A DNA stretch of 64,000 nucleotides from Balneicella halophila (GTDB lineage Bacteria; Bacteroidota; Bacteroidia; Bacteroidales; Balneicellaceae), in assembly GCF_003096835.1 (NCBI RefSeq), contig NZ_QENZ01000004.1, positions 310,001-374,000 of the forward strand, read 5' to 3'. Shown here one piece after another: positions 1-64,000 of this stretch (within the stretch, counting starts at the first letter, position 1; every line of letters starts with the position of its first letter). Position numbers and translations under genes: made by a program. A model generated the notes under the pieces. That model saw nothing but the letters and a program-made list of their open reading frames with translations. It had not been told where the DNA came from and did not search any database.

Positions 1-990
1 GTCGCCTATATGTTTTCAAGAGAATTTTCTTGGGAAGCTTTTAATACATTGTCTTTTTCAAAATTTTCTGCTTTTTGGTTGCTCTTATCTTGTCTTTTTA
101 TGGGACTGAGAGACCTCGGATATATGATTCGTCTCAAAATACTTTCAGAAGCCGACCTTACTTGGAAACAAGCTTTTCGTGTTATCATGCTTTGGGAGTT
201 TACCTCTGCAGTTACGCCTTCGGCTATTGGAGGAACTAGCTTAGCAGTAATCTACGTCAATAAAGAGGGGGTGCCTCTCGGTAGAAGTACGGCAATTGTT
301 ATGGCAACATCATTTCTGGATGAGCTGTATTTTATTATTATGTTTCCTCTCTTACTCCTTTTTTTAAATACTGATAATTTGTTTAACATACCACACGCCG
401 AGGAAGGAAGTGCTTGGTTAGCCCAAAATATTCTTTATTTGTGTTTGGTGGGTTATGCTATAAAGTTTTTGTGGGCGTGTATGCTTACCTACGGATTGTT
501 TTATAATCCGAGAGGTATGAAATATTTTTTATTGAAAGTATTTAAACTTCCGATTTTAAGACGTTTTAGAGGCAGAATGAATACCGTCGGTACAGATATG
601 GTAAACAGTTCCTATCGCTTGCGTACACGCAAGTGGAATTTTTGGGTGAAGTCATTTATTGCTACACTCATGTCATGGACTTCTCGTTATTGGGTTGTCA
701 ATGCTTTACTCGTTGCCTTTTGGGCAAACGCTTACGGATGGTCAGAACATTTTATTATTTTCGGACGTCAGCTCATCATGTGGATATTGATGCTTATAAG
801 TCCTACACCCGGTGGTAGTGGGTTCGCGGAGTTTGTTTTCAAAGAGTTTTTAGCAGAATTTATTCCCGGTGCTGGTGTAGCGATAGGAATAGCCCTGCTG
901 TGGCGTATTATTACGTATTATCCTTATCTGATCATTGGGGCTATTATCCTACCTCGATGGATTAAAGCTAAATTTAGATCTAAAGAATAA
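1..990 (+). CDS. Flippase-like integral membrane protein (LPG_synthase_TM family), 5' end cut by window
   Basis: The reading frame is open from base 1, so this is the C-terminal part (about 329 residues) of a longer gene that starts before the window; the ATG at 10 is probably internal. The protein is strongly hydrophobic with about six or more membrane segments. It carries the motifs SAVTPSAIGGTS (near residue 64) and SPTPGGSGFAE (near residue 265), which are typical of the lysylphosphatidylglycerol synthase transmembrane domain (PF03706, YbhN/AglD-like). In this family the membrane domain moves lipid-linked substrates across the inner membrane. No synthetase domain is visible here, so aminoacyl-lipid synthesis is not supported. 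A terminator follows. The family call is firm; the substrate is unknown. Confidence 0.85.
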   Translation, partial: VAYMFSREFSWEAFNTLSFSKFSAFWLLLSCLFMGLRDLGYMIRLKILSEADLTWKQAFRVIMLWEFTSAVTPSAIGGTSLAVIYVNKEGVPLGRSTAIVMATSFLDELYFIIMFPLLLLFLNTDNLFNIPHAEEGSAWLAQNILYLCLVGYAIKFLWACMLTYGLFYNPRGMKYFLLKVFKLPILRRFRGRMNTVGTDMVNSSYRLRTRKWNFWVKSFIATLMSWTSRYWVVNALLVAFWANAYGWSEHFIIFGRQLIMWILMLISPTPGGSGFAEFVFKEFLAEFIPGAGVAIGIALLWRIITYYPYLIIGAIILPRWIKAKFRSKE

Positions 991-1006
991 TCTGGGATAC
1001 TTAAAT

Positions 1007-1048
1007 AAAAAAAGAGCAACCTTAATTTTAAAAGTTACTCTTTTTTTT
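1007..1048. terminator. Bidirectional intrinsic terminator
   Basis: A stem of about ten pairs (arms AAAGAGCAAC and GTTACTCTTT) is flanked by an A-run on the left and eight T on the right. It can therefore end transcription from both convergent neighbours, the flippase-like gene and the zinc-ribbon gene. Confidence 0.8.
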
Positions 1049-1070
1049 AGATATTCAGAATAAAGTGGGA

Positions 1071-1913
1071 TTATTTTGTCACTTTACGTTTTCTTACCGT
1101 TCTCTTTTTCTTTTGTGCTGCTTTTTCAATATCCAATTGCTCTTGGGTATTGTCGTCGTCATTGATGTATTTATCAACAAGAATACGACCGCAATGCTCG
1201 CATACAATAATTTTCTTTCTAGCTCGTATATCTAACTGTCGCTGTGGTGGTATTTTATTGAAACAGCCACCGCAAGCGTCTCTGTTTACGGTAACAACCG
1301 CTAAGCCATTTCTAGCATTAGAGCGAATACGAGTATAGGCAACGGCTAAACGTTCTTCAAGATTATCAAGCAAAGCTTGTGATTTTTTTTCTAAAGCCTT
1401 CTCATCTTTTTCGGTTTCTGCAATTACTGCCTTTAGTTCAGATTTTTTCTCTTTTAATAAAGCCGTTTTTTGCTTGAGCTCGTCTTTCGATTGCTTTATT
1501 GCTTCTTTTTTGAAATCTTCAGTTGCAGAGAATTCTTTAATATGCTTTTCGGCTAATTCTATTTCTAACTCTTTGAACTCAATTTCTTTGGATAAAGCAT
1601 TAAATTCTCTATTGTTACGTACGTTGTTTTGTTGCTTCGTGTACTTTTCGATTAAGGCTTGATGTTCTTTAATCTCATTCTTCTTTGCTGAAATACTAGC
1701 AGTGCTTTCTTTCAGCTCCTCATCATGTTTGGCAACACGTGTTTGTAATCCTGCAACCTCGTCCTCCAAATCCTCTACTTCCAAAGGAAGTTCTCCTCTG
1801 AGTTTTCTAATTTCGTCTATTTCAGAATCAATTTGCTGAAGTTCGTATAAACTCTTCAGTTTATCCTCAACACTCACTTCTTCTTTGTTCGTTTTGATTG
1901 TTTTTTTTGCCAT
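1071..1913 (-). CDS. Coiled-coil protein with C4 zinc ribbon (CT398/CdsZ-like)
   Basis: A 280-residue protein with two parts. Residues about 15-195 are Glu/Lys-rich and form a long predicted coiled coil. The C-terminal part has four cysteines as CGGC (about 214/217) and CEHC (about 238/241), the C4 zinc ribbon of PF02591. The tail is very basic. Bacteroidales homologues have been named CdsZ, a regulatory zinc-ribbon protein; that name is from memory, so no symbol is given. It lies five bases downstream of the Nif3 gene and is probably its operon partner, last in the run M23-MerR-Nif3-zinc ribbon. A nucleic-acid or protein-binding role is inferred. Confidence 0.88.
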   Translation of the reverse strand: MAKKTIKTNKEEVSVEDKLKSLYELQQIDSEIDEIRKLRGELPLEVEDLEDEVAGLQTRVAKHDEELKESTASISAKKNEIKEHQALIEKYTKQQNNVRNNREFNALSKEIEFKELEIELAEKHIKEFSATEDFKKEAIKQSKDELKQKTALLKEKKSELKAVIAETEKDEKALEKKSQALLDNLEERLAVAYTRIRSNARNGLAVVTVNRDACGGCFNKIPPQRQLDIRARKKIIVCEHCGRILVDKYINDDDNTQEQLDIEKAAQKKKRTVRKRKVTK

Positions 1914-1918
1914 ATCGA

Positions 1919-3019
1919 CTATAAAAAGTAATTTATGGGATTGGTATCCAATTTTGTAAATGTGGTTGCAAAGTTAGGTAAATTTTCTGTAATTAACTCA
2001 TTAAATATTTCCATGCTGCAACGCTCGCTTTCGTAATGCCCTATATCAGCAATAATAATTTGCCTGTCTGCATCAAAAAAATCATGATATTTAAAATCGC
2101 CTGTGATAAAAATATCAGCATTAGCTCTTTTGGCATTTTCTAATAAAAAGCTTCCACTGCCACCACAAACAGCCACTGTCGAGATTTTGTCTTTGCATAA
2201 AGGAGTATGACGAATAACTTTTAGGTTGAAAGTGTCTTTTACAAATTCCAAAAAATCTTTAGTGGGCATGCTTTCACGAAGTTTTCCGATACAACCGATT
2301 CCAACCGAAGGATCTTCATTCTCCAATTCGTAGATGTCATAAGCCACTTCTTCGTATGGATGTGCTGTTTTTAAAGTAGCAATTGCTTGACTTAATAGAT
2401 GACGAGGTAGAATCGTTTCTGTGCGTATTTCTTCTTCTTTATGAAGTTCATTTTGTTTTCCCACATAAGGGGTTGTTCCATCTAAAGCACGAAAAGTTCC
2501 TAAGCCCTTAGTATTAAAACTACATTTATCATAATTGCCGATATGACCACAACCTGCGCTGAATAAAGCCTTGTTTACCGTTTCGACATGAGAAACCGGT
2601 ACAAAGCTTACAAGTTTCAATAGATTGTCCTTTTTCGTCGAAAGCATATGTATATCTTGTAGCCCAAGCATTTCAGAAATTTTAGTGTTTACGCCGCCCT
2701 GCACACTGTCTAAATTGGTATGTGATGCATAAAGAGCTATGTTGTTTTGAATGGCTTTAATTACAGTACGTTCTACGTAATTTCTACCGGTAAGACGTTT
2801 TAGTCCTTTAAAGATAATAGGGTGGTGGGCAACAACCATATTTGCATTGTTGGCAATAGCTTCTTCAACAACCTCTTCAGTAATGTCCACTGAAAGCAGA
2901 ACACCCGTAAGTTCCATATCCGCATCACCAACTAATAAACCTGCGTTATCATAACTTTCTTGGTAAGATGTAGGGGCTAATTTTTCTATTATTTTGCAAA
3001 TATCTTTAACTGTAGGCAT
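1919..3019 (-). CDS. Nif3-like dinuclear metal centre protein
   Basis: A 366-residue member of the NIF3/YbgI family (PF01784). Metal-ligand motifs are visible: AHHPIIFKG near residue 64, SHTNLDS near residue 100, and the C-terminal GDFKYHD and IGHYESER. The length, longer than the 250-residue YbgI, fits the family branch with an inserted PII/CutA-like domain in the middle (about 130-240). Family members form hexamers with two metals per subunit; the substrate is unclear, and GTP cyclohydrolase type I-like annotations are not well supported. The ATG overlaps the MerR stop by one base (TAATG), which suggests translational coupling. Confidence 0.93.
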   Translation of the reverse strand: MPTVKDICKIIEKLAPTSYQESYDNAGLLVGDADMELTGVLLSVDITEEVVEEAIANNANMVVAHHPIIFKGLKRLTGRNYVERTVIKAIQNNIALYASHTNLDSVQGGVNTKISEMLGLQDIHMLSTKKDNLLKLVSFVPVSHVETVNKALFSAGCGHIGNYDKCSFNTKGLGTFRALDGTTPYVGKQNELHKEEEIRTETILPRHLLSQAIATLKTAHPYEEVAYDIYELENEDPSVGIGCIGKLRESMPTKDFLEFVKDTFNLKVIRHTPLCKDKISTVAVCGGSGSFLLENAKRANADIFITGDFKYHDFFDADRQIIIADIGHYESERCSMEIFNELITENLPNFATTFTKLDTNPINYFL

Positions 3020-3351
3020 TAGAGTTTGTTTTTTATTTTTTCTAATAATGAATGAATATCTTTCAATTTGCGAAGTACTTCAATCTTGTGTTCTGTTTTT
3101 TCTCCGTGTAGCTCAAGTTCCTTTATTGCACCCTCGACAGTAAGTTTTTTGACTCTAATAAGATAATGGATTATTTCAATGTTTTCCATATCCTTAGCAG
3201 TGAAAAGCCGTACTCCTCTTTTGTTTTTTTTAGGTTTTAAAATACTAAAACGCTTCTCCCAATAACGAATGGCAGAAACCTCCTCATCGAAGTGGTTGGC
3301 AACCTCACTTATTGAGTAATATAACTTGTTAAATGTCGTCATATTAGTCAA
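3019..3351 (-). CDS. MerR-family transcriptional regulator (short)
   Basis: A 110-residue protein. The N-terminal winged helix-turn-helix reads YSISEVANHF...SAIRYWEKRF, with the RYWE signature of MerR proteins, followed by a short helical region (about 70-110) for dimerisation. There is no C-terminal effector domain and no cysteine set for metal sensing, so the signal is unknown. It overlaps the end of the M23 peptidase gene upstream by eight bases and the Nif3 start downstream by one base, so it is clearly inside an operon. MerR-like genes next to an M23 peptidase and alaS are common in Bacteroidales; the targets cannot be told from sequence. Confidence 0.9.
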   Translation of the reverse strand: MTNMTTFNKLYYSISEVANHFDEEVSAIRYWEKRFSILKPKKNKRGVRLFTAKDMENIEIIHYLIRVKKLTVEGAIKELELHGEKTEHKIEVLRKLKDIHSLLEKIKNKL

Positions 3352-4315
3352 AGGATTTTACAGAATTATTTGATTGGTGAATGATTTCTTCGTATTCTTC
3401 AGGACTCAAATCATTAAAGTAAAAATTAATAGGATTCAAAACTCTACCATTTTTGTGCACTTCATAATGCACATGTGGAGCTGTAGAGTCTCCTGTACTT
3501 CCCACATAACCGATGACATCACCTCGTTTCACTTTTTGACCTACTTTTGCTTTTGCTCGAATCATATGGGCGTAAAGCGTTTCATATCCACCATAATTAT
3601 GTTTTATAATTACATGTATTCCGTAGCCCTTAGACCTTTTTACTTTGGTGACCACACCATCTCCAGTGGCATAAATGTCAGTTCCTGACGGAGCGGCAAA
3701 GTCCATGCCTTTATGCATTCTATAAATTCCATAGATTGGATGCAGTCGCATACCGTAACCAGAAGGATGCGTGCGTAGTAATTCTTTACGAATAGGCATG
3801 ATTGCGGGTACAGATGTAAGCATCTCTTTTTGTAAATTGGCTAGTGATTCTATTTCATCAAGAGATTTACTTTGAACATAGGTTTTTTTTAGCATTTTAT
3901 CCAAGTCTTCTGCTGTTGTTCGTACCATTTCAGCATTCGACAAGGAATCCAACTTATTGTATTTATTGATACCACCCATTCCAGAATTTCTAAGTTCATT
4001 AGGAATGGGGTCTGCGTTCAGCAAGAAGCGATACAGATTATCATCTCTATTTTGAATGTCCTCTAAAACAGCATTAATATTTTGCAGTTTTTTATCCATA
4101 ACCTCATAGTTCGCTTTTAAGGCAGCATTTTCATTGAGAAGTTCCTGCTCTCTTGGTGAACCGATAAGTTCTCCAAAAAGCCAAAACGTCAGAAAGCCTG
4201 TTAGCATTGCAGTTACTATAAAACCTAAGGTTAACAATATCTTTTTTCGTGAGGGATTGCTTTGGTTTTCAAAGCGAACAGACTCCGGATTAAAACGGTA
4301 TTGGTTTTTTGCCAT
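3344..4315 (-). CDS. M23 (LytM) family zinc metallopeptidase, membrane anchored
   Basis: A 323-residue protein. A single membrane segment lies at about residues 27-47 and a helical periplasmic stretch at 60-170. The LytM domain is C-terminal (about 185-290) and has the metal motifs MHKGMDFAAP (H and D) and HVHYEVH. The zinc-ligand set looks complete, so it is either an active peptidoglycan endopeptidase or an activator scaffold. The layout (short cytoplasmic N-terminus, membrane helix, coiled coil, LytM) resembles cell-shape and division endopeptidases. It is the first gene of a minus-strand operon divergent from alaS, with a -7 element TAACTTTG on its strand at 4341-4348. Confidence 0.92.
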   Translation of the reverse strand: MAKNQYRFNPESVRFENQSNPSRKKILLTLGFIVTAMLTGFLTFWLFGELIGSPREQELLNENAALKANYEVMDKKLQNINAVLEDIQNRDDNLYRFLLNADPIPNELRNSGMGGINKYNKLDSLSNAEMVRTTAEDLDKMLKKTYVQSKSLDEIESLANLQKEMLTSVPAIMPIRKELLRTHPSGYGMRLHPIYGIYRMHKGMDFAAPSGTDIYATGDGVVTKVKRSKGYGIHVIIKHNYGGYETLYAHMIRAKAKVGQKVKRGDVIGYVGSTGDSTAPHVHYEVHKNGRVLNPINFYFNDLSPEEYEEIIHQSNNSVKSFD

Positions 4316-4340
4316 AAAAGATTTTATTCAAAATAATGCA

Positions 4341-4368
4341 CAAAGTTAGGTAAATAATCTATTTTTGC
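4341..4368. promoter_or_regulatory. Divergent promoter pair between the M23 gene and alaS
   Basis: On the minus strand TAACTTTG (complement of 4341-4348) fits the Bacteroidetes -7 consensus TAnnTTTG for the M23 operon. On the plus strand TATTTTTG (4360-4367) fits the same consensus for alaS. The two elements lie within 28 bases, so polymerases may compete. The -33 elements are weak. Confidence 0.55.
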
Positions 4369-4413
4369 AATTTAGGAGTAATGTTAAAAATAGCAAAAAA
4401 TAGAATAGATTCC

Positions 4414-7038
4414 ATGAAAGCAGCCCAAATAAGACAGCAATTTTTAGACTTTTTTGAAAGCAAGAAGCATACAATAGTTCCCTCTGCACCGATGGTCGTG
4501 AAAGATGACCCAACATTGATGTTTACTAACGCCGGAATGAATCAGTTTAAAGATATTTTCTTAGACTTGGCACCTATAAAACATACGAGAGTTGCAGACT
4601 CTCAAAAATGCTTGCGCGTTTCTGGTAAACACAACGACCTTGAGGAAGTAGGAGTTGATACCTATCATCATACGATGTTTGAGATGCTGGGTAACTGGTC
4701 TTTTGGTGATTATTTTAAAAAAGAAGCCATTGCGTGGGCGTGGGAGCTGTTAGTGGATGTTTATGGACTGCCTGAAGAAAGATTGTACGCAACAATTTTT
4801 GAGGGAAATCAAGAAGTACCTCGTGATACTGAAGCCTTTGATTTTTGGAAGCAATATTTACCTGAAGATAGAATCATCAATGGTAATGCCAAAGACAATT
4901 TCTGGGAAATGGGTGAGACCGGTCCTTGTGGTCCTTGTTCTGAGATTCATATCGATTTACGCGATGATGATGAACGTGAAAAGGTTAATGGACGAGACTT
5001 GGTAAACCAAGACCATCCGCTAGTTATTGAAATTTGGAATTTAGTATTTATTCAGTTTAATAGAAAATCTGGAGGTGTTTTAGAGAAGTTACCTAAAACC
5101 CACGTAGATACAGGAATGGGTTTTGAGCGTTTATGTATGGCGTTGCAAGGCAAGAAGTCTAATTATGATACCGATGTATTCCAGCCAATTATTCAAAGAA
5201 TAGCTCAACTTTCAAATAAAGAATATGGCAAGGACGAGCAAACAGATATAGCCATACGTGTAGTGGCAGACCATATACGTACTGTAGCTTTCTCTATTGC
5301 TGAAGGGCAATTGCCCTCAAACAATAAAGCAGGGTATGTCATCCGACGTATTTTACGTAGAGCAATTCGCTATGCCTACACTTTTTTAGGTATGAAAGAA
5401 CCATTCATTTACGAATTAGTATCGGTATTAGACGAGACTTTAGGCGGTCATTTTGAAGAAATAGGCAAGCAGAAAACATTGATAGAACAAGTAGTTAAGG
5501 AAGAAGAAAATGCTTTTCTAAGAACGCTTTCTAATGGTTTGAAATTGATGGATGATGTCATTCAAAAGGCAAAAAATAAAGATAGCAAAATCATAGAAGG
5601 TGATGTCGCTTTTAAATTGTATGATACTTACGGATTTCCTCTCGATTTGATTGATTTGATTGCTCGTGAACAAGGTTTCACTGTTGATAATGAGGGGTTT
5701 AATGTTGCGTTGGAGAAACAGCGCGCAGGTTCACGTACTGCTATTTCAGAAACCGATGAATGGACGTTCGTACGTGAAAATCAAGCACAGGAATTTATAG
5801 GCTATGATTATTCAGAATCAAAAATTGAATTAGTAAAATACCGAACCGTAACGGATAAGAAAAAAAAATTATATCATTTGGTGTTTAATCACACACCATT
5901 TTATGGAGAGAGTGGAGGACAAATAGGTGATACTGGAATAATAGAAGATGTCTTCGGTAATGAATATCATGTGATAAATACGATAAAGGAACATAATGAA
6001 ATTATCCATGTATTACCAAAGTTGCCCGAGCATTTAGATGCCACGTTTTCTGCAAAAATTGCCTTAGAGCGAAGAAATAATATCAAAAAGAATCACTCAG
6101 CAACTCATTTGCTTCACTATGCACTTCGCAAGGTGTTGGGAGATCATGTACAGCAAAAAGGCTCTTTGGTGGCTGATACACATCTCAGCTTTGACTTTTC
6201 TCATTTTCAAAAGATGACAGAAAACGAAATTGCTGAGGTTGAAGGGATTGTAAATAAACTAATTCAGCAAAATACTATATTGCAAGAAGAACGAGCTTTA
6301 CCGATAGATGAAGCAAAGAAACGAGGAGCTATGGCTCTTTTTGGAGAAAAGTACGGAGATGTAGTAAGAATGATTCAGTTTGGTGATTCGGTAGAGCTTT
6401 GTGGAGGTACTCATGTAAGTTCTACTGGAGAGATTGGCTTGCTAAAGATTACTTCGGAAAGCTCTATTGCCTCTGGTATCCGTAGGATTGAAGCTGTTAC
6501 GGGTAATGGCGCATTGAAGTATTTTAATGAGCATTTAACTATTGTAAAAGAATTAGAACAGACATTTAAAGTGCCTACACAAAAAGTACTTTCAAGCATT
6601 CATCATTTACAAGAGGAAAATAAAAAATTGCAACTCAAGATTAAGGAGTACCAGAAGCAAGCTTTGACTTCACTTAAAAAGGAACTGAAGGGAGATGTAA
6701 CTGAAAAAGATGGCATATCATGGTTGATTAAGAAATTGGAAGTGGAAAGTGCAGACCAAATCCGTGATTTGGCGTATCAGCTAAAAGGAGAAATTAACAA
6801 TTTGATTTTTATAGCGGGTGCTAATATAAAAGGCAAAGCTAACCTTACGATAATGTTTAGTCAAAATTTGGTTGAGAAGCATGGATTACACGCCGGAAAT
6901 CTAGTGCGAGAGGTAGCCAAAGAGATTCAAGGTGGAGGCGGAGGGCAACCATTCTTTGCTTCGGCAGGCGGTCGTAATCCTGAAGGAATTGAGAACGCTT
7001 TCGCAAAAGCAAAGGAAATGATTAAAGCAAAGTTATAA
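4414..7038 (+). CDS. alaS: Alanine--tRNA ligase
   Basis: Charges tRNA-Ala. The 874 residues match the normal length. The class II catalytic core is at the N-terminus (FTNAGMNQF, FEMLGNWSFGDYF). The editing domain carries HSATH near residue 561 and CGGTH near residue 663, the zinc-ligand set that clears mischarged Ser/Gly. A C-terminal DHHA1 domain ends in the glycine-rich GGGGGQPFFASAGG. The start at 4414 gives the usual N-terminus (MKAAQIRQQF). An in-frame ATG at 4381 would add 11 residues and has AGGAG just before it, but it lies only about 13 bases from the -7 element, so 4414 is preferred. Divergent from the M23 operon. Confidence 0.97.
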   Translation: MKAAQIRQQFLDFFESKKHTIVPSAPMVVKDDPTLMFTNAGMNQFKDIFLDLAPIKHTRVADSQKCLRVSGKHNDLEEVGVDTYHHTMFEMLGNWSFGDYFKKEAIAWAWELLVDVYGLPEERLYATIFEGNQEVPRDTEAFDFWKQYLPEDRIINGNAKDNFWEMGETGPCGPCSEIHIDLRDDDEREKVNGRDLVNQDHPLVIEIWNLVFIQFNRKSGGVLEKLPKTHVDTGMGFERLCMALQGKKSNYDTDVFQPIIQRIAQLSNKEYGKDEQTDIAIRVVADHIRTVAFSIAEGQLPSNNKAGYVIRRILRRAIRYAYTFLGMKEPFIYELVSVLDETLGGHFEEIGKQKTLIEQVVKEEENAFLRTLSNGLKLMDDVIQKAKNKDSKIIEGDVAFKLYDTYGFPLDLIDLIAREQGFTVDNEGFNVALEKQRAGSRTAISETDEWTFVRENQAQEFIGYDYSESKIELVKYRTVTDKKKKLYHLVFNHTPFYGESGGQIGDTGIIEDVFGNEYHVINTIKEHNEIIHVLPKLPEHLDATFSAKIALERRNNIKKNHSATHLLHYALRKVLGDHVQQKGSLVADTHLSFDFSHFQKMTENEIAEVEGIVNKLIQQNTILQEERALPIDEAKKRGAMALFGEKYGDVVRMIQFGDSVELCGGTHVSSTGEIGLLKITSESSIASGIRRIEAVTGNGALKYFNEHLTIVKELEQTFKVPTQKVLSSIHHLQEENKKLQLKIKEYQKQALTSLKKELKGDVTEKDGISWLIKKLEVESADQIRDLAYQLKGEINNLIFIAGANIKGKANLTIMFSQNLVEKHGLHAGNLVREVAKEIQGGGGGQPFFASAGGRNPEGIENAFAKAKEMIKAKL

Positions 7039-7059
7039 TCCACGAATAAAAAGATATTC

Positions 7060-8025
7060 ATGCATAAAAAAGCAACCATACTGTTAATTACGTTATTGAT
7101 TGCTTGTGTTTTTTGTTATGCTCAGTCGAAAACAGCAATACCTCAGAAGGGTGAAGGCTTACATGCATTTCTTATAAGAAATAAGTTGTCTGTAAGTAAA
7201 CATAAAACAAAATTTATAGAGTTAAATAAAGGAAAGTTTGGGAAAAACAACAGTTTATTGGCTGGTGTTGTTTATGAACTTCCTGATGATGAAGTGAACT
7301 TTGAAATACCTTTGTTTGGAAAAAAATACAAGAAATTTAAACAAAGGACAACTGCACTTAACGGTGCTGTGTTCTATTTAGTAAGTGGGCATGGAGGACC
7401 TGACCCTGGTGCGGTTGGTCACTATATGAAAAAACCTTTGCACGAGGATGAATATGCCTATGATGTTACGTTGCGTCTAGCACGAAAGTTAATGGAGAAC
7501 GGTGCGAAAGTTTATGTGATTATTCAAGATATAAAAGATGGTATTCGTGATGCCGCGGTTTTGTCTAATAGCAAACGGGAAACCTGTATGGGGAAGCGAA
7601 TCCCTATTAATCAATTAAAACGTTTGAAACAGCGTACAGATGCAGTCAATAAACTATATCATAAAGATAAATCAAGTTATAAGCGTTGCATTGTCTTGCA
7701 TGTAGATAGTCGCACCAAAACAAAGAAGTTAGATGTATTCTTTTATCATCATCCTAAAAGTAGCAAAGGCAAGCGATTGGTCAATAGCATTGCTGATACT
7801 TTCTCTGAAAAATACGGCAAACACCAACCAGGCAGAGGCTTTTCGGGTACTGTGAGTGACAGAGAACTCTATGTAGTACGGAAAACAATACCTCCAGTAG
7901 CTTTTATAGAATTAGGTAATATCCAAAACAGACGAGATCAGTTACGATTTGTGAAACCAAATAATCGTCAAGCACTCGCCAATTGGATTTACGAGGGTAT
8001 TAAGAATGACTTTCAGAAAAAGTAG
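7060..8025 (+). CDS. N-acetylmuramoyl-L-alanine amidase (Amidase_3), secreted
   Basis: A 321-residue protein with an N-terminal signal peptide (hydrophobic residues 6-21, cleavage near CYAQS). Residues about 30-80 (GLHAFLIRNKLS...) look like a short LysM-like segment. Residues about 105-320 form an Amidase_3 domain with the zinc motifs SGHGGPDPGA and HVDSR and a terminal FIELGNIQN that supplies the catalytic Glu. It cleaves the bond between muramic acid and the stem peptide in the periplasm, usually for daughter-cell separation. The stop codon directly abuts the stop of the convergent downstream gene, so no terminator fits between them. Confidence 0.92.
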   Translation: MHKKATILLITLLIACVFCYAQSKTAIPQKGEGLHAFLIRNKLSVSKHKTKFIELNKGKFGKNNSLLAGVVYELPDDEVNFEIPLFGKKYKKFKQRTTALNGAVFYLVSGHGGPDPGAVGHYMKKPLHEDEYAYDVTLRLARKLMENGAKVYVIIQDIKDGIRDAAVLSNSKRETCMGKRIPINQLKRLKQRTDAVNKLYHKDKSSYKRCIVLHVDSRTKTKKLDVFFYHHPKSSKGKRLVNSIADTFSEKYGKHQPGRGFSGTVSDRELYVVRKTIPPVAFIELGNIQNRRDQLRFVKPNNRQALANWIYEGIKNDFQKK

Positions 8026-8334
8026 TTACAGATTTAACTTTTTAATCATTTCGTCTGTCATATCATCAGAGTAGATACCGTAGGCATTCACAAGCACACC
8101 TTTTGTATCGTCCTTTAATGAAGAAATGGCGTAAAGTATAGAAGAATCAGCTGGATTAGTCTCACCTTCAAATCGGAAGAACTTATCAATTTCAAATTCA
8201 TTATGTAACAATTTGCATGATCTGTCACTCGCTTCTATACAGTTATTGTTAAGATTAAAATCTTTTGTGTATCCTTGCTTTCTTAAGCCCTCAATTCCAT
8301 GTACTAAAGTGTCGTAAGCTTCCATTTGTCTCAT
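8026..8334 (-). CDS. Conserved small protein of unknown function
   Basis: A 102-residue soluble protein with no signal peptide or membrane segment. It has two cysteines (CIEASDRSCKLL) and a C-terminal block with KGVLVNAYGIYSDDM. Similar small Bacteroidota proteins are often labelled phosphoribosylpyrophosphate synthetase in databases. That name is not credible here, because the protein is a third of the needed length and has no PRPP-binding loop. It lies four bases downstream of the membrane protein that follows the ECF sigma gene, so it is probably the third gene of that operon. Function unknown. Confidence 0.8.
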   Translation of the reverse strand: MRQMEAYDTLVHGIEGLRKQGYTKDFNLNNNCIEASDRSCKLLHNEFEIDKFFRFEGETNPADSSILYAISSLKDDTKGVLVNAYGIYSDDMTDEMIKKLNL

Positions 8335-8338
8335 TTTT

Positions 8339-8950
8339 TTATTGTAATTGTTTCAATTCTTCATAATTTTTCTTTAATCGACGCAATAGGAAACCATAAA
8401 GCAATCGATAAAAGAAATACAATGAAATCACTATAATTAATGTAACTGTAAATACTGCAAAAACTAAGCCTAACCAAAATGCTGTATTGTTTTTTACATT
8501 TGATGGAATATTAATTGCTTCTGAATCATAGATTAATATCCACCACGTGCTTAAAATTACCGAGAGAACAAACATCGCTAAATTGTAAATGATATAATAG
8601 CGTACCGTCTTTCGAAGTCTAAAAATGTTTGCCAAAAGCTCACTAACATTTTGTTCTACTTTTATTTTTTTAAAGTTGATAAAGAAAAGAATAATAAACC
8701 CGATGATAACAATATAGTTTACAACGCTAATTGCAGTAACAAAAAATTCAGAACTGTTGTTCAATTTCAAACTGCTTTCTGGTAATAGTAATGAAAATAA
8801 AATCCAGAATATAAATTCACCTAGACTGATGTAAAAAATCCATTTCGCTACTGAAGAAGATTTTCTCTTAAGCATCGCAAGAATTTGTTCCCTGCTGAAA
8901 GAGGTGGTTTTTTGCTCTTTCCAAACATTTTTTAATTGATTTATATCCAT
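8339..8950 (-). CDS. Four-helix membrane protein, possible anti-sigma partner
   Basis: A 203-residue protein. A short soluble N-terminus (MDINQLKNVWKEQ, typical of proteins encoded after ECF sigma genes in Bacteroidota) is followed by about four membrane helices (near 36-55, 73-92, 116-138, 156-180) and a basic coiled tail. It overlaps the sigma factor gene by ten bases, so the two are translated together. Position and topology suggest a membrane anti-sigma factor or co-regulator, but no zinc-finger anti-sigma motif (HxxxCxxC) is present, so this is inference. Homologues carry the misleading name beta-carotene monooxygenase. Confidence 0.75.
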   Translation of the reverse strand: MDINQLKNVWKEQKTTSFSREQILAMLKRKSSSVAKWIFYISLGEFIFWILFSLLLPESSLKLNNSSEFFVTAISVVNYIVIIGFIILFFINFKKIKVEQNVSELLANIFRLRKTVRYYIIYNLAMFVLSVILSTWWILIYDSEAINIPSNVKNNTAFWLGLVFAVFTVTLIIVISLYFFYRLLYGFLLRRLKKNYEELKQLQ

Positions 8951-9438
8951 TGTTGCATAATCTCTTTTAACTTCACTTTTACCCTATTGATCTTCACTCT
9001 CGCATTCCCTTCTGTAATACCGATGGTTTCTGCAATCTCTTTATAGGGCTTCTCCTCTAAGTAGAGAAGTACGAGTGCACGCTCGATTTCCGTTAGTTGT
9101 TTTATTGATTTATAGAGAATATCTATCTCCTCTTGCTTATCATGTTCGACAATTTCTTTATATTGATGTGAGTGATATTCCTCTATTTCAGTAGTGGTAA
9201 TTGCTTTTTTCTTCTTTCTAAACAATGTGATTGCAGTATTTAGTGCCACCCGGTACATCCACGTACTAAATTTTGATTCTTCTTTAAAAGAATCAAAAGA
9301 ACTCCAAAGTTGGAGGACAACCTCTTGAAACATATCTTTATGTTCCTCGTCACTGTCAGCATAAGTACGACATACTTTATGAATAATACCTTGATTTTCA
9401 TCAACTAAATTCGCGAATATGTCTTGTCTTGTACTCAA
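8941..9438 (-). CDS. ECF-type RNA polymerase sigma factor
   Basis: A 165-residue protein with the two-domain ECF layout. Region 2 (about 20-90) contains DMFQEVVLQLW and FSTWMYRVALNTAI, which bind core polymerase and the -10 region. Region 4 (about 110-160) has LTEIERALVLLYLEEKPYKE and a helix-turn-helix ending GNARVKINRVK. It is the first gene of a three-gene operon with a membrane protein and a small soluble protein. The target regulon is unknown. No FecI/FecR or TonB-dependent receptor genes are nearby, so an iron-uptake role is not indicated. Confidence 0.93.
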   Translation of the reverse strand: MSTRQDIFANLVDENQGIIHKVCRTYADSDEEHKDMFQEVVLQLWSSFDSFKEESKFSTWMYRVALNTAITLFRKKKKAITTTEIEEYHSHQYKEIVEHDKQEEIDILYKSIKQLTEIERALVLLYLEEKPYKEIAETIGITEGNARVKINRVKVKLKEIMQQWI

Positions 9439-9531
9439 ATAAGTTCTTTGTGTGGCGGCTTACTATCTAACCGTAGTTTTGCCTATAATTAGATAAGTCG
9501 ATGATTTATATTAAATGTTACATTTAGTCGC

Positions 9532-10437
9532 TTATTTATTTGCATGCGGATGAAACATTGCTAGAGTTTCACTTAAATATTGCCTGTCTAGATGCGTATA
9601 AATCTCTGTCGTAGTGATAGATTCATGTCCAAGCATCTCTTGTACAGCACGTAAGTTTGCTCCCCCTTCTATAAGGTGTGTAGCAAATGAATGTCTAAAT
9701 GTGTGTGGGCTTATGCTTTTTTGTATATCAGCTAATTGTGCTAAATCTTTGATGATGTAGAATACCATTGTTCGAGAAAGACCTTTCCCTCGGTTATTTA
9801 AGAATAGAGTGTCACGATGCTCTGGATGAGAAGCTAATTGTGAGCGAACATTTGTTATATACTCGCTGATGTACTTTTGAGCTCTGCTTCCGATGGGCAC
9901 AATACGCTCTTTGTTTCCTTTCCCGATTACTGTGATATAATCCTCATCAAAATTAAGGTCTGAGAGGCGAAGTGTAATTAATTCAGAAACCCTTAGTCCA
10001 CAAGCATACATTGTTTCAATCATTGCTTTATTTCGTATGCCATGTTTAGTTTCACAATCTATTTTGTCAATAATGAGGTCAATTTCTTCAATTGAAAGTG
10101 GTTCTGGCAGTTTCCTTGAGAGTCGAGGGCTTTCTAATAAAGATGCAGGATTTTCTTTTATCGAGCCATCATAAATTAAATACTCAAAAAAATTATTTAT
10201 GGAAGAAATGATTCTAGCTTGCGTAGCAGTTGCCACCTCTATCTCATTTAGTGACTGAATAAACTTATCCAAGTCAGTTTTCGTAACGCGCAAAGGTGAT
10301 TTTACCTGAGAACTTACTGAAAGGTAGTTTGAAAGCTTATTAATATCATTTTTGTAGGCTTTGAGAGTATTTTCCGCAACACCTTTTTCAAGCTTAAGAT
10401 AATTAGAAAACCCTTCGATACAATCTTTCCAAACCAT
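9532..10437 (-). CDS. xerD: Site-specific tyrosine recombinase XerD
   Basis: A 301-residue tyrosine recombinase. The N-terminal SAM-like core-binding domain covers about 1-90 and the catalytic domain about 110-295. All six catalytic positions are present: R149 (CGLRVSEL), K173, H245 and R248 (HTFRHS), H271 (LGHES) and Y280 (EIYTH). The length fits the chromosomal XerC/XerD family that resolves chromosome dimers at dif, rather than an integrase of a mobile element. No dif-like site was identified here. XerC versus XerD is a best guess. Transcribed away from aroQ. Confidence 0.9.
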   Translation of the reverse strand: MVWKDCIEGFSNYLKLEKGVAENTLKAYKNDINKLSNYLSVSSQVKSPLRVTKTDLDKFIQSLNEIEVATATQARIISSINNFFEYLIYDGSIKENPASLLESPRLSRKLPEPLSIEEIDLIIDKIDCETKHGIRNKAMIETMYACGLRVSELITLRLSDLNFDEDYITVIGKGNKERIVPIGSRAQKYISEYITNVRSQLASHPEHRDTLFLNNRGKGLSRTMVFYIIKDLAQLADIQKSISPHTFRHSFATHLIEGGANLRAVQEMLGHESITTTEIYTHLDRQYLSETLAMFHPHANK

Positions 10438-10561
10438 TTTTTACATAAATTTTTGAGTTAACAATAAGTAAAGGTATCAATTTTATGCTTATTCGAGCTT
10501 GTCTAAACGTTTTAGTTGACAATATAACTAATATTTATGCACGTAAACCACAATGAAATGT

Positions 10562-10569
10562 TATCTTTG
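10562..10569 (+). promoter_or_regulatory. -7 promoter element for aroQ
   Basis: TATCTTTG matches TAnnTTTG exactly and is followed by C. It sits 57 bases before the aroQ ATG at 10627 and lies inside a longer open frame starting at 10537, which rules out that earlier start. No clear -33 element was found. Confidence 0.55.
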
Positions 10570-10626
10570 CAGGCAATACTATTCTTTGATACTCTTAATA
10601 CGAAACAGTTTATCAATTTACTTCGA

Positions 10627-11046
10627 ATGAGAAAAAAAGTATATATAATTAATGGTCCGAACTTAAATCTACTTGGTAAACGTGAGAATGATATTTACGG
10701 AAACCTTAGCTTTGAAGAATATTTTGAAGAAATGAAACGCACTTTTCCTCAAACGGATCTTTTTTATTTTCAGTCGAATGTTGAAGGAGAATTGGTATCA
10801 AAAATACAAGAAGTATCATCTGAATGTGATGGAATCATCTTAAATGCCGCTGCATATACTCATACGTCAGTTGCTATAGCTGATGCTATTAGTGCTATTG
10901 AAACTCCGGTTGTAGAGGTACATATTTCGAATGTTACTTCTCGAGAAGAGTTTAGACACACCTCTTTAATAACCCCAGTATGCAGAGGTTTGATTCTTGG
11001 ATTTGGGCTAAATAGCTATAGCCTAGCATTAGCCTCACTTCTGTAG
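10627..11046 (+). CDS. aroQ: 3-dehydroquinate dehydratase, type II
   Basis: Removes water from 3-dehydroquinate in the shikimate pathway. The 139 residues match the small dodecameric type II enzyme. The family N-terminus is IINGPNLNLLGKRE; the catalytic Tyr should be in the flexible loop near NDIYG. ILNAAAYTHTSVA and EVHISN are the other active-site blocks. The start at 10627 is chosen because upstream codons in the frame overlap the promoter and do not look like the family. The pathway partner aroK is in this window at 15.1 kb. Confidence 0.95.
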   Translation: MRKKVYIINGPNLNLLGKRENDIYGNLSFEEYFEEMKRTFPQTDLFYFQSNVEGELVSKIQEVSSECDGIILNAAAYTHTSVAIADAISAIETPVVEVHISNVTSREEFRHTSLITPVCRGLILGFGLNSYSLALASLL

Positions 11047-11106
11047 TAAGTGAATATTTGAGATAGAATAGAAAATTTAATTTTGGAGAAAAAAGTGGCT
11101 CGATTT

Positions 11107-11138
11107 TTTGCATAGCTCAAAATTAAGTGGTTACTTTG
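11107..11138 (+). promoter_or_regulatory. Promoter of the rpmB-rpmG-DUF4295 operon
   Basis: TTTG (11107-11110) and TTACTTTG (11131-11138) are 20 bases apart, close to the Bacteroidetes -33/-7 arrangement (one mismatch in the -7 element). They lie 29 bases before the rpmB start and inside a longer open frame from 11108, which supports the start at 11168. Confidence 0.6.
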
Positions 11139-11167
11139 CACTCCGTAAAAAGAAGAAACTAAGAGAA

Positions 11168-11410
11168 ATGGCTAGAGTTTGTCAGATAACAGGAAAAAAA
11201 GTAATGGTGGGAAACAATGTATCTCACTCATTGAGAAGAACGAAGAGAACTTTCGTTCCTAATCTTTTTGATAAACGTTTTTATCTTGAAGATGAAAAGC
11301 GTTGGATTAAATTGAGAGTTTCTGCCAATGGTATGCGTACCATTGATAAGAAAGGATTAGCTAAAGCACTTAAAGATGCTAAGGCTAAAGGTTATATTGG
11401 AAAATATTAA
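11168..11410 (+). CDS. rpmB: 50S ribosomal protein L28
   Basis: An 80-residue ribosomal protein that opens with MARVCQITGKK and continues with NNVSHSLRRTKR, the L28 signature. Only one cysteine is present, so this is the zinc-free form. The start at 11168 gives the family N-terminus; an upstream in-frame ATG at 11108 would add 20 unrelated residues and would overlap the promoter. First gene of the operon with rpmG and the DUF4295 gene. Confidence 0.96.
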   Translation: MARVCQITGKKVMVGNNVSHSLRRTKRTFVPNLFDKRFYLEDEKRWIKLRVSANGMRTIDKKGLAKALKDAKAKGYIGKY

Positions 11411-11424
11411 AAACGTAAAGTGCA

Positions 11425-11607
11425 ATGGCTAAGAAAGGAAACAGAGTACAGGTAATATTGGAGTGTACTGAGCACAAAGAAAGTGGTCAGCCAGGAACTT
11501 CACGATATATTACAACTAAGAATAAAAAAAATACACCTGAGCGTATAGAATTGAAAAAATACAATCCAATTCTTCGCAAAATGACGGTTCATAAAGAAAT
11601 TAAATAA
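11425..11607 (+). CDS. rpmG: 50S ribosomal protein L33
   Basis: A 60-residue L33 ([17 protein letters not shown]...[22 protein letters not shown]). Classical zinc L33 has two CxxC pairs; here only one cysteine remains, so this is the zinc-independent form. It is 14 bases after rpmB and nine before the DUF4295 gene, in one operon. Confidence 0.96.
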
Positions 11608-11616
11608 TAAAGAGAT

Positions 11617-11772
11617 ATGGCTAAGAAAGCAGTTGCAACCTTACAAAAAGGAGAAGGTCGTGGATTTACCAAAGTAATTAAAATGGTACGTTCAGAAAAA
11701 ACAGGAGCTTACGTATTTAAAGAAGCAATGGTAGCTAATGATGCTGTAAAAGACTTTTTTGCAAATAATTAA
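11617..11772 (+). CDS. DUF4295 family small protein
   Basis: A 51-residue basic protein, MAKKAVATLQKGEGRGFTKV at the start and KDFFANN at the end. It matches DUF4295, a Bacteroidota-specific family whose gene almost always follows rpmB and rpmG. It is nine bases after rpmG and is followed by a terminator. A ribosome-associated role is inferred from this constant position and its charge. It is a useful marker that the chromosome is Bacteroidota. Confidence 0.9.
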   Translation: MAKKAVATLQKGEGRGFTKVIKMVRSEKTGAYVFKEAMVANDAVKDFFANN

Positions 11773-11794
11773 GCAAACTTTGATTTATAATATT

Positions 11795-11838
11795 AAAAGG
11801 AGTTTATTCCAAATGAAATGGAGTAAGCTCTTTTTTTT
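11795..11838 (+). terminator. Terminator of the rpmB operon
   Basis: A long stem (arms AAAAGGAGTTTATTCCA and TGGAGTAAGCTCTTTT, with a few G-U pairs or mismatches) and a 7-base loop are followed by a run of T, 22 bases after the DUF4295 stop. Confidence 0.85.
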
Positions 11839-12294
11839 ATGTTAGTAATTTAATGTCAATATGAATAATAAATTGCAGGGATCAATGATAAAGTTCTTTT
11901 GTAATTTTTGCTTTTCTCTGATTTTATATTGATTCATTAATCATCAATGTTTTTAAAAAATCACAGAAGCGTTATTATCTCTAATTATTAGCTGTATTTT
12001 GATTAAAATAAGAGATCACGACACATTAAAAATTATTCATTTGTTTAATTTTAATTTTCAACTCAAAGTGTGTAAAAAATATAGTTTTTTTTCTACTTAC
12101 AAGCTATTGTAAATGAGAGGGTTGTTATATTGTGATAGGTTGTAATTATCTGTTTATCAGTGATTTGTGTATAACTGTCTGACATATAGTGGTGTTAATA
12201 AGCTTTCCAAAAAAACAAGTGAAAAAGATTTTTTTTTACCATTTTTTTTTGCAATTTTTGTAGTACCGAATTGGAACAATCCATAAAACTAACT
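11839..12294. other. AT-rich intergenic region upstream of dnaA, candidate oriC
   Basis: About 450 bases without a gene, very AT-rich, immediately before dnaA. Two 9-mers fit the DnaA-box consensus TTWTNCACA, both on the minus strand: TTTTACACA (complement of 12069-12077) and TTATACACA (complement of 12166-12174). Long T-tracts follow at 12229-12260. Boxes plus an AT-rich stretch next to dnaA is the usual layout of a bacterial origin, but dnaA autoregulation by the same boxes is an equal alternative. No tRNA or small RNA was recognised here. Confidence 0.4.
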
Positions 12295-13707
12295 ATGAAG
12301 CACAGATGTAACGACATATGGGATAGATGTCTGCAAATTATTGCGGATAATGTGCCGGCTGGTAGCTTTAAAACTTGGTTTGTCCCTATTCGTCCAGTGA
12401 AAATCGAGAATAATATAATTACAGTTGAAGTTCCCAGTCATTTTTTCTATGAATACATTGAGGAGAATTATATTGACTTGCTTAAAAAAGTATTGCGTAG
12501 AGAGATTGGGGAACATGCAAAATTAGAATATGTAATCGTTGTAAATAAGAGCTCTAAAAATGGTAAAGTAAACTTACCATCAAGTGTGAAGCCTAATACG
12601 CAAAATAGACCGGTTGCTAAACCTAATTCAATAAAGGATAAGGTTCATAACCCTTTTGTAATACCCGGAATCAAGAAGATTACTGTTGATTCTAATCTTC
12701 AGAAGAAACATAGCTTTGATAATTTTATTGTGGGTGACTGTAACCGAGTAGCTAGCGAAGCGGGGCATGCTATTGCTCAAAAACCTGGAGAGACGCCTTT
12801 TAATCCTTTGTTTATTTATAGTAAATCTGGATTGGGGAAAACACATGTATCTCAAGCTATTGGAATTGAAGCGAAAAAGTGTTATCCTGAAAAGACCATA
12901 TTATATTTAAGTGCTAATAAATTTAAGACTCAATATACAGAGTCTATTCGGAAAAATACCTTGAATGATTTTATTCATTTCTATCAAATGATTGATTTGT
13001 TAATTATTGATGATATTCATGAGTTAACCACCGAAAAAACACAGAATGTATTTTTCCATATTTTTAATCACTTACATCAATCAAATAAACAATTAATTCT
13101 TACTTCAGATCGACCTCCAATAGAATTGGAAGGAATAGAAGAACGCTTGCTTTCACGCTTCAAGTGGGGGCTTTCAGTTGAGCTCAAAACTCCTGACTTT
13201 CAGACAAGGAAAGCTATTTTCACTGCTAAGGCTAAGCAAGAGGGGATTGAAATAGCTGAAGAGATTATTGATTATGTTTGTAAGCACGTAAAAACAAGCA
13301 TAAGAGAGTTAGAAGGCATTTTAGTATCTATGGTAGCTCATGCAACTATCAACAACCAAGACGTTAATCTTACCTTGGCTGAGAGTATTGTGAAGCAGGT
13401 AGTAAAGAATCCTCAACGAGAAGTGAATGTTCCTTACATTAAAAAGAAAGTGAGTTCATTCTTTAATCTTACAGAGGAGAACTTGGTTGCTAAGACCCGT
13501 CGCAGAGAAATTGTTCAAGCTCGCCAGATTGCTATGTATTTTGCTCGCGAAATCACTAAATCGTCGCTTACTTCGATAGGGGCACAGATAGGTAATAAGA
13601 ATCATGCAACTGTATTACATGCCTGCCAGACTGTTGAGAACTTAATGGAAACTGATAAAAAATTCCGTTATTTGATTGAAGAGTTACGAACCATTTTAGA
13701 AGAATAA
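12295..13707 (+). CDS. dnaA: Chromosomal replication initiator protein DnaA
   Basis: 470 residues in four domains: I (about 1-85, WDRCLQIIADNVP...FKTWFVPI), a short linker II, the AAA+ domain III (about 125-345) and the DNA-binding domain IV. The ending NKNHATVLHACQTVENL is the DnaA-box recognition signature. Walker B is LLIIDDIHEL. The P-loop reads SKSGLGKT (176-183), so the first P-loop glycine is replaced by serine; the GKT core is intact. The start at 12295 is chosen for the family-like N-terminus; a TTG at 12271 is a less likely alternative. DnaA binds origin DNA and opens it for replication. Confidence 0.95.
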   Translation: MKHRCNDIWDRCLQIIADNVPAGSFKTWFVPIRPVKIENNIITVEVPSHFFYEYIEENYIDLLKKVLRREIGEHAKLEYVIVVNKSSKNGKVNLPSSVKPNTQNRPVAKPNSIKDKVHNPFVIPGIKKITVDSNLQKKHSFDNFIVGDCNRVASEAGHAIAQKPGETPFNPLFIYSKSGLGKTHVSQAIGIEAKKCYPEKTILYLSANKFKTQYTESIRKNTLNDFIHFYQMIDLLIIDDIHELTTEKTQNVFFHIFNHLHQSNKQLILTSDRPPIELEGIEERLLSRFKWGLSVELKTPDFQTRKAIFTAKAKQEGIEIAEEIIDYVCKHVKTSIRELEGILVSMVAHATINNQDVNLTLAESIVKQVVKNPQREVNVPYIKKKVSSFFNLTEENLVAKTRRREIVQARQIAMYFAREITKSSLTSIGAQIGNKNHATVLHACQTVENLMETDKKFRYLIEELRTILEE

Positions 13708-13720
13708 ATCAAACTTTTTC

Positions 13721-14332
13721 ATGGGAAATCTTCCCGAAGATACTTTTTTAACCATAGCTCATCCTTCTGAAGGCTTGTACAAGGAGAAGGGAAGTAAGTT
13801 TTTAGCATTTGCTTATCCTGTAAGTACAGAAGAGCACATCAAAGACTATATTCATGCACTCAAAAAGAAATATTATGATGCACGTCATCATTGTTATGCA
13901 TATATACTTGGTAAAGATAAAGAACGCTTTCGTGCTAATGATGATGGGGAACCTTCTTCTACTGCCGGGAAACCAATACTAGGACAACTCTATTCTTATG
14001 ATGTCACCAATGTTATGATTGTTGTGGTGCGTTATTTTGGGGGTAAAAAATTAGGCGCAAGTGGATTAATTACTGCGTATAAGTCGGCTGCTTCTGATGC
14101 TTTAGAGAATGCTAAAATTGTTCCTCATATTCTTACGAAAGACATAAAAGTTACATGCTCTTTTGCTGAGGTTGACTTTGTAATGCGCTTAGCCAAAAAT
14201 TATGATCTACAAATTATAAATCAAGACTATACAGCCACACACGTAATTATCCAACTTCGAGTCAGAGAAAATCTATTAGATGAGATTCGAAGACAGCTAG
14301 ATTTTGCAGAGAAGATTCAGATTAAAAATTGA
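13721..14332 (+). CDS. YigZ/IMPACT family protein
   Basis: 203 residues. The N-terminal UPF0029/Impact domain (about 15-125) has EKGSKFLAFAYPV, DARHHCYAY, DDGEPSSTAGKPIL and VVRYFGGKKLGASGL, the conserved signature. A smaller C-terminal ferredoxin-like domain (DUF1949) follows. The relatives YigZ and YvyE are of uncertain function; eukaryotic IMPACT regulates translation. It is 13 bases after dnaA and probably cotranscribed. Its last 11 bases overlap the convergent unknown gene. Confidence 0.93.
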   Translation: MGNLPEDTFLTIAHPSEGLYKEKGSKFLAFAYPVSTEEHIKDYIHALKKKYYDARHHCYAYILGKDKERFRANDDGEPSSTAGKPILGQLYSYDVTNVMIVVVRYFGGKKLGASGLITAYKSAASDALENAKIVPHILTKDIKVTCSFAEVDFVMRLAKNYDLQIINQDYTATHVIIQLRVRENLLDEIRRQLDFAEKIQIKN

Positions 14333-15059
14333 ATGACAAAGAAATAGAATCGGCATAGCGCTTTTTCTCTATTTTCTCCAATTCATTTTTCCTGTACACA
14401 TAATTGATTCCCCATGCACTGCAAGCTGTTCGTGATTTATCTTCATTTGAGAAGTCAAAATGTTTTTCTAAAATATCCCAAAGTTTAACAATATGTTTAT
14501 CAGCAGTATCTCTATATTTTACAAGCTCTTCATTTGCTCTTAGTTGGGTTTCTTGTTGATATTTTAGCTCTTTATAGGAATCCTTGAATTTTTCATAATT
14601 GATAGAGACTAATGCAAGCGAAGGATTGTATATTCGATTTCCTCCCTTATTCATTCGATCGTTTTCGCCATTAATGATTTTTTCACCCCACTCCAAGAGA
14701 AGATTGTCCGAACTCAAATCGGGAAGTTTGGTGTTTTTTATGTCTATGCCGTAATAAGATCTTACATTTTCTCCTAACTCTCCACGCTGTATAGCCATGT
14801 TCACAACTTGTATGAAGTGCGATATGTACATACGTGCTTTGTTTGTAAATTCTTTGTGCTTTTTATTGAGTAATAAACCTTTTTGTTGGGTTGAGTTTTT
14901 AAAATTGAGCCTTCCTTCAAATTTCTGTGACACTTCCTGCAATTTCATCCGAAAATCATAAGGAATAATGAGCTCGACTTCTTCTTCTTGATTCTTTAAT
15001 GCCGTTTTCATGGCTCTCATTCTAGCTCTATCAGTATTTGGAAGTCTGCGGTAGGGCAT
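14322..15059 (-). CDS. Conserved Bacteroidota protein of unknown function
   Basis: A 245-residue soluble, charged protein. It opens with MPYRRLPNTDRARMRAMKTA, a conserved N-terminus in a Bacteroidales family I know only as hypothetical. The middle (about 60-110) and the region 150-215 are mostly helical (KFKDSYKELKYQQETQLRANEELVKYRDTADKHI). A late segment holds CSAWGINYVYRKN. There is no signal peptide, membrane segment or known catalytic motif. It has its own promoter (-7 TATCTTCG, complement of 15081-15088) and is monocistronic. Function unknown. Confidence 0.82.
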   Translation of the reverse strand: MPYRRLPNTDRARMRAMKTALKNQEEEVELIIPYDFRMKLQEVSQKFEGRLNFKNSTQQKGLLLNKKHKEFTNKARMYISHFIQVVNMAIQRGELGENVRSYYGIDIKNTKLPDLSSDNLLLEWGEKIINGENDRMNKGGNRIYNPSLALVSINYEKFKDSYKELKYQQETQLRANEELVKYRDTADKHIVKLWDILEKHFDFSNEDKSRTACSAWGINYVYRKNELEKIEKKRYADSISLSFNF

Positions 15060-15080
15060 GTTTATTTAGTTGTTTAGTTA

Positions 15081-15088
15081 CGAAGATA
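15081..15088 (-). promoter_or_regulatory. -7 element of the 245-residue unknown gene
   Basis: TATCTTCG on the minus strand, one mismatch from TAnnTTTG, 21 bases before the ATG at 15059. It supports an independent transcript for this conserved unknown gene. Confidence 0.45.
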
Positions 15089-15137
15089 AAGAATGAGCGT
15101 GCATTTTCCTACAATTCGCAAAGGAAGTTATCAACAA

Positions 15138-15635
15138 CTAATTAAAAAAAGGCAGAAGATCATCTACTTTAATATTCTCACTTATAATAGTATGCTGTGC
15201 TTTTTGATAGCAAGGCAGTCTCTCATTATAATTTCTTTCAATAAATTCAAGCAGTTCTTTGTCTGTTTTATTAGCCAAAAGAGGTCGATGTTCTGTTCTA
15301 TTCTTTAGCCGTTTGAAAAGTAAGGATATGGGTGGATTAAGGAAGAGTGTCTTGCCTGTATGGTTCATCAATTCCATATTGTCACTAAAACAAGGAGTGC
15401 CACCACCCACAGAGATTACAATGCTTATTTTATTAGAAACTTCTTCTAAACACAATCGTTCTTCTTTTCTGAATACTGTTTCGCCATATTTTTTGAATAT
15501 TGAGGTTATGGAGCATTCATTCTTCGTTTCTATATATCTGTCGAGGTCAACAAAATCATAGCCTAGTCGTAGAGCAAGTTGTTTGCCTAAAGTAGATTTT
15601 CCGCATCCCATATATCCGACAAGATAAATTCTCAT
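15138..15635 (-). CDS. aroK: Shikimate kinase
   Basis: A 165-residue kinase that phosphorylates shikimate at the 3-OH. The P-loop is GYMGCGKST (7-15). The shikimate-binding residues lie in DFVDLDRYIE (D near 32-34) and SVGGGTPC (near 74-81), and the lid has KNRTEHRPLL (near 111-120). The length is typical. It is the last gene of the run parE-parC-aroK, six bases after parC. Together with aroQ at 10.6 kb it places two shikimate-pathway steps in the window. Confidence 0.95.
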   Translation of the reverse strand: MRIYLVGYMGCGKSTLGKQLALRLGYDFVDLDRYIETKNECSITSIFKKYGETVFRKEERLCLEEVSNKISIVISVGGGTPCFSDNMELMNHTGKTLFLNPPISLLFKRLKNRTEHRPLLANKTDKELLEFIERNYNERLPCYQKAQHTIISENIKVDDLLPFFN

Positions 15636-15641
15636 AAATAA

Positions 15642-18236
15642 TCAAAATAATGAACCCTGTTCTGCTTTGGTCTCTTCATCAATCTTATCATCAGAAGAAT
15701 TTTCATTATTCTCATTGGTATTCTGTAAATCCTCGTCTTTTATGATTGGTTCTATTTCTTCAATCTTCTTAACAGTGTATGTCGTTAGTCGTTTTCCCCT
15801 AGCTCTGTATGACTTTTCTCCGATAAACTCTTCAGCATTTATGATCTCAGCTTCTCTGTCTTTATGTTTACCTCCAAATGTGATTTTAAATTGTGGATGC
15901 TTCTCTAAAGAAAAAGTGATAAGTTTAGAATTACTATCTTCGCCAATAAGACTCACATAGCGCATAATATCCTCAAATTTGAAACGCTTTAGATAATAAT
16001 ACTCTTGCTCACCTTCATAAAATACTAAGGAGCAAGTTTCAGCTGGGTCGTATTTTTTTATCAAAACCAAATTTTCAGGAAAATGATTGGTAATGTCAAA
16101 AGTTTCTAGTTTGTAGCTACCATCATCAGTAATAAGCAAAAGTTTGTCTTCTGCCATAAATTCGCCAAGATACTCGCCATGCTCTTCTGTATTCAGTCGT
16201 TGTACTTGTTTGTCATACCATAATTCGAGTCCGCCTAAAGTTGATGTTCCGGCTTCTTTCATAGTAATTCGATGTACAGGGTATTTAGTCAGTATATTCC
16301 CTTTAGCAGAACGATTTTTTATGGCTAAGTCTGAAAAATCATAATCAAAACTAAGTTTTTTGATGCGTTGCTGTGGTTTTAGTACAACACGGATTACTTC
16401 GGCCTCTCCATTAGGATTTACTGTAAAATAGGTGACTGCAGAACCTTTCTTGCCTTGAGTAAGATCATATTCTCTGTCGCGAGTAATGGAACTAACTGCA
16501 AAACGCTTAACGTAGGTTGTGCCACCTCTTCCATCACGATAAGCAACATTATAGATAGTCCGGTCGTCATTTTTATTAAAGAGTCCGACATAAAGAGGGT
16601 CTTTGCCAATAAATAACTTATCTGCCACTTTGGTCACCATATAAGTTCCATCTTTTCTGAAGATAATAATATCATCAATATCAGAACATTCGAAAAGGAA
16701 CTCATCTTTTTTAAGAGAAGTACCTATAAAACCTTCTTTTCGGTCTATGTAAAGTTTCTCATTAGCGATAACTACTCGAGTAGCAACTATGTTATCAAAA
16801 CTTCTAATCTCTGTTTTGCGTTCTTTGCCGGCACCGTATTTCTTTTTTATACCTTGAAAATATCTTATCGTAAAAGGAACAATGTTTTCTATATGTGTTT
16901 GTACCTCAGCTATTTCATCTTCAATAGCTTGAATTCTGTTACCTACTTTGTCAATATCGTACTTTGAAATCTTTTTGATGCGTATTTCTGTGAGCTTGAT
17001 GATATCTTCTTCTGTAACAGGGCGTAATAATTTTTTCGTATAAGGTTTTAATCCTTTATCAATGGTAGTGATAACAGCTTCCCAAGTCTCACATTCTTCA
17101 ATATCACGGTAAATGCGCTTTTCGATGAAAATTCGCTCCAATGACAACATATGCCATTCTTCCTGTAACTCATTCTTACGAATTTCGAGCTCTAATTTCA
17201 GTAGATCTCTCGTATCATCAGCTGAGCGCTTCAAAATGTCGCTAACAGGAAGGAATTGTGGCTTGTCATCCATGATGACACAAGCATTGGGTGATATAGA
17301 GGTCTCACAGTCGGTGAAAGCATAGAGTGCGTCCATAGTTTGGTCTATAGAAACGCCAGGTCCTAAATGAATAAGGATTTCAACCTCGTCAGAGGTATTA
17401 TCATCTATTTTCTTTATCTTAATTTTACCTTTGTCGTTAGCCTTTAAGATAGAATCTATAAGTGTATCGGTAGTTTTTCCATAGGGTAATTCTTTGATGG
17501 CGAGCGTTTTGTTATCTACTTTTTCAATTTTCGCCCGTACTTTGATATTACCTCCTCTAAGTCCATCATTATAACGTTCTACGTCAATCATTCCACCGGA
17601 AGGGAAGTCCGGGTAGAGTTGGAACTCTTTACCTTTCAAGTAACTGATGCAAGCATCTAATAACTCATTAAAATTATGAGGCAGTATTTTTGATGCCAAT
17701 CCAACGGCAATACCTTCTACACCTTGTGCCAATAAGAGCGGAAACTTCATTGGAAGAGCGATAGGTTCTTCATTACGACCATCGTAGGATTTTGTCCACT
17801 TTGTCGTTTTAGGATTGAAAGCTACTTCAAGGGCAAATTTTGAAAGTCTGGCTTCTATATATCGAGGAGCTGCTGCACTATCCCCAGTAAGTATATTTCC
17901 CCAGTTCCCTTGAGTATCTATTAGCAAATCCTTTTGTCCCAATTGAACCAAAGCATCACCAATAGAAGCATCTCCGTGAGGGTGGAATTGCATGGTGTGA
18001 CCAATGATGTTCGCGACTTTGTTGTAGCGACCGTCATCAAGACGCTTCATCGCATGCAAAATCCTGCGTTGCACAGGTTTTAAACCATCATTTACATACG
18101 GCACAGCTCGTGATAATATCACGTAGGAGGCATAATCTAAAAACCACTCTTTATACATTCCAGACAAGTGCGTGAGTGCACGCATTTGCCCTTCACCCTC
18201 GTTTTTCTCTTCTAAATCTTGTATCTCGTCACTCAT
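15642..18236 (-). CDS. parC: DNA topoisomerase IV subunit A (GyrA/ParC family)
   Basis: 864 residues. The breakage-rejoining domain holds the quinolone region HPHGDASIGDALVQL (85-99) and the catalytic Tyr126 (AAPRYIE). A long coiled tower follows, and a C-terminal domain from about 500 has beta-propeller-like repeats that are less regular than the GyrA box type. It cuts and rejoins DNA to unlink daughter chromosomes. It follows parE with one base between stop and start, the usual Bacteroidota parE-parC pair, which favours topoisomerase IV over gyrase. The acidic tail (DLQNTNENNENSSDD...) is low complexity. Confidence 0.92.
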   Translation of the reverse strand: MSDEIQDLEEKNEGEGQMRALTHLSGMYKEWFLDYASYVILSRAVPYVNDGLKPVQRRILHAMKRLDDGRYNKVANIIGHTMQFHPHGDASIGDALVQLGQKDLLIDTQGNWGNILTGDSAAAPRYIEARLSKFALEVAFNPKTTKWTKSYDGRNEEPIALPMKFPLLLAQGVEGIAVGLASKILPHNFNELLDACISYLKGKEFQLYPDFPSGGMIDVERYNDGLRGGNIKVRAKIEKVDNKTLAIKELPYGKTTDTLIDSILKANDKGKIKIKKIDDNTSDEVEILIHLGPGVSIDQTMDALYAFTDCETSISPNACVIMDDKPQFLPVSDILKRSADDTRDLLKLELEIRKNELQEEWHMLSLERIFIEKRIYRDIEECETWEAVITTIDKGLKPYTKKLLRPVTEEDIIKLTEIRIKKISKYDIDKVGNRIQAIEDEIAEVQTHIENIVPFTIRYFQGIKKKYGAGKERKTEIRSFDNIVATRVVIANEKLYIDRKEGFIGTSLKKDEFLFECSDIDDIIIFRKDGTYMVTKVADKLFIGKDPLYVGLFNKNDDRTIYNVAYRDGRGGTTYVKRFAVSSITRDREYDLTQGKKGSAVTYFTVNPNGEAEVIRVVLKPQQRIKKLSFDYDFSDLAIKNRSAKGNILTKYPVHRITMKEAGTSTLGGLELWYDKQVQRLNTEEHGEYLGEFMAEDKLLLITDDGSYKLETFDITNHFPENLVLIKKYDPAETCSLVFYEGEQEYYYLKRFKFEDIMRYVSLIGEDSNSKLITFSLEKHPQFKITFGGKHKDREAEIINAEEFIGEKSYRARGKRLTTYTVKKIEEIEPIIKDEDLQNTNENNENSSDDKIDEETKAEQGSLF

Positions 18237-18237
18237 T

Positions 18238-20076
18238 TTACTCTATCGTCTCTAATTCTACTTCAAGATTATCTATAATAAAGTCTTGTCTCTCGCTAGT
18301 ATTTTTACCCATAAAAAATTCTAACATGCTACTTATCGATTCATTTTTTCCCATACGTACGGGTTCCAATCGCATATTTTTATCAATAAAATGCTTGAAT
18401 TCATCTGGTGAGATTTCTCCTAAACCTTTGAATCGCGTAATTTCAGCATTTTTTCCAACTTTTTCTATAGCATTCACTCTTTCCTCTTCAGTATAACAAT
18501 AAAACGTTTCTTTTTTATTTCGAACTCTAAACAAAGGGGTTTGCAAAATATATACATGTCCTGACTTTACTAATTCAGGGAAAAACTGTAGAAAGAATGT
18601 TAATAAAAGTAGGCGTATGTGCATACCATCTACGTCGGCATCGGTTGCAATTATAATGTTGTTGTAACGTAAATCATCTAAACCATTTTCAATATTTAGT
18701 GCTGCTTGCAATAAATTGAATTCTTCGTTTTTATATACGATTTCCTTCGTAGAGCCGTAAGAATTTAAGGGTTTTCCTTTCAAACTAAATACCGCCTGAG
18801 TTTGTACATCTCTTGATTTGGTAATAGAACCACTTGCTGAATCTCCCTCTGTGATGAATATGGAAGTTTCGTTGCTTAATTCATGATTTTGATTGTAATG
18901 TACCCTACAATCTCTCAATTTCTTATTGTGAAGACTTACTTGTTTTGCTCGTTCTTTAGCTAATTTTTTAATTCCAGAAATTGCCTTGCGTTCTTTTTCA
19001 GACTGCAAGATTTTCTTGTGTAATATTTCCGCAGTTTCTAAATTTTTATGCAAAAAATTATCAATGCCAGTAGATACGAAGTCAACCACAAACTTATTTA
19101 CAGAAACACCATCAGGACTCATGTTTTTAGAGCCTAACTTCGTTTTAGTTTGTGATTCAAATACGGGTTCTTCAACTTTTATACTAATAGCTGCAATAAT
19201 AGAAGCTCTGATATCAGAAGTGTCAAAATTTTTCCCGTAATGATCTCTAACTCCTTTTACAATCCCCTCACGAAATGCTTGTAAATGGGTTCCCCCTTGT
19301 ACTGTATTTTGTCCGTTAACGAAGGAGAAATATTCTTCACCATAGGACTTCCCATGAGTTATAGCTATTTCAATATCTTCATCTTTCAAATGAATAATGG
19401 GGTAGATAGCTTCTCCCTCAGCTAAATTTTCATTAAGTAAGTCTAAAAGACCATTGGAAGAATAAAAACGATGATCATTGAAATATATGCTCAATCCTGA
19501 ATTTAGGTAAGAATAGTTACGCAACATCGTTTCTACATATTCAGTAATGTATCTATAATTTGTGAATGTCTCCTCATCAGGTCTGAACTGTACCAACACG
19601 CCGTTGGGCTCTTTCGTTTCGGTTTCTTTAGTGTCTTCTGTCAAAATTCCTTTGCTGAATACCACTTGTTTTACTTTTCCCTCCCGAAATGAGGTCACCG
19701 AAAAGTATTCTGAAAGTGCATTTACAGCTTTTATTCCGACACCATTTAGCCCCACAGATTTCTTGAACGCTTTCGAATCATATTTTGCTCCGGTATTCAT
19801 CTTAGAAGCTACATCAAGGACTTTCCCTAATGGGATGCCTCGTCCATAGTCTCTAATGCTCACATTTCCATCCTCTATCGTAATTTCGATTTTCTTACCA
19901 GCTCCCATTGCAAACTCATCGATAGAGTTATCTATTACTTCCTTTAAAAGGATGTATATGCCATCATCTTGCGAGGATCCATCGCCTTTCTTCCCAATAT
20001 ACATACCGGGGCGAATTCGTATGTGTTCTTGCCATTCTAATGTTTTAATATGATCTTCAGAGTAATCTATTGCCAT
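18238..20076 (-). CDS. parE: DNA topoisomerase IV subunit B
   Basis: 612 residues, shorter than typical GyrB. The GHKL ATPase is at the N-terminus ([31 protein letters not shown]), followed by the transducer. The TOPRIM domain has EGDSASGS near residue 413 and [12 protein letters not shown] near residue 478. The C-terminal block [12 protein letters not shown] is typical. It supplies ATP-driven strand passage for ParC, whose gene follows directly. It is 18 bases downstream of the histidine kinase gene, so the two may share transcripts. Confidence 0.94.
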
Positions 20077-20094
20077 TGTTTATATGCTACGTTT

Positions 20095-21234
20095 TTATGC
20101 TTTAGGTAATACAATACGAAAAGTCGTTCCTTTTCCAATTTCTGTATTTTTTACAAATATACGACCATTATGGTAATGTTTTACAATTCTTTTGGTAAGT
20201 GATAATCCTAAACCCCAACCACGCTTCTTTGTAGTAAAGCCTGGATTAAAAATTTGCCTTTCAATAGTAGAACTCATTCCTTTACCTGTGTCAATAATGT
20301 CGATATATACTTTTTTGTCTGACTCATTAATGTTGATCGTAATCTTACCACGCTGTACAATGGAGTCAACACCATTTTTTATGAGGTTTTCAATTACCCA
20401 AGTGAAAAGTTCTTTGTTAACTTTTACATTTATAATTTCACTGCTTTTATTTAAATGAATTTTTACAGAATGGGATATGCGATCTTCCATATAGTCTATT
20501 GTTTTTTCAACTAAAGGGATGATGTTTTGGACACAAGTGATAGGTGTGGAACCAATATTAGAAAAACGGTTAGAGACAACATTTAGACTATCAATATCTT
20601 TTCGCATCTCAGGTAGATAATTGGGGGCAATATTTTGTTCTTCTAATACTTCTATCCAACCTATAAGTGAAGATATAGGAGTGCCTAGTTGATGTGCAGT
20701 TTCCTTCGATAGTCCTGCCCATAGATTGTCTTGATTTGCCTTTTGTATGTGTTTGACAATGATCAGGCCTAAGATGATAAGCATAAAAATTAAAATTATC
20801 TGGATAGCCGGTATGTATCTTAATTTTCTTAAAGTATCAGAGTGCCCGTAATAAATATATTGTTTGGTATCCTTACCTATCTGAATTTCAATAGGATCAC
20901 TTATCATGTTTTTTTTACTCAAAAGTTGAGTTTGTGATAATTTCCTGTCAGCCGGACTGAATTCTATATTTTTATGCTGAAGCAATCTTTCATTATCATC
21001 AAAGATAAGAATAGGAACATTTTTATTCATTTGCAGAACAGACCAATAAATGCTAAGCCCGTCTTGCTCTTGATTTGACATGCTTTTCAATGCTTCAGCA
21101 AATAGTTGGACTTTTTCTGTTTCCTCCTTAGCGATACGTTCAAACAAACTTCCTGTATAAAAAAGCGTACCTATTGCAATAAAAAAACCAATAATAAGGA
21201 AGAGTGATCTTAATATATTTTTTCTGTAATACAT
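20095..21234 (-). CDS. Orphan sensor histidine kinase
   Basis: 379 residues. Membrane helices lie at about 10-30 and 140-160 with a sensor loop between them. The H-box is KETAHQLGTPISSLIGWIEVL, with histidine near 182, followed by an HATPase domain with N-box ENLIKNGVDSI, G1 DTGKGM and G2 RGWGLGLSLTKRIVKH. All phosphotransfer motifs are present. No response regulator gene is adjacent, which is typical for this Bacteroidota subfamily (HisKA-like with HQLGTP). It lies upstream of parE-parC-aroK on the same strand with an 18-base gap. The signal is unknown. Confidence 0.9.
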   Translation of the reverse strand: MYYRKNILRSLFLIIGFFIAIGTLFYTGSLFERIAKEETEKVQLFAEALKSMSNQEQDGLSIYWSVLQMNKNVPILIFDDNERLLQHKNIEFSPADRKLSQTQLLSKKNMISDPIEIQIGKDTKQYIYYGHSDTLRKLRYIPAIQIILIFMLIILGLIIVKHIQKANQDNLWAGLSKETAHQLGTPISSLIGWIEVLEEQNIAPNYLPEMRKDIDSLNVVSNRFSNIGSTPITCVQNIIPLVEKTIDYMEDRISHSVKIHLNKSSEIINVKVNKELFTWVIENLIKNGVDSIVQRGKITININESDKKVYIDIIDTGKGMSSTIERQIFNPGFTTKKRGWGLGLSLTKRIVKHYHNGRIFVKNTEIGKGTTFRIVLPKA

Positions 21235-21313
21235 ATAGGTTCGCTAAATTTATAATAATACGAGTTTAATCTTTGCCTTCTGATCTCTCAGATGAGCTCT
21301 ATGTATTACGAAA

Positions 21314-23485
21314 TTAAATTCCATTTTCAGAATAGAATTGTAAGCGAATCAAGCGAATTTCCTCTTCAGAGTAATCGCCTTCAAATTCTTCATATGCTAC
21401 AGCTATTTTGTCTGTATCGGCTTCTCTGAAATAGTCATAAAGTTCTTCTTGATATTCCTCATCAAGTACGTCAGCTAAATAGTAGTCGATATTTAATTTT
21501 GTACCTGAGAAAACGATGGCTTCCATTTCCTTAATGAGTTCATCCATAGAAATACCTTGAGCATCAGCAATTGTTTCCAAATCTTTTTGACTGTCTATCG
21601 CTTTGATGATATGTATTTTATGTTTTGATTTATTCGCAACGGTTTTTAAAACCATATCCTGAGGTCTGTCTATGTCATTTACTTCTACATGTTTGGCTAT
21701 AAGCTCTATGAATTTCTTACCATAGCGTTTTGCTTTTCCCGTACCAACACCCTGTATTTTGGCTAATTCGTCTATAGTTACAGGATATTGCGTAGCCATA
21801 TCATGAATTGAGGGTTCTTGAAAAATCACGTAAGGAGGGAGATCTTCCTTCTTTGCGATTTGTTCTCTTAATGACATAAGCATACTTGCTAATTCAGTGT
21901 CTGTAGCACCACCTGATACTTGTGCCGTTGACGAAGTTTCTTCTACATCAAAAATATTGTTTTCTGAAACAGGAAATGATTTGGGATTTTTGATGAAATT
22001 TTCGCCTGCCTCAGTAATTTTTAATACGCCATATTGCTCAATTTCTTTCATCAAATACTTCTCTATCAATGCACGACGTATAATCATACTCCAAAATTTA
22101 ACATCTTTTTCTTTACCTATACCAAATGTTTTTAGCTCATTATGTTTAAATGATTTTATGGTAGCATTCGCAACTCCTGAAAGAATATTTGCGATATGAC
22201 CTATTTTGTATTTTTGTTGTACTTCTTTTATCACCTTCATAGCGGTGAGTAAATAGTCTTTCCCTTCAAATTCTTCTTTAGGCTTTAGGCAATTATCACA
22301 ATTCCCACAGTTGTCTTGAGAGTAATCTTCACCAAAATAATTGAGCAAACTGATGCGTCTGCAAATAGAAGACTCTGCATAGCTCATTGTTTCTTCTATG
22401 AGTTGTGCACCTATTTCTTGCTCGGCGACAGGCTTACCCTGCATAAATCGCTCAAGTTTTTCTATATCTTTATAACTGTATAAGGCGATACACTTTCCTT
22501 CGCCACCATCTCTACCTGCTCGTCCAGTTTCTTGATAATAAGCCTCTAAACTTTTGGGCATATCGTAGTGGATAACAAATCTAACATCTGGCTTGTCTAT
22601 TCCCATACCAAATGCAATAGTAGCAACGATGACTTTTACTTCTTCTTTTAAAAATAAATCTTGTGTATTTGAACGCTTTGATGCTTCCAGACCTGCATGA
22701 TAAGGTGCAGCATTTATGCCATTGACTTGTAAAGTTTCTGCAAGTTGCTCTACTTTTTTACGACTGAGACAATAGATAATTCCTGATTTATTTTTATTCT
22801 CATTGATAAAACGGATGAGCATTTTCTCTGGATTGCTTTTAGGCCTTACCTCATAATATAAGTTTGAACGGTTAAAGGATGATTTGTACACATCTGCATC
22901 TACCATTCCTAAATTTTTCAAGATATCTTGTTGAACTTTAGGCGTAGCAGTAGCAGTAAGAGCAATGACTGGTGCTTGCTGTATATCCTCTATAATGTTA
23001 CGTATATTTCGATATTCCGGGCGGAAATCATGTCCCCACTCGGAAATACAATGAGCTTCATCAATAGCATAAAATGAAATTTTTACCTGTTTTAAGAATT
23101 CAATATTACTGCCTCTAGTTAAGGATTCCGGAGCCACATACAATAACTTCGTTTTCCCTGCGAGCACATCCCTGCGAACTTCACTAGCCTGTGCCTTCGT
23201 TAGAGATGAGTTATAAAAATGAGCTATGCTATCATTTTGGTTAAATCCTCTCATGGCATCAACCTGATTTTTCATCAATGCAATAAGTGGAGAGATAACA
23301 ATGGCTGTACCTTCTTTAAGTAGAGCAGGTAATTGATAGCATAGAGACTTACCACCTCCAGTCGGCATCAGCACGAAGGTATTTCTGTTTTTTAAAATAT
23401 TTGTAATAACTTCTTTTTGTTTCCCTTTGAATGTGTTAAATCCAAAGTGAAATAGCATTTTATCTTTTATATAATCAATATCCAT
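21314..23485 (-). CDS. recQ: ATP-dependent DNA helicase RecQ
   Basis: A 723-residue superfamily 2 helicase, 3'-5'. Motif I is MPTGGGKSLCYQLPA (about 40-54), motif II DEAHCISEWGHDFRPEYR, and motif VI QETGRAGRDG. The zinc domain has C..RRISLLNYFGE followed by CGNCDNC, and a winged helix comes next. An HRDC domain lies near 530-610. The acidic C-terminal extension of about 110 residues is longer than in E. coli RecQ (609 residues) but common in Bacteroidota. It acts in recombination and fork repair. Divergent from kdsD. Confidence 0.95.
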   Translation of the reverse strand: MDIDYIKDKMLFHFGFNTFKGKQKEVITNILKNRNTFVLMPTGGGKSLCYQLPALLKEGTAIVISPLIALMKNQVDAMRGFNQNDSIAHFYNSSLTKAQASEVRRDVLAGKTKLLYVAPESLTRGSNIEFLKQVKISFYAIDEAHCISEWGHDFRPEYRNIRNIIEDIQQAPVIALTATATPKVQQDILKNLGMVDADVYKSSFNRSNLYYEVRPKSNPEKMLIRFINENKNKSGIIYCLSRKKVEQLAETLQVNGINAAPYHAGLEASKRSNTQDLFLKEEVKVIVATIAFGMGIDKPDVRFVIHYDMPKSLEAYYQETGRAGRDGGEGKCIALYSYKDIEKLERFMQGKPVAEQEIGAQLIEETMSYAESSICRRISLLNYFGEDYSQDNCGNCDNCLKPKEEFEGKDYLLTAMKVIKEVQQKYKIGHIANILSGVANATIKSFKHNELKTFGIGKEKDVKFWSMIIRRALIEKYLMKEIEQYGVLKITEAGENFIKNPKSFPVSENNIFDVEETSSTAQVSGGATDTELASMLMSLREQIAKKEDLPPYVIFQEPSIHDMATQYPVTIDELAKIQGVGTGKAKRYGKKFIELIAKHVEVNDIDRPQDMVLKTVANKSKHKIHIIKAIDSQKDLETIADAQGISMDELIKEMEAIVFSGTKLNIDYYLADVLDEEYQEELYDYFREADTDKIAVAYEEFEGDYSEEEIRLIRLQFYSENGI

Positions 23486-23671
23486 ATTAATGGCGGAAAT
23501 TTCTATGCAATAATTTAGTAATACGAAATACGTTTTAATTCATTGAATTAAAATTAATTTCAATATAAATATAATAATAATTCGGAAAATCAGTTTGTTT
23601 TCAAAAAAAATGTCCAGTTATTATTACAAACTTAACGTGTCGTACCTCTGTAAAGATAAATAAAATGATTG

Positions 23672-23679
23672 TATCTTTG
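23672..23679 (+). promoter_or_regulatory. -7 element of the kdsD-tatC transcript
   Basis: TATCTTTG is an exact match to TAnnTTTG, 19 bases before the kdsD ATG. The -33 region is not clear. The rest of the 213-base gap to recQ is AT-rich with nothing else recognised. Confidence 0.55.
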
Positions 23680-23698
23680 AAACCTAAATAATAAAATT

Positions 23699-24667
23699 AT
23701 GAAAGATAGTTCAATAAAAAATAGAGCTAAATCTCTTATAAAAAGCGAGATGCAAACTGTAGGGAATTTAGTAGAGTATATCAATGATGATTTTGTTTCA
23801 GTAGTTAAGCTGATTTTACAAAGCAGAGGGAGAGTGGTACTTACAGGAATTGGGAAAAGTGCAAATATTGCAGCAAAGATTGTCGCCACGATGAACTCAA
23901 CAGGAACTCCGGCAGTTTTCATGCATGCAGCTGATGCTATACATGGCGATTTGGGCATCGTACAGCCCGATGATATTATTATTTGTATCTCCAACAGTGG
24001 AAATACACCGGAGATTAAAGTTCTTGCTCCATTGATTAAGAGCCGAGGGAATATCCTTATTGCATTGGTAGGGAATACCGAATCTGCATTGGCTAAACAG
24101 GCAGATTATATTCTAAGAGTAACTGTAGAGCGAGAAGCTTGTCCATTGGGTCTCGCCCCAACAAACTCTACTACTGCCCAATTAGTTATGGGAGATGCTT
24201 TGGCTATTTGTTTGTTGGAAGGGAGGGGGTTTACCTCGAAAGATTTTGCAAAGTACCATCCAGGTGGCGCACTAGGTAAAAAACTCTATACGAAAGTTGG
24301 TGGGTTAATGCTAGACGATGATCCACCTTGTGTCTTAGAGAATCAACATCTTAAGGAAATTATTATAGAAATGTCACATAAACGCATGGGCGCTGTAGCT
24401 GTTGTCGATGATAATAATATATTAAAAGGTATGATCACTGATGGTGATTTACGTAGAATGTTAGAGAAAAGTCTTGATGTTGAAAAAATAACTGCGACAC
24501 AGATAATGACACCTTCACCGATCACGACTCATATTGATCAACTGGCAATAGAAGCTTATCATTTAATGGAAAATAGAAATATCACTCAGCTAATCGTCGT
24601 AGATAATAACAATCATTATGTAGGGATGATACATTTGCATGATATTCTAAAAGAAGGAGTAGTATAG
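23699..24667 (+). CDS. kdsD: Arabinose-5-phosphate isomerase (KpsF/GutQ family)
   Basis: 322 residues. The SIS domain (about 35-170) has GIGKSANIAAKI and SNSGNTPEI. Two CBS domains follow (about 205-320). The family interconverts ribulose-5-phosphate and arabinose-5-phosphate, the first step to Kdo for lipid A and LPS. The motif GLAPTNSTTAQLVMGDALAICLLEGRGF is a strong family signature and YHPGGALGKKL follows. It is followed by tatC seven bases later; the recQ-kdsD-tatC neighbourhood is common in Bacteroidota. Confidence 0.95.
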   Translation: MKDSSIKNRAKSLIKSEMQTVGNLVEYINDDFVSVVKLILQSRGRVVLTGIGKSANIAAKIVATMNSTGTPAVFMHAADAIHGDLGIVQPDDIIICISNSGNTPEIKVLAPLIKSRGNILIALVGNTESALAKQADYILRVTVEREACPLGLAPTNSTTAQLVMGDALAICLLEGRGFTSKDFAKYHPGGALGKKLYTKVGGLMLDDDPPCVLENQHLKEIIIEMSHKRMGAVAVVDDNNILKGMITDGDLRRMLEKSLDVEKITATQIMTPSPITTHIDQLAIEAYHLMENRNITQLIVVDNNNHYVGMIHLHDILKEGVV

Positions 24668-24674
24668 AAAACAT

Positions 24675-25493
24675 ATGGCAAAAAAAAGTAGTGATGATAT
24701 GGATTTTTGGGAGCATCTTGAAGATCTCCGTTGGCACATCATTCGAGCTATTGTCGCTGTTATGGGTGCATCAGTAGTCGCTTTTATAGCTAAGGACTTT
24801 ATATTCGATATTATCTTATTGGCACCACGAGAACCTGAGTTTTTTACGAATAAATGGTTGTCAGACTTGTCCGTTTCATTAGATATGCCTGCGTTACAGA
24901 TTAATAAAACAGCATTAGATCTTCAGAGCATTCAACTCTCTGGTCAGTTGGGTGTACACATCACTGTATCTTTAGTTGCGGGTATTATTTTTTCCTTTCC
25001 TTATGTCTTTTACCAGTTATGGAGTTTTGTGAGTCCAGCATTACACAAGAAAGAGAAACGCAGTGCTCGAATTGCAGTAGCTACGGTTTCTTTATTATTC
25101 TTTATAGGTGTTTTGTTCGGATATTTCATAATAGCACCTTTGGCTGTTGATTTCCTTGGCACCTACAGGGTAAGCAGTGCCGTTGAAAACACAATAAACA
25201 TAAAATCTTATGTTGGAAGTATGACATCCATACTCTTATCTTCTGGAATTGTGTTTGAGTTACCTGTACTCATATATTTTTTAGTGAAAGTCGGTATAGT
25301 TAATGCAAGATTTCTCCGTAAGTACAGAAAACATGCTGTAGTATTGATTATGGCACTCTCGGCTATCCTTACGCCACCTGATCCGTTTAGTTTGGTGTTG
25401 GTTTGTTTACCTTTACTGCTGTTGTATGAATTAAGTATATACATTGCAGTATATGTTGAAAAAAGACGAACAAAAGCACTTGTCAAAAAATAA
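24675..25493 (+). CDS. tatC: Sec-independent protein translocase TatC
   Basis: 272 residues, about six membrane segments. The N-terminal motif is FWEHLEDLRWHIIRA (twin-arginine receptor surface), then SFPYVFYQLWSFVSPALHKKEKR and the late LSAILTPPDPFS. It is the receptor core of the Tat pathway, which exports folded proteins. No tatA/tatB gene is next to it. A long loop around residues 45-85 is normal for Bacteroidota TatC. Cotranscribed with kdsD. Confidence 0.95.
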   Translation: MAKKSSDDMDFWEHLEDLRWHIIRAIVAVMGASVVAFIAKDFIFDIILLAPREPEFFTNKWLSDLSVSLDMPALQINKTALDLQSIQLSGQLGVHITVSLVAGIIFSFPYVFYQLWSFVSPALHKKEKRSARIAVATVSLLFFIGVLFGYFIIAPLAVDFLGTYRVSSAVENTINIKSYVGSMTSILLSSGIVFELPVLIYFLVKVGIVNARFLRKYRKHAVVLIMALSAILTPPDPFSLVLVCLPLLLLYELSIYIAVYVEKRRTKALVKK

Positions 25494-25494
25494 G

Positions 25495-25503
25495 TATCTT
25501 TGC
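25495..25503 (+). promoter_or_regulatory. -7 element of the acyltransferase pair
   Basis: TATCTTTGC (TAnnTTTG plus C) begins two bases after the tatC stop and 34 bases before the acyltransferase ATG at 25529. It suggests that the acyltransferase pair has its own promoter in addition to read-through from tatC. Confidence 0.5.
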
Positions 25504-25528
25504 ATTTCGTGTAGGTACTTATAATGAG

Positions 25529-26332
25529 ATGAAAGAAATAGACGTAGTTAAAGCTTTACAAGAAAAAAGCCCTAAAATATATCACTTTTTGCCAGGTTTC
25601 ATAATCCGTTACCTGAAAAGTATTATACATCAAGATGAAATTAATGACTTTATTCAAAAACACGGGGATAAGACGGGGAGTGAATTCACAATAAGCGTAC
25701 TAGACACATTAGACATTACCTACAATGTTGAGTTCGAGGAACCGCTTGATAAATCAAAACGATACATTTTAGCCTCCAATCATCCGCTGGGAGGTCCCGA
25801 TGGCATAATATTAATAGATTATTTTAGTAGGTATTTTGATAAAATTATTTTTCCAGTGAATGATATTTTGATGCAGATAGAAAATATGTCAGAGTTTTTT
25901 ATCCCCATCAATAAACACGGAACACAGAGTAAGGAAGGTGCAAGATTGATGGAGGAATCATTAGCTTCTGATTCGCAGATTCTGATGTTTCCAGCAGGTT
26001 TGGTTTCTCGCAAAAGAAAAGGAGTTATTAAAGACTTGGGGTGGCAAAAGCACTTTATTGCTAAAGCGAAAAAACACCAGCGAGATGTGATTCCGGTTTT
26101 CTTCAGTGGTAGAAATAGTAACTTTTTTTATAATTTAGCTAATATTAGAGCATTTTTAGGAATAAAGTTGAATATAGAAATGCTATATTTGAGCAATGAA
26201 TTATTCAAACAAAGAGGACGAAATTTTACTATAAAGGTTGGGAAACCCATAAAACATAATACTTTTGACAATAGTAAAAGACCTGCAGAGTGGGCATCTT
26301 TTGTGAAGGAAAAGGTCTATAACTTAAAATGA
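25529..26332 (+). CDS. O-acyltransferase of the PlsC type, likely glycine-lipid synthesis (GlsA-like)
   Basis: 267 residues with a lysophospholipid acyltransferase fold. The acceptor block is SNHPLGGPDG (H and D five residues apart rather than four), and the later block FPAGLVSRKRKG is also typical of this subfamily. In Bacteroides thetaiotaomicron the pair glsB-glsA makes glycine lipids: GlsB adds a 3-hydroxy fatty acid to glycine and GlsA esterifies its hydroxyl. The gene here is followed four bases later by a GlsB-like gene, so that role is inferred from the pair. Generic glycerol-phosphate acyltransferase is the alternative. Confidence 0.82.
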   Translation: MKEIDVVKALQEKSPKIYHFLPGFIIRYLKSIIHQDEINDFIQKHGDKTGSEFTISVLDTLDITYNVEFEEPLDKSKRYILASNHPLGGPDGIILIDYFSRYFDKIIFPVNDILMQIENMSEFFIPINKHGTQSKEGARLMEESLASDSQILMFPAGLVSRKRKGVIKDLGWQKHFIAKAKKHQRDVIPVFFSGRNSNFFYNLANIRAFLGIKLNIEMLYLSNELFKQRGRNFTIKVGKPIKHNTFDNSKRPAEWASFVKEKVYNLK

Positions 26333-26335
26333 TAT

Positions 26336-27325
26336 ATGAGCGAAAATGTACAGATAGTAGCTCCAATAGCAAGAGAATTGTTGTTGTCAGAGTTGACGGA
26401 AAATAATCTCTTACGACGAACAAATAAATGCAATAATGAAATTTATTGTTTTACTGCTCATGAGTGTCCAAACTTGATGAAAGAAGTGGGGCGCTTGCGA
26501 GAAATGGCTTTTCGTGCGGCTGGCGGAGGAACTGGAAAAGGTATGGATATTGATGAGTATGATACTGCTGAGATTCCTTATTATCAGTTAGTTGTATGGA
26601 GCCCTGCAGATAAAGAAATCCTTGGAGGCTATAGATATATTGTTTGTAAAGATGCCGAAAAAAAAGCTGATGGGGAGTTGAAATTAGCGACCAATCATAT
26701 GTTTGTTTTTTCAGACAAATTCAAAAAAGAATATTTGCCTTATACCTTAGAACTGGGGCGTTCTTTTGTTCACCCTGATTTTCAAAGTTCAAATAAAGAT
26801 AAACTAGCTAAGAGCATATTTGTTTTAGATAATTTGTGGGATGGTTTAGGTGCTTTATTTAAGGTATATCCAGATATGAAGTATTTTTTTGGAAAAATAA
26901 CCATGTATCCGCATTATCACAATGAAGCTCGAATATTGTTGGCTCACTTTTTTAAAAAATATTTTAGTGATGAAGAACGTTTGGTTTATCCAGAAGAACC
27001 GATGCCTTTAGAATATGACAGAGAAAAGTATGAGGATATTTTTACTGGTGAAACGTACAAAGAAAACTACAAGATTCTATCGCACGAGATAAGAAGTTTA
27101 GGGGAGAAGATTCCTCCTTTGTTCAATGCTTATATGAATTTATCTCCATCTATGAAGCATTTTGGTACTGCAATCAACAAACGATTTGGAAATGTTCAAG
27201 AAACAGCAATTCTCCTTACCATAGCTGATATTTATGAAGCAAAGAAGAAAAGACACTTAAGTTCATACATTCCGACTTTGTATTTTAAGTTGCCTAAGAA
27301 TATTTTTTCTAAGAAAAAATATTAA
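26336..27325 (+). CDS. N-acyltransferase of the hemolysin/OlsB type, likely glycine-lipid synthesis (GlsB-like)
   Basis: 329 residues. The N-terminal 230 residues have the GNAT-like hemolysin fold seen in ornithine-lipid OlsB and glycine-lipid GlsB: EVGRLREMAFRAAGGGTGKGMDIDEYD, GGYRYI, LELGRSFVHPDFQ. The C-terminal 90 residues are a lysine-rich helical extension. It would transfer a 3-hydroxyacyl group to the amino group of an amino acid, probably glycine. It is encoded directly after the O-acyltransferase. The last four bases overlap the end of the convergent SPOR gene. Substrate is inferred. Confidence 0.82.
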   Translation: MSENVQIVAPIARELLLSELTENNLLRRTNKCNNEIYCFTAHECPNLMKEVGRLREMAFRAAGGGTGKGMDIDEYDTAEIPYYQLVVWSPADKEILGGYRYIVCKDAEKKADGELKLATNHMFVFSDKFKKEYLPYTLELGRSFVHPDFQSSNKDKLAKSIFVLDNLWDGLGALFKVYPDMKYFFGKITMYPHYHNEARILLAHFFKKYFSDEERLVYPEEPMPLEYDREKYEDIFTGETYKENYKILSHEIRSLGEKIPPLFNAYMNLSPSMKHFGTAINKRFGNVQETAILLTIADIYEAKKKRHLSSYIPTLYFKLPKNIFSKKKY

Positions 27326-27705
27326 AGGTTTATTCGTTTTGTTTTTACGAGGTAGGCATTGCTATAATGCTGTTTCAATTTATGTTTCATAGCAGTAGCT
27401 TCAAGCTTATCAATAAAGTCGCCCACTCTTACTTTAAATAAAGGAGATTCATAATCAACGTACGCATTTATTCCAAAAGTACTTTCCACATGAGCTTTTA
27501 TATTTTGAGCCTTTTGACGTTCATTGGCGTTACCTGTGAAAATTTGGATACGATATCCGCTAATACTTTCATCAGTTTGTGCAACTAACTCTGCAATACC
27601 TTCTTCCTCTATAACTCTTATTTTTCCGTATTGTTTCGTTTGTGCAGTTGCAGTTATTGCTAGGCATATAAATGTTATGATAAGGAATGGAACTCGTTTC
27701 ATCAT
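27322..27705 (-). CDS. Small periplasmic SPOR-domain protein
   Basis: 127 residues. A signal peptide (hydrophobic 5-20, cleavage near ATAQT) is followed by a short linker and one SPOR domain at the C-terminus (about 48-122: GYRIQIFTGNANERQKAQNIK...YVDYESPLFKVRVGDF). SPOR domains bind glycan strands lacking stem peptides at division sites. The protein has nothing else, so it is probably a free periplasmic septal binder or part of a larger wall complex. Convergent with the GlsB-like gene. Confidence 0.9.
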   Translation of the reverse strand: MMKRVPFLIITFICLAITATAQTKQYGKIRVIEEEGIAELVAQTDESISGYRIQIFTGNANERQKAQNIKAHVESTFGINAYVDYESPLFKVRVGDFIDKLEATAMKHKLKQHYSNAYLVKTKRINL

Positions 27706-27762
27706 CGTTTATATATTTTTTAGTACTTTAGTCAAATATTAAGCCAAAATTACAGAAAATTT

Positions 27763-28377
27763 ATGAAAACTGTTATAGTTGCCAATGGAGTCTTTCCCAT
27801 ACACCCCAAACCTTTAGCAATTCTAGCAGAGGCTGACTATATTATTGCTTGTGATGGAGCTGCAGATAAATTATTAAAGAAGGGAATAGAACCTCAGTTA
27901 ATTATTGGTGACTTAGATTCTTTAGATTCAGTTACTATCTCGAATTTCAGCAATATAATATTGAAGGTAGAGCGTCAAGACAATACAGATTTGATGAAGG
28001 CAATAGAGTGGTGTATAGAGAATCAAAGAGATAAGGTAGATATTCTTGGAGCTACAGGTGGCAGAGATGATCATTCTATCGGGAATATTTTTACATTGAC
28101 TAATTATGCCACTAAAATTGATTTAATTTTATATACGAATGAAGGCTCTTTTATAACAATGTTACAATCAGGAATTTTGACATCTTTTAATGGTCAACAG
28201 GTTTCATTATTCCCACAACCTTTGAGTATGAAAATAACAACGAGGGGGCTCAAATATCCGTTAACGAATCAATCGTTACCTTATTTAAATTCAGGGACGC
28301 TCAATCAATCAGAAGGAGATACATTTTATTTAGCTTTTGATAAAGGAGTTTTGTTAGTCTATAGAACTTATTCGTAG
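27763..28377 (+). CDS. Thiamine pyrophosphokinase
   Basis: 204 residues. The N-terminal catalytic domain has ANGVFPIHPKPL, YIIACDGAADKLLKKGI and IIGDLDSLD, then RQDNTDLMKAIEW and LGATGGRDDHSIGN, the full TPK signature. A beta-rich C-terminal thiamine-binding domain follows. It makes thiamine diphosphate from thiamine and ATP. Other thiamine genes are absent in the window. It is followed 48 bases later by the deoD ATG. Confidence 0.93.
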   Translation: MKTVIVANGVFPIHPKPLAILAEADYIIACDGAADKLLKKGIEPQLIIGDLDSLDSVTISNFSNIILKVERQDNTDLMKAIEWCIENQRDKVDILGATGGRDDHSIGNIFTLTNYATKIDLILYTNEGSFITMLQSGILTSFNGQQVSLFPQPLSMKITTRGLKYPLTNQSLPYLNSGTLNQSEGDTFYLAFDKGVLLVYRTYS

Positions 28378-28392
28378 TTTATTTAAAAATTG

Positions 28393-28400
28393 TATCTTCG
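28393..28400 (+). promoter_or_regulatory. -7 element of deoD
   Basis: TATCTTCG is one mismatch from TAnnTTTG and lies 25 bases before the deoD ATG at 28426. It overlaps the first codons of an earlier in-frame ATG at 28390, which argues against that start. Confidence 0.45.
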
Positions 28401-28425
28401 TAAAAAAGATAAAAACTCAATTGAT

Positions 28426-29139
28426 ATGACAGCACATAATGAAGCTAAAAAAGGCGAAATTGCAAAAACAATATTGCTACCCGGTGATCCCTTAAGAGCA
28501 AAATATATAGCAGAGAATTTTCTTAAAGATGTTAAATGCTATAATCAGGTTCGTAATATGTTTGGATATACTGGGACTTATAAAGGTAAAGAAGTATCAG
28601 TTCAAGGAACAGGAATGGGGATTCCATCAATCTCTATATATATTGAAGAATTGATGCAAGAATACGATGTAGAAAATCTTATACGTATTGGAACTTGTGG
28701 TTGTTTTCAACCCGATATTCATGTAAAAGAAGTAATCCTAGCAATGACATCATCTACTGATTCGGCTATCAATAGAAACCGATTTGATGGAAAAGATTAT
28801 GCGCCTTGTGCTGATTTTGATATGCTTTTAGATGCATATATTGCAGCAAAAGAAAAAGGACTAAAGACAAATGTTGGTGGTATTCTGACCTCAGATGTGT
28901 TTTATTATGATGAAGATCGTGCAAATTCATGGAAAAAATGGGCAGATTTTGGAGTAATGGCCGTAGAGATGGAAACAACAGCTCTTTATACATTAGCTGC
29001 AAAGCATCATAAGCGTGCACTCTCTATCCTTACAGTAAGTGACCACTTGGTTACAGGAGAGGAGACAACTTCAGAAGAGCGCCAAACTTCTCTGAATGAT
29101 ATGATTACTATAGGTTTAGAAACTGCAATTAAACAATAA
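28426..29139 (+). CDS. deoD: Purine-nucleoside phosphorylase, DeoD type
   Basis: 237 residues, hexameric DeoD family. The N-terminal block is [30 protein letters not shown]; phosphate and nucleoside sites follow in RIGTCGCF and [12 protein letters not shown], with catalytic Asp in VSDHL. It splits purine ribo- and deoxyribonucleosides to base and sugar-1-phosphate. The start at 28426 fits family length; 28390 would add 12 odd residues and overlap the promoter. Its product base could feed hypoxanthine phosphoribosyltransferase at 46.6 kb. Confidence 0.94.
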
Positions 29140-29155
29140 TAATTTTGTTAAGTTT

Positions 29156-29186
29156 TTTGTGTTTTTCAAAAAAGTAACTATCTTTG
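29156..29186 (+). promoter_or_regulatory. Promoter of rpmE2
   Basis: TTTG (29156-29159) and TATCTTTG (29179-29186), spaced 19 bases, are exact matches to the Bacteroidetes primary-sigma promoter. The ATG is at 29225, giving a leader of about 35 bases. This is the cleanest such promoter in the window. Confidence 0.8.
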
Positions 29187-29224
29187 CCGTCCGAAAGTAG
29201 AATGAGAAAAATATATTCAGAGAA

Positions 29225-29488
29225 ATGAAAAAAGATATTCATCCAACAGATTTTAGAATTGTAGCATTCAAAGATATGTCTACAGACAATATTGTTTTGA
29301 CAAAATCTACAGTAAAAACAAGTGAGACAGTTGAAGTAGAAGGAGTGGAGTACCCATTATATAAAATGGAGATTTCAAGTGCTTCTCATCCATTCTATAC
29401 AGGAAAAATGAAGTTCGTAGATACCGCTGGTCGTGTTGATAAGTTTATGAACAAGTATAAAAATCACATGTCGAATCGCAAAAAGTAA
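29225..29488 (+). CDS. rpmE2: 50S ribosomal protein L31, type B
   Basis: 87 residues, [19 protein letters not shown] then ASHPFYTGK and the late [10 protein letters not shown]. There is no cysteine at all, so this is the type B form that needs no zinc. In many bacteria type B replaces the zinc form under zinc limitation; in Bacteroidota it is usually the only copy. Own promoter and terminator, so monocistronic. Confidence 0.96.
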
Positions 29489-29510
29489 TTTGCAATTTTC
29501 ATAAAACTAC

Positions 29511-29546
29511 AAAGCTCGAGCGTATAAGCTCGGGCTTTTGTTTTTT
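29511..29546 (+). terminator. Terminator of rpmE2
   Basis: Arms AAAGCTCGAGC and GCTCGGGCTTT (one G-U pair) overlap or nearly abut a small loop, followed by T-rich sequence ending in six T. 22 bases after the rpmE2 stop. Confidence 0.85.
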
Positions 29547-29560
29547 GGCATAACTGTTGC
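29546..29560 (+). promoter_or_regulatory. Sigma-54-like (-24/-12) promoter candidate for lon
   Basis: TGGCATAACTGTTGC fits the sigma-54 consensus TGGCAYR-N4-TTGC, with GG and GC at the required spacing of ten bases; only the final W position (C here) deviates. Transcription would start near 29571, about 50 bases before the lon ATG. No good -7 TAnnTTTG element was found between the rpmE2 terminator and lon. Confidence 0.5.
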
Positions 29561-29594
29561 CTAATAATAGGTAAGAGATAAAACAACTAAAATA

Positions 29595-29609
29595 CTGCCA
29601 ATATGGCAG
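29595..29609 (+). promoter_or_regulatory. Perfect palindrome upstream of lon, operator candidate
   Basis: CTGCCAATATGGCAG has perfect six-base arms with a three-base centre. It sits between the candidate start of transcription and the ATG at 29623, where a repressor would block lon. It is not the CIRCE element (TTAGCACTC-N9-GAGTGCTAA). Confidence 0.45.
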
Positions 29610-29622
29610 AGGAGATTTATAT

Positions 29623-32055
29623 ATGAAACAAAAGAAAAAAATAGCTTTAGAGGCTTTTGCTATGAGTGATTCGTCGAATAATGATTTTGTTCCGATACTT
29701 ATGGAAGGTAACGAGGAGAGTATAGGAGATATAGAAGTTGGAAACCACTTACCAATATTACCACTACGCAATTCTATATTATTCCCTGGTGTTATCCTGC
29801 CTATAAGCGTAGGACGTAAGTCATCATTGAAACTTATTGAACATATCAATAAATCAGGAGGGATGTTAGGTACGGTTACCCAAAAGGATGAGACCATTGA
29901 AAGTCCAGAATTTAAAGACTTGCATACTATTGGTACAGTTGCAGAGATTGTAAAGATTCTGGAGATGCCCAATGATATAACTACTGTTATTTTGCAGGGA
30001 CGCAGGCGTTTTAAACTCAACGCAATAGTAGGAGATAGTCCATATAGAACAGGAGATATTTCGTTATTAGAAGATTCAAAATTAAATACGGAAGATGTAA
30101 GAATGACTGCCTTAATGGCAGCAATCAGAGAGACGGCGGTGAAGATTATTAAATTAACACCAAATATGCCTTCTGAAGCGACATTCGCTATTAAAAATAT
30201 TGAGTATCCTACATTTCTAATCAATTTTATCTGTACTCACTCAAATATCGATATTGAAGATAAACAGGAACTTTTAGACTTAGATGATGTCAATAAGAGA
30301 GCAGAACTCCTTTTACAAAAGTTGGTGAAAGAGTTGCAAATGCTCGAAATTAAAAATGATATTCAGAATAAGGCTCATAATGATATGAGTCGGAAACAAC
30401 GTGAATACTTCTTGCATCAGCAAATGCAAACCATTCAAGATGAATTAGGAGGTACCCCAGCTGATGAGGATGTAAAAGAATTAGAAGCATTGGCTAAAAA
30501 GAAACGTTGGAAAAAGTCAGTGTCTAAAATCTTTAAAAAAGAGTTGAAGAAGCTAAAGAGACTAAATCCTTCGGCTCCTGATTATTCTGTTCAATTGACT
30601 TATTTACAAGAGTTTGTTGGATTGCCATGGGATACCTATACAAAAGATAATTTTGACTTAGACCACGCAGAAGAAGTGCTAAATCGAGATCATTATGGAT
30701 TGGATAATATTAAAAAAAGAATCATTGAGCATTTAGCAGTATTGAAATTGAAAGGAGATTTAAAAGCACCTATTTTATGCCTTCATGGACCTCCCGGAGT
30801 TGGAAAGACTTCACTGGGTAAATCTGTAGCAGAGGCACTAGGGCGGAAGTATATTCGAATGTCTTTAGGAGGGGTGCATGATGAGTCTGAAATACGCGGT
30901 CATAGAAGAACTTATATTGGAGCAATGCCTGGACGTATTATTCGTGGCATTAAGAAGGCGGAAGCTTCCAATCCAGTATTTATTTTAGATGAAATTGACA
31001 AAGTAGGTTCTGATCACAGAGGAGATCCTTCATCTGCGTTATTAGAAGTTCTAGATCCTGAGCAAAATAATGCATTTCATGATAATTATTTAGATGTAGA
31101 CTATGATCTTTCTAAAGTGCTTTTTATTGCTACTGCCAATCAGCTAAACACCATCCCACGTCCATTGCTTGACCGCATGGAGTTGATTGACATTAACGGC
31201 TACATAATTGAAGAGAAAATGCAGATTGCTAAACGTCACTTGATTCCTAAACAGTTGAAAGAACATGGTATTGATGAAAAAGCTGTAGAGTTAACAGACG
31301 GAGCTATAAAACGTATTGCTGAGGAATACACAAGAGAGTCCGGAGTTCGTGCTTTAGATAAGAAAATTGCTGAGGTGATGCGTAAATTAGCAGTTGCTAT
31401 AGCAAAAGGAGAAGGAGAAAATTATACTATCGAAGCTGAGCAGTTGGAAGATTATCTTGGTGTTCCAAAATTTGCTAAGGAGATATACGAGGGGAATGAA
31501 TATGCTGGAGTTGTTACTGGCTTAGCATGGACTGCAATGGGAGGAACTATTCTTTACGTAGAAACCTCTGTAAGTAAAGGAAAAGGTGAACTTACGTTAA
31601 CAGGTAATCTTGGGGATGTAATGAAGGAATCAGCAACATTAGCATTGCAATACCTTCGCTCTAATTCTGACTTGCTTAATATGAAAGCCGAAGATTTTGA
31701 TAAGATTAAAGTTCACTTACACGTTCCAGAAGGAGCTGTACCAAAAGATGGTCCTTCAGCTGGTATTACAATAGCCACAGCGATAGCTTCTGGACTTACT
31801 AAGAGAAAAGTTCGCAATAAGTTAGCGATGACGGGTGAAATTACCTTGCGTGGTAAAGTTCTGCCAGTAGGAGGTATCAAAGAAAAGATATTGGCAGCTA
31901 AGCGTGCCGGAATCAAAGATGTAATTTTATCGTCTGATAATAAAAAAGATGTAGCGGAAATTAAGGAAATGTATTTAAAAGGGTTAAATTTCCATTATGT
32001 AGATACAGTTGCTGATGTATTGAATATTGCTTTGTTAAAAACTAAAGCAAAGTAA
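29623..32055 (+). CDS. lon: ATP-dependent protease Lon (endopeptidase La)
   Basis: 810 residues in the standard LonA layout. N-terminal substrate-binding domain about 45-240 ([18 protein letters not shown]), helical linker, AAA+ domain with Walker [10 protein letters not shown] and Walker [10 protein letters not shown], and a C-terminal protease domain with catalytic Ser712 (PKDGPSAG) and the Lys near 755 in [10 protein letters not shown]. It degrades misfolded and regulatory proteins in the cytoplasm. Either 29623 or the in-frame ATG at 29662 could be the start; 29623 is preferred for an AGGAG at 29609-29613. Preceded by a sigma-54-like site and a palindrome. Confidence 0.96.
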
Positions 32056-32076
32056 ATCCACACTCAGCATTAAACT

Positions 32077-32121
32077 AAAAAAAGCTTTGTCAACCTCGAA
32101 AGAGATAGGCAAAGCTTTTTT
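32077..32121. terminator. Bidirectional terminator between lon and glmM
   Basis: Arms AAAAAAGCTTTG and CAAAGCTTTTTT are perfectly complementary, flanked by an A-run and a T-run. It serves convergent lon and glmM. Confidence 0.9.
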
Positions 32122-32138
32122 ATTTCATAAATTAATAT

Positions 32139-33515
32139 CTAAAGATTATTTACATCTTGTTTGATTTGTTCAGCAAGTGCTTCAGCTTTTTCCGATGTAC
32201 TACTTTCAGAATAAATCCGGATGATAGGCTCCGTATTTGATTTTCTTAAATGAACCCATTCTTTTCCAAAAATAATTTTTACGCCATCAATCGTATTGAT
32301 TTCCTCTTCTTTATACTTTTCTTTAAGAGCATCAAGAATAGCATCAACATTAGTTTCAGGGGTTAGTTCTATCTTATTTTTTGAAATGTAGTAAGCTGGA
32401 TACGTTTTGAGTAATTCTGTACAGCTCATTTTTGAATGTGCTAAATGTGATAGGAAAAGACCTACACCAACTAAGGCATCACGTCCATAGTGACTTTCGG
32501 GGTAGATAACACCACCATTCCCTTCACCACCGATGATGGCATTTGTGGCTTTCATCTGAGAGACTACGTTGACTTCACCAACAGCAGCTGCGGTATAAGT
32601 ACCATTATGCTTTTCAGTTACATCTCGAAGTGCCATAGTTGAGGAAAGATTAGAAACGGTATTTCCGGGAGTATGCTGTAATACATAATCAGCTACAGCT
32701 ACTAAGGTATATTCTTCACCAAACATAGTACCATCCTCACAGACAAAAGCCAATCTATCAACATCAGGATCAACAACAATGCCAAGGTGTGCTTGTTCTT
32801 CTTTCACTAAAGTAGAAATTTCTGTAAGATTTTCGGGTAGTGGTTCAGGATTATGAGGAAATTCACCATTAGGTTCGCAGTAAAGTTCGACAACTTCTAC
32901 GCCGAGTTCTTTTAATAGCTTTGGTATTGCCAACCCACCAACAGAATTTACTGCATCAACCACGACTTTAAACTTCGCTTCTTTTATAGCTTGAACATCT
33001 ACTAATTTTAAATTTTTAACGTGTTCAATATGTCGTTCTAGTGCATCTTCAACGGTTTTTATTTCTCCTAAATCGTCTACATCTACAAAATTTATTTGAT
33101 TAGAATCTGCTAACTTTAAAATAGATTCACCTTCTGCTGCAGTTAGAAATTCTCCTTTCTCATTAAGCATTTTCAAAGCATTCCATTGTTTTGGGTTGTG
33201 GCTAGCAGTTAAAATTAAACCACCGTTTGCATCGAACGCTGTGACCATTAATTCTGTCGTAGGAGTAGTTGCTAGTCCTAGATGAATGACATCAATCCCC
33301 ATGCCCAATAATGTGTTGCAAACCAATCCTTCAACCATTTTCCCGGATATTCTGGCATCACGCCCAACTACAACTTTGCAAGATTGTCCTTGAGTATTTT
33401 TCAACCATTGTCCATAAGCCGCGGTAAATTTTACTACATCTATAGGTGTAAGTCCTTCCGAAACCTTTCCTCCAATAGTGCCACGTATTCCTGATATTGA
33501 TTTTATTAGCGTCAT
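32139..33515 (-). CDS. glmM: Phosphoglucosamine mutase (phosphohexomutase family)
   Basis: 458 residues. The active-site serine is Ser105 in TASHNP, the metal loop is DPDVDRLA, the sugar loop is GEGNGG, and the phosphate loop near the C-terminus is RKSNTEPIIRIYSE. In Bacteroidota this enzyme makes glucosamine-1-phosphate for peptidoglycan and LPS; the closely related phosphomannomutase role cannot be excluded by sequence. The ATG begins two bases after the stop of a broken DUF3781 gene, so it sits at the end of the symporter-DUF3781-glmM run. Confidence 0.9.
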   Translation of the reverse strand: MTLIKSISGIRGTIGGKVSEGLTPIDVVKFTAAYGQWLKNTQGQSCKVVVGRDARISGKMVEGLVCNTLLGMGIDVIHLGLATTPTTELMVTAFDANGGLILTASHNPKQWNALKMLNEKGEFLTAAEGESILKLADSNQINFVDVDDLGEIKTVEDALERHIEHVKNLKLVDVQAIKEAKFKVVVDAVNSVGGLAIPKLLKELGVEVVELYCEPNGEFPHNPEPLPENLTEISTLVKEEQAHLGIVVDPDVDRLAFVCEDGTMFGEEYTLVAVADYVLQHTPGNTVSNLSSTMALRDVTEKHNGTYTAAAVGEVNVVSQMKATNAIIGGEGNGGVIYPESHYGRDALVGVGLFLSHLAHSKMSCTELLKTYPAYYISKNKIELTPETNVDAILDALKEKYKEEEINTIDGVKIIFGKEWVHLRKSNTEPIIRIYSESSTSEKAEALAEQIKQDVNNL

Positions 33516-33517
33516 AA

Positions 33518-33775
33518 TTATTTTAATTTGTCAACTGTTATTATTCTAAAAGTATTTGAATTTATTGTAATTCTTAAATTGTTTTCAATAGCATGAATTT
33601 AATAATTCTTCCCTTTCTTTTGAAACGATGTTTCGGGTGTCTTTTCTAAACATGAAAATATAAACTCTTGAATTTCTTTACGTGCTAATTCAGCGTTTAG
33701 CTTCTTGATAATTCTATTGTAGACTAATTTTGTGTAGCAAATGTTTTCGAGTATTTGTGATTTATCAACTCTCAT
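33518..33775 (-). pseudogene. DUF3781 gene broken by an in-frame TAA
   Basis: An 86-codon frame on the minus strand. Codons 1-58 read MRVDKSQILENICYTKLVYN...FQKKGKNY, then TAA (bases 33599-33601), then 26 codons continue in the same frame (IHAIENNLRITINSNTFRII...) to a second TAA at 33518-33520. Both halves match DUF3781, a family of about 75-85 residues, in which the ENICYTKLVY and KKGKNY blocks and the following INSNTYRIIT block are continuous. The start overlaps the symporter stop by one base (TAATG) and the true end is two bases before glmM. A single substitution would restore it. The 58-residue product may still be made. Confidence 0.8.
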
Positions 33776-35265
33776 TATTCGTTCTTTTTTCTACTTAGCA
33801 TTAATAAAACAAAAGTTAATAATCCATTAATAATTAGCAATTCGAAACCGACTTCGTAGCCCCATAATAGTTCTTTGGAATACTTACTAAACAAATAAGT
33901 AAGAATAGGTGATAAAATGGCAATGAAGGGCACCAATTTATCTCTAATTTGGTATTTCGTAAATAAACCAAAACTAAAAAGTCCCAGTAATGGGCCGTAA
34001 GTATATCCTGCCGCTTTGAACAGAGAATTAATGACAGACTCATCATTGATAATCCAAAAACCAAGTAGTGTTATTAATAGAATGATAGAAAATGCCACAT
34101 GGATAAAATTTCTTTTAATAGTAAAGTCTTTATTCTCTTTTTTATCCATATTTAAGAAATCAACAGAATAGGAGGTGGTAAGTGATGTGAGCGCAGAATC
34201 TGCACTTGAAAAAGCAGCCGCTACTACACCAATAATGAAAACAATACCTACTGCAGGACTGAAATGCTTCAATGCAATCGTGGGATAAACTAAATCATAT
34301 CTTGGCTTTACAACTCCAGCTAATTCTTCGGTAGGAACTGGAATACCAAATTTTCCCATATATAGAAAAAGCAATATTCCCAAGAGTAAAAAAATAAAAT
34401 TTACAGGGACGAGTGCGAACCCTAAAGTGTACATGTTTTTCTGAGAATCTTTTAGCGTTTTACAAGTGAGATTTTTTTGCATCATATCTTGGTCGAGTCC
34501 CGTCATTACGATTGTGATAAACATACCACTAAAAAATTGCTTCCAGAAGAAGTTGGCATCGCCCCAACCATTATCAAAGTAGAACATTTTAGCATATCCA
34601 CTTTCTTCAATAGTGCTGACAAATTTACTCCAAGAGTCCAACTCTAAAGCATTCGTTAATATTATCACAGAAAACACTAAGGATAGAAGCATCGAAGCTG
34701 TTTGTAGAGTATCAGTCCAGACAATCGTTTTTATTCCTCCGCGAAAAGTATAAAGCCATATGAGCATTAATGTGGCTACAGCAGTGATATAGAAAGGTAC
34801 ACCCAAGTCTTCCATAATAAAATTTTGCAATACAATAACCACAAGAAAAAGACGGAATGCTGCACCAATTATTTTTGAAACCATAAACAAAACAGCACCT
34901 GTTTTGTGTGAAGTGCTTCCAAACCGCTGTTCAAGATAGGTATAAATTGAAGTGAGATTTAGTTTGTAGTAGAGAGGTAGTAATATGTTTGCAATGACGA
35001 TATAGCCAAAAACATAGCCAAACACAATCTGCATATAGGCAAGATTGCTATTGGTACCACCTGAACCAACAACGCCAGGAATAGAAAGAAACGTAACTCC
35101 TGATAGTGAAGCACCTATCATTCCAAAGGCGACTAAATACCATGGTGATTGTTTATTGGCACGAAAAAAGGTATCGTTGTTTGTATTTTTAGCGGTAGTA
35201 TATGATAAAAGTAGCAGGATACCGAAGTATCCTGCTACAATAGCTAATAGTGTAAAACTATTCAT
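33775..35265 (-). CDS. Sodium:solute symporter family transporter
   Basis: 496 residues with about 13 membrane segments, the LeuT-fold SSS family (PF00474). Characteristic stretches are GMIGASLSGVTFLSIPG near residue 50, LYTFRGGIKTIVWTDTLQ near 170 and AAAFSSADSALTSLTTSY near 350 (sodium-site region). The substrate could be a sugar, amino acid, pantothenate or sialic acid; nothing in the sequence decides it. Its stop overlaps the start of the DUF3781 frame by one base. Confidence 0.92.
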   Translation of the reverse strand: MNSFTLLAIVAGYFGILLLLSYTTAKNTNNDTFFRANKQSPWYLVAFGMIGASLSGVTFLSIPGVVGSGGTNSNLAYMQIVFGYVFGYIVIANILLPLYYKLNLTSIYTYLEQRFGSTSHKTGAVLFMVSKIIGAAFRLFLVVIVLQNFIMEDLGVPFYITAVATLMLIWLYTFRGGIKTIVWTDTLQTASMLLSLVFSVIILTNALELDSWSKFVSTIEESGYAKMFYFDNGWGDANFFWKQFFSGMFITIVMTGLDQDMMQKNLTCKTLKDSQKNMYTLGFALVPVNFIFLLLGILLFLYMGKFGIPVPTEELAGVVKPRYDLVYPTIALKHFSPAVGIVFIIGVVAAAFSSADSALTSLTTSYSVDFLNMDKKENKDFTIKRNFIHVAFSIILLITLLGFWIINDESVINSLFKAAGYTYGPLLGLFSFGLFTKYQIRDKLVPFIAILSPILTYLFSKYSKELLWGYEVGFELLIINGLLTFVLLMLSRKKNE

Positions 35266-35293
35266 AGTTAGTTATTCGAAAAAATATGCTGAA

Positions 35294-37411
35294 CTATTTT
35301 AATCCTCTTTTTTCAATTAATGCTTCGATATCAGGATCTTGTCCGCGGAACTCTCTGTATAATTCTTCCGAATCAACTGAACCGCCTTGTGATAAAATCG
35401 TATTGCGGAATTTCATTCCTTTTTCTTGATCAAATACGTCTGTTTCTTTGAAAAAACTGTAAGTGTCAGCATCATAGACTTCAGCCCAGATGTATCCGTA
35501 GTATCCTGCAGAATAGCCTCCTGCAAAAATGTGACTGAAATATGGACTTCTATATCTCGATACAATTTCAGGAATCAATCCTTTTTCTTTATTAAGGAAA
35601 TTTTCTTCAAACTCGATAACTTCTCCCTCAAAAGGCTCTGTTAAACTATGCCATTCCATATCTAACAATGATGCTGCTAAGTATTCTGTAGTTGCAAAAC
35701 CTTGGTTAAACGTTCCTGCTTTCCTAATTTTTGCAATAAGTTCATCAGGAATTGTTTCACCGGTTTTATAATGCTTTGCATAGAGCTTCATCACCTTAGG
35801 TTCCATTGCCCAGTTTTCTAATACCTGTGAAGGTAATTCTACAAAATCGCGTGAAACTGAAGTTCCAGTCTGTGATGGATATTTACCATCAGAAAGCATT
35901 CCATGCAATGCATGCCCAAATTCATGGAAAAGTGTTTGTACTTCTTCTAAGCTTAATAAAGCAGGTTTGTCACCCACAGGTTTAGTAAAGTTACAAACGT
36001 TAGTAATAATTGGAGTTACATATTTACCATCCAGATTTGATTGCTTACGATATGCGTTCATCCAAGCACCATTGCTTTTACCTGGACGTGGGAAATAGTC
36101 TGCCATATACATAGCAAGGTGAGATCCGTCTGAATCGGTCACTTCAAAAACCTCTACATCAGGGTGATATCCTTTTAGACTATCAACTTTTGTAAATTTA
36201 ATTCCAAATAATCTTTCTGCTACAATAAAAACTCCGTCTCTTACATTTTTTAATTGGAAATAAGGTCTAAGAGCTTCTTCATCGAGAGAATAATCTGCTT
36301 GTTTGATTTTGTCAGCATAATACCACCAGTCCCAAGCTTCTAAATCGAAATCGCCACCTTCTTTTTTGATGATAGCCTGCATTTGTGCTCTTTCTTCTTT
36401 TGCTTTTTCTAAGGCTGGAGTCCAAAGTTTATTCAGTAATTCTTTTACGTTATCGGGATTCTTTGCTACGTTCTTTTCTAAGATAAAATGTGCATGGGTT
36501 GGGTAGCCTAAAAGGTTTGCTTTCTTAATGCGAAGCTCTACCATTTTTTTGAGAATCTCCTTGTTATTGAATTCACCACCATTACCTTTATTAATGTATG
36601 CCATAAACATTTCCTTACGTAGTTCTCTATTGTCTGCGTAAGTTAAGAAAGGCAATAAACTAGGCTTGTGAATGGTAAACATCCAGCCATCTTTTTCATG
36701 CTCGTCAGCTGTTGCTTTTGCTGCATCTATAACGCTTTGTGGTAAACCTGCTAAGTCTTTCTCATCAGTGATAACTAACTCATACTTGTTATTCTCTTTA
36801 AGAACATTATCGCCAAATTCTATAGAAAGTAATGAAAGTTCTTTATTAATCTCGCGAAGTTTTTCTTTGTCTTCTTCATTCAAATTTGCCCCGCCTCTTA
36901 CGAAGTCTTTATAGTAATCATCCAACAGGCGTGTTTCTGCTGTTCCTAAACTCTTCGCTTCATCACTCTCTTTTACAGCTTTAATACGTTCAAACAATTT
37001 TTCATTTAACTTTATATCATCGCTAAGTTTTGAAAGCTTAGGTGCTAAGTCCTTTTCAATAGAGCGTAAGTTGTCATTTGTCTCTGCCGAAGTGATGTTG
37101 AAAAACACATTAGAGACTCTTCGTAGCAACTTTCCTGAGCGTTCCATAGCCACTATAGTATTGTCAAATGTAGGATCATCACTATTATTGACAATTGCAT
37201 CTATATCTTCTCTTTTTTGTTTGATGCCTTCTTCAAATGCTGGAGCATAATCACTTTCTTCTATATTAGCGAAATCGGGAAATCCGTGTGCTAATGTTGA
37301 TTCTTTAGCAAATGGGTTGTCTTCTGCCATAGTCGTTCCTTCTTTTTTCTCGTTACAACTTGCAAGTAGTCCTACTGATGCAAGAAGAATAAAAATGTTT
37401 TTAAGTTTCAT
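35294..37411 (-). CDS. M3 family oligopeptidase lipoprotein (dipeptidyl carboxypeptidase-like)
   Basis: 705 residues from the ATG at 37411. A lipoprotein signal ends in the lipobox LLASC with Cys19, so the enzyme is exported and lipid anchored. The rest is a full M3 peptidase with the zinc motif FHEFGHALHG and a later Glu ligand, plus FNQGFATTEYLAAS. Relatives (Dcp, OpdA) remove dipeptides from peptide C-termini; peptide breakdown fits the amino-acid catabolism genes in the window. An ATG at 37480 would add 23 residues ahead of the signal and is rejected. Confidence 0.94.
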   Translation of the reverse strand: MKLKNIFILLASVGLLASCNEKKEGTTMAEDNPFAKESTLAHGFPDFANIEESDYAPAFEEGIKQKREDIDAIVNNSDDPTFDNTIVAMERSGKLLRRVSNVFFNITSAETNDNLRSIEKDLAPKLSKLSDDIKLNEKLFERIKAVKESDEAKSLGTAETRLLDDYYKDFVRGGANLNEEDKEKLREINKELSLLSIEFGDNVLKENNKYELVITDEKDLAGLPQSVIDAAKATADEHEKDGWMFTIHKPSLLPFLTYADNRELRKEMFMAYINKGNGGEFNNKEILKKMVELRIKKANLLGYPTHAHFILEKNVAKNPDNVKELLNKLWTPALEKAKEERAQMQAIIKKEGGDFDLEAWDWWYYADKIKQADYSLDEEALRPYFQLKNVRDGVFIVAERLFGIKFTKVDSLKGYHPDVEVFEVTDSDGSHLAMYMADYFPRPGKSNGAWMNAYRKQSNLDGKYVTPIITNVCNFTKPVGDKPALLSLEEVQTLFHEFGHALHGMLSDGKYPSQTGTSVSRDFVELPSQVLENWAMEPKVMKLYAKHYKTGETIPDELIAKIRKAGTFNQGFATTEYLAASLLDMEWHSLTEPFEGEVIEFEENFLNKEKGLIPEIVSRYRSPYFSHIFAGGYSAGYYGYIWAEVYDADTYSFFKETDVFDQEKGMKFRNTILSQGGSVDSEELYREFRGQDPDIEALIEKRGLK

Positions 37412-37479
37412 GGAATATAAGTTTAAAATAATTTTTGAAATATTTGAGTGTAAATATAAGTAAAAATGCAATAAAAACA

Positions 37480-37508
37480 AGAAGGCGCCCTATTACTAGA
37501 CGCCTTCT
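37480..37508 (-). promoter_or_regulatory. Leader hairpin upstream of the M3 peptidase, possible attenuator
   Basis: Arms AGAAGGCG and CGCCTTCT are perfectly complementary across a 13-base loop. On the minus strand the stem is followed by TTGTTTTTATTG, a weak T-rich tail. It lies within the predicted leader between the promoter at 37582-37614 and the ATG at 37411. Confidence 0.45.
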
Positions 37509-37581
37509 AAATACTACTAAACAACTATAATCTCGCATGATTTAAATGAAAAAAGATTCATTCATTTCTGCTTGAACGATA

Positions 37582-37614
37582 CAAATATACAAAAAAAAGC
37601 AATACTATGTCAAA
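37582..37614 (-). promoter_or_regulatory. Promoter of the M3 peptidase gene
   Basis: On the minus strand TTTG (complement of 37611-37614) and TATATTTG (37582-37589) are 21 bases apart, a good Bacteroidetes promoter. The -33 box lies in the loop of the upstream terminator. It predicts a leader of about 165 bases. Confidence 0.55.
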
Positions 37615-37628
37615 TAATATTGCTTTTT
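37593..37628 (-). terminator. Terminator of the carboxyltransferase/biotin-carrier operon
   Basis: Arms AAAAAGCAATA and TATTGCTTTTT are perfectly complementary and on the minus strand are followed by eight T. It begins 14 bases after the biotin-carrier stop and overlaps the M3 peptidase promoter. Confidence 0.85.
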
Positions 37629-37642
37629 AAGTTAAAAAAAAA

Positions 37643-37966
37643 TTATTCTATTTCCACCATTAGTTGGTTTTTAGTCAAAACATCACCTTTTTTTACATGT
37701 ATTTTTTTTACAACACCACTAAAGGGCATGAGGACAGTGTTTAACATTTTCATTGCTTTAAATGTTAATAAAACATCGCCCTTCTTGTATCGTTTCTTCT
37801 CTACAGCTACAATGTCTTCAATATTCCCGGGAATAATTGCGCGTAGATGTTTAGGGTTTGCTTTTTCCCAAGCAGTTCTGCTTTCAAACTTTGGCGTTAG
37901 CTGAGTATAAAATTTTTGTCCGCTAACAATCAAGCTCTTATTTCGTTTCTTTTTTTCTTTCGTCAT
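37643..37966 (-). CDS. Biotin carrier protein of an acyl-CoA carboxylase or decarboxylase
   Basis: 107 residues, basic N-terminus (KEKKKRNKS) and a C-terminal biotinyl domain (about 38-107) with KAMKML, where the biotinylated Lys sits in AMKM. The usual Glu before AMKM is replaced by Lys. It carries carboxybiotin between active sites. It lies 12 bases after the carboxyltransferase gene. No biotin carboxylase (accC) or decarboxylase beta subunit is next to it, so the partner must be encoded elsewhere. Confidence 0.88.
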   Translation of the reverse strand: MTKEKKKRNKSLIVSGQKFYTQLTPKFESRTAWEKANPKHLRAIIPGNIEDIVAVEKKRYKKGDVLLTFKAMKMLNTVLMPFSGVVKKIHVKKGDVLTKNQLMVEIE

Positions 37967-37978
37967 AATACAATCATT

Positions 37979-39523
37979 TTAAAATGGAGGTAATCCATGT
38001 TTCTTCTTTGGACGTCCATCATGCTTGTTCTTAGAAACGTTTACGGCATGTATCAATGTTTTTCTGGTTTCTTCAGGCTCTATTACCGAATCAATATAAC
38101 CTTTGGCAGCTGCTACATAAGGGTTGGCAAACTTTTCTTTGTATTCTTTTACTTTAAGTTTACGCATTTTGTCAGGATCTTCAGCATTCATTATCTCTTT
38201 TCTAAAAATAATATTTGCAGCACCTTCTGGACCCATCACTGCAATTTCAGCATTTGGCCATGAGAACATAAAGTCAGCACGCAAATGGCGAGAGTTCATG
38301 GCAATATAACCACCACCATAGGCCTTGCGAAGTACTACTGTAATCTTAGGAACTGTTGCTTCACTGTAAGAATATAGAATTTTAGCACCGTGGCGGATTA
38401 CACCCATATGTTCTTGATCAACTCCCGGAAGGTAACCAGGCATATCTTCTAAAGTGATAATAGGGATATTGAAAGCATCGCAATAGCGGATAAAACGTGC
38501 GGCTTTATCAGAAGAGTCGCAATCTAGCACACCTGCTAAATATTTTGGCTGGTTAGCTATAAAGCCTATAGTATCACCTTCTAAGCGACCAAAACCAATA
38601 ACAATATTTGGAGCAAATTTCTCCATCACTTCGAAGAAGTAAGACTCATCCACTAATGATTTTATCACATCTCGGACATCATAAGGTTGAGAAGGATCGT
38701 TAGGAACGATATTTTGAATTTTATAGCCTCTCTTTGGCTTTTTTGCGGGATATGAGCGCGCTTTTTCTCCATTATTCCAAGGAATGAATGAAAGCAATTC
38801 TTTGATTTGCTTAAAACACTCTTTTTCGCTTAGCGCATAAAAGTGTGCATTCCCAGTGATTTCACTATGAACTTTTGCACCACCGAGATCTTCCATACTT
38901 ATTTCTTCACCAAGCACTGTTTTAATCACTTCAGGTCCTGTGATAAACATTTTAGAAATATTCTCTACCACAAAAACAAAGTCGGTGAGGGCAGGAGAAT
39001 ATACCGCGCCCCCTGCACAAGGCCCTAAAATCACTGATAGTTGAGGAATAACGCCTGATGCCAAAGTGTTTCGGAAAAATATTTCACCATAACCTGCTAG
39101 AGAATTAACTCCCTCTTGAATACGTGCTCCACCAGAATCATTAATACCAATAAGGGGCACCCGCAGTTTTAAGGCATGATCCATCATTTTAGTGATTTTT
39201 CTAGCATGCATTAAACCTAGCGAACCGCCGGCAACGGTAAAATCTTGTGCATAAATACAAACAGGGCGTCCGAATATCGTTCCTGTTCCTGTAATAACAC
39301 CATCACCGTGAAGGACTTTTTTGTCCATATCAAAATCACGAGCTTGATGTTCAACAAACATATCATACTCGTTGAAAGAATCTTCATCAACTATCGCAAG
39401 GATACGTTCACGTGCAGTCAACTTACCCATAGATACTTGTTTCTGGATGGCTTTGTCGCCACCGCCTTTTTCAATAGTTTGTTTTCTTTTCCTTAAGTCA
39501 AGGATGTTTCTTGTTAATGCCAT
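37979..39523 (-). CDS. Acyl-CoA carboxylase beta subunit / methylmalonyl-CoA decarboxylase alpha subunit
   Basis: 514 residues, two crotonase-like halves of the PccB/MmdA family. Blocks: SMGKLTARERI, GGSLGLMHARKITKMMDHALK, GINDSGGARIQEGV, GPCAGGAVYSPALTDF, and later ITLEDMPGYLPGVDQE and KAYGGGYIAMNS. It moves the carboxyl group between biotin and an acyl-CoA, probably propionyl/methylmalonyl-CoA. Directionality (carboxylase or sodium-pump decarboxylase) depends on partners not in this window. Forms an operon with the biotin carrier; preceded by the LptF/G permease gene. Confidence 0.9.
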   Translation of the reverse strand: MALTRNILDLRKRKQTIEKGGGDKAIQKQVSMGKLTARERILAIVDEDSFNEYDMFVEHQARDFDMDKKVLHGDGVITGTGTIFGRPVCIYAQDFTVAGGSLGLMHARKITKMMDHALKLRVPLIGINDSGGARIQEGVNSLAGYGEIFFRNTLASGVIPQLSVILGPCAGGAVYSPALTDFVFVVENISKMFITGPEVIKTVLGEEISMEDLGGAKVHSEITGNAHFYALSEKECFKQIKELLSFIPWNNGEKARSYPAKKPKRGYKIQNIVPNDPSQPYDVRDVIKSLVDESYFFEVMEKFAPNIVIGFGRLEGDTIGFIANQPKYLAGVLDCDSSDKAARFIRYCDAFNIPIITLEDMPGYLPGVDQEHMGVIRHGAKILYSYSEATVPKITVVLRKAYGGGYIAMNSRHLRADFMFSWPNAEIAVMGPEGAANIIFRKEIMNAEDPDKMRKLKVKEYKEKFANPYVAAAKGYIDSVIEPEETRKTLIHAVNVSKNKHDGRPKKKHGLPPF

Positions 39524-39543
39524 ACATTAATGATTTTAGTTGT

Positions 39544-40623
39544 TTACTTCGGTGCTAATCTATACAGAATATAGGCAATCAAGGCAAAAATAATATTGGG
39601 TAGCCAGATTGCAAGCAATGGAGTGATTGTACCTGCGGAAGCAATAACCGTAGATACTCTCATAAACATAAGGAAAGAGAAAGCAATAAGCAGTCCTAAT
39701 CCTAAATGTAGTCCAACTCCGCCTCGTATTTTTCTTGAGGCAAGAGAAACACCTATAAGTGTTAAAATAAATGTAGCTAACGGACTTGCCAAACGTTCGT
39801 ATAGTTTAACTTGATACTCAGCTACATTATTAGTTCCTTTTGTTTTCTGATCTTCTATGAATCGATATAACTCGACTAAGGTCATAGACTCTGTAGAGTT
39901 GTCTTTTATTATCAGTTCAGAGGGTACGAGATTGATAACTGTATCTAATGCTCTACCTTTTGTTATCGTTTCACTTAAATCGTTAATATCTCGAATGTTA
40001 TATTGTTTTAAAGTCCAATTTTGATTGTCGTTATTCCATACAATTTCTGAAGCTGTGAGTGTAGATTGCATAACCCCATCCTCGAAACGTTCCATTTTTA
40101 CCCGTCTTCCTATTTCTTTATCAGTAGAATAAGAACCGATAGAAATAAACAGTCCCTTTTCTAATTGCATATGAATGTTGGTATTTTGCTGTCCTCCACG
40201 TCTTTTAGTGATATAATTATCATAGATATCATTTTTAATCTCATTTGTTGATGGCAAAATAAAGTTGGTAAGGATAAAAGAAAAGGCAGCAATTATAAAT
40301 GCACCCACAAAATATGGTCTAAGCAATCGGTGTAGACTAATTCCATTGCTAAACATTCCTATAATTTCAGAGTTAAAAGCCATCTTAGAAGTGAAAAAGA
40401 CCACCGCAATGAATGTAAAAGTAGGACTGAAAAGTGTTGCAAAGAAAGGCGCTAATGTTAAATAATATTTTACAATAACATCACTTGGAGCATTGTTGTA
40501 CTGGAAATTATCAGCCTGTTCAGAGTAAGTGAATACAAGCACTACTATAATAATGAGGAGTAGTGAAAAAAAGAAAGTCCCGAGGAATTTCTTGATAATA
40601 TACCAGTCTATCTTTTTTAGCAT
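39544..40623 (-). CDS. LptF/LptG family permease (LPS export)
   Basis: 359 residues. Three membrane helices near the N-terminus (about 13-33, 58-80, 100-122), a periplasmic beta-jellyroll (about 130-260) and three more helices at the C-terminus, the YjgP/YjgQ layout (PF03739). Starts DWYIIKKFLGTFFFSLLL and has FNSEIIGMFSNGIS, a family motif. It works with LptB to pull LPS out of the inner membrane. F versus G is not decided. It follows tgt in the same orientation with a gap of 33 bases. Confidence 0.93.
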   Translation of the reverse strand: MLKKIDWYIIKKFLGTFFFSLLLIIIVVLVFTYSEQADNFQYNNAPSDVIVKYYLTLAPFFATLFSPTFTFIAVVFFTSKMAFNSEIIGMFSNGISLHRLLRPYFVGAFIIAAFSFILTNFILPSTNEIKNDIYDNYITKRRGGQQNTNIHMQLEKGLFISIGSYSTDKEIGRRVKMERFEDGVMQSTLTASEIVWNNDNQNWTLKQYNIRDINDLSETITKGRALDTVINLVPSELIIKDNSTESMTLVELYRFIEDQKTKGTNNVAEYQVKLYERLASPLATFILTLIGVSLASRKIRGGVGLHLGLGLLIAFSFLMFMRVSTVIASAGTITPLLAIWLPNIIFALIAYILYRLAPK

Positions 40624-40656
40624 AAATAGCCAATTTTAATCGGTAAAGCTATAAAA

Positions 40657-41787
40657 TTATAGCCTAACTCCTAACTTTTTTACCATTTCATTTTTCCACA
40701 AATTAAAATTTCCATTGTTAATATGTGTACGCGCTTCTCTTACCAGCCACAGATAAAAGGCTATATTGTGTTGGCTGCAAATCTGTGCTCCAAGCATTTC
40801 GTTTGCTTTAATAAGGTGTCTTACATACGCTTTAGAATAGGCAGAATCTACGAATGATGTACCGTCTGGGTCTAATGGAGAGAAATCTTTTTCCCACTTT
40901 TTATTTTTGATATTAATACTCCCTTCACTTGTGAAAATCATGCCATTGCGACCGTTTCGTGTAGGCATTACGCAGTCAAACATATCTACACCCAATGCAA
41001 TAGCTTCTAAAATGTTCTCGGGAGTACCTACACCCATTAGATAGCGTGGTTTGCTTTTTGGTAAGATTTCATTGACCACACTTATCATCTCGTACATCAC
41101 TTCAGCTGGTTCACCTACAGCTAAGCCTCCAATAGCATTTCCTGCACGGTCTAATTTTGCTATGTTCTCAGCAGAGCGTATTCTTAAATCTTTATACGTG
41201 CAACCTTGTACAATAGGGAAGAGTTGTTGTTCGTAGCCATATTTAGGTTGGGTTTCATCAAAGCGTTTTACGCAACGGTCTAGCCATCGTTCGGTAAGGT
41301 CTAATGATTTTTTTGCATAATCATACAGAGCATCTCCGGGAGGGCACTCATCAAATGCCATCATGATATCAGCACCGATAATGCGCTGGATATCCATCAC
41401 ATTTTCTGGAGTAAAAAGATGTTTCGAGCCATCAATGTGAGAACGAAATGTTGCTCCTTCCTCTGTCAGTTTTCTGTTCTCTGCTAAAGAAAATACTTGA
41501 AAACCACCGCTGTCGGTCAGCATTGGTCTATCCCAGCCATTGAATTTATGAACACCGCCAGCTTCTTCCAAAACCTCTAACCCGGGACGGAGATAAAGAT
41601 GATAAGTATTGCCAAGAATAATTTCAGCATTCACATCTTCTCGTAATTCTTTAAAATGAATTCCTTTTACCGTTCCAAGTGTGCCCACAGGCATGAAAAT
41701 AGGGGTGTGTATATCGCCACGTTCGGTATGCAATATTCCAGCACGGGCATTGGTTTCTTTATCTTGTGTCTCTATCGTATAGTACAT
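40657..41787 (-). CDS. tgt: tRNA-guanine(34) transglycosylase (queuine tRNA-ribosyltransferase)
   Basis: 376 residues. The catalytic barrel is complete: LTDSGGFQVFSL with the proton-acceptor Asp, GADIMMAFDEC, and MGVGTPENILEAIALGVDMFDCVMPTRNGRNG with the nucleophile Asp. It swaps guanine 34 for preQ1 in tRNAs with GUN anticodons. The C-terminal zinc motif CxCxxC...H of the classical enzyme is missing: the segment reads PDGTSFVDSAYSKAYVRHL, and only the last His remains. This appears to be usual for Bacteroidota TGT rather than a defect. Confidence 0.95.
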   Translation of the reverse strand: MYYTIETQDKETNARAGILHTERGDIHTPIFMPVGTLGTVKGIHFKELREDVNAEIILGNTYHLYLRPGLEVLEEAGGVHKFNGWDRPMLTDSGGFQVFSLAENRKLTEEGATFRSHIDGSKHLFTPENVMDIQRIIGADIMMAFDECPPGDALYDYAKKSLDLTERWLDRCVKRFDETQPKYGYEQQLFPIVQGCTYKDLRIRSAENIAKLDRAGNAIGGLAVGEPAEVMYEMISVVNEILPKSKPRYLMGVGTPENILEAIALGVDMFDCVMPTRNGRNGMIFTSEGSINIKNKKWEKDFSPLDPDGTSFVDSAYSKAYVRHLIKANEMLGAQICSQHNIAFYLWLVREARTHINNGNFNLWKNEMVKKLGVRL

Positions 41788-41798
41788 TCTGTGTTCAA

Positions 41799-42542
41799 TT
41801 AATTTATAAAAGGATAAGCGATTTTGTGTAAAAATAAACCTTCCGGGGGTGCAGAGCTACCTGCTCTAGCCCTGTCTTTTGCTAAAATGATATCTTGAAA
41901 ATCGCGGACAGTGCATTTATTTTTTCCAACTTCCAATAACGTGCCGACTATAGCACGCACCATATTTCTCAAAAATCTATCTGCTGTAATCGTAAAAATT
42001 AATAGCTCGTCATTTTCTTTCCAATGTGCATCTCTAATTTGGCAAATATTCGTTTTTACATCAGTATGTAATTTACTAAAGCTGGTGAAATCCTCATATT
42101 TCATCAATAATTGAGAGGCTTCGTTCATCTTTTGAAGGTCTAAAGCAAAAGGGTAGAAATAGCTTTTTTCATAGTCAAAAGGCGTTTTTACTTTTGAAAT
42201 ATAATATTTATAAGTCCGCGAAGTCGCATCGAAACGTGCATGTGTCTTGTTTTGTACTTCAAAAATCCTTTGGATAGCAATGCTCTTAGGAAGCAGGCTA
42301 TTCAATTTGTAACATAGCTTTTCTAATGGTATGCTAAGGTTTTCGCTATCATAATGTGCAAAAAACTGTTGCGCGTGTACGCCAGTATCCGTACGGCCAC
42401 AGCCTATTATTTTAACATCTTCTCTTAGGATTAGACTAAAAGCTTTTTCTAAAGTTTCTTGTACGGTTACGGCATTGGGTTGCACTTGCCAACCATGAAA
42501 ATCAGTGCCTTTATAGTTTAATTCTACAAAATATCTTGCCAT
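41799..42542 (-). CDS. truA: tRNA pseudouridine(38-40) synthase TruA
   Basis: 247 residues. The catalytic block is GCGRTDTGVHAQQFFAHYD with the Asp nucleophile, preceded by YKGTDFHGWQVQPNAVTVQ, and FLRNMVRAIVGTLLEVG follows in the C-terminal half. It isomerises uridines 38-40 in the anticodon arm. It is first in a minus-strand run with tgt (11 bases) and the LptF/G permease, so tRNA modification genes lead this operon. Confidence 0.95.
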   Translation of the reverse strand: MARYFVELNYKGTDFHGWQVQPNAVTVQETLEKAFSLILREDVKIIGCGRTDTGVHAQQFFAHYDSENLSIPLEKLCYKLNSLLPKSIAIQRIFEVQNKTHARFDATSRTYKYYISKVKTPFDYEKSYFYPFALDLQKMNEASQLLMKYEDFTSFSKLHTDVKTNICQIRDAHWKENDELLIFTITADRFLRNMVRAIVGTLLEVGKNKCTVRDFQDIILAKDRARAGSSAPPEGLFLHKIAYPFIN

Positions 42543-42563
42543 TTTATTTTGTTGTAATTAAGA

Positions 42564-42592
42564 CAAAGATACGCTTTATTCAAAAAAACAAA
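42564..42592 (-). promoter_or_regulatory. Promoter of the truA-tgt operon
   Basis: On the minus strand TTTG (complement of 42589-42592) and TATCTTTG (complement of 42564-42571), 17 bases apart; the -7 element is an exact match and lies 22 bases before the truA ATG. Confidence 0.55.
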
Positions 42593-42706
42593 GAATGTTA
42601 AGGGGCTTATGCTTTGTGTTAAAATATGGTAAATGTGAATTGTTACTCGTTTTTAAGAATAGAGTTTTTCTACTTTTGGAAAATCTAAAACCCAAAAATA
42701 AAGTCT

Positions 42707-44113
42707 ATGAAACGTTTCCTGCTTGTGTTGCTCACAGTTTTAATTTTCAGTTCAATAAAAGCTGAAAATAAAATTTATACTGGAAGGGTAGAGGAGGCAG
42801 GGGGTGAGAACCCTGTTCCATTTGCGATGCTTATTATTAAAAACACGCTGTATGGTGTACAGGCGGATGAAAATGGGGATTACGTTTTGGATTTACCTGC
42901 TGGATATGAGCAGGATAGTATTGTAGTCAGTTCTTTATCGTACAAAGAGAAAACAATAGCCATAAGCGATTTAATGAAAAACCAATTGATAAAATTGGAA
43001 CTGGATAGTAATGTGTTGGGGGAGGTGGTTATTTATCCCATAAATCCTTATGAACTTTTAGAAAAGGCAGCTAAAAATAGAGCTAAAAATCATGATGTTG
43101 ACCATTCTACAGTGCAACGAAACTTCAATAGGGAACTGTATTTTGATAAAGGTGTTTGTTTTCGAGCTTCAGAAAATATTGTAGATGCTTATAAATTAAA
43201 ACTGCCCAAACATACTACCGGAGAATATCATCAAATCAATAAAACTTTGAAAGCACGAGGCATTCAAGATTCACTGCAACTGTGGACTTTGAATGATATG
43301 TTTAAAATGAAAGAAGATACCATTTCTTTTTTTAATGAAGCCATTACCCGTGAGATTACCGGTTTAGATCCGACGATATTATTTTCTGAAATAAGTAGGG
43401 AACAAGATGCTGTGGAGGAAAGTGATGAAGACTCAAATAAAAAAGGACTAAGCATAGGATTAGATGTTTCGTCTGAGTTAAAATATAATGGCACTATGAA
43501 GTATAGAGGCAGAACTTCACATCGTGTGTTAGTCGAATTAATACATAAAAGGAAAACAATTATTAAAGGTCAGTTGCTTATTGACAGTGCAACCTATGCT
43601 TTTTCAGAAATCCGAATTGCAAACCAAAATGTGGATTTATATAAAGAATTTGTGCCGTGGATAGCGCGAAGTGTTATCCGATTAATGGGCTACAGACCCG
43701 TATTGGATCAATTAACCATGATGAACTCTTATGCAATTGGGAATGATGGAAAATGGTACAAAACCTATGACTATCTTAGATTTGGTGGCTCTATGAGAAA
43801 AAAGAGACGATTGCTGGACAGCTATGCAGAATCAGAATTTTTCTATCAGCAACCTAGGCTGTTTGATGGTGATGCTACAGCTTTTTGGAAGAAAAATAAA
43901 GACGCCAAAGATGCTATTGAAGAAACTGATGTGACTTCCTTTAATAATGATAGCTTTTGGGAACCCTATGTTGGAAGATTAACACCTGAAAAAGTAAAGA
44001 AATGTGTGGTAGCCATACATGAGAGAAATCAGGAATTCCAAGGCGAAATAGGCTATAATAAGAAAGAAAGTCGCAGAAAGCGTCGTGAGGAACGGCGACA
44101 ATCTAGAAAATAG
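42707..44113 (+). CDS. Secreted protein with carboxypeptidase-regulatory-like domain, function unknown
   Basis: 468 residues. A signal peptide (2-19, cleavage near IKAEN) is followed by a CarboxypepD_reg-like beta-sandwich (about 22-105: IYTGRVEEAGGENPVPFAMLIIKN...). The larger remainder (about 110-440) has no catalytic motif I recognise; its beta strands and aromatic pairs resemble the unassigned proteins that pair this domain with an outer-membrane part in Bacteroidota. The last 28 residues are very basic (KKESRRKRREERR). A -7 element TACTTTTG is at 42671-42678. No TonB-dependent receptor follows. Overlaps the convergent glutaminase gene by 11 bases. Confidence 0.8.
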   Translation: MKRFLLVLLTVLIFSSIKAENKIYTGRVEEAGGENPVPFAMLIIKNTLYGVQADENGDYVLDLPAGYEQDSIVVSSLSYKEKTIAISDLMKNQLIKLELDSNVLGEVVIYPINPYELLEKAAKNRAKNHDVDHSTVQRNFNRELYFDKGVCFRASENIVDAYKLKLPKHTTGEYHQINKTLKARGIQDSLQLWTLNDMFKMKEDTISFFNEAITREITGLDPTILFSEISREQDAVEESDEDSNKKGLSIGLDVSSELKYNGTMKYRGRTSHRVLVELIHKRKTIIKGQLLIDSATYAFSEIRIANQNVDLYKEFVPWIARSVIRLMGYRPVLDQLTMMNSYAIGNDGKWYKTYDYLRFGGSMRKKRRLLDSYAESEFFYQQPRLFDGDATAFWKKNKDAKDAIEETDVTSFNNDSFWEPYVGRLTPEKVKKCVVAIHERNQEFQGEIGYNKKESRRKRREERRQSRK

Positions 44114-45023
44114 AAAATTCTGTTTCAGTAGTGAAATTTTCTAAAAAATACATTCCTCTGTATGAGTTACCTTTTTCATTCAGCTTTGGACTCCAGGTGG
44201 TAATAGCATAACGCTCAGGATGTATGGCAACGATACCGCCACCAACGCCACTTTTTCCCGGCAAACCTACTCTGAAAGCAAAATCTCCTGACTGGTCATA
44301 AAAACCACAGGTTTGCATAATAGCATTAATACGCTTGGTTTGGCTCTTCGTTAAAACCTGCTTGTTTTTATTGAGCATGCGCCCTTCGTTTGCAAAAAGG
44401 GAGAAAATATTCGACAAATCTTTACAATTCACCTCAATAGAACACAGGTTAAAATATAAATCGAGTACCTCATTGGGGTCATTTTGGATATTATCGAAAG
44501 ATTTTAAAAAATTACATATTGCAATGTTCCGATATCCTGTAGCCCACTCGGAGTCAGCGATACGTTCACAATAATCTAAGTCGTCATTTCCAGCCAACTC
44601 CCTTATAAAATCTAAGAAATATTTTCTGGTGTCAGGCAAATAGCTTAGAAGAATATCAGAAGTTACAATGGCTCCTGCGTTGATAAAAGGATTCCGTGGT
44701 ATTCCGTTATCTGCCTCTAATTGAATCAAAGAATTAAAACTATTGCCAGAAGGCTCTACATCAACGCGTTTCCAAATATCCTCCCCAAAAAGTTTGTAAG
44801 CAATAGCCAAGGAAAGCACTTTTACGATACTTTGAATAGAAAAAGATTCTAAATAGTCACCTATTCCAAAACTTGCATCATCTACAGTAGTTATATAGAC
44901 ACCAAACTTATTAGAATCAGTATTTGCCAATTCTGAGATATACGTAGCTAAACTTCCTTTATCTTTTATAGCTAAAGTGTCATTATATATTTTCGTAATA
45001 ATTTCAGCATAGTTAGCCATCAC
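44103..45023 (-). CDS. glsA: Glutaminase A
   Basis: 306 residues, serine-dependent beta-lactamase fold. The catalytic SxxK is in FSIQSIVK (near 63-70); other blocks are EPSGNSFNSL, NPFINAGAI, and GLPGKSGVGGGIVAIHP. It turns glutamine into glutamate and ammonia. No signal peptide, so cytoplasmic. The residue MM start allows 45023 or 45020. It is 19 bases downstream of the obg stop codon's far side, transcribed with the opposite order, so it stands alone. The symbol glsA here means glutaminase, not the glycine-lipid enzyme. Confidence 0.94.
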   Translation of the reverse strand: MMANYAEIITKIYNDTLAIKDKGSLATYISELANTDSNKFGVYITTVDDASFGIGDYLESFSIQSIVKVLSLAIAYKLFGEDIWKRVDVEPSGNSFNSLIQLEADNGIPRNPFINAGAIVTSDILLSYLPDTRKYFLDFIRELAGNDDLDYCERIADSEWATGYRNIAICNFLKSFDNIQNDPNEVLDLYFNLCSIEVNCKDLSNIFSLFANEGRMLNKNKQVLTKSQTKRINAIMQTCGFYDQSGDFAFRVGLPGKSGVGGGIVAIHPERYAITTWSPKLNEKGNSYRGMYFLENFTTETEFSIF

Positions 45024-45042
45024 CTATAATCTAAAAAAGTAA

Positions 45043-46032
45043 TCAATTAAGTGTCTTCCAAATCATATCTTTCAATTCCGTAATTCCTTTTCCCGATACA
45101 CTTGAGATAAAAATAGTTGGTATATTTTCCGGTAACTCTTGTTTCATTTCGGCAATTAATTCATCGTCTAGTAAGTCTGACTTAGAAATAGCCAATAGTC
45201 TCTTTTTATCGAGCAACTCTGGATTATATTGTTTTAATTCGTTGAGTAGTATTTCGTATTCCTTTTTAATGTCTTTAGTATCAGCAGGTACCATAAAGAG
45301 AAGTGTGGCATTTCTTTCAATATGCCGTAGGAATCTGATGCCCAGACCTTTGCCTAGATGTGCATCTTCAATGATGCCAGGAATGTCTGCCATTACAAAT
45401 GAAAGATTGTCACGATAGGTAACGATACCCAAATTGGGGACTAATGTAGTAAATGGATAAGCAGCAATCTTAGGTTTAGCTGCAGAAACTACAGACAATA
45501 ACGTAGATTTTCCCGCACTAGGGAAACCTACTAATCCAATATCTGCAAGTACTTTTAGTTCAAGTATAACTGTACGTTCTTTACGTTCGCCACCCGTTTG
45601 GGCAAAACGTGGCGTTTGCATCGTTGCTGATTTAAAGTGCCAATTACCTTGACCGCCACGACCGCCATTAAGAAGAATTACTTCGTCATTTTCTTCAGTA
45701 ATCTCTGTTATAATTTCGCCAGTATCAGCATCTTTAGCCACAGTTCCCAGTGGTACCTCAATAATAGCATCTTCGCCATTGGCTCCGGTACTTCGGCTCT
45801 GGCTACCGTTCTCCCCATCTTTTGCAAAGACATGGCGTTGGTATTTTAGATGAATGAGTGTCCATAGTTGAGGGTTTGCACGCAAAATGACGTGTCCACC
45901 GCGACCACCATCCCCGCCATCGGGACCGCCCTTTGCAGTTATCTTGTCACGACGTAAGTGGGCAGAGCCATTTCCTCCAGCTCCAGAACGGGTAAATATC
46001 TTTACATAATCTACAAAATTTGATTCTGCCAT
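45043..46032 (-). CDS. obg: GTPase Obg/CgtA
   Basis: 329 residues. The glycine-rich Obg fold is at the N-terminus ([29 protein letters not shown], about 15-45). The G domain (about 158-325) has [10 protein letters not shown] (G1), DIPGIIE (G3), and SKSDLLD (G4) instead of the strict NKxD. It acts in late 50S assembly and stress signalling. The C-terminal OCT domain of longer homologues is absent, as is usual in Bacteroidota. Six bases after adk; last of hpt-adk-obg. Confidence 0.95.
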
Positions 46033-46038
46033 TATTCT

Positions 46039-46623
46039 TTAGTGTTTTTGTTGCATTTTTTCGATTAACTCTTTTATTTGATTGGCGACCTTTTCAATCT
46101 TGCCTTCACTGTGGTATGTATGCAGTAAATCTTCTTTAGCGAATAAATCTACCACAGGATAGGTTTTCTTTCGGTACAGCTCCATTCGGTGTTGAATAGT
46201 TTTTTCTGATTGATCATCTTTACGATTTTTTTTAGACGCCCGTTTGAGTATCCTGTCGATAAGTTGCTCCTCATCAGCTTTTAATTCAATAACGATAGGA
46301 TTTGTGCAAATATGCTTCCTGAAATATTTTGCTTGTGCAATATCTCGAGGAAATCCATCATAAATAATCCCTTCCACTTCACTATTCTCACTAATGAAAT
46401 CTTGAATAATCTGATAAGCCATCTCATCACTAAAAAAACCGCCTTTATCAATAGCATGTTTAAAAGCTATAGTTTCCTGATTTTTTTGAGAATATTTTTT
46501 ACGAAATAATTCCCCTGTAGAAAGATGCACGAAACCGAAATTTGACACAATCTGTTTCGCTTGCGTACCTTTACCACAGCCAGGAGCGCCCATAATGATG
46601 ATATGTAACTGTCTCTTATTCAT
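46039..46623 (-). CDS. adk: Adenylate kinase
   Basis: 194 residues, short-lid type. The P-loop is GAPGCGKGTQ (12-21), the NMP-binding part has LSTGELFRKK, the core has GIIYDGFPRD, and the lid is RILKRASKKNRKDDQS. It converts ATP plus AMP to two ADP. The ATG lies eight bases before the end of the hpt gene, so the two overlap and are coupled. Confidence 0.95.
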   Translation of the reverse strand: MNKRQLHIIIMGAPGCGKGTQAKQIVSNFGFVHLSTGELFRKKYSQKNQETIAFKHAIDKGGFFSDEMAYQIIQDFISENSEVEGIIYDGFPRDIAQAKYFRKHICTNPIVIELKADEEQLIDRILKRASKKNRKDDQSEKTIQHRMELYRKKTYPVVDLFAKEDLLHTYHSEGKIEKVANQIKELIEKMQQKH

Positions 46624-47161
46624 CTTCTGCTAAAGTGTAAATAGCCGGCAAGTTGCGTCCCATAAGATCATAATCTAGTCCATAGCCAACTATAAATTTA
46701 TTGGGGATTTCAAAACCCACATAATCTAAGTTTACAGGAACTTTACAAGCCTCTGGTTTATAGACTAGAGTTGCAATATAAATTTCTTTTGGTTTGTGAG
46801 CTTTTACCTGCTCTATTGTATTTTGGATAGTAACGCCAGTATCCACGATATCTTCTAAGATGACTACAGTGCGATTTGCTAAATCTTCTGTAAAACCCAT
46901 AATAAGTTTTATTTTTCCTGTAGATTTTGTCCCAACGTATGAAGAAAGTCTAAAGAAAGTTATAGAGGAATTCTCAACCGTGATTTGTTTGAAAATGTCT
47001 GAAGCAAACATAAACGCACCATTCAGGATACAGACGAATAAAGGAGATTTACCTTCTAAGTCTTTATTCATCTGCTGAGCGATTTCATTTACACGTTTTT
47101 GAATATCCTCTTCAGATATAGATAGTTTGAACCTTTTATCTAAAACTTGCACTGTTTTCAT
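46616..47161 (-). CDS. hpt: Hypoxanthine phosphoribosyltransferase
   Basis: 181 residues. The PRPP loop is VVILEDIVDTGVTIQNT, the family FVCILNGAFMFASDI and YVGFEIPNKFIVGYGLDYD blocks follow. It salvages hypoxanthine and guanine to IMP and GMP. First gene of the hpt-adk-obg operon, a familiar Bacteroidota order that joins purine salvage to nucleotide balance. A minus-strand -7 element TAACTTTG (complement of 47197-47204) lies upstream. Confidence 0.95.
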   Translation of the reverse strand: MKTVQVLDKRFKLSISEEDIQKRVNEIAQQMNKDLEGKSPLFVCILNGAFMFASDIFKQITVENSSITFFRLSSYVGTKSTGKIKLIMGFTEDLANRTVVILEDIVDTGVTIQNTIEQVKAHKPKEIYIATLVYKPEACKVPVNLDYVGFEIPNKFIVGYGLDYDLMGRNLPAIYTLAEDE

Positions 47162-47247
47162 AAGTATAATTTTGAAAAATAATATATAGTTTATGACAAA
47201 GTTAGGATATTTATTGCAAAAACACTTAGAAATAGAGGAATATGCTA

Positions 47248-47279
47248 TTGTACTGTCAGAAAATAAAATTGTACCTTTG
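47248..47279 (+). promoter_or_regulatory. Promoter of the FKBP gene pair
   Basis: ATTG with TTG at 47248-47250 and TACCTTTG (47272-47279), 21 bases apart; the -7 element matches TAnnTTTG. It lies 29 bases before the ATG at 47309. Confidence 0.55.
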
Positions 47280-47308
47280 TAGTTGTAATTTTAAAATGAA
47301 AAATTTCA

Positions 47309-48001
47309 ATGAAAAAATACCTACTTATTGTTATTTGCACAGCTACTTTTTTCAACACAGCATTTAGTCAGGAAAAGAAAGTTCCTTTGAAGGATATGAG
47401 GGACTCATTAAGTTACAGTATTGGTATTTCAATGGGCGAAAGCTTGTTGCGTACAGATATTGATAATATTAATCAAGCTGTTTTCTTTGAAGCATTGCGT
47501 CAGAAGATAAATAACGAGGAAACACTGTGGGACATGTCAAAGGCTGATAGTCTATTAGTTGGTTACATCATGGGGAAACGCCAAGCAAAAGCAGAAGAAA
47601 ATAAAGCAAAAGGAGAGGCATTTCTTGCAGAGAATGCTAAAAGAGACGAAGTTTACACAACACCCAGTGGATTGCAGTATGAAATGCTAAAGATGGCAGA
47701 AGGTCCACGTCCAAGTTTGTATAGTACAGTGAAATGTCTGTATAGAGGTACAACGATAGATGGAGAAGTTTTTGATGAAAATTGGAACAGAGAGAATCCC
47801 ATAGAGTTTAAAGTGATGGATATGATTGATGGATGGGTTGAAGGTCTCCAAATGATGCCAATAGGTGCTAAGTGGAAGTTATACATTCCCTCAGATTTGG
47901 CATATGGAGAGCGTGGAGCAGGAAGAGCAGTAGGAGCAAACGAAACACTTATTTTCGAGATAGAATTGCTAGAAATAGTTTCTACGGACAAACCAGAATA
48001 A
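47309..48001 (+). CDS. FKBP-type peptidyl-prolyl isomerase, periplasmic
   Basis: 230 residues. A signal peptide (3-20) is followed by a helical FkpA-type dimerisation domain (about 30-110, SYSIGISMGESLL) and an FKBP domain (about 120-226, VKCLYRGTTIDGEVFDENW...GWVEGLQMMPIGAKWKLYIPSDLAYGERGAG). It catalyses proline isomerisation and assists folding of exported proteins. The FKBP core is intact but the Val-Tyr loop is diverged relative to the next gene. It is the first of a tandem pair, 29 bases before the second. Confidence 0.93.
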   Translation: MKKYLLIVICTATFFNTAFSQEKKVPLKDMRDSLSYSIGISMGESLLRTDIDNINQAVFFEALRQKINNEETLWDMSKADSLLVGYIMGKRQAKAEENKAKGEAFLAENAKRDEVYTTPSGLQYEMLKMAEGPRPSLYSTVKCLYRGTTIDGEVFDENWNRENPIEFKVMDMIDGWVEGLQMMPIGAKWKLYIPSDLAYGERGAGRAVGANETLIFEIELLEIVSTDKPE

Positions 48002-48030
48002 TCAAATAAACAATATTAAAATAATTAACA

Positions 48031-48744
48031 ATGAAAAAAGTATTTTTAATTTTAGGGGTAGTAGCCCTATTAGCTTCATGTGGGAAACAGACTGTTGATA
48101 AAAACCCAACTCTTACTTCTGATCTAGATTCAGCTAGTTATAGCTTCGGCGTGTTGATAGGTTCTGATATCAAAAAGAATTCTCTTGAAAATGAAGTTTT
48201 GAATCATGATCTTATTCATTCAGGACTTGTTGTTGGATTGGAAGAGGATACAACTGCTAAAATTACTAGAGATGAAGCTATTCGTATTTGGAATGGTTAT
48301 TTAGCGAAACAAAACGAGAAGAAAAGAGAAAAAGCAAAACAAGACCTTGAAGAAAACAAAGACAAAGGAGTGAAGTTTTTGGAAGAAAACAAGGAAAAGG
48401 CTGGTGTTATTACCACTGAAAGCGGTTTGCAATACCAAGTTATAGAGCAGGGAGAGGGCAAAGTGCCACAAAAAGGAGATACTGTAAAAGTGAATTATAA
48501 AGGTACCTTAATTGATGGAACTGTATTTGATACTACAGAAAATGAAGGACGTGCTCCATTCGAATTCGTAGTGGGAGAAGGAAGAGTCATTAAAGGTTGG
48601 GATGAAGCCTTACAGTTAATGCCTGTTGGTTCTAAATGGAAGTTGTTTATCCCATCGGAATTAGCTTATGGTGATAGGGAAATTCCTAAAATAAAAGGCG
48701 GATCTACACTTGTTTTCGATGTAGAATTGTTGGAAATCAAGTAG
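48031..48744 (+). CDS. FKBP-type peptidyl-prolyl isomerase lipoprotein
   Basis: 237 residues. Lipobox LLASC gives Cys17, so it is membrane anchored. A helical domain (about 30-115) precedes a canonical FKBP domain (about 130-237: VKVNYKGTLIDGTVFDTTE, VIKGWDEALQLMPVGSKWKLFIPSELAYGD, STLVFDVELLEIK). A lysine/glutamate-rich hinge lies between them. Role: folding of periplasmic and outer-membrane proteins. Likely a duplication of the upstream gene, with a terminator after it. Confidence 0.94.
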   Translation: MKKVFLILGVVALLASCGKQTVDKNPTLTSDLDSASYSFGVLIGSDIKKNSLENEVLNHDLIHSGLVVGLEEDTTAKITRDEAIRIWNGYLAKQNEKKREKAKQDLEENKDKGVKFLEENKEKAGVITTESGLQYQVIEQGEGKVPQKGDTVKVNYKGTLIDGTVFDTTENEGRAPFEFVVGEGRVIKGWDEALQLMPVGSKWKLFIPSELAYGDREIPKIKGGSTLVFDVELLEIK

Positions 48745-48764
48745 TTTGGTGTTTGATGATATTG

Positions 48765-48799
48765 AAAAAGCATCTTTCCTGCCAGAAAGGTGCTTTTTT
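48765..48799 (+). terminator. Terminator of the FKBP pair
   Basis: Arms AAAAAGCATCTTTC and GAAAGGTGCTTTTT (one G-U pair) with a six-base loop and a T-run, 20 bases after the stop. Confidence 0.9.
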
Positions 48800-48821
48800 A
48801 TTATACTATAAAAAAATCATT

Positions 48822-48829
48822 TATATTTG
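48822..48829 (+). promoter_or_regulatory. -7 element just before the GT90 gene
   Basis: TATATTTG matches TAnnTTTG and ends five bases before the ATG at 48835. Transcription starting at about 48834-48836 would give an almost leaderless message. Confidence 0.5.
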
Positions 48830-48834
48830 TGCCC

Positions 48835-49812
48835 ATGGAGTCTATGCAAAAATTCTATGCACAATTTCGATCAGCATTCTGGAAAAATAGTAAGTTTACC
48901 TATTTTCTTCTAAACTATCTTCGACTCATTATACCAAGAAAATTATGTCAATTAAGACTTGAGTATGAATTAAAAAAAGTTTCAGACTTTGATAGAGAAT
49001 ACCTGCAAAAACGCTTAGATTATTACCTTAAAATTGACCAGAAATTTGCATTGAAAAAAGGGGAGAAACTAAGTGATTTTAAATATAGAGCACGTTGCAA
49101 GAATTATTTTTTTGATATTTACCAGTATTCAAGATATTTCCCAGATACACATACTATGAATTATATTTTAGGGGATGTGACTGAAATTCCAGAAGAACTT
49201 TCTTTCGTCAAAAGTCGTCCTATACACGGTGAAAATGAGAATAGCGTATTGTTAAAATTAAACAAAGTTCGTCATTTTGTTTTTGTGAATGACAAAAGAG
49301 ATTTTGAAGATAAAGAATTCAAATTGCTATGGAGAGGAAAAGCAAATCCTCGTAAGAAAACACGTATGAATTTTATAGAGGAGTATCATAACCATCCACT
49401 ATGTGACATTGGGCATATTAATGATAACTTGGTTGACTTTGATTATGAACTTAAAGAAAAGTTACCCATTTATGAGCATTTAAAGTATCAGTTTGTGATG
49501 AGTTTGGAAGGGAATGACGTTGCCACAAATTTAAAGTGGGTGATGTCTTCTAATTCTATTGCCGTAATGCCTAGACCTAAATACGAAACCTGGTTTATGG
49601 AAGGGACTCTTATTCCCGACTATCATTATATAGAAGTGAAAGATGATTTTTCAGATTTAATTGAGAAAATTACCTTTTATCACAACAATCCAGTTGCTTC
49701 CAAAGAAATTATCCGAAATGCCAATAAACATGTTGAGCAATTTAAAAACAAAAAGCGAGAAAAATTACTCTCGCTCTTAGTTATGGATAAATATTTCAAG
49801 CTTCAAAAATAA
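48835..49812 (+). CDS. Glycosyltransferase family 90 protein (CAP10/LpsA-like)
   Basis: 325 residues, basic, no signal peptide. The C-terminal half has the CAP10/GT90 pattern: KLLWRGKANPRKKTRMNFIEEY, YKYQFVMSLEGNDVATNLKWVMSSNSIAVMP and PKYETWFMEGTLIPDYHYIEV. Family members such as Dichelobacter LpsA add sugars to LPS or capsule. Starts at 48835 (ESMQKFYAQF) or 48844 are both possible; the ATG at 48790 lies upstream of the promoter element and is rejected. It stands alone after the FKBP terminator. Confidence 0.88.
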   Translation: MESMQKFYAQFRSAFWKNSKFTYFLLNYLRLIIPRKLCQLRLEYELKKVSDFDREYLQKRLDYYLKIDQKFALKKGEKLSDFKYRARCKNYFFDIYQYSRYFPDTHTMNYILGDVTEIPEELSFVKSRPIHGENENSVLLKLNKVRHFVFVNDKRDFEDKEFKLLWRGKANPRKKTRMNFIEEYHNHPLCDIGHINDNLVDFDYELKEKLPIYEHLKYQFVMSLEGNDVATNLKWVMSSNSIAVMPRPKYETWFMEGTLIPDYHYIEVKDDFSDLIEKITFYHNNPVASKEIIRNANKHVEQFKNKKREKLLSLLVMDKYFKLQK

Positions 49813-49816
49813 AGGC

Positions 49817-50023
49817 TTAATCTTCAATGATTTTAAATCCTAGTCCGGAAAGTTTTTCTTTTAAACTGTCTCTGCTGATTTCATCTGTATGAATAATACT
49901 TATTTTTCCATTAATACGGTCAATGGTGGCACCAAATACTCCTTGCAGAGATCCTAAGTCTTGAAGAATTGCGTTATTGCAAGTGACACAGGCAAGTATT
50001 TCAATATTAAAATCAGTAGTCAT
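49817..50023 (-). CDS. Small heavy-metal-associated (HMA) domain protein
   Basis: 68 residues, one HMA ferredoxin-like fold. The metal pair is ACVTC (Cys12 and Cys15), with the first position of the usual MxCxxC changed to Ala. The rest shows the beta-alpha-beta pattern (DLGSLQGVFGATIDRINGKISI...LSGLGFKI). It is probably a cytoplasmic copper or other soft-metal carrier. No metal ATPase gene is next to it, so it is an orphan. Convergent with the GT90 gene (four bases between stops). Confidence 0.85.
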   Translation of the reverse strand: MTTDFNIEILACVTCNNAILQDLGSLQGVFGATIDRINGKISIIHTDEISRDSLKEKLSGLGFKIIED

Positions 50024-50095
50024 AATCTAAAATAAAGAATTGGATAAACTATTTTGAAACAAGCCCAAAACCATATCCAATTCTCTTAATGAGTT

Positions 50096-51454
50096 CTATG
50101 CTGTAAAATGTTTGTAGAAGGACACAACAGTTTCTACTCCGTTATATAGTTGCTCTAATGGGAAATTCTCGTTGGGAGAATGAATCGCATTAGACTCTAA
50201 ACCAAATCCTATTAATAATGACTTGATACCCAACACATCTTCAAATGTGGAAATAATAGGAATACTGCCACCGCTACGGACAGGAACAGGCTCTTTGCCA
50301 TATACTTCTGTAAATGCTTTTGAAGCAGCTTCGTAAGCTTTAGAATCAATAGGGCATACGTAGCTTTGACCTCCATGTAAAACTTCAACATTTACTTTTA
50401 CATAATCAGGAGCAATTGACTCAAAATGCTTTTTGAACAAATCAGCAATTTTATGATAATCCTGATTAGGTACTAGGCGTGAAGAAATTTTCGCATAAGC
50501 TTTTGAAGGAATTACCGTTTTAGCACCTTCACCGGTGTAGCCACCCCAGATACCATTCACATCGAATGATGGACGGATTCCTGTACGCTCTCTTGTGTTA
50601 AATCCTTCCTCACCATGCACTGCTTTCACATCTAAAGACTCTTTGTATTCCTCTAAATCAAAAGGAGCTTTGTTTAATAATGTGCGTTCTTTTTCAGAAA
50701 CTTCTTCTACATCATCGTAAAAGCCTGGGATAGTAACTTTGTTATTTTTATCAGTCATTTGACTTATCATATCACATAGTACGTTGATAGGATTAGCAAT
50801 AGCACCACCATAAATTCCTGAGTGCAAGTCGCGGTTTGGTCCAGTAACTTCTACCTGCCAGTAAGCTAAACCACGAAGTCCTGTAGTTATTGAAGGAATA
50901 TCTCTAGCTAACATTCCCGTGTCAGATACCAAAATAACGTCAGCCTTTAACATCTCTTTGTGCTCTTCGCACCAAGCGCCTAAATTGGGAGAGCCAACTT
51001 CTTCTTCTCCTTCTACCATAAATTTAACGTTGCATTTTAGCAAGCCATTAGCTACAAGGTATTCAAAAGCCTTCAGTTGTATAAATGATTGTCCTTTATC
51101 ATCATCAGCTCCACGCGCATAAATTTTACCATCACGTATTTCAGGTTCAAAAGGTTTACTATCCCATAAGTCGATAGGGTCAACCGGCATCACGTCCATG
51201 TGCCCGTAAACCAATACGGTTGGTAGTTTTTGATCTATCATTTTCTCACCATAGACTACAGGATTTCCAGGGGTGTCATAGATTTCTGCCTTGTCTATTC
51301 CCGCTTTTTTTAATAACTCAACCCACTTTTCTGCAGCTTTATACATATCAGGTTTGTGATCTGGAATAGAGCTGATAGATGGAATACGAATCATTTCAAA
51401 AAGTTCCTCTAACCAACGTTCTTTGTTCTCTTCAATATAGTTTTTAATTGTCAT
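50096..51454 (-). CDS. M20 family dipeptidase/peptidase
   Basis: 452 residues. Metal-binding blocks: VLVYGHMDVMPVDP, ARGADDDKGQ, MVEGEEEVGSP, VSDTGM and the late GFGLESNAIHSPNENF. A dimerisation insert lies near 190-320. Family members (CNDP-like, PepV-like) hydrolyse dipeptides in the cytoplasm. No signal peptide. Substrate is unknown. It pairs functionally with the M3 peptidase, glutaminase, tnaA and gcvP as part of peptide and amino-acid use. Confidence 0.92.
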   Translation of the reverse strand: MTIKNYIEENKERWLEELFEMIRIPSISSIPDHKPDMYKAAEKWVELLKKAGIDKAEIYDTPGNPVVYGEKMIDQKLPTVLVYGHMDVMPVDPIDLWDSKPFEPEIRDGKIYARGADDDKGQSFIQLKAFEYLVANGLLKCNVKFMVEGEEEVGSPNLGAWCEEHKEMLKADVILVSDTGMLARDIPSITTGLRGLAYWQVEVTGPNRDLHSGIYGGAIANPINVLCDMISQMTDKNNKVTIPGFYDDVEEVSEKERTLLNKAPFDLEEYKESLDVKAVHGEEGFNTRERTGIRPSFDVNGIWGGYTGEGAKTVIPSKAYAKISSRLVPNQDYHKIADLFKKHFESIAPDYVKVNVEVLHGGQSYVCPIDSKAYEAASKAFTEVYGKEPVPVRSGGSIPIISTFEDVLGIKSLLIGFGLESNAIHSPNENFPLEQLYNGVETVVSFYKHFTA

Positions 51455-51590
51455 AATATTAATTTTTTTAATTACTGTAAAAATACATGTTTTCAGCTAA
51501 GGGACAAAATCGAAACCCGTGTAAAAGTGGACTTGATTCATAAGTATCAAAAAAAAGATAAAAACGTTTTTTTTTAATTTCTAATTAATA

Positions 51591-51598
51591 TAGATTTG
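51591..51598 (+). promoter_or_regulatory. -7 element of gcvP
   Basis: TAGATTTG matches TAnnTTTG 93 bases before the gcvP ATG, implying a leader of about 85 bases. The rest of the 236-base gap is AT-rich; I saw no glycine-riboswitch core. Confidence 0.45.
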
Positions 51599-51690
51599 TG
51601 GTCAATTAGATTATTGTGTAATAGTCATTTAATTCATACAGAAACAGATTGTAGAATTTAGCACGGGCTACAATCAAAAAAGATATACAA

Positions 51691-54558
51691 ATGAAGAAAG
51701 ATTTATTTATAAACAGACACATTGGACCTACCGAGGAAGATGTACAAAAGATGTTAAAAACTGTAGGAGCGTCTTCTTTAGAGGAGTTGATGAATGAGAT
51801 TATCCCTCAGAATATTCAATTGGAGAAACCTGTTTTTGAAGATGAGCCTTTTACTGAAGCAGAAATGTACGCTCATATGGAGGAACTTGGAGCTAAGAAT
51901 AAATGTTTTAAAAATTATATTGGACAAGGATATTACGAGACGGTAACTCCAGCACCAATCATTCGAAACGTATTGGAAGATCCAACTTGGTACACATCAT
52001 ATACTCCTTATCAAGCAGAGATTTCTCAAGGTCGTTTAGAGGCTTTGTTGAACTTCCAAACCATGTTGATGGATTTAACAGCCATGCCCTTAGCAAACTG
52101 TTCTTTGTTAGACGAATCTAGTGCTGCGCATGAAGCTATTTATATGATGTATTCAGCAAGAACTGCTAAAATGAAGAAAGCAGGAGTCAATAAAATATTT
52201 GTTGATGAATGTGTATTTCCTCAGACCTTAGATTTAATCAAAACAAGAGCTACAGCACTTGATTTTGATTTGAGAATAGGTGACTACAAAACAGCTGAGT
52301 TAGATGAATCTTTCTTTGGAGCAGTAGTGCAGTATCCAAATGCTAATGGAACTGTAGTTGATTATAGAGAATTTTCTAAATCATTAGAAGAAAAAGGAAT
52401 AAAACTCACGGTTATCGCTGATGTGATGAGCCTAGTGTTACTGACACCTCCGGGAGAGTGGGGTGCTGATATCGTTTGTGGCAGTACACAGCGATTTGGT
52501 ATTCCATTAGGCTATGGTGGACCTCATGCAGGATTTATCACTTGTAAAGAGGAATATAAACGTACTATCCCCGGGCGTATCATAGGAGTTACTAAAAATG
52601 CTGAAGGCAAGAAGGCTTTACGTATGGCATTGCAAACTCGTGAACAGCATATTAAAAGAGAGCGAGCAACCTCTAATATCTGTACAGCTCAAGCATTGTT
52701 AGCAACCATGGCTTCTTTCTATGTTGTATATCATGGTAAAGAAGGACTGAAGCGTATTGCAACAAATATTCACAGTAATGCTTACGCTACAGCAAAAGCT
52801 CTAGGTGCTATGGGATTAGAAGTACATGCTGAGGATGTATTTGATACTATTCGCATCAATCTTACAAGAGCCGAGCAAATAAAAGTGAAAGAAGAGGCTC
52901 TAGCTCAAAAAATTAACTTCAATTATCCTTTTGAAGGTGTCATTACAATTAGTTTTGGAGAAAACACCAATACTAAACAAGTAGAGAAATTAGTCGCAGT
53001 TTTTGCAAGGGCTCTTGGAAAATCGGCTCCAGAGATTGAAGTTGATGAAGAAGTGAATTTACCAAAATCTCTGTTGAGGTCATCTGATTTTCTAACTGCT
53101 GAGGTGTTCAATAAATACCGTTCTGAAACAGGATTTATGAGATATATTAAACAGTTGGAGCGCAAAGACTTAGGATTAAATACAGCAATGATCCCTTTAG
53201 GATCTTGTACAATGAAATTAAACTCCGCCACTTCAATGTTTCCATTATCTTGGTCTGAGTTCAATAGCATTCATCCATTTGCACCAGACGAGCAAACGAA
53301 AGGTTACGAAGAGATGATTGCTGAATTGAAAGATATGCTTTGCAAAATTACAGGTTTTGCAGGTATTTCTATTCAGCCAAATTCTGGAGCAACTGGGGAG
53401 CATACAGGATTATTGGTGATTCGCCAATATCATAACGATAGGGGACAAGCAGAACGTAAAAAGGTGCTGATTCCACGTTCAGCACATGGAACAAATCCAG
53501 CATCAGCTGTTGTTGTAGGATATGAACCCGTTATCGTGAAGTCTGATGAAAATGGTAATATCGATGTAGAGGACTTAAAGGTGCAAGCAGAGAAACATAA
53601 AGACAACTTAGCGGCTGCCATGATTACTTATCCTTCTACTCATGGAGTGTATGAACATAGAATTCGTGAGATTATTGATATCGTTCATGAACATGGAGGA
53701 CAAGTTTATATGGATGGTGCCAATATGAATGCACAGTGTAATTTGACAAACCCTGGGTTTATCGGTGCAGATGTTTGCCACTTGAATTTACACAAGACTT
53801 TTGCCATACCTCACGGTGGTGGTGGCCCTGGAGTTGGTCCTATCGGTGTGGCGAAGCATTTAGTGCCATTCTTACCTAACCATGTGATGAAAAATGTAGG
53901 TGGAGAAAAAGGTATCGGTGCGGTAGCTGCAGCTCCTTATGGTTCTGCAAGTGTCAATACTATTACTTATGCATATTTGAAAATGCTAGGTGGCGAAGGT
54001 TTGACTTATGCAACTCAAGTAGCCATATTGAGTGCAAACTATATCGCGAAGAAGTTGGAAGAAAATAATATGAAAGTATTGTACAAAGGGAATAATGGTC
54101 GCGTAGCACATGAGTTGATTTTTGATTGCAATGAATTTAACAAGGAAGCAGGAATTACCGATTCTGATATTGCAAAACGATTAATGGATTATGGATTCCA
54201 TGCACCTACGTTATCATTCCCTGTACATGGTACTTTGATGATAGAGCCTACTGAAAGTGAGCCTTTATCAGAATTAGACCGATTTATTGAAGCATTGGTT
54301 TGCATCAAAAAAGAAATAGAGGAAGTGAACAATGGAGATTATCCAGCAGATGATAACGTGTTGAAAAATGCACCGCATACACAAACTATGCTTTTGGCTG
54401 ATGAGTGGACTCATGCATATACTCGAACTAAGGCTGCTTACCCAGTTGATTATCTTAGAGAAAATAAATTCTGGCCAGCCACTTCACGTGTTGATGATGG
54501 ATATGGAGACCGTAATTTAATGTGTTCTTGTGTAGGTTTAGAAAACTACGAAGAATAG
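51691..54558 (+). CDS. gcvP: Glycine dehydrogenase (aminomethyl-transferring), P protein
   Basis: 955 residues, the fused single-chain P protein. Starts FINRHIGPTEEDVQKML. The PLP lysine is Lys702 in NLHKTFAIPHGGGGPG; SAHGTNPASA lies near 600 and GSCTMKLN near 500. The N-terminal half is a PLP-free mirror domain. It decarboxylates glycine and passes the aminomethyl group to GcvH. No gcvT or gcvH gene is adjacent, so the system is split. Followed by a terminator. Confidence 0.97.
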   Translation: MKKDLFINRHIGPTEEDVQKMLKTVGASSLEELMNEIIPQNIQLEKPVFEDEPFTEAEMYAHMEELGAKNKCFKNYIGQGYYETVTPAPIIRNVLEDPTWYTSYTPYQAEISQGRLEALLNFQTMLMDLTAMPLANCSLLDESSAAHEAIYMMYSARTAKMKKAGVNKIFVDECVFPQTLDLIKTRATALDFDLRIGDYKTAELDESFFGAVVQYPNANGTVVDYREFSKSLEEKGIKLTVIADVMSLVLLTPPGEWGADIVCGSTQRFGIPLGYGGPHAGFITCKEEYKRTIPGRIIGVTKNAEGKKALRMALQTREQHIKRERATSNICTAQALLATMASFYVVYHGKEGLKRIATNIHSNAYATAKALGAMGLEVHAEDVFDTIRINLTRAEQIKVKEEALAQKINFNYPFEGVITISFGENTNTKQVEKLVAVFARALGKSAPEIEVDEEVNLPKSLLRSSDFLTAEVFNKYRSETGFMRYIKQLERKDLGLNTAMIPLGSCTMKLNSATSMFPLSWSEFNSIHPFAPDEQTKGYEEMIAELKDMLCKITGFAGISIQPNSGATGEHTGLLVIRQYHNDRGQAERKKVLIPRSAHGTNPASAVVVGYEPVIVKSDENGNIDVEDLKVQAEKHKDNLAAAMITYPSTHGVYEHRIREIIDIVHEHGGQVYMDGANMNAQCNLTNPGFIGADVCHLNLHKTFAIPHGGGGPGVGPIGVAKHLVPFLPNHVMKNVGGEKGIGAVAAAPYGSASVNTITYAYLKMLGGEGLTYATQVAILSANYIAKKLEENNMKVLYKGNNGRVAHELIFDCNEFNKEAGITDSDIAKRLMDYGFHAPTLSFPVHGTLMIEPTESEPLSELDRFIEALVCIKKEIEEVNNGDYPADDNVLKNAPHTQTMLLADEWTHAYTRTKAAYPVDYLRENKFWPATSRVDDGYGDRNLMCSCVGLENYEE

Positions 54559-54590
54559 ATTATTCAAATATTTTAATGCTCTTTATCAAG

Positions 54591-54622
54591 CTGTTCCTAC
54601 TTTGTTAGGGACAGTTTTTTTT
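54591..54622 (+). terminator. Terminator of gcvP
   Basis: Arms CTGTTCCTA and TAGGGACAG (one G-U pair), six-base loop, then eight T. Confidence 0.9.
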
Positions 54623-54742
54623 GTAAAAAATCTATTGTTATTTCTCAAATAATAGAATGAACAGGCAAAACCTTAAAAAGGTTTAATTCACTTTGCTTTA
54701 TTGTCCATTTGAAGTATATTTATAGAATTATTATTCACATAA

Positions 54743-56131
<1,389 letters not shown>

Positions 56132-56154
56132 AAAATTTATAGTTGATGATGAGA

Positions 56155-56190
56155 AGAGAGCAAGGGAAACTTTGCTCTCTTTTTCTTTTA
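56155..56190 (+). terminator. Terminator of tnaA
   Basis: Arms GAGAGCAA and TTGCTCTC with an 8-base loop, followed by a T-rich tail. It overlaps the first bases of the left copy of the inverted repeat. Confidence 0.8.
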
Positions 56191-56405
56191 GTAGCGGTAC
56201 GTTTTCATGATTTTTTAGTCAAAGTCCCGCTTTCTGTTCCTATCTTTTTCCCTCTCGCACTGATTTTCCACCCCATAAAAAAGGATAACCACTGCAATCG
56301 GGGCTAATTATTAGATTTTAGTGCTCTTTATTATTATGCTGTCATCCTGAGCAAAGCGAAGAGTCTCACACTATTAAGTGAAAAATTAAAAATGAAAAGT
56401 AAAAC
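56187..56405 (+). repeat. Left copy of the inverted repeat flanking the restriction-modification island
   Basis: Not coding. Blocks shared, in reverse complement, with 62430-62663: TTTAGTAGCGGTACGTTTTC (56187-56206, 20 of 20 identical), the CCGCTTTC-Y-GTTCCTATCTTTTT stretch, AATCGGGGCTAATT, and the CTGAGCAAAGCGAAG core (near 56346-56361). The intervening bases are partly diverged. The blocks keep the same order. It lies between the tnaA terminator and hsdM. Confidence 0.85.
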
Positions 56406-56430
56406 CTAGCTTTTAGTTATTAGAAATAAT

Positions 56431-56460
56431 GTCATTTTGAGCAATGCGAAAAGGCTCATA
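56431..56460 (+). repeat. Second degenerate copy of the GAGCAAAGCGAAG repeat core
   Basis: GTCATTTTGAGCAATGCGAA is a diverged direct copy of GTCATCCTGAGCAAAGCGAA at 56341-56360. The rest of 56406-56558 (about 150 bases) has no gene and nothing else I recognise. Confidence 0.5.
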
Positions 56461-56558
56461 AAGAGATGGTATTTACGAATGTTTTTTGTTGCCGTAGGTA
56501 TTATCAAACAACGGTTCTTATGTAATAAGCTATGTGCGGGTTTCCTCCGCCTTGTTTA

Positions 56559-58085
56559 TCAGTTCTCTAAGGGCGTATTTATGGTTTCCATTATTTCTTT
56601 AAAGCTATGTAGACCGGATTCTATGTTTTCAATGATTTCATTAGCTAAGATATCCGGATCTGGTAAGTTATCTAAGTCAGTTAAACTCTTATCTTTTAGC
56701 CAAAAAATATCTAAACTCGTTTTGTCTCTTGCAATGATTTCATCATAAGTATATTTTCTCCATCTTCCTTCTTCATTTTCCTCGCTCCAAGTTTCTTCTC
56801 GTTTGTTTATGTTACTCGGATTGTAAAGCTTTACAAACTCTTCCAAATCAGATAACTGCATTGGTTTCTTCTTTAAAGTATGATGCACATTAGTTCTGTA
56901 ATCATAAAACCATATATCTTTTGTCCAAGCTTCTTTACTCGCAGGTTTGTTTTTGAAAAACAACACATTGGCTTTTACTCCTGGGCGATAAAAAATTCCA
57001 GTTGGTAATCTTAAAATGGTGTGTAAGTCTGCTGTTTTCATTAACTGTTTTCTTACTTCTTCTCCAGCACCACCTTCAAATAAAATATTGTCAGGAAGTA
57101 CAACTGCTGCTTCTCCGTCAATTTTCAGTTGTGTTTTAATGTGCTGTAAAAAGTTTAGTTGCTTGTTTGAAGTTGTTTCCCAAAAGTCTTGACGATTATA
57201 ACTTAAATCTTCTTTTTCTGCTTCTCCATCTTCGTTGGTAATTGTCATACTACTTTTTTTACCAAAAGGTGGATTTGCCAACACATAATCAAAACGTTTT
57301 CCATCGTCTGCAATTAAAGCATCGTTTGGATTGATAAACGATTCGCCATCTATTTCGCCAATATTGTGTAAATACATATTCATTAAGCACATTCTACGTG
57401 TATTGGCCACAATTTCATTTCCGTGAAAGGTTTTGTTCTTTAAAAACTCTTTTTCTTCTCGGTCTAGTTGGTTGTTTTCAACAATCCAATCGTAAGCAGC
57501 CAAAAAGAAACCACCAGTTCCACAAGCTGGATCTGCAATGGTTTTCATTGGTTTGGGTTGCACACAAGCTACAATAGTTTGTATTAATGCTCTTGGTGTA
57601 AAGTATTGCCCAGCACCACTTTTAGTATCTTCTGCGTTTTTCTGTAATAAGCCTTCATAAATTTTTCCTTTTATGTCAGCTCCCATCATATTCCAATCTT
57701 CTCTGTTAATCATATCAATGACTTTGAGTAGTTTGGCTGGATCTTGAATTTTGTTCTGACTTTTGGTAAAAATTTGCCCTAACATTCCCTTTTCTGTGGA
57801 AAGTGTACGCAATAACTGGCTGTAAAACGCTTCTAATTCTGCACCACGTTTATTGGATAAAGTTTCCCAATTACAAATTTCTGCATCTGCAATCTCGTTG
57901 CCTTCTACATCTTTTAATTTAGGAAAAACCAAACCTTTGTTGTAAGGTGGTTTATTGAGTTCATCTGCCATTTTTAAGAATAGCAAATAGGTAATTTGTT
58001 CTAAATAATCTCCATAACCAACACCATCGTCACGAAGTACGTTGGCAAGGTTCCATATTTTTGATATGATTGTTGAATCTGTCAT
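56559..58085 (-). CDS. hsdM: Type I restriction-modification system methyltransferase subunit
   Basis: 508 residues. The N-terminal helical domain (about 1-150) precedes an N6-adenine methyltransferase fold. The SAM motif is ADPACGTGGFFLAA (near 184-197) and the catalytic motif IV is ANPPFGKK (near 269-276). It methylates adenine in the sequence chosen by the S subunit, protecting host DNA. It is the last gene in the order hsdR-hsdS-hsdM, three bases after the hsdS frame ends. Start at 58085 (MTDSTIISKIWNLANVL) is the family N-terminus. Confidence 0.95.
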   Translation of the reverse strand: MTDSTIISKIWNLANVLRDDGVGYGDYLEQITYLLFLKMADELNKPPYNKGLVFPKLKDVEGNEIADAEICNWETLSNKRGAELEAFYSQLLRTLSTEKGMLGQIFTKSQNKIQDPAKLLKVIDMINREDWNMMGADIKGKIYEGLLQKNAEDTKSGAGQYFTPRALIQTIVACVQPKPMKTIADPACGTGGFFLAAYDWIVENNQLDREEKEFLKNKTFHGNEIVANTRRMCLMNMYLHNIGEIDGESFINPNDALIADDGKRFDYVLANPPFGKKSSMTITNEDGEAEKEDLSYNRQDFWETTSNKQLNFLQHIKTQLKIDGEAAVVLPDNILFEGGAGEEVRKQLMKTADLHTILRLPTGIFYRPGVKANVLFFKNKPASKEAWTKDIWFYDYRTNVHHTLKKKPMQLSDLEEFVKLYNPSNINKREETWSEENEEGRWRKYTYDEIIARDKTSLDIFWLKDKSLTDLDNLPDPDILANEIIENIESGLHSFKEIMETINTPLEN

Positions 58086-58088
58086 TCT

Positions 58089-59372
58089 TTATTTTTGTTT
58101 CTTTTCTGCTTTTATTTTTTCTAATAAAACCGAAGCAGGTTCATAATCTTTATGTTGCTTACAAGCGGCAATTTCTTCTTCGCTTAACAGTTTACCTTCA
58201 AATGCTTTTTTAAGAATACTTTGGCGTAAAGCTTGGGCTTTTTCTAAACTGTTTTCAATATCTTTTTCTACTTTATCACAAACCGATAAACGACTTTCTA
58301 TTTCTTAAATAATTTTATATTGTTCTTTGGGTGAACAGAAAGGAATTTCTAATTCTTTTACATTAGTTAAACTCAAATTAGCACGAGCTACGTCAACTTG
58401 TTTGTTTAAATAATCTTGTTTTGCTGTTTCAGAATTTAAATAATAGCACAAATATTTTTTTAAAAGTTCTTCGTCTTTAAGTCTGATTAAACAAACAGCT
58501 TGATTGATATTAGATAATTTTTCTAATTCAAAAATTGCAGCTCTTCCAATTGAAGCTCCAACAATGTTTAATAAAACATCACCAATTTTTAATATTGAGC
58601 GCTTTTGAACATTGTTAAATCCTTTTGGTAAATATTTCTCTTTTTCAAGAGAAACAAAACCCTCACGAACATTTTCACTTGTTATAAAGAGTAATTCATT
58701 TTTATCATTGATATAGTCAAAACCTTGCCATTTTGGTGAAGCACCTTTGGTGATTAATTTTGTAAAAGGTTCTAATTGTTTAGGCTCCATTTTACTTGAT
58801 GTCAATTCTCCCTCAAACGCCTTTTTTAAAACCGCTTGTCTATAAATAACCAATTGGTCTTGTGCTTTTTTTAGGTCTGAAATTCCGCTGTCTAAACTGC
58901 TAAATAGTTCTTCTATTTTTTTGACAATGGCTTTTTGTTCGACTACAGGTGGTAACGTAACTTTAATAGGTTTGATTAAACCAAAACTTAACGCTTGCAT
59001 TGTTGCTCCTTTCGCGTTAATTTGACTTTTAAATGTTACAGAATTTAGAAAATTGATTAAAAACTTTTTGTCAATATCAATATTGGGAATTATTCTGAAT
59101 AAATTGTTTGCTATTGCTCCTTCAATACCTGTGCAAACAAAACCTACAGTACCATATCGTACCATTGAGATATCATCTTTAGCAACAATATTTATATCAT
59201 TTGGTTTATCAATATAACGCGGTTCATCTTTTCCTTGAGTAAAATCAATAATTCTTAAAAATCGAACTCTATTTTCATTGTCCTCAGTATATTGTTTTCC
59301 TTTCGGTACTTGTACTCCTTGTGAAAATTTACATAATTCACCTAATTCAATTTCGCCCCAATCTTCTCTCAT
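58089..59372 (-). pseudogene. hsdS: Type I restriction specificity subunit gene with in-frame TAA
   Basis: A 428-codon frame. Residues 1-355 contain target-recognition domain 1 (about 5-140), the central conserved helices (about 141-190, EQKAIVKKIEELFSSLD...LRQAVLKKAFEG-like) and target-recognition domain 2 (about 200-345). Codon 356 is TAA (58305-58307). The frame then stays open for 71 codons (EIESRLSVCDKVEKDIENSL...RQSILKKAFEGKLL) to the true stop at 58089-58091. That tail is the distal conserved region, a repeat of the central one. One substitution at TAA would restore it. The start overlaps the hsdR stop by one base. The cut protein keeps both recognition domains but loses one HsdM-docking helix. 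Confidence 0.88.
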
Positions 59373-62185
59373 TATGCTGCTAGTACTTCATTGAGTTCGT
59401 TAATAATGTCATTCATTTGGTTACCAAATAATTGGTGCATTTTCCCTTTTCCGCCTTTGGCATCAAAAGGTGTATAGTCTAAATCGTCTATCTCTATATG
59501 GTAACTGCTCACTACGTGGTCTTTTATCATTCTGAGCCATTCTACTTGTTCTGTGGTAAAACGGTTGTGTTGCCCTGCGTTTTGTTTAAACATCCAGTTT
59601 TTAAAGTTTTCGTCTATGGTTTTATCAAAGGCTTTTAGCTCGTTGTCTATTCCACAGACTCTTCGTATTAAAGACACCAATGCCGTTAATTCATCTTTGG
59701 GTTGTTGGCTTTTTACTTCTTCTAATTGTGTGTAAGCATCCCAAACATAATCTGGTGCTAATAGTGGTTTTTCTAATTGCAGTTTTTCCATCACTTCTTT
59801 TATCATTTTAAACGTAATGTTTCTGCGGTTATAAGGTTGGTTATAAAAAATACTTAAGGCCTTAATCTCGTCTTTGTTTGCTTCTAAATACTCACTAAAA
59901 TCTTTGACTATTTGTTGTGCTTTGTCTACAGAAGTAGTTTCCCATTCGCTTTTTGTAACCGTATCTATGTTTACGCTATCAATAATTTGTTCGTGTTGTT
60001 TACGCACGTTTTCTAAATATCCGTTGAGTTCGCCATTAAAAGTTTTACTCGCTTCTAAAATCAGCTGTTCTTGCGCTTTCTTTTTGGTTTCCTCAATGAG
60101 CAGAGGTGTTTGCTCTTGTGTAGGGATTTTATCGATTTCTTTTTGTGCTTTTTGCTCAATAGCATCTTGGTCGTAGGCTGTAATTAATTCTTTGGTAATT
60201 TGCTTTAGGTTTTTACCTCCTGAAAATTCCAATAACTTTTCTTTTTCCTTTTCTGTGATTTGCTTTTCTAAACGAATTAAACGGTTTGCTAAAGACAAAA
60301 ACAAATCTTCGTCTGCAACTCCCATTGTTACTGCTCCCAATAAATCTTTCATTGGCACAGAAGGTTTGCGCTCTAATGGTCTGCTGTCTGTTTTTTTAGA
60401 TTTGGTGGCTCCAACTGCATCTACAATAACAAAATGTGTTTTATTTTTTGCCGTTTTCGTTACTAATTGCAAAGAATCGCTATTTATAGTTCGTGTTCCA
60501 CGACCTTTCATTTGCTCAAAATAGTTGATGCTTTTTACATCTCGCATAAACAGTAAAACCTCTAAAGGTTTTACGTCTGTGCCTGTTGCAATCATATCAA
60601 CTGTAACTGCAATTCGTGGATAATACGAATTTCTAAAACGATTCAATACCGATTTTGGGTCTTCCTCAATTTTATAGGTTACTTTTTTACAAAAGTCATT
60701 TCCTTCGTCAAATTCTTTCCGAATGATTTTTATAATATCGTCTGCGTGGCTATCTGTTTTTGCAAATACTAATGTTTTTGGTACTTCGTATTCGCCATTT
60801 TCGTCAATACGATTTGGATAAATAGTAGTTTTTAAAGCACGTTTATATTCACGAATGATGTTACGGATTTGACTTGGATTGACTACTTTTTTGTCTAAAT
60901 CGTTCTTAAAATACGCTGTATCTTCATCTTCTAAATTTCTACGTTCCGCTCGGGTTAATTTATCTCTCCTATCAATCCACCATCCAGACTCTACAACAGC
61001 CCCATTTTTAGAAATTTCTGTTTCAATATGATAAACATTATAAGGAACATTTACTCCATCTATTACAGATTGTTCATAGGTATATTCACTAACCATATTT
61101 TCTTCAAAAAAACCTATAGTTCTTTTATCTGGCGTTGCCGTTAATCCAATTAAAAACGCATCGAAATAGTCCAAAACTTGTTTCCAAAGATTGTAAATAG
61201 AACGGTGGCACTCATCAATAACAATAAAATCAAATTGTTCAATAGGTACTTCTGCAGTGTATTCAACAGGAATAGCTTTATTTTTGGCCATTTTGTTCTG
61301 TAACCAAGAGTTTTCATTTGGATTATCGAGCTCTGCACTTTCGTCTAACTCTTCTCCTTTTAAAATAGAATAAAGGCGTTGTATTGTTGAAATACACACT
61401 TGGCTATCATTTGCTATATAGCTAGATGTTAAGCGTTGAACGTTATATAATTCGGTAAACTTTCGGTTGTCATCATTAGGCTGAAACGTCATAAACTCTT
61501 GTTCGGCTTGTTCTCCCAAGTTTTTTGTATCTACCAAAAACAACACACGTCTTGCATCTGCGTGTTTTAATAAACGATAAATAAATGTAGCAGCCGTAAA
61601 GGTCTTACCTGCACCAGTAGCCATTTGAATTAATGCTTTTGGTCGGTTCTTTTTAAAAGAATGCTCCAAATTATTAATCGCAACAATTTGAGCAGGACGT
61701 AGTCCTGTTTCATCTAACGTTGGAATAGATAACAATCTTTCTCGAAGACTCTTATCCGTTCTTAACCATTCTGTAATGGTTTTCGGTTGGTGAAAACTAA
61801 AGACATTTCTACCTCTGGGTTTGGGGTCTCTATAATCGGTAAATCGTGTAATCGTTCCTGTACTTTCGTAAACAAAAGGTAAAGGGTCGTTATTTAGATA
61901 TTTCAGTTTTGCGTTTGCATAGTTTGAAGATTGTTCTTCAACTACAGTAAGTCTGTGTCCCTCGTCTTCACGTTTCGCTTCTATAATTCCGACTGGTTTT
62001 CGGTTTACGAAAAGCACATAGTCAGCAGGTCCAACCTCGGTTTGATATTCACGTACTGCAACACCTTTTCCAGCAGATAAGTCAACTTTGATTTTGGACT
62101 GAACTAACCATCCAGCTTCTCGTAGCATTTCGTCTATTTTATCACGAGCTATTTGTTCAGGATTTTGGTTAAGTATTATAGGCAT
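59372..62185 (-). CDS. hsdR: Type I restriction endonuclease, R subunit (EcoEI type)
   Basis: 937 residues, intact. The N-terminal nuclease domain has the PD-ExK pattern PADYVLFVNRKPVGIIEAKRE (Asp near 54, Glu-Ala-Lys near 70). The helicase domain has Walker A MATGAGKTFTA, DECHRSIYNLW and GLTATP, and QMKGRGTRT near 555. A C-terminal EcoEI-type region follows. It translocates and cuts unmethylated DNA. It is the first gene of the operon, an unusual order (R-S-M rather than M-S-R or R-M-S). Its start MPIILNQNPEQ is uncertain. Confidence 0.94.
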   Translation of the reverse strand: MPIILNQNPEQIARDKIDEMLREAGWLVQSKIKVDLSAGKGVAVREYQTEVGPADYVLFVNRKPVGIIEAKREDEGHRLTVVEEQSSNYANAKLKYLNNDPLPFVYESTGTITRFTDYRDPKPRGRNVFSFHQPKTITEWLRTDKSLRERLLSIPTLDETGLRPAQIVAINNLEHSFKKNRPKALIQMATGAGKTFTAATFIYRLLKHADARRVLFLVDTKNLGEQAEQEFMTFQPNDDNRKFTELYNVQRLTSSYIANDSQVCISTIQRLYSILKGEELDESAELDNPNENSWLQNKMAKNKAIPVEYTAEVPIEQFDFIVIDECHRSIYNLWKQVLDYFDAFLIGLTATPDKRTIGFFEENMVSEYTYEQSVIDGVNVPYNVYHIETEISKNGAVVESGWWIDRRDKLTRAERRNLEDEDTAYFKNDLDKKVVNPSQIRNIIREYKRALKTTIYPNRIDENGEYEVPKTLVFAKTDSHADDIIKIIRKEFDEGNDFCKKVTYKIEEDPKSVLNRFRNSYYPRIAVTVDMIATGTDVKPLEVLLFMRDVKSINYFEQMKGRGTRTINSDSLQLVTKTAKNKTHFVIVDAVGATKSKKTDSRPLERKPSVPMKDLLGAVTMGVADEDLFLSLANRLIRLEKQITEKEKEKLLEFSGGKNLKQITKELITAYDQDAIEQKAQKEIDKIPTQEQTPLLIEETKKKAQEQLILEASKTFNGELNGYLENVRKQHEQIIDSVNIDTVTKSEWETTSVDKAQQIVKDFSEYLEANKDEIKALSIFYNQPYNRRNITFKMIKEVMEKLQLEKPLLAPDYVWDAYTQLEEVKSQQPKDELTALVSLIRRVCGIDNELKAFDKTIDENFKNWMFKQNAGQHNRFTTEQVEWLRMIKDHVVSSYHIEIDDLDYTPFDAKGGKGKMHQLFGNQMNDIINELNEVLAA

Positions 62186-62429
62186 ACAAAGATGAAAAAG
62201 TTATAAGAAGACTAATTTACATTTTTTTGTTCAGTTTTCGGTCAAGCGTAGGCAAAAAATAGCTCTTAAGTCTCATACAAATTTCGTTTTTACTAATGGC
62301 TTATTTTTGCATGGCACTCTACTCGTTTATTAAAGCCAAAGTTAATAAATTTCCATATATCGTTATCTTTTTGGTTGTAATATCAACGCTTCCAAGGTCT
62401 GTCCTGCACTACGTGATAATTTCAACGGA
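62186..62429. other. Intergenic region upstream of hsdR
   Basis: About 240 bases between the hsdR start and the right repeat, AT-rich. It must contain the hsd operon promoter, but no convincing -33/-7 pair was found. A 74-codon open frame at 62296-62520 runs into the repeat and has no recognisable features. Confidence 0.4.
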
Positions 62430-62663
62430 TAATTTTTACTTTTTCATTGTTAATTTTTCATTACATGACAATGGTTGCGTGAGTTTCTTCGCTTTGCTCA
62501 GAAGGACAAAAATATTGTAAACTAGATACTGATAAACTAAGCAAATTAGCCCCGATTGTAGTGTATATCCTTTTTGTGGGAGGATTGGTGCGAAAAGGGA
62601 AAAAAGATAGGAACGGAAAGCGGGAAAGTGTATGCTAATAACGGAAAACGTACCGCTACTAAA
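62430..62663 (-). repeat. Right copy of the inverted repeat flanking the restriction-modification island
   Basis: Reverse complement of the left copy, with the blocks in the same order. The outer end has a 20-base identity (GAAAACGTACCGCTACTAAA, 62644-62663), and the CTTCGCTTTGCTCAG core is at 62487-62501. It lies between the hsdR upstream region and the promoter of the following transporter. It suggests that the island was bounded by two copies of a dispersed repeat. Confidence 0.85.
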
Positions 62664-62713
62664 TCATAAAAATAGTTTCTCAACACAAATGATTCGTTCT
62701 GTTTCAAATACCT

Positions 62714-62721
62714 TACTTTTG
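62714..62721 (+). promoter_or_regulatory. -7 element of the transporter gene
   Basis: TACTTTTG matches TAnnTTTG, 23 bases before the ATG at 62745. It lies outside the right repeat. Confidence 0.45.
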
Positions 62722-62744
62722 TAGTGCTAAGGAGAATTTGCAAC

Positions 62745-63701
62745 ATGAAGATTATTAATTTTTTAAGAAATTGGACGCTGATTATTGCCATTCTTGCAGG
62801 TGTTTTCGGTTATTTTATCTATGTGAATATTCCGTTTTTAGACGGTACTCATGAGTTTGCTTACAATGCCATAAAAATTACACAGCCTATTCTTATTTTT
62901 TCGATGCTGTTTCTTACGTTTTGCAAAGTAAATCCTAAAAGGCTTCGCTTTTGTCGTTGGCATTTGTGGTTATTGCTTTTTCAAGCCTTATCATTTTCTC
63001 TACTTGCAGGTCTATTTTTGTTGCTGCCACTGGGCAATCATGGTGTTCTCATAGAAGGTGCTATGATTTGTTTGATATGTCCTACGGCTACAGCAGGGGC
63101 AGTAATTACGAAGAAACTGGGTGGAAACGTTACCCACATTACTACCTACACGATATTGATTAATCTAGTTACTGCGATATTAATTCCAGCCTTCGTACCT
63201 TTGATTCATCCTGAGAGTTCTATGAGCTTATTTACTTCTGCTACGCTTATCTTGGGAAAAGTGTTTCCGTTGCTTCTTTTTCCATTGCTGCTCGCTTTTT
63301 TAGTTCGATATTTGTTCCCCAAATTACATCTTTTATTTTACCGAAATCAAGAAGTCGCTTTTTACTTATGGGCGGTGGCATTGGCTTTAGCTATGGCAAT
63401 AACGACGAGAAGCATTGTACATACTAAGGTGCCGATATCTACTCAATTATGGCTAGTCGTAGTATCGTTGGTTTGTTGTGTTTTGCAATTTTACTTAGGC
63501 AGAAAAGTGGGATTTAATTACCATGATAAGGTTGCGGCAGGTCAATCTTTAGGACAAAAAAATACCGTATTGGCAATTTGGATGGGATATACGTTTTTCA
63601 GTCCTATCACCTCACTGGTTGGTGGTTTTTATAGTATATGGCATAACGTAATCAACACGATGCAGTTGTACGAATACCGCAAGAAAAAGGAAAAAGGATA
63701 G
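62745..63701 (+). CDS. Bile acid:sodium symporter (SBF)-like transporter
   Basis: 318 residues, about nine or ten membrane segments and no signal peptide. Family pattern: ITQPILIFSMLFLTFCKV near 45, MICLICPTATAGAVITKKLGGN near 105 and GQSLGQKNTVLAIWMGYTFFSP near 270. Related proteins move organic anions with sodium; substrate unknown. The ATG at 62724 is rejected because it lies too close to the -7 element; 62745 has GGAG 14 bases upstream. It is followed 25 bases later by the aspartate kinase gene. Confidence 0.85.
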   Translation: MKIINFLRNWTLIIAILAGVFGYFIYVNIPFLDGTHEFAYNAIKITQPILIFSMLFLTFCKVNPKRLRFCRWHLWLLLFQALSFSLLAGLFLLLPLGNHGVLIEGAMICLICPTATAGAVITKKLGGNVTHITTYTILINLVTAILIPAFVPLIHPESSMSLFTSATLILGKVFPLLLFPLLLAFLVRYLFPKLHLLFYRNQEVAFYLWAVALALAMAITTRSIVHTKVPISTQLWLVVVSLVCCVLQFYLGRKVGFNYHDKVAAGQSLGQKNTVLAIWMGYTFFSPITSLVGGFYSIWHNVINTMQLYEYRKKKEKG

Positions 63702-63726
63702 CTTTTTCGTATCTTCGCAGATTAGT

Positions 63727-64000
63727 ATGAAAGTATTCAAATTTGGAGGCGCTTCCATAAACAGTGCAGCACGTATCATCAATCTTAAGGCTATTCTTGA
63801 AAAAGAAGGGACTGAAGGATTGGTTTTAATTGTTTCTGCAATGGGGAAGACGACCAATAAAATAGAGCATATTTTAAGGTGTTTTCTTCATGATGAAGAT
63901 TATAATTCAGCTCTCGAAAAGTTAAAGTCAGAATTTACTGCTGTAGCTTCTGAGTTGTTTCCTGCAAATTCGATTATCTATGATAAAATAGATAGTTTGT
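63727..64000 (+). CDS. Aspartate kinase, N-terminal part (cut by window end)
   Basis: An open frame from ATG 63727 to the window end, about 91 residues: MKVFKFGGASINSAARIINL, then LVLIVSAMGKTTNKIEHIL. The KFGGAS motif and VSAMGKTTN (substrate and ATP site) are aspartokinase signatures. It phosphorylates aspartate, the first step to lysine, threonine and methionine. Whether it is fused to homoserine dehydrogenase cannot be seen. A -7-like TATCTTCG lies at 63710-63717. Confidence 0.88.
   Translation, partial: MKVFKFGGASINSAARIINLKAILEKEGTEGLVLIVSAMGKTTNKIEHILRCFLHDEDYNSALEKLKSEFTAVASELFPANSIIYDKIDSL

Follow-up and report, generated by a model that had tools for sequence, protein, structure and literature searches.

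Background

Sigma-54 control of lon (COG0466) is already in print for the phylum Bacteroidota, and the lon promoter described here is of that known kind. In Flavobacterium psychrophilum, mapped transcription starts with −24/−12 motifs precede lon, groESL, dnaK, grpE-dnaJ, htpG and clpB, and the locus tags of a unit formed by an enhancer-binding protein (EBP) gene and lptE (THC0290_0733-0732) are close to those of groESL (0729-0728), according to the accessible part of the report (PMC9723704). The genes considered here resemble the sigma-54 (SM4) cluster B254 of that species, which comprises lon, groESL, dnaK, grpE-dnaJ and htpG and is likewise accompanied by the EBP-lptE unit near groESL; unlike the present locus, B254 comes from another Bacteroidota class, and the accessible part of the report names no activator or enhancer element for the cluster (PMC9723704). 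Chaperones and COG0466 are enriched among sigma-54 targets predicted in Bacteroidia and Flavobacteriia and are common to the regulon proposed below, whereas those targets come from a matrix prediction by gene group, with neither an activator nor a downstream element given in the accessible part of the source (PMC12316311). For the primary sigma factor of Bacteroidetes, TAnnTTTG is the −7 element, and the start-site map of Bacteroides thetaiotaomicron reports two motifs, neither of the −24/−12 type (PMC7366714, accessible part). By term search, rpoN is not mentioned in the main text of either of two transcriptome studies of B. thetaiotaomicron (PMC7366714, PMC12596196), which counts against the reading below.

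What appears to be new at this locus, from sequence comparison, is a helically phased element downstream of the promoter together with a proposed dedicated EBP; a search of the openly licensed literature, supplements excepted, turned up no paper that names either of them for Bacteroidota. At sigma-54 promoters, enhancers are normally upstream, an arrangement that is usual rather than obligatory, and downstream enhancers act at some of these promoters, e.g., at targets of FleQ and FlrC; our literature search for downstream enhancers of this type did not confirm them. FleQ and FlrC targets share with the arrangement proposed at lon an activator site past the transcription start. In contrast to them, lon is non-flagellar, and its element holds a helically phased position in dozens of families.

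A predicted sigma-54 promoter upstream of lon

The window (the whole 64,000-nucleotide stretch analysed here) belongs to a genome of 2.09 Mb that is the sole member of its genus and family among the compared genomes. The initial annotation had proposed a sigma-54-type promoter between rpmE2 and lon, and its description of the site was accurate: TGGCATAACTGTTGC carries GG and GC ten bases apart, fitting GG-N10-GC at −24/−12 with the TGGCA...TTGC consensus, directly follows the hairpin and T run behind rpmE2, and is separated from the lon ATG by 62 bases (about 60 had been stated). The reported lack of a primary-sigma −7 element also held, as TAnnTTTG had no match in the rpmE2-lon gap, the nearest upstream match starting at 29179, before rpmE2; a primary-sigma promoter was ruled out for the gap by this absence. 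The match before rpmE2, TATCTTTG at 29179-29186, is a primary-sigma −7-like element, contrasting with the lon gap. The start predicted from the site differs by one base from the 29571 given previously (Table 1).

Table 1. Coordinates of features in the window and of the 13-base element elsewhere in the genome.
Feature	Position	Strand	Remarks
rpmE2 (ribosomal protein L31), upstream neighbour of lon	29225..29488	+	Pfam Ribosomal_L31
Terminator-like hairpin with a T run behind it that abuts the −24 element	29511..29538	+	Located behind rpmE2
Predicted sigma-54 −24/−12 promoter element TGGCATAACTGTTGC	29546..29560	+	Conserved ahead of lon; top matrix score of the window
Predicted lon transcription start	29572	+	Placed from the site, with the C of the −12 element set as −12
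Proposed enhancer element CTGCCAATATGGCAG	29595..29609	+	Core TGNCA-N3-TGNCA at 29596-29608, +25 to +37
lon, ATP-dependent protease, 810 aa	29623..32055	+	Pfam LON_substr_bdg, AAA, Lon_C
13-mer copy at groES	C3:350880		
13-mer copy at dnaK	C3:222234		
13-mer copy at grpE	C5:216980		
Two 13-mer copies elsewhere	G000:C3:83520; G000:C3:735887		The latter overlaps a TGGCAN7TGC match

Judged from the window sequence only, TGGCATAACTGTTGC is a chance-level match: TGGCAN7TGC occurs three times in the window against 1.33 expected, and 16 of 100 shuffles reach as many. When both strands of the window were scored with a matrix built from 31 lon loci, the own site excluded, position 29546 was the top place with 23.6 bits, compared with 16.6 for the next. 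A phage search using the region gave no match.

Across the whole genome, TGGCAN7TGC has 77 matches versus 25 for the reversed pattern. An ORF of at least 120 codons on either strand overlaps 29 of the 30 matches inspected, which is a weak filter because the lon site overlaps an antisense ORF too. The narrower TTGGCAYN5TTG occurs 18 times, with the downstream element described below found within 300 bases only at lon and absent from the other 17 sites. Ten of these 17 (L139, L140, L144-L147, L153-L156) lie 42-84 bases before an ORF, and Pfam names seven of the ten products: OmpA twice, LolA, a beta-barrel protein, a lipocalin, an FGE-type protein and a sigma-70 region 2 protein. Several are outer-membrane or exported proteins and one is an ECF-type sigma factor, a composition that points to an envelope branch of the sigma-54 regulon, distinct from the one treated here.

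Conservation of the site among relatives

The comparison covered the order, presumably Bacteroidales, of which 120 families were sampled, and lon was found in 236 of its 247 genomes. Among the matches listed, 150 lon upstream regions were examined (90, then 60); one, at a contig end, was dropped, leaving 89 + 60 = 149, and since lon loci within one family are related, the counts below are not independent events. In the 260 bases ahead of the aligned lon start, the strict pattern TGGCAYN5TTGC was present in 32 of the 89 loci. The reverse strand had no match, nor did 47,499 bases lying further upstream, and dinucleotide shuffles averaged 0.07 loci (maximum 1). A −24/−12 matrix trained on these 32 loci (31 without the own site) scored at least 10 ahead of lon in 76 of 89 loci, compared with 2 on the reverse strand and 1 of 88 further upstream; in the 60 held-out loci, which are more distant, the corresponding numbers were 36 of 60, 1 and 0 of 58. 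In total, 112 of 149 lon loci from 68 families keep the site (3 of 149 on the reverse strand), many with TTGA or TTGT in the −12 element versus TTGC in the own genome. The sequence upstream of the site varies widely between relatives; the site itself stays. A chance match at lon was ruled out by this conservation, seen with the strict pattern and with the matrix, in trained and held-out loci. We regard 29546-29560 as almost certainly the −24/−12 element of a sigma-54 promoter of lon.

The 37 loci scoring below 10 were counted against this reading. They include the near-complete genome G228, which has rpoN and the LptE-linked EBP described below, yet its lon site falls under the threshold; in G114, lon, groESL and the EBP gene adjoin, yet the lon −24/−12 score is only 2.2. 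A k-mer and dyad search upstream of lon revealed no clear element, and some of the enriched words there are probably coding sequence of neighbouring genes.

A phased element downstream of the promoter

The initial annotation had the promoter right and its meaning largely so, and missed a conserved element just downstream of it. In a k-mer comparison of the 112 lon promoters, restricted downstream to a 60-base zone beginning 20 bases past the first T of TGGCA, CTGACA/TGTCAG was found in 42 (shuffles: mean 2.1, maximum 6), versus a background level of 7 in the 200 bases upstream (shuffles: mean 6.2). In the 100 bases ahead of the promoter, TGACA/TGTCA was slightly in excess (29 of 112 loci versus a shuffle mean of 17.5, maximum 28), and no conserved upstream enhancer was found at the lon sites. 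The more general form TGNCA-N3-TGNC occurred within 90 bases after the promoter at 61 of the 112 loci and upstream at 1 (shuffles: mean 0.30, maximum 2), while other spacers from 0 to 12 gave at most 3 loci each; at the other 51 promoters, no element lies within that distance. The own copy, TGCCAATATGGCA, is the sole match in the window, where 0.93 is expected; a single match in 64 kb is unsurprising, its location is.

Relative to the predicted start, the element begins at +24 to +27 in the main group of 45 loci (30 families); four loci (3 families) have it at +35/+36, eleven (8 families) at +45 to +49 and one at +14. Fifteen offsets are thus approximately one or two helical turns beyond the main group, and the 16 outlying offsets, taken together, are in phase with it (R 0.81 at 10.5 bases, kinship ignored). 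Two families, f28 and f96, each hold two of the offsets. Within the main group, the distance between promoter and element has an SD of 0.83, versus 16-110 bases between the element and the first in-frame ATG. Ten lon loci without a good site also hold the element, with a weak site at a phased distance in three (G168, G020, G134) and not in the rest. Eight named relatives of lon comprised six Bacteroidota, one Neomarinimicrobiota record and one unplaced bacterium; Phaeodactylibacter luteus has the lon site with a full element 48 bases on, at +23, and none of the other seven has the site-plus-element arrangement.

The element at groES, dnaK and grpE

The full 13-mer TGNCA-N3-TGNCA occurs six times in the 241,234 bases of the own genome that were searched, including copies at lon, groES, dnaK and grpE, so that these genes share a putative regulatory element; the latter three regions were chosen by gene, which makes this a test of named candidates rather than a genome-wide search. 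At groES, dnaK and grpE of this genome, the element sits upstream of a sigma-54-like site. By the −24/−12 matrix, the dnaK site is strong (18.5 bits), and those of groES and grpE are weak (6.3 and 3.4). In the groES regions of 12 relatives, the best upstream match begins with TTGGCAY in 11, with scores of 2.4-11.9. Together, these 12 regions and the own groES, dnaK and grpE regions contain the full element in 11 of 15 cases (shuffles: mean 0.17, maximum 2), a count that may in part be explained by a terminator-like repeat behind secG, inside which the groES element lies in several relatives. In the secG-groES gaps of seven loci (L222, L224, L229, L232, L233, L234, L239), TGTCA-N3-TGTC stands in the 5' arm of such an inverted repeat, and terminator and regulatory element may overlap there. 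A CIRCE operator was rejected for groES, dnaK and grpE of this genome, with no match to its consensus.

rpoN and candidate activators

The genome encodes an RpoN of 481 aa with all three sigma-54 domains (PF00309, PF04963, PF04552), for activator binding, core binding and DNA binding. Sigma-54 activation matches were found at nine places, four of them strong; these four EBP-type genes carry a sigma-54 interaction domain, one in truncated form. The proposal that lon stands under an EBP-activated sigma-54 promoter is supported by rpoN, the EBP genes, the conservation of the site, the published F. psychrophilum lon start and the enrichment of COG0466 among predicted sigma-54 targets, and the accompanying link to stress is drawn from the work on that species and from the element common to groES, dnaK and grpE.

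Two of the strong EBPs (L002 and L004) have a receiver domain. The former (G000:C3:1003391-1006891, 1258-2415 of the minus strand) is NtrC-like, with receiver and sigma-54 domains, and Pfam shows no HTH in it. The fourth EBP (L005, G000:C3:885922-889293, 1102-1866, minus) is missing approximately the first quarter of its AAA+ domain, reads GAFTDA, and looks truncated or fused; on its opposite strand, there is an ORF ending like an ABC-transporter ATPase. The third lacks an N-terminal domain (G000:C3:370568-371776; L221:4569-5780) and is followed by lptE, a gene for a TPR-like protein and secG, of which lptE was named by Pfam and the other two from sequence. A flotillin-like floA (L221:3475-4449, minus) is divergent to these genes.

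PspF-type EBPs have an AAA+ domain starting near the N-terminus, a C-terminal Fis-type HTH and no sensor domain. The LptE-linked EBP resembles them in all three respects and is unlike them in having a variable stretch with a conserved core between the lid and the HTH; its gene clusters with lptE, secG and often groESL rather than with psp genes. It is 61-68% identical to the proteins of nine relatives, with an invariant Walker A, a G-[AS]-FTGA motif and a Fis-type HTH, and the sensor domain is absent. When 20 relatives were drawn from the best matches to this EBP, groES and groEL lay in the same stretch as EBP-lptE-(TPR)-secG in 12. In 11 of the 12, groESL comes after secG; the twelfth, G114, has a single cluster (G114:C23:56000-72000) in the order lon, groES, groEL, EBP, lptE, TPR, secG. 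In G175, the contig ends before groESL could be reached, and in the own genome, groES is approximately 20 kb from the EBP-lptE-secG genes. The linkage to lptE and secG suggests envelope or secretion stress as the signal of this EBP.

Across the order, rpoN had a match in 233 of 247 genomes and the EBP profile (E <= 1e-20) in 245, so that neither discriminated; 11 of the 245 matched only at E > 1e-100, which leaves a close relative of the EBP in 234 of 247. The 14 genomes without an rpoN match include seven that are 95-99% complete and seven below 90%, and six genomes have a lon site and no rpoN match (G015, G118, G146 and G232, 95-96% complete; G153 and G225, 78 and 82%). Several EBPs per genome are the rule in the order. 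Among genomes with an examined lon region, eleven have a single EBP match (E <= 1e-20; all first-look candidates scored), which is always of the LptE-linked type; ten of the eleven have the lon site, seven of these also the element, and G207 has no site. In G055, the lon site scores 10.4 and the element stands at +26, yet the best EBP match reaches only 2.2e-61, with no close relative. The single-EBP genomes and the gene linkage make it more likely than not that the LptE-linked EBP is the activator of the lon promoter, a view held with less assurance than the promoter itself, in part because of G055 and of the 234, rather than 245, genomes with a close relative.

Alternative explanations

A very improbable reading is that the −24/−12 match arose by chance and that lon transcripts come from rpmE2 by read-through or from a promoter not recognised here. 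Within the window the pattern shows no excess, the −7-like TATCTTTG ahead of rpmE2 would make some read-through possible, and there are the six genomes with a lon site that show no rpoN match; yet the site is kept at the same place despite differing upstream genes, a terminator separates rpmE2 from lon, and the gap holds no TAnnTTTG. The downstream element might instead be an RNA structure in the lon leader, a hairpin near the ribosome site acting post-transcriptionally. The own copy does form a hairpin of six pairs, 14 bases ahead of the ATG, and 3 of 200 shuffles fold equally well (z −2.63). This reading is very improbable, and the hairpin was rejected as the main one, as the two halves are unable to pair in 41 of the 61 loci and the element is spaced constantly from the promoter, not from the ATG; the placement of the element upstream of the promoter at the own groES, dnaK and grpE also speaks against it. 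An Rfam RNA at the lon leader was rejected as well, with no family found in 29000-29800 at gathering thresholds.

More deserving of attention, if still unlikely, is the explanation that the promoter depends on sigma-54 and the element is a repressor operator (or a roadblock), with the lon-activating EBP bound elsewhere. At +25, the element could block elongation, EBP sites are usually upstream, and the several EBPs of most genomes in the order would offer other activators. This is opposed by the location of the element upstream of the sigma-54-like sites at groES, dnaK and grpE in this genome, where blocking would be less natural, and by offsets of approximately one or two helical turns, which fit looping or face-specific contact; moreover, apart from the slight TGACA/TGTCA excess, no other element is enriched upstream of lon promoters. 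We consider that the downstream element is probably the binding site of the activator.

Proposed mechanism and significance

With a probability of roughly 0.75, the sigma-54 promoter places lon in the Bacteroidota protein-quality-control regulon, with an EBP acting from the downstream element. RNA polymerase with sigma-54 would wait in a closed complex at the lon promoter; upon folding or envelope stress, the AAA+ EBP would assemble on TGNCA-N3-TGNCA, sitting just past the polymerase on a fixed face of the helix, and would spend ATP to open the promoter. The activator would likely be the receiver-less EBP encoded with lptE, the TPR protein and secG. Read directly in the DNA are the −24/−12 site, its conservation among relatives, the genes for RpoN and the EBPs, and the downstream element with its copies before groES, dnaK and grpE; we infer that the element would bind the LptE-linked EBP, that activation would proceed from downstream, and what the nature of the signal may be.

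A broader and more tentative proposal, which we rate as an open bet leaning slightly to the negative, is that across most of the order, and in one or more species of Saprospiraceae, the lon/groESL/dnaK/grpE stress regulon is run by sigma-54 and one widespread sensor-less EBP, encoded with lptE and secG and often beside groESL, that would recognise TGNCA-N3-TGNCA and activate lon from +25 or from whole helical turns further on (+36, +46). The searchable literature says little on how chaperones and Lon are induced in Bacteroidota, and the proposal offers a concrete wiring of one activator, one 13-base element and one promoter type. If true, chaperones and Lon in these bacteria would be controlled by a switch that depends on ATP and an enhancer and is wired to envelope assembly, in place of a heat-shock sigma factor, and a phased element conserved just past a sigma-54 promoter in dozens of families would offer a clean natural case of an EBP acting from the far side of the polymerase.
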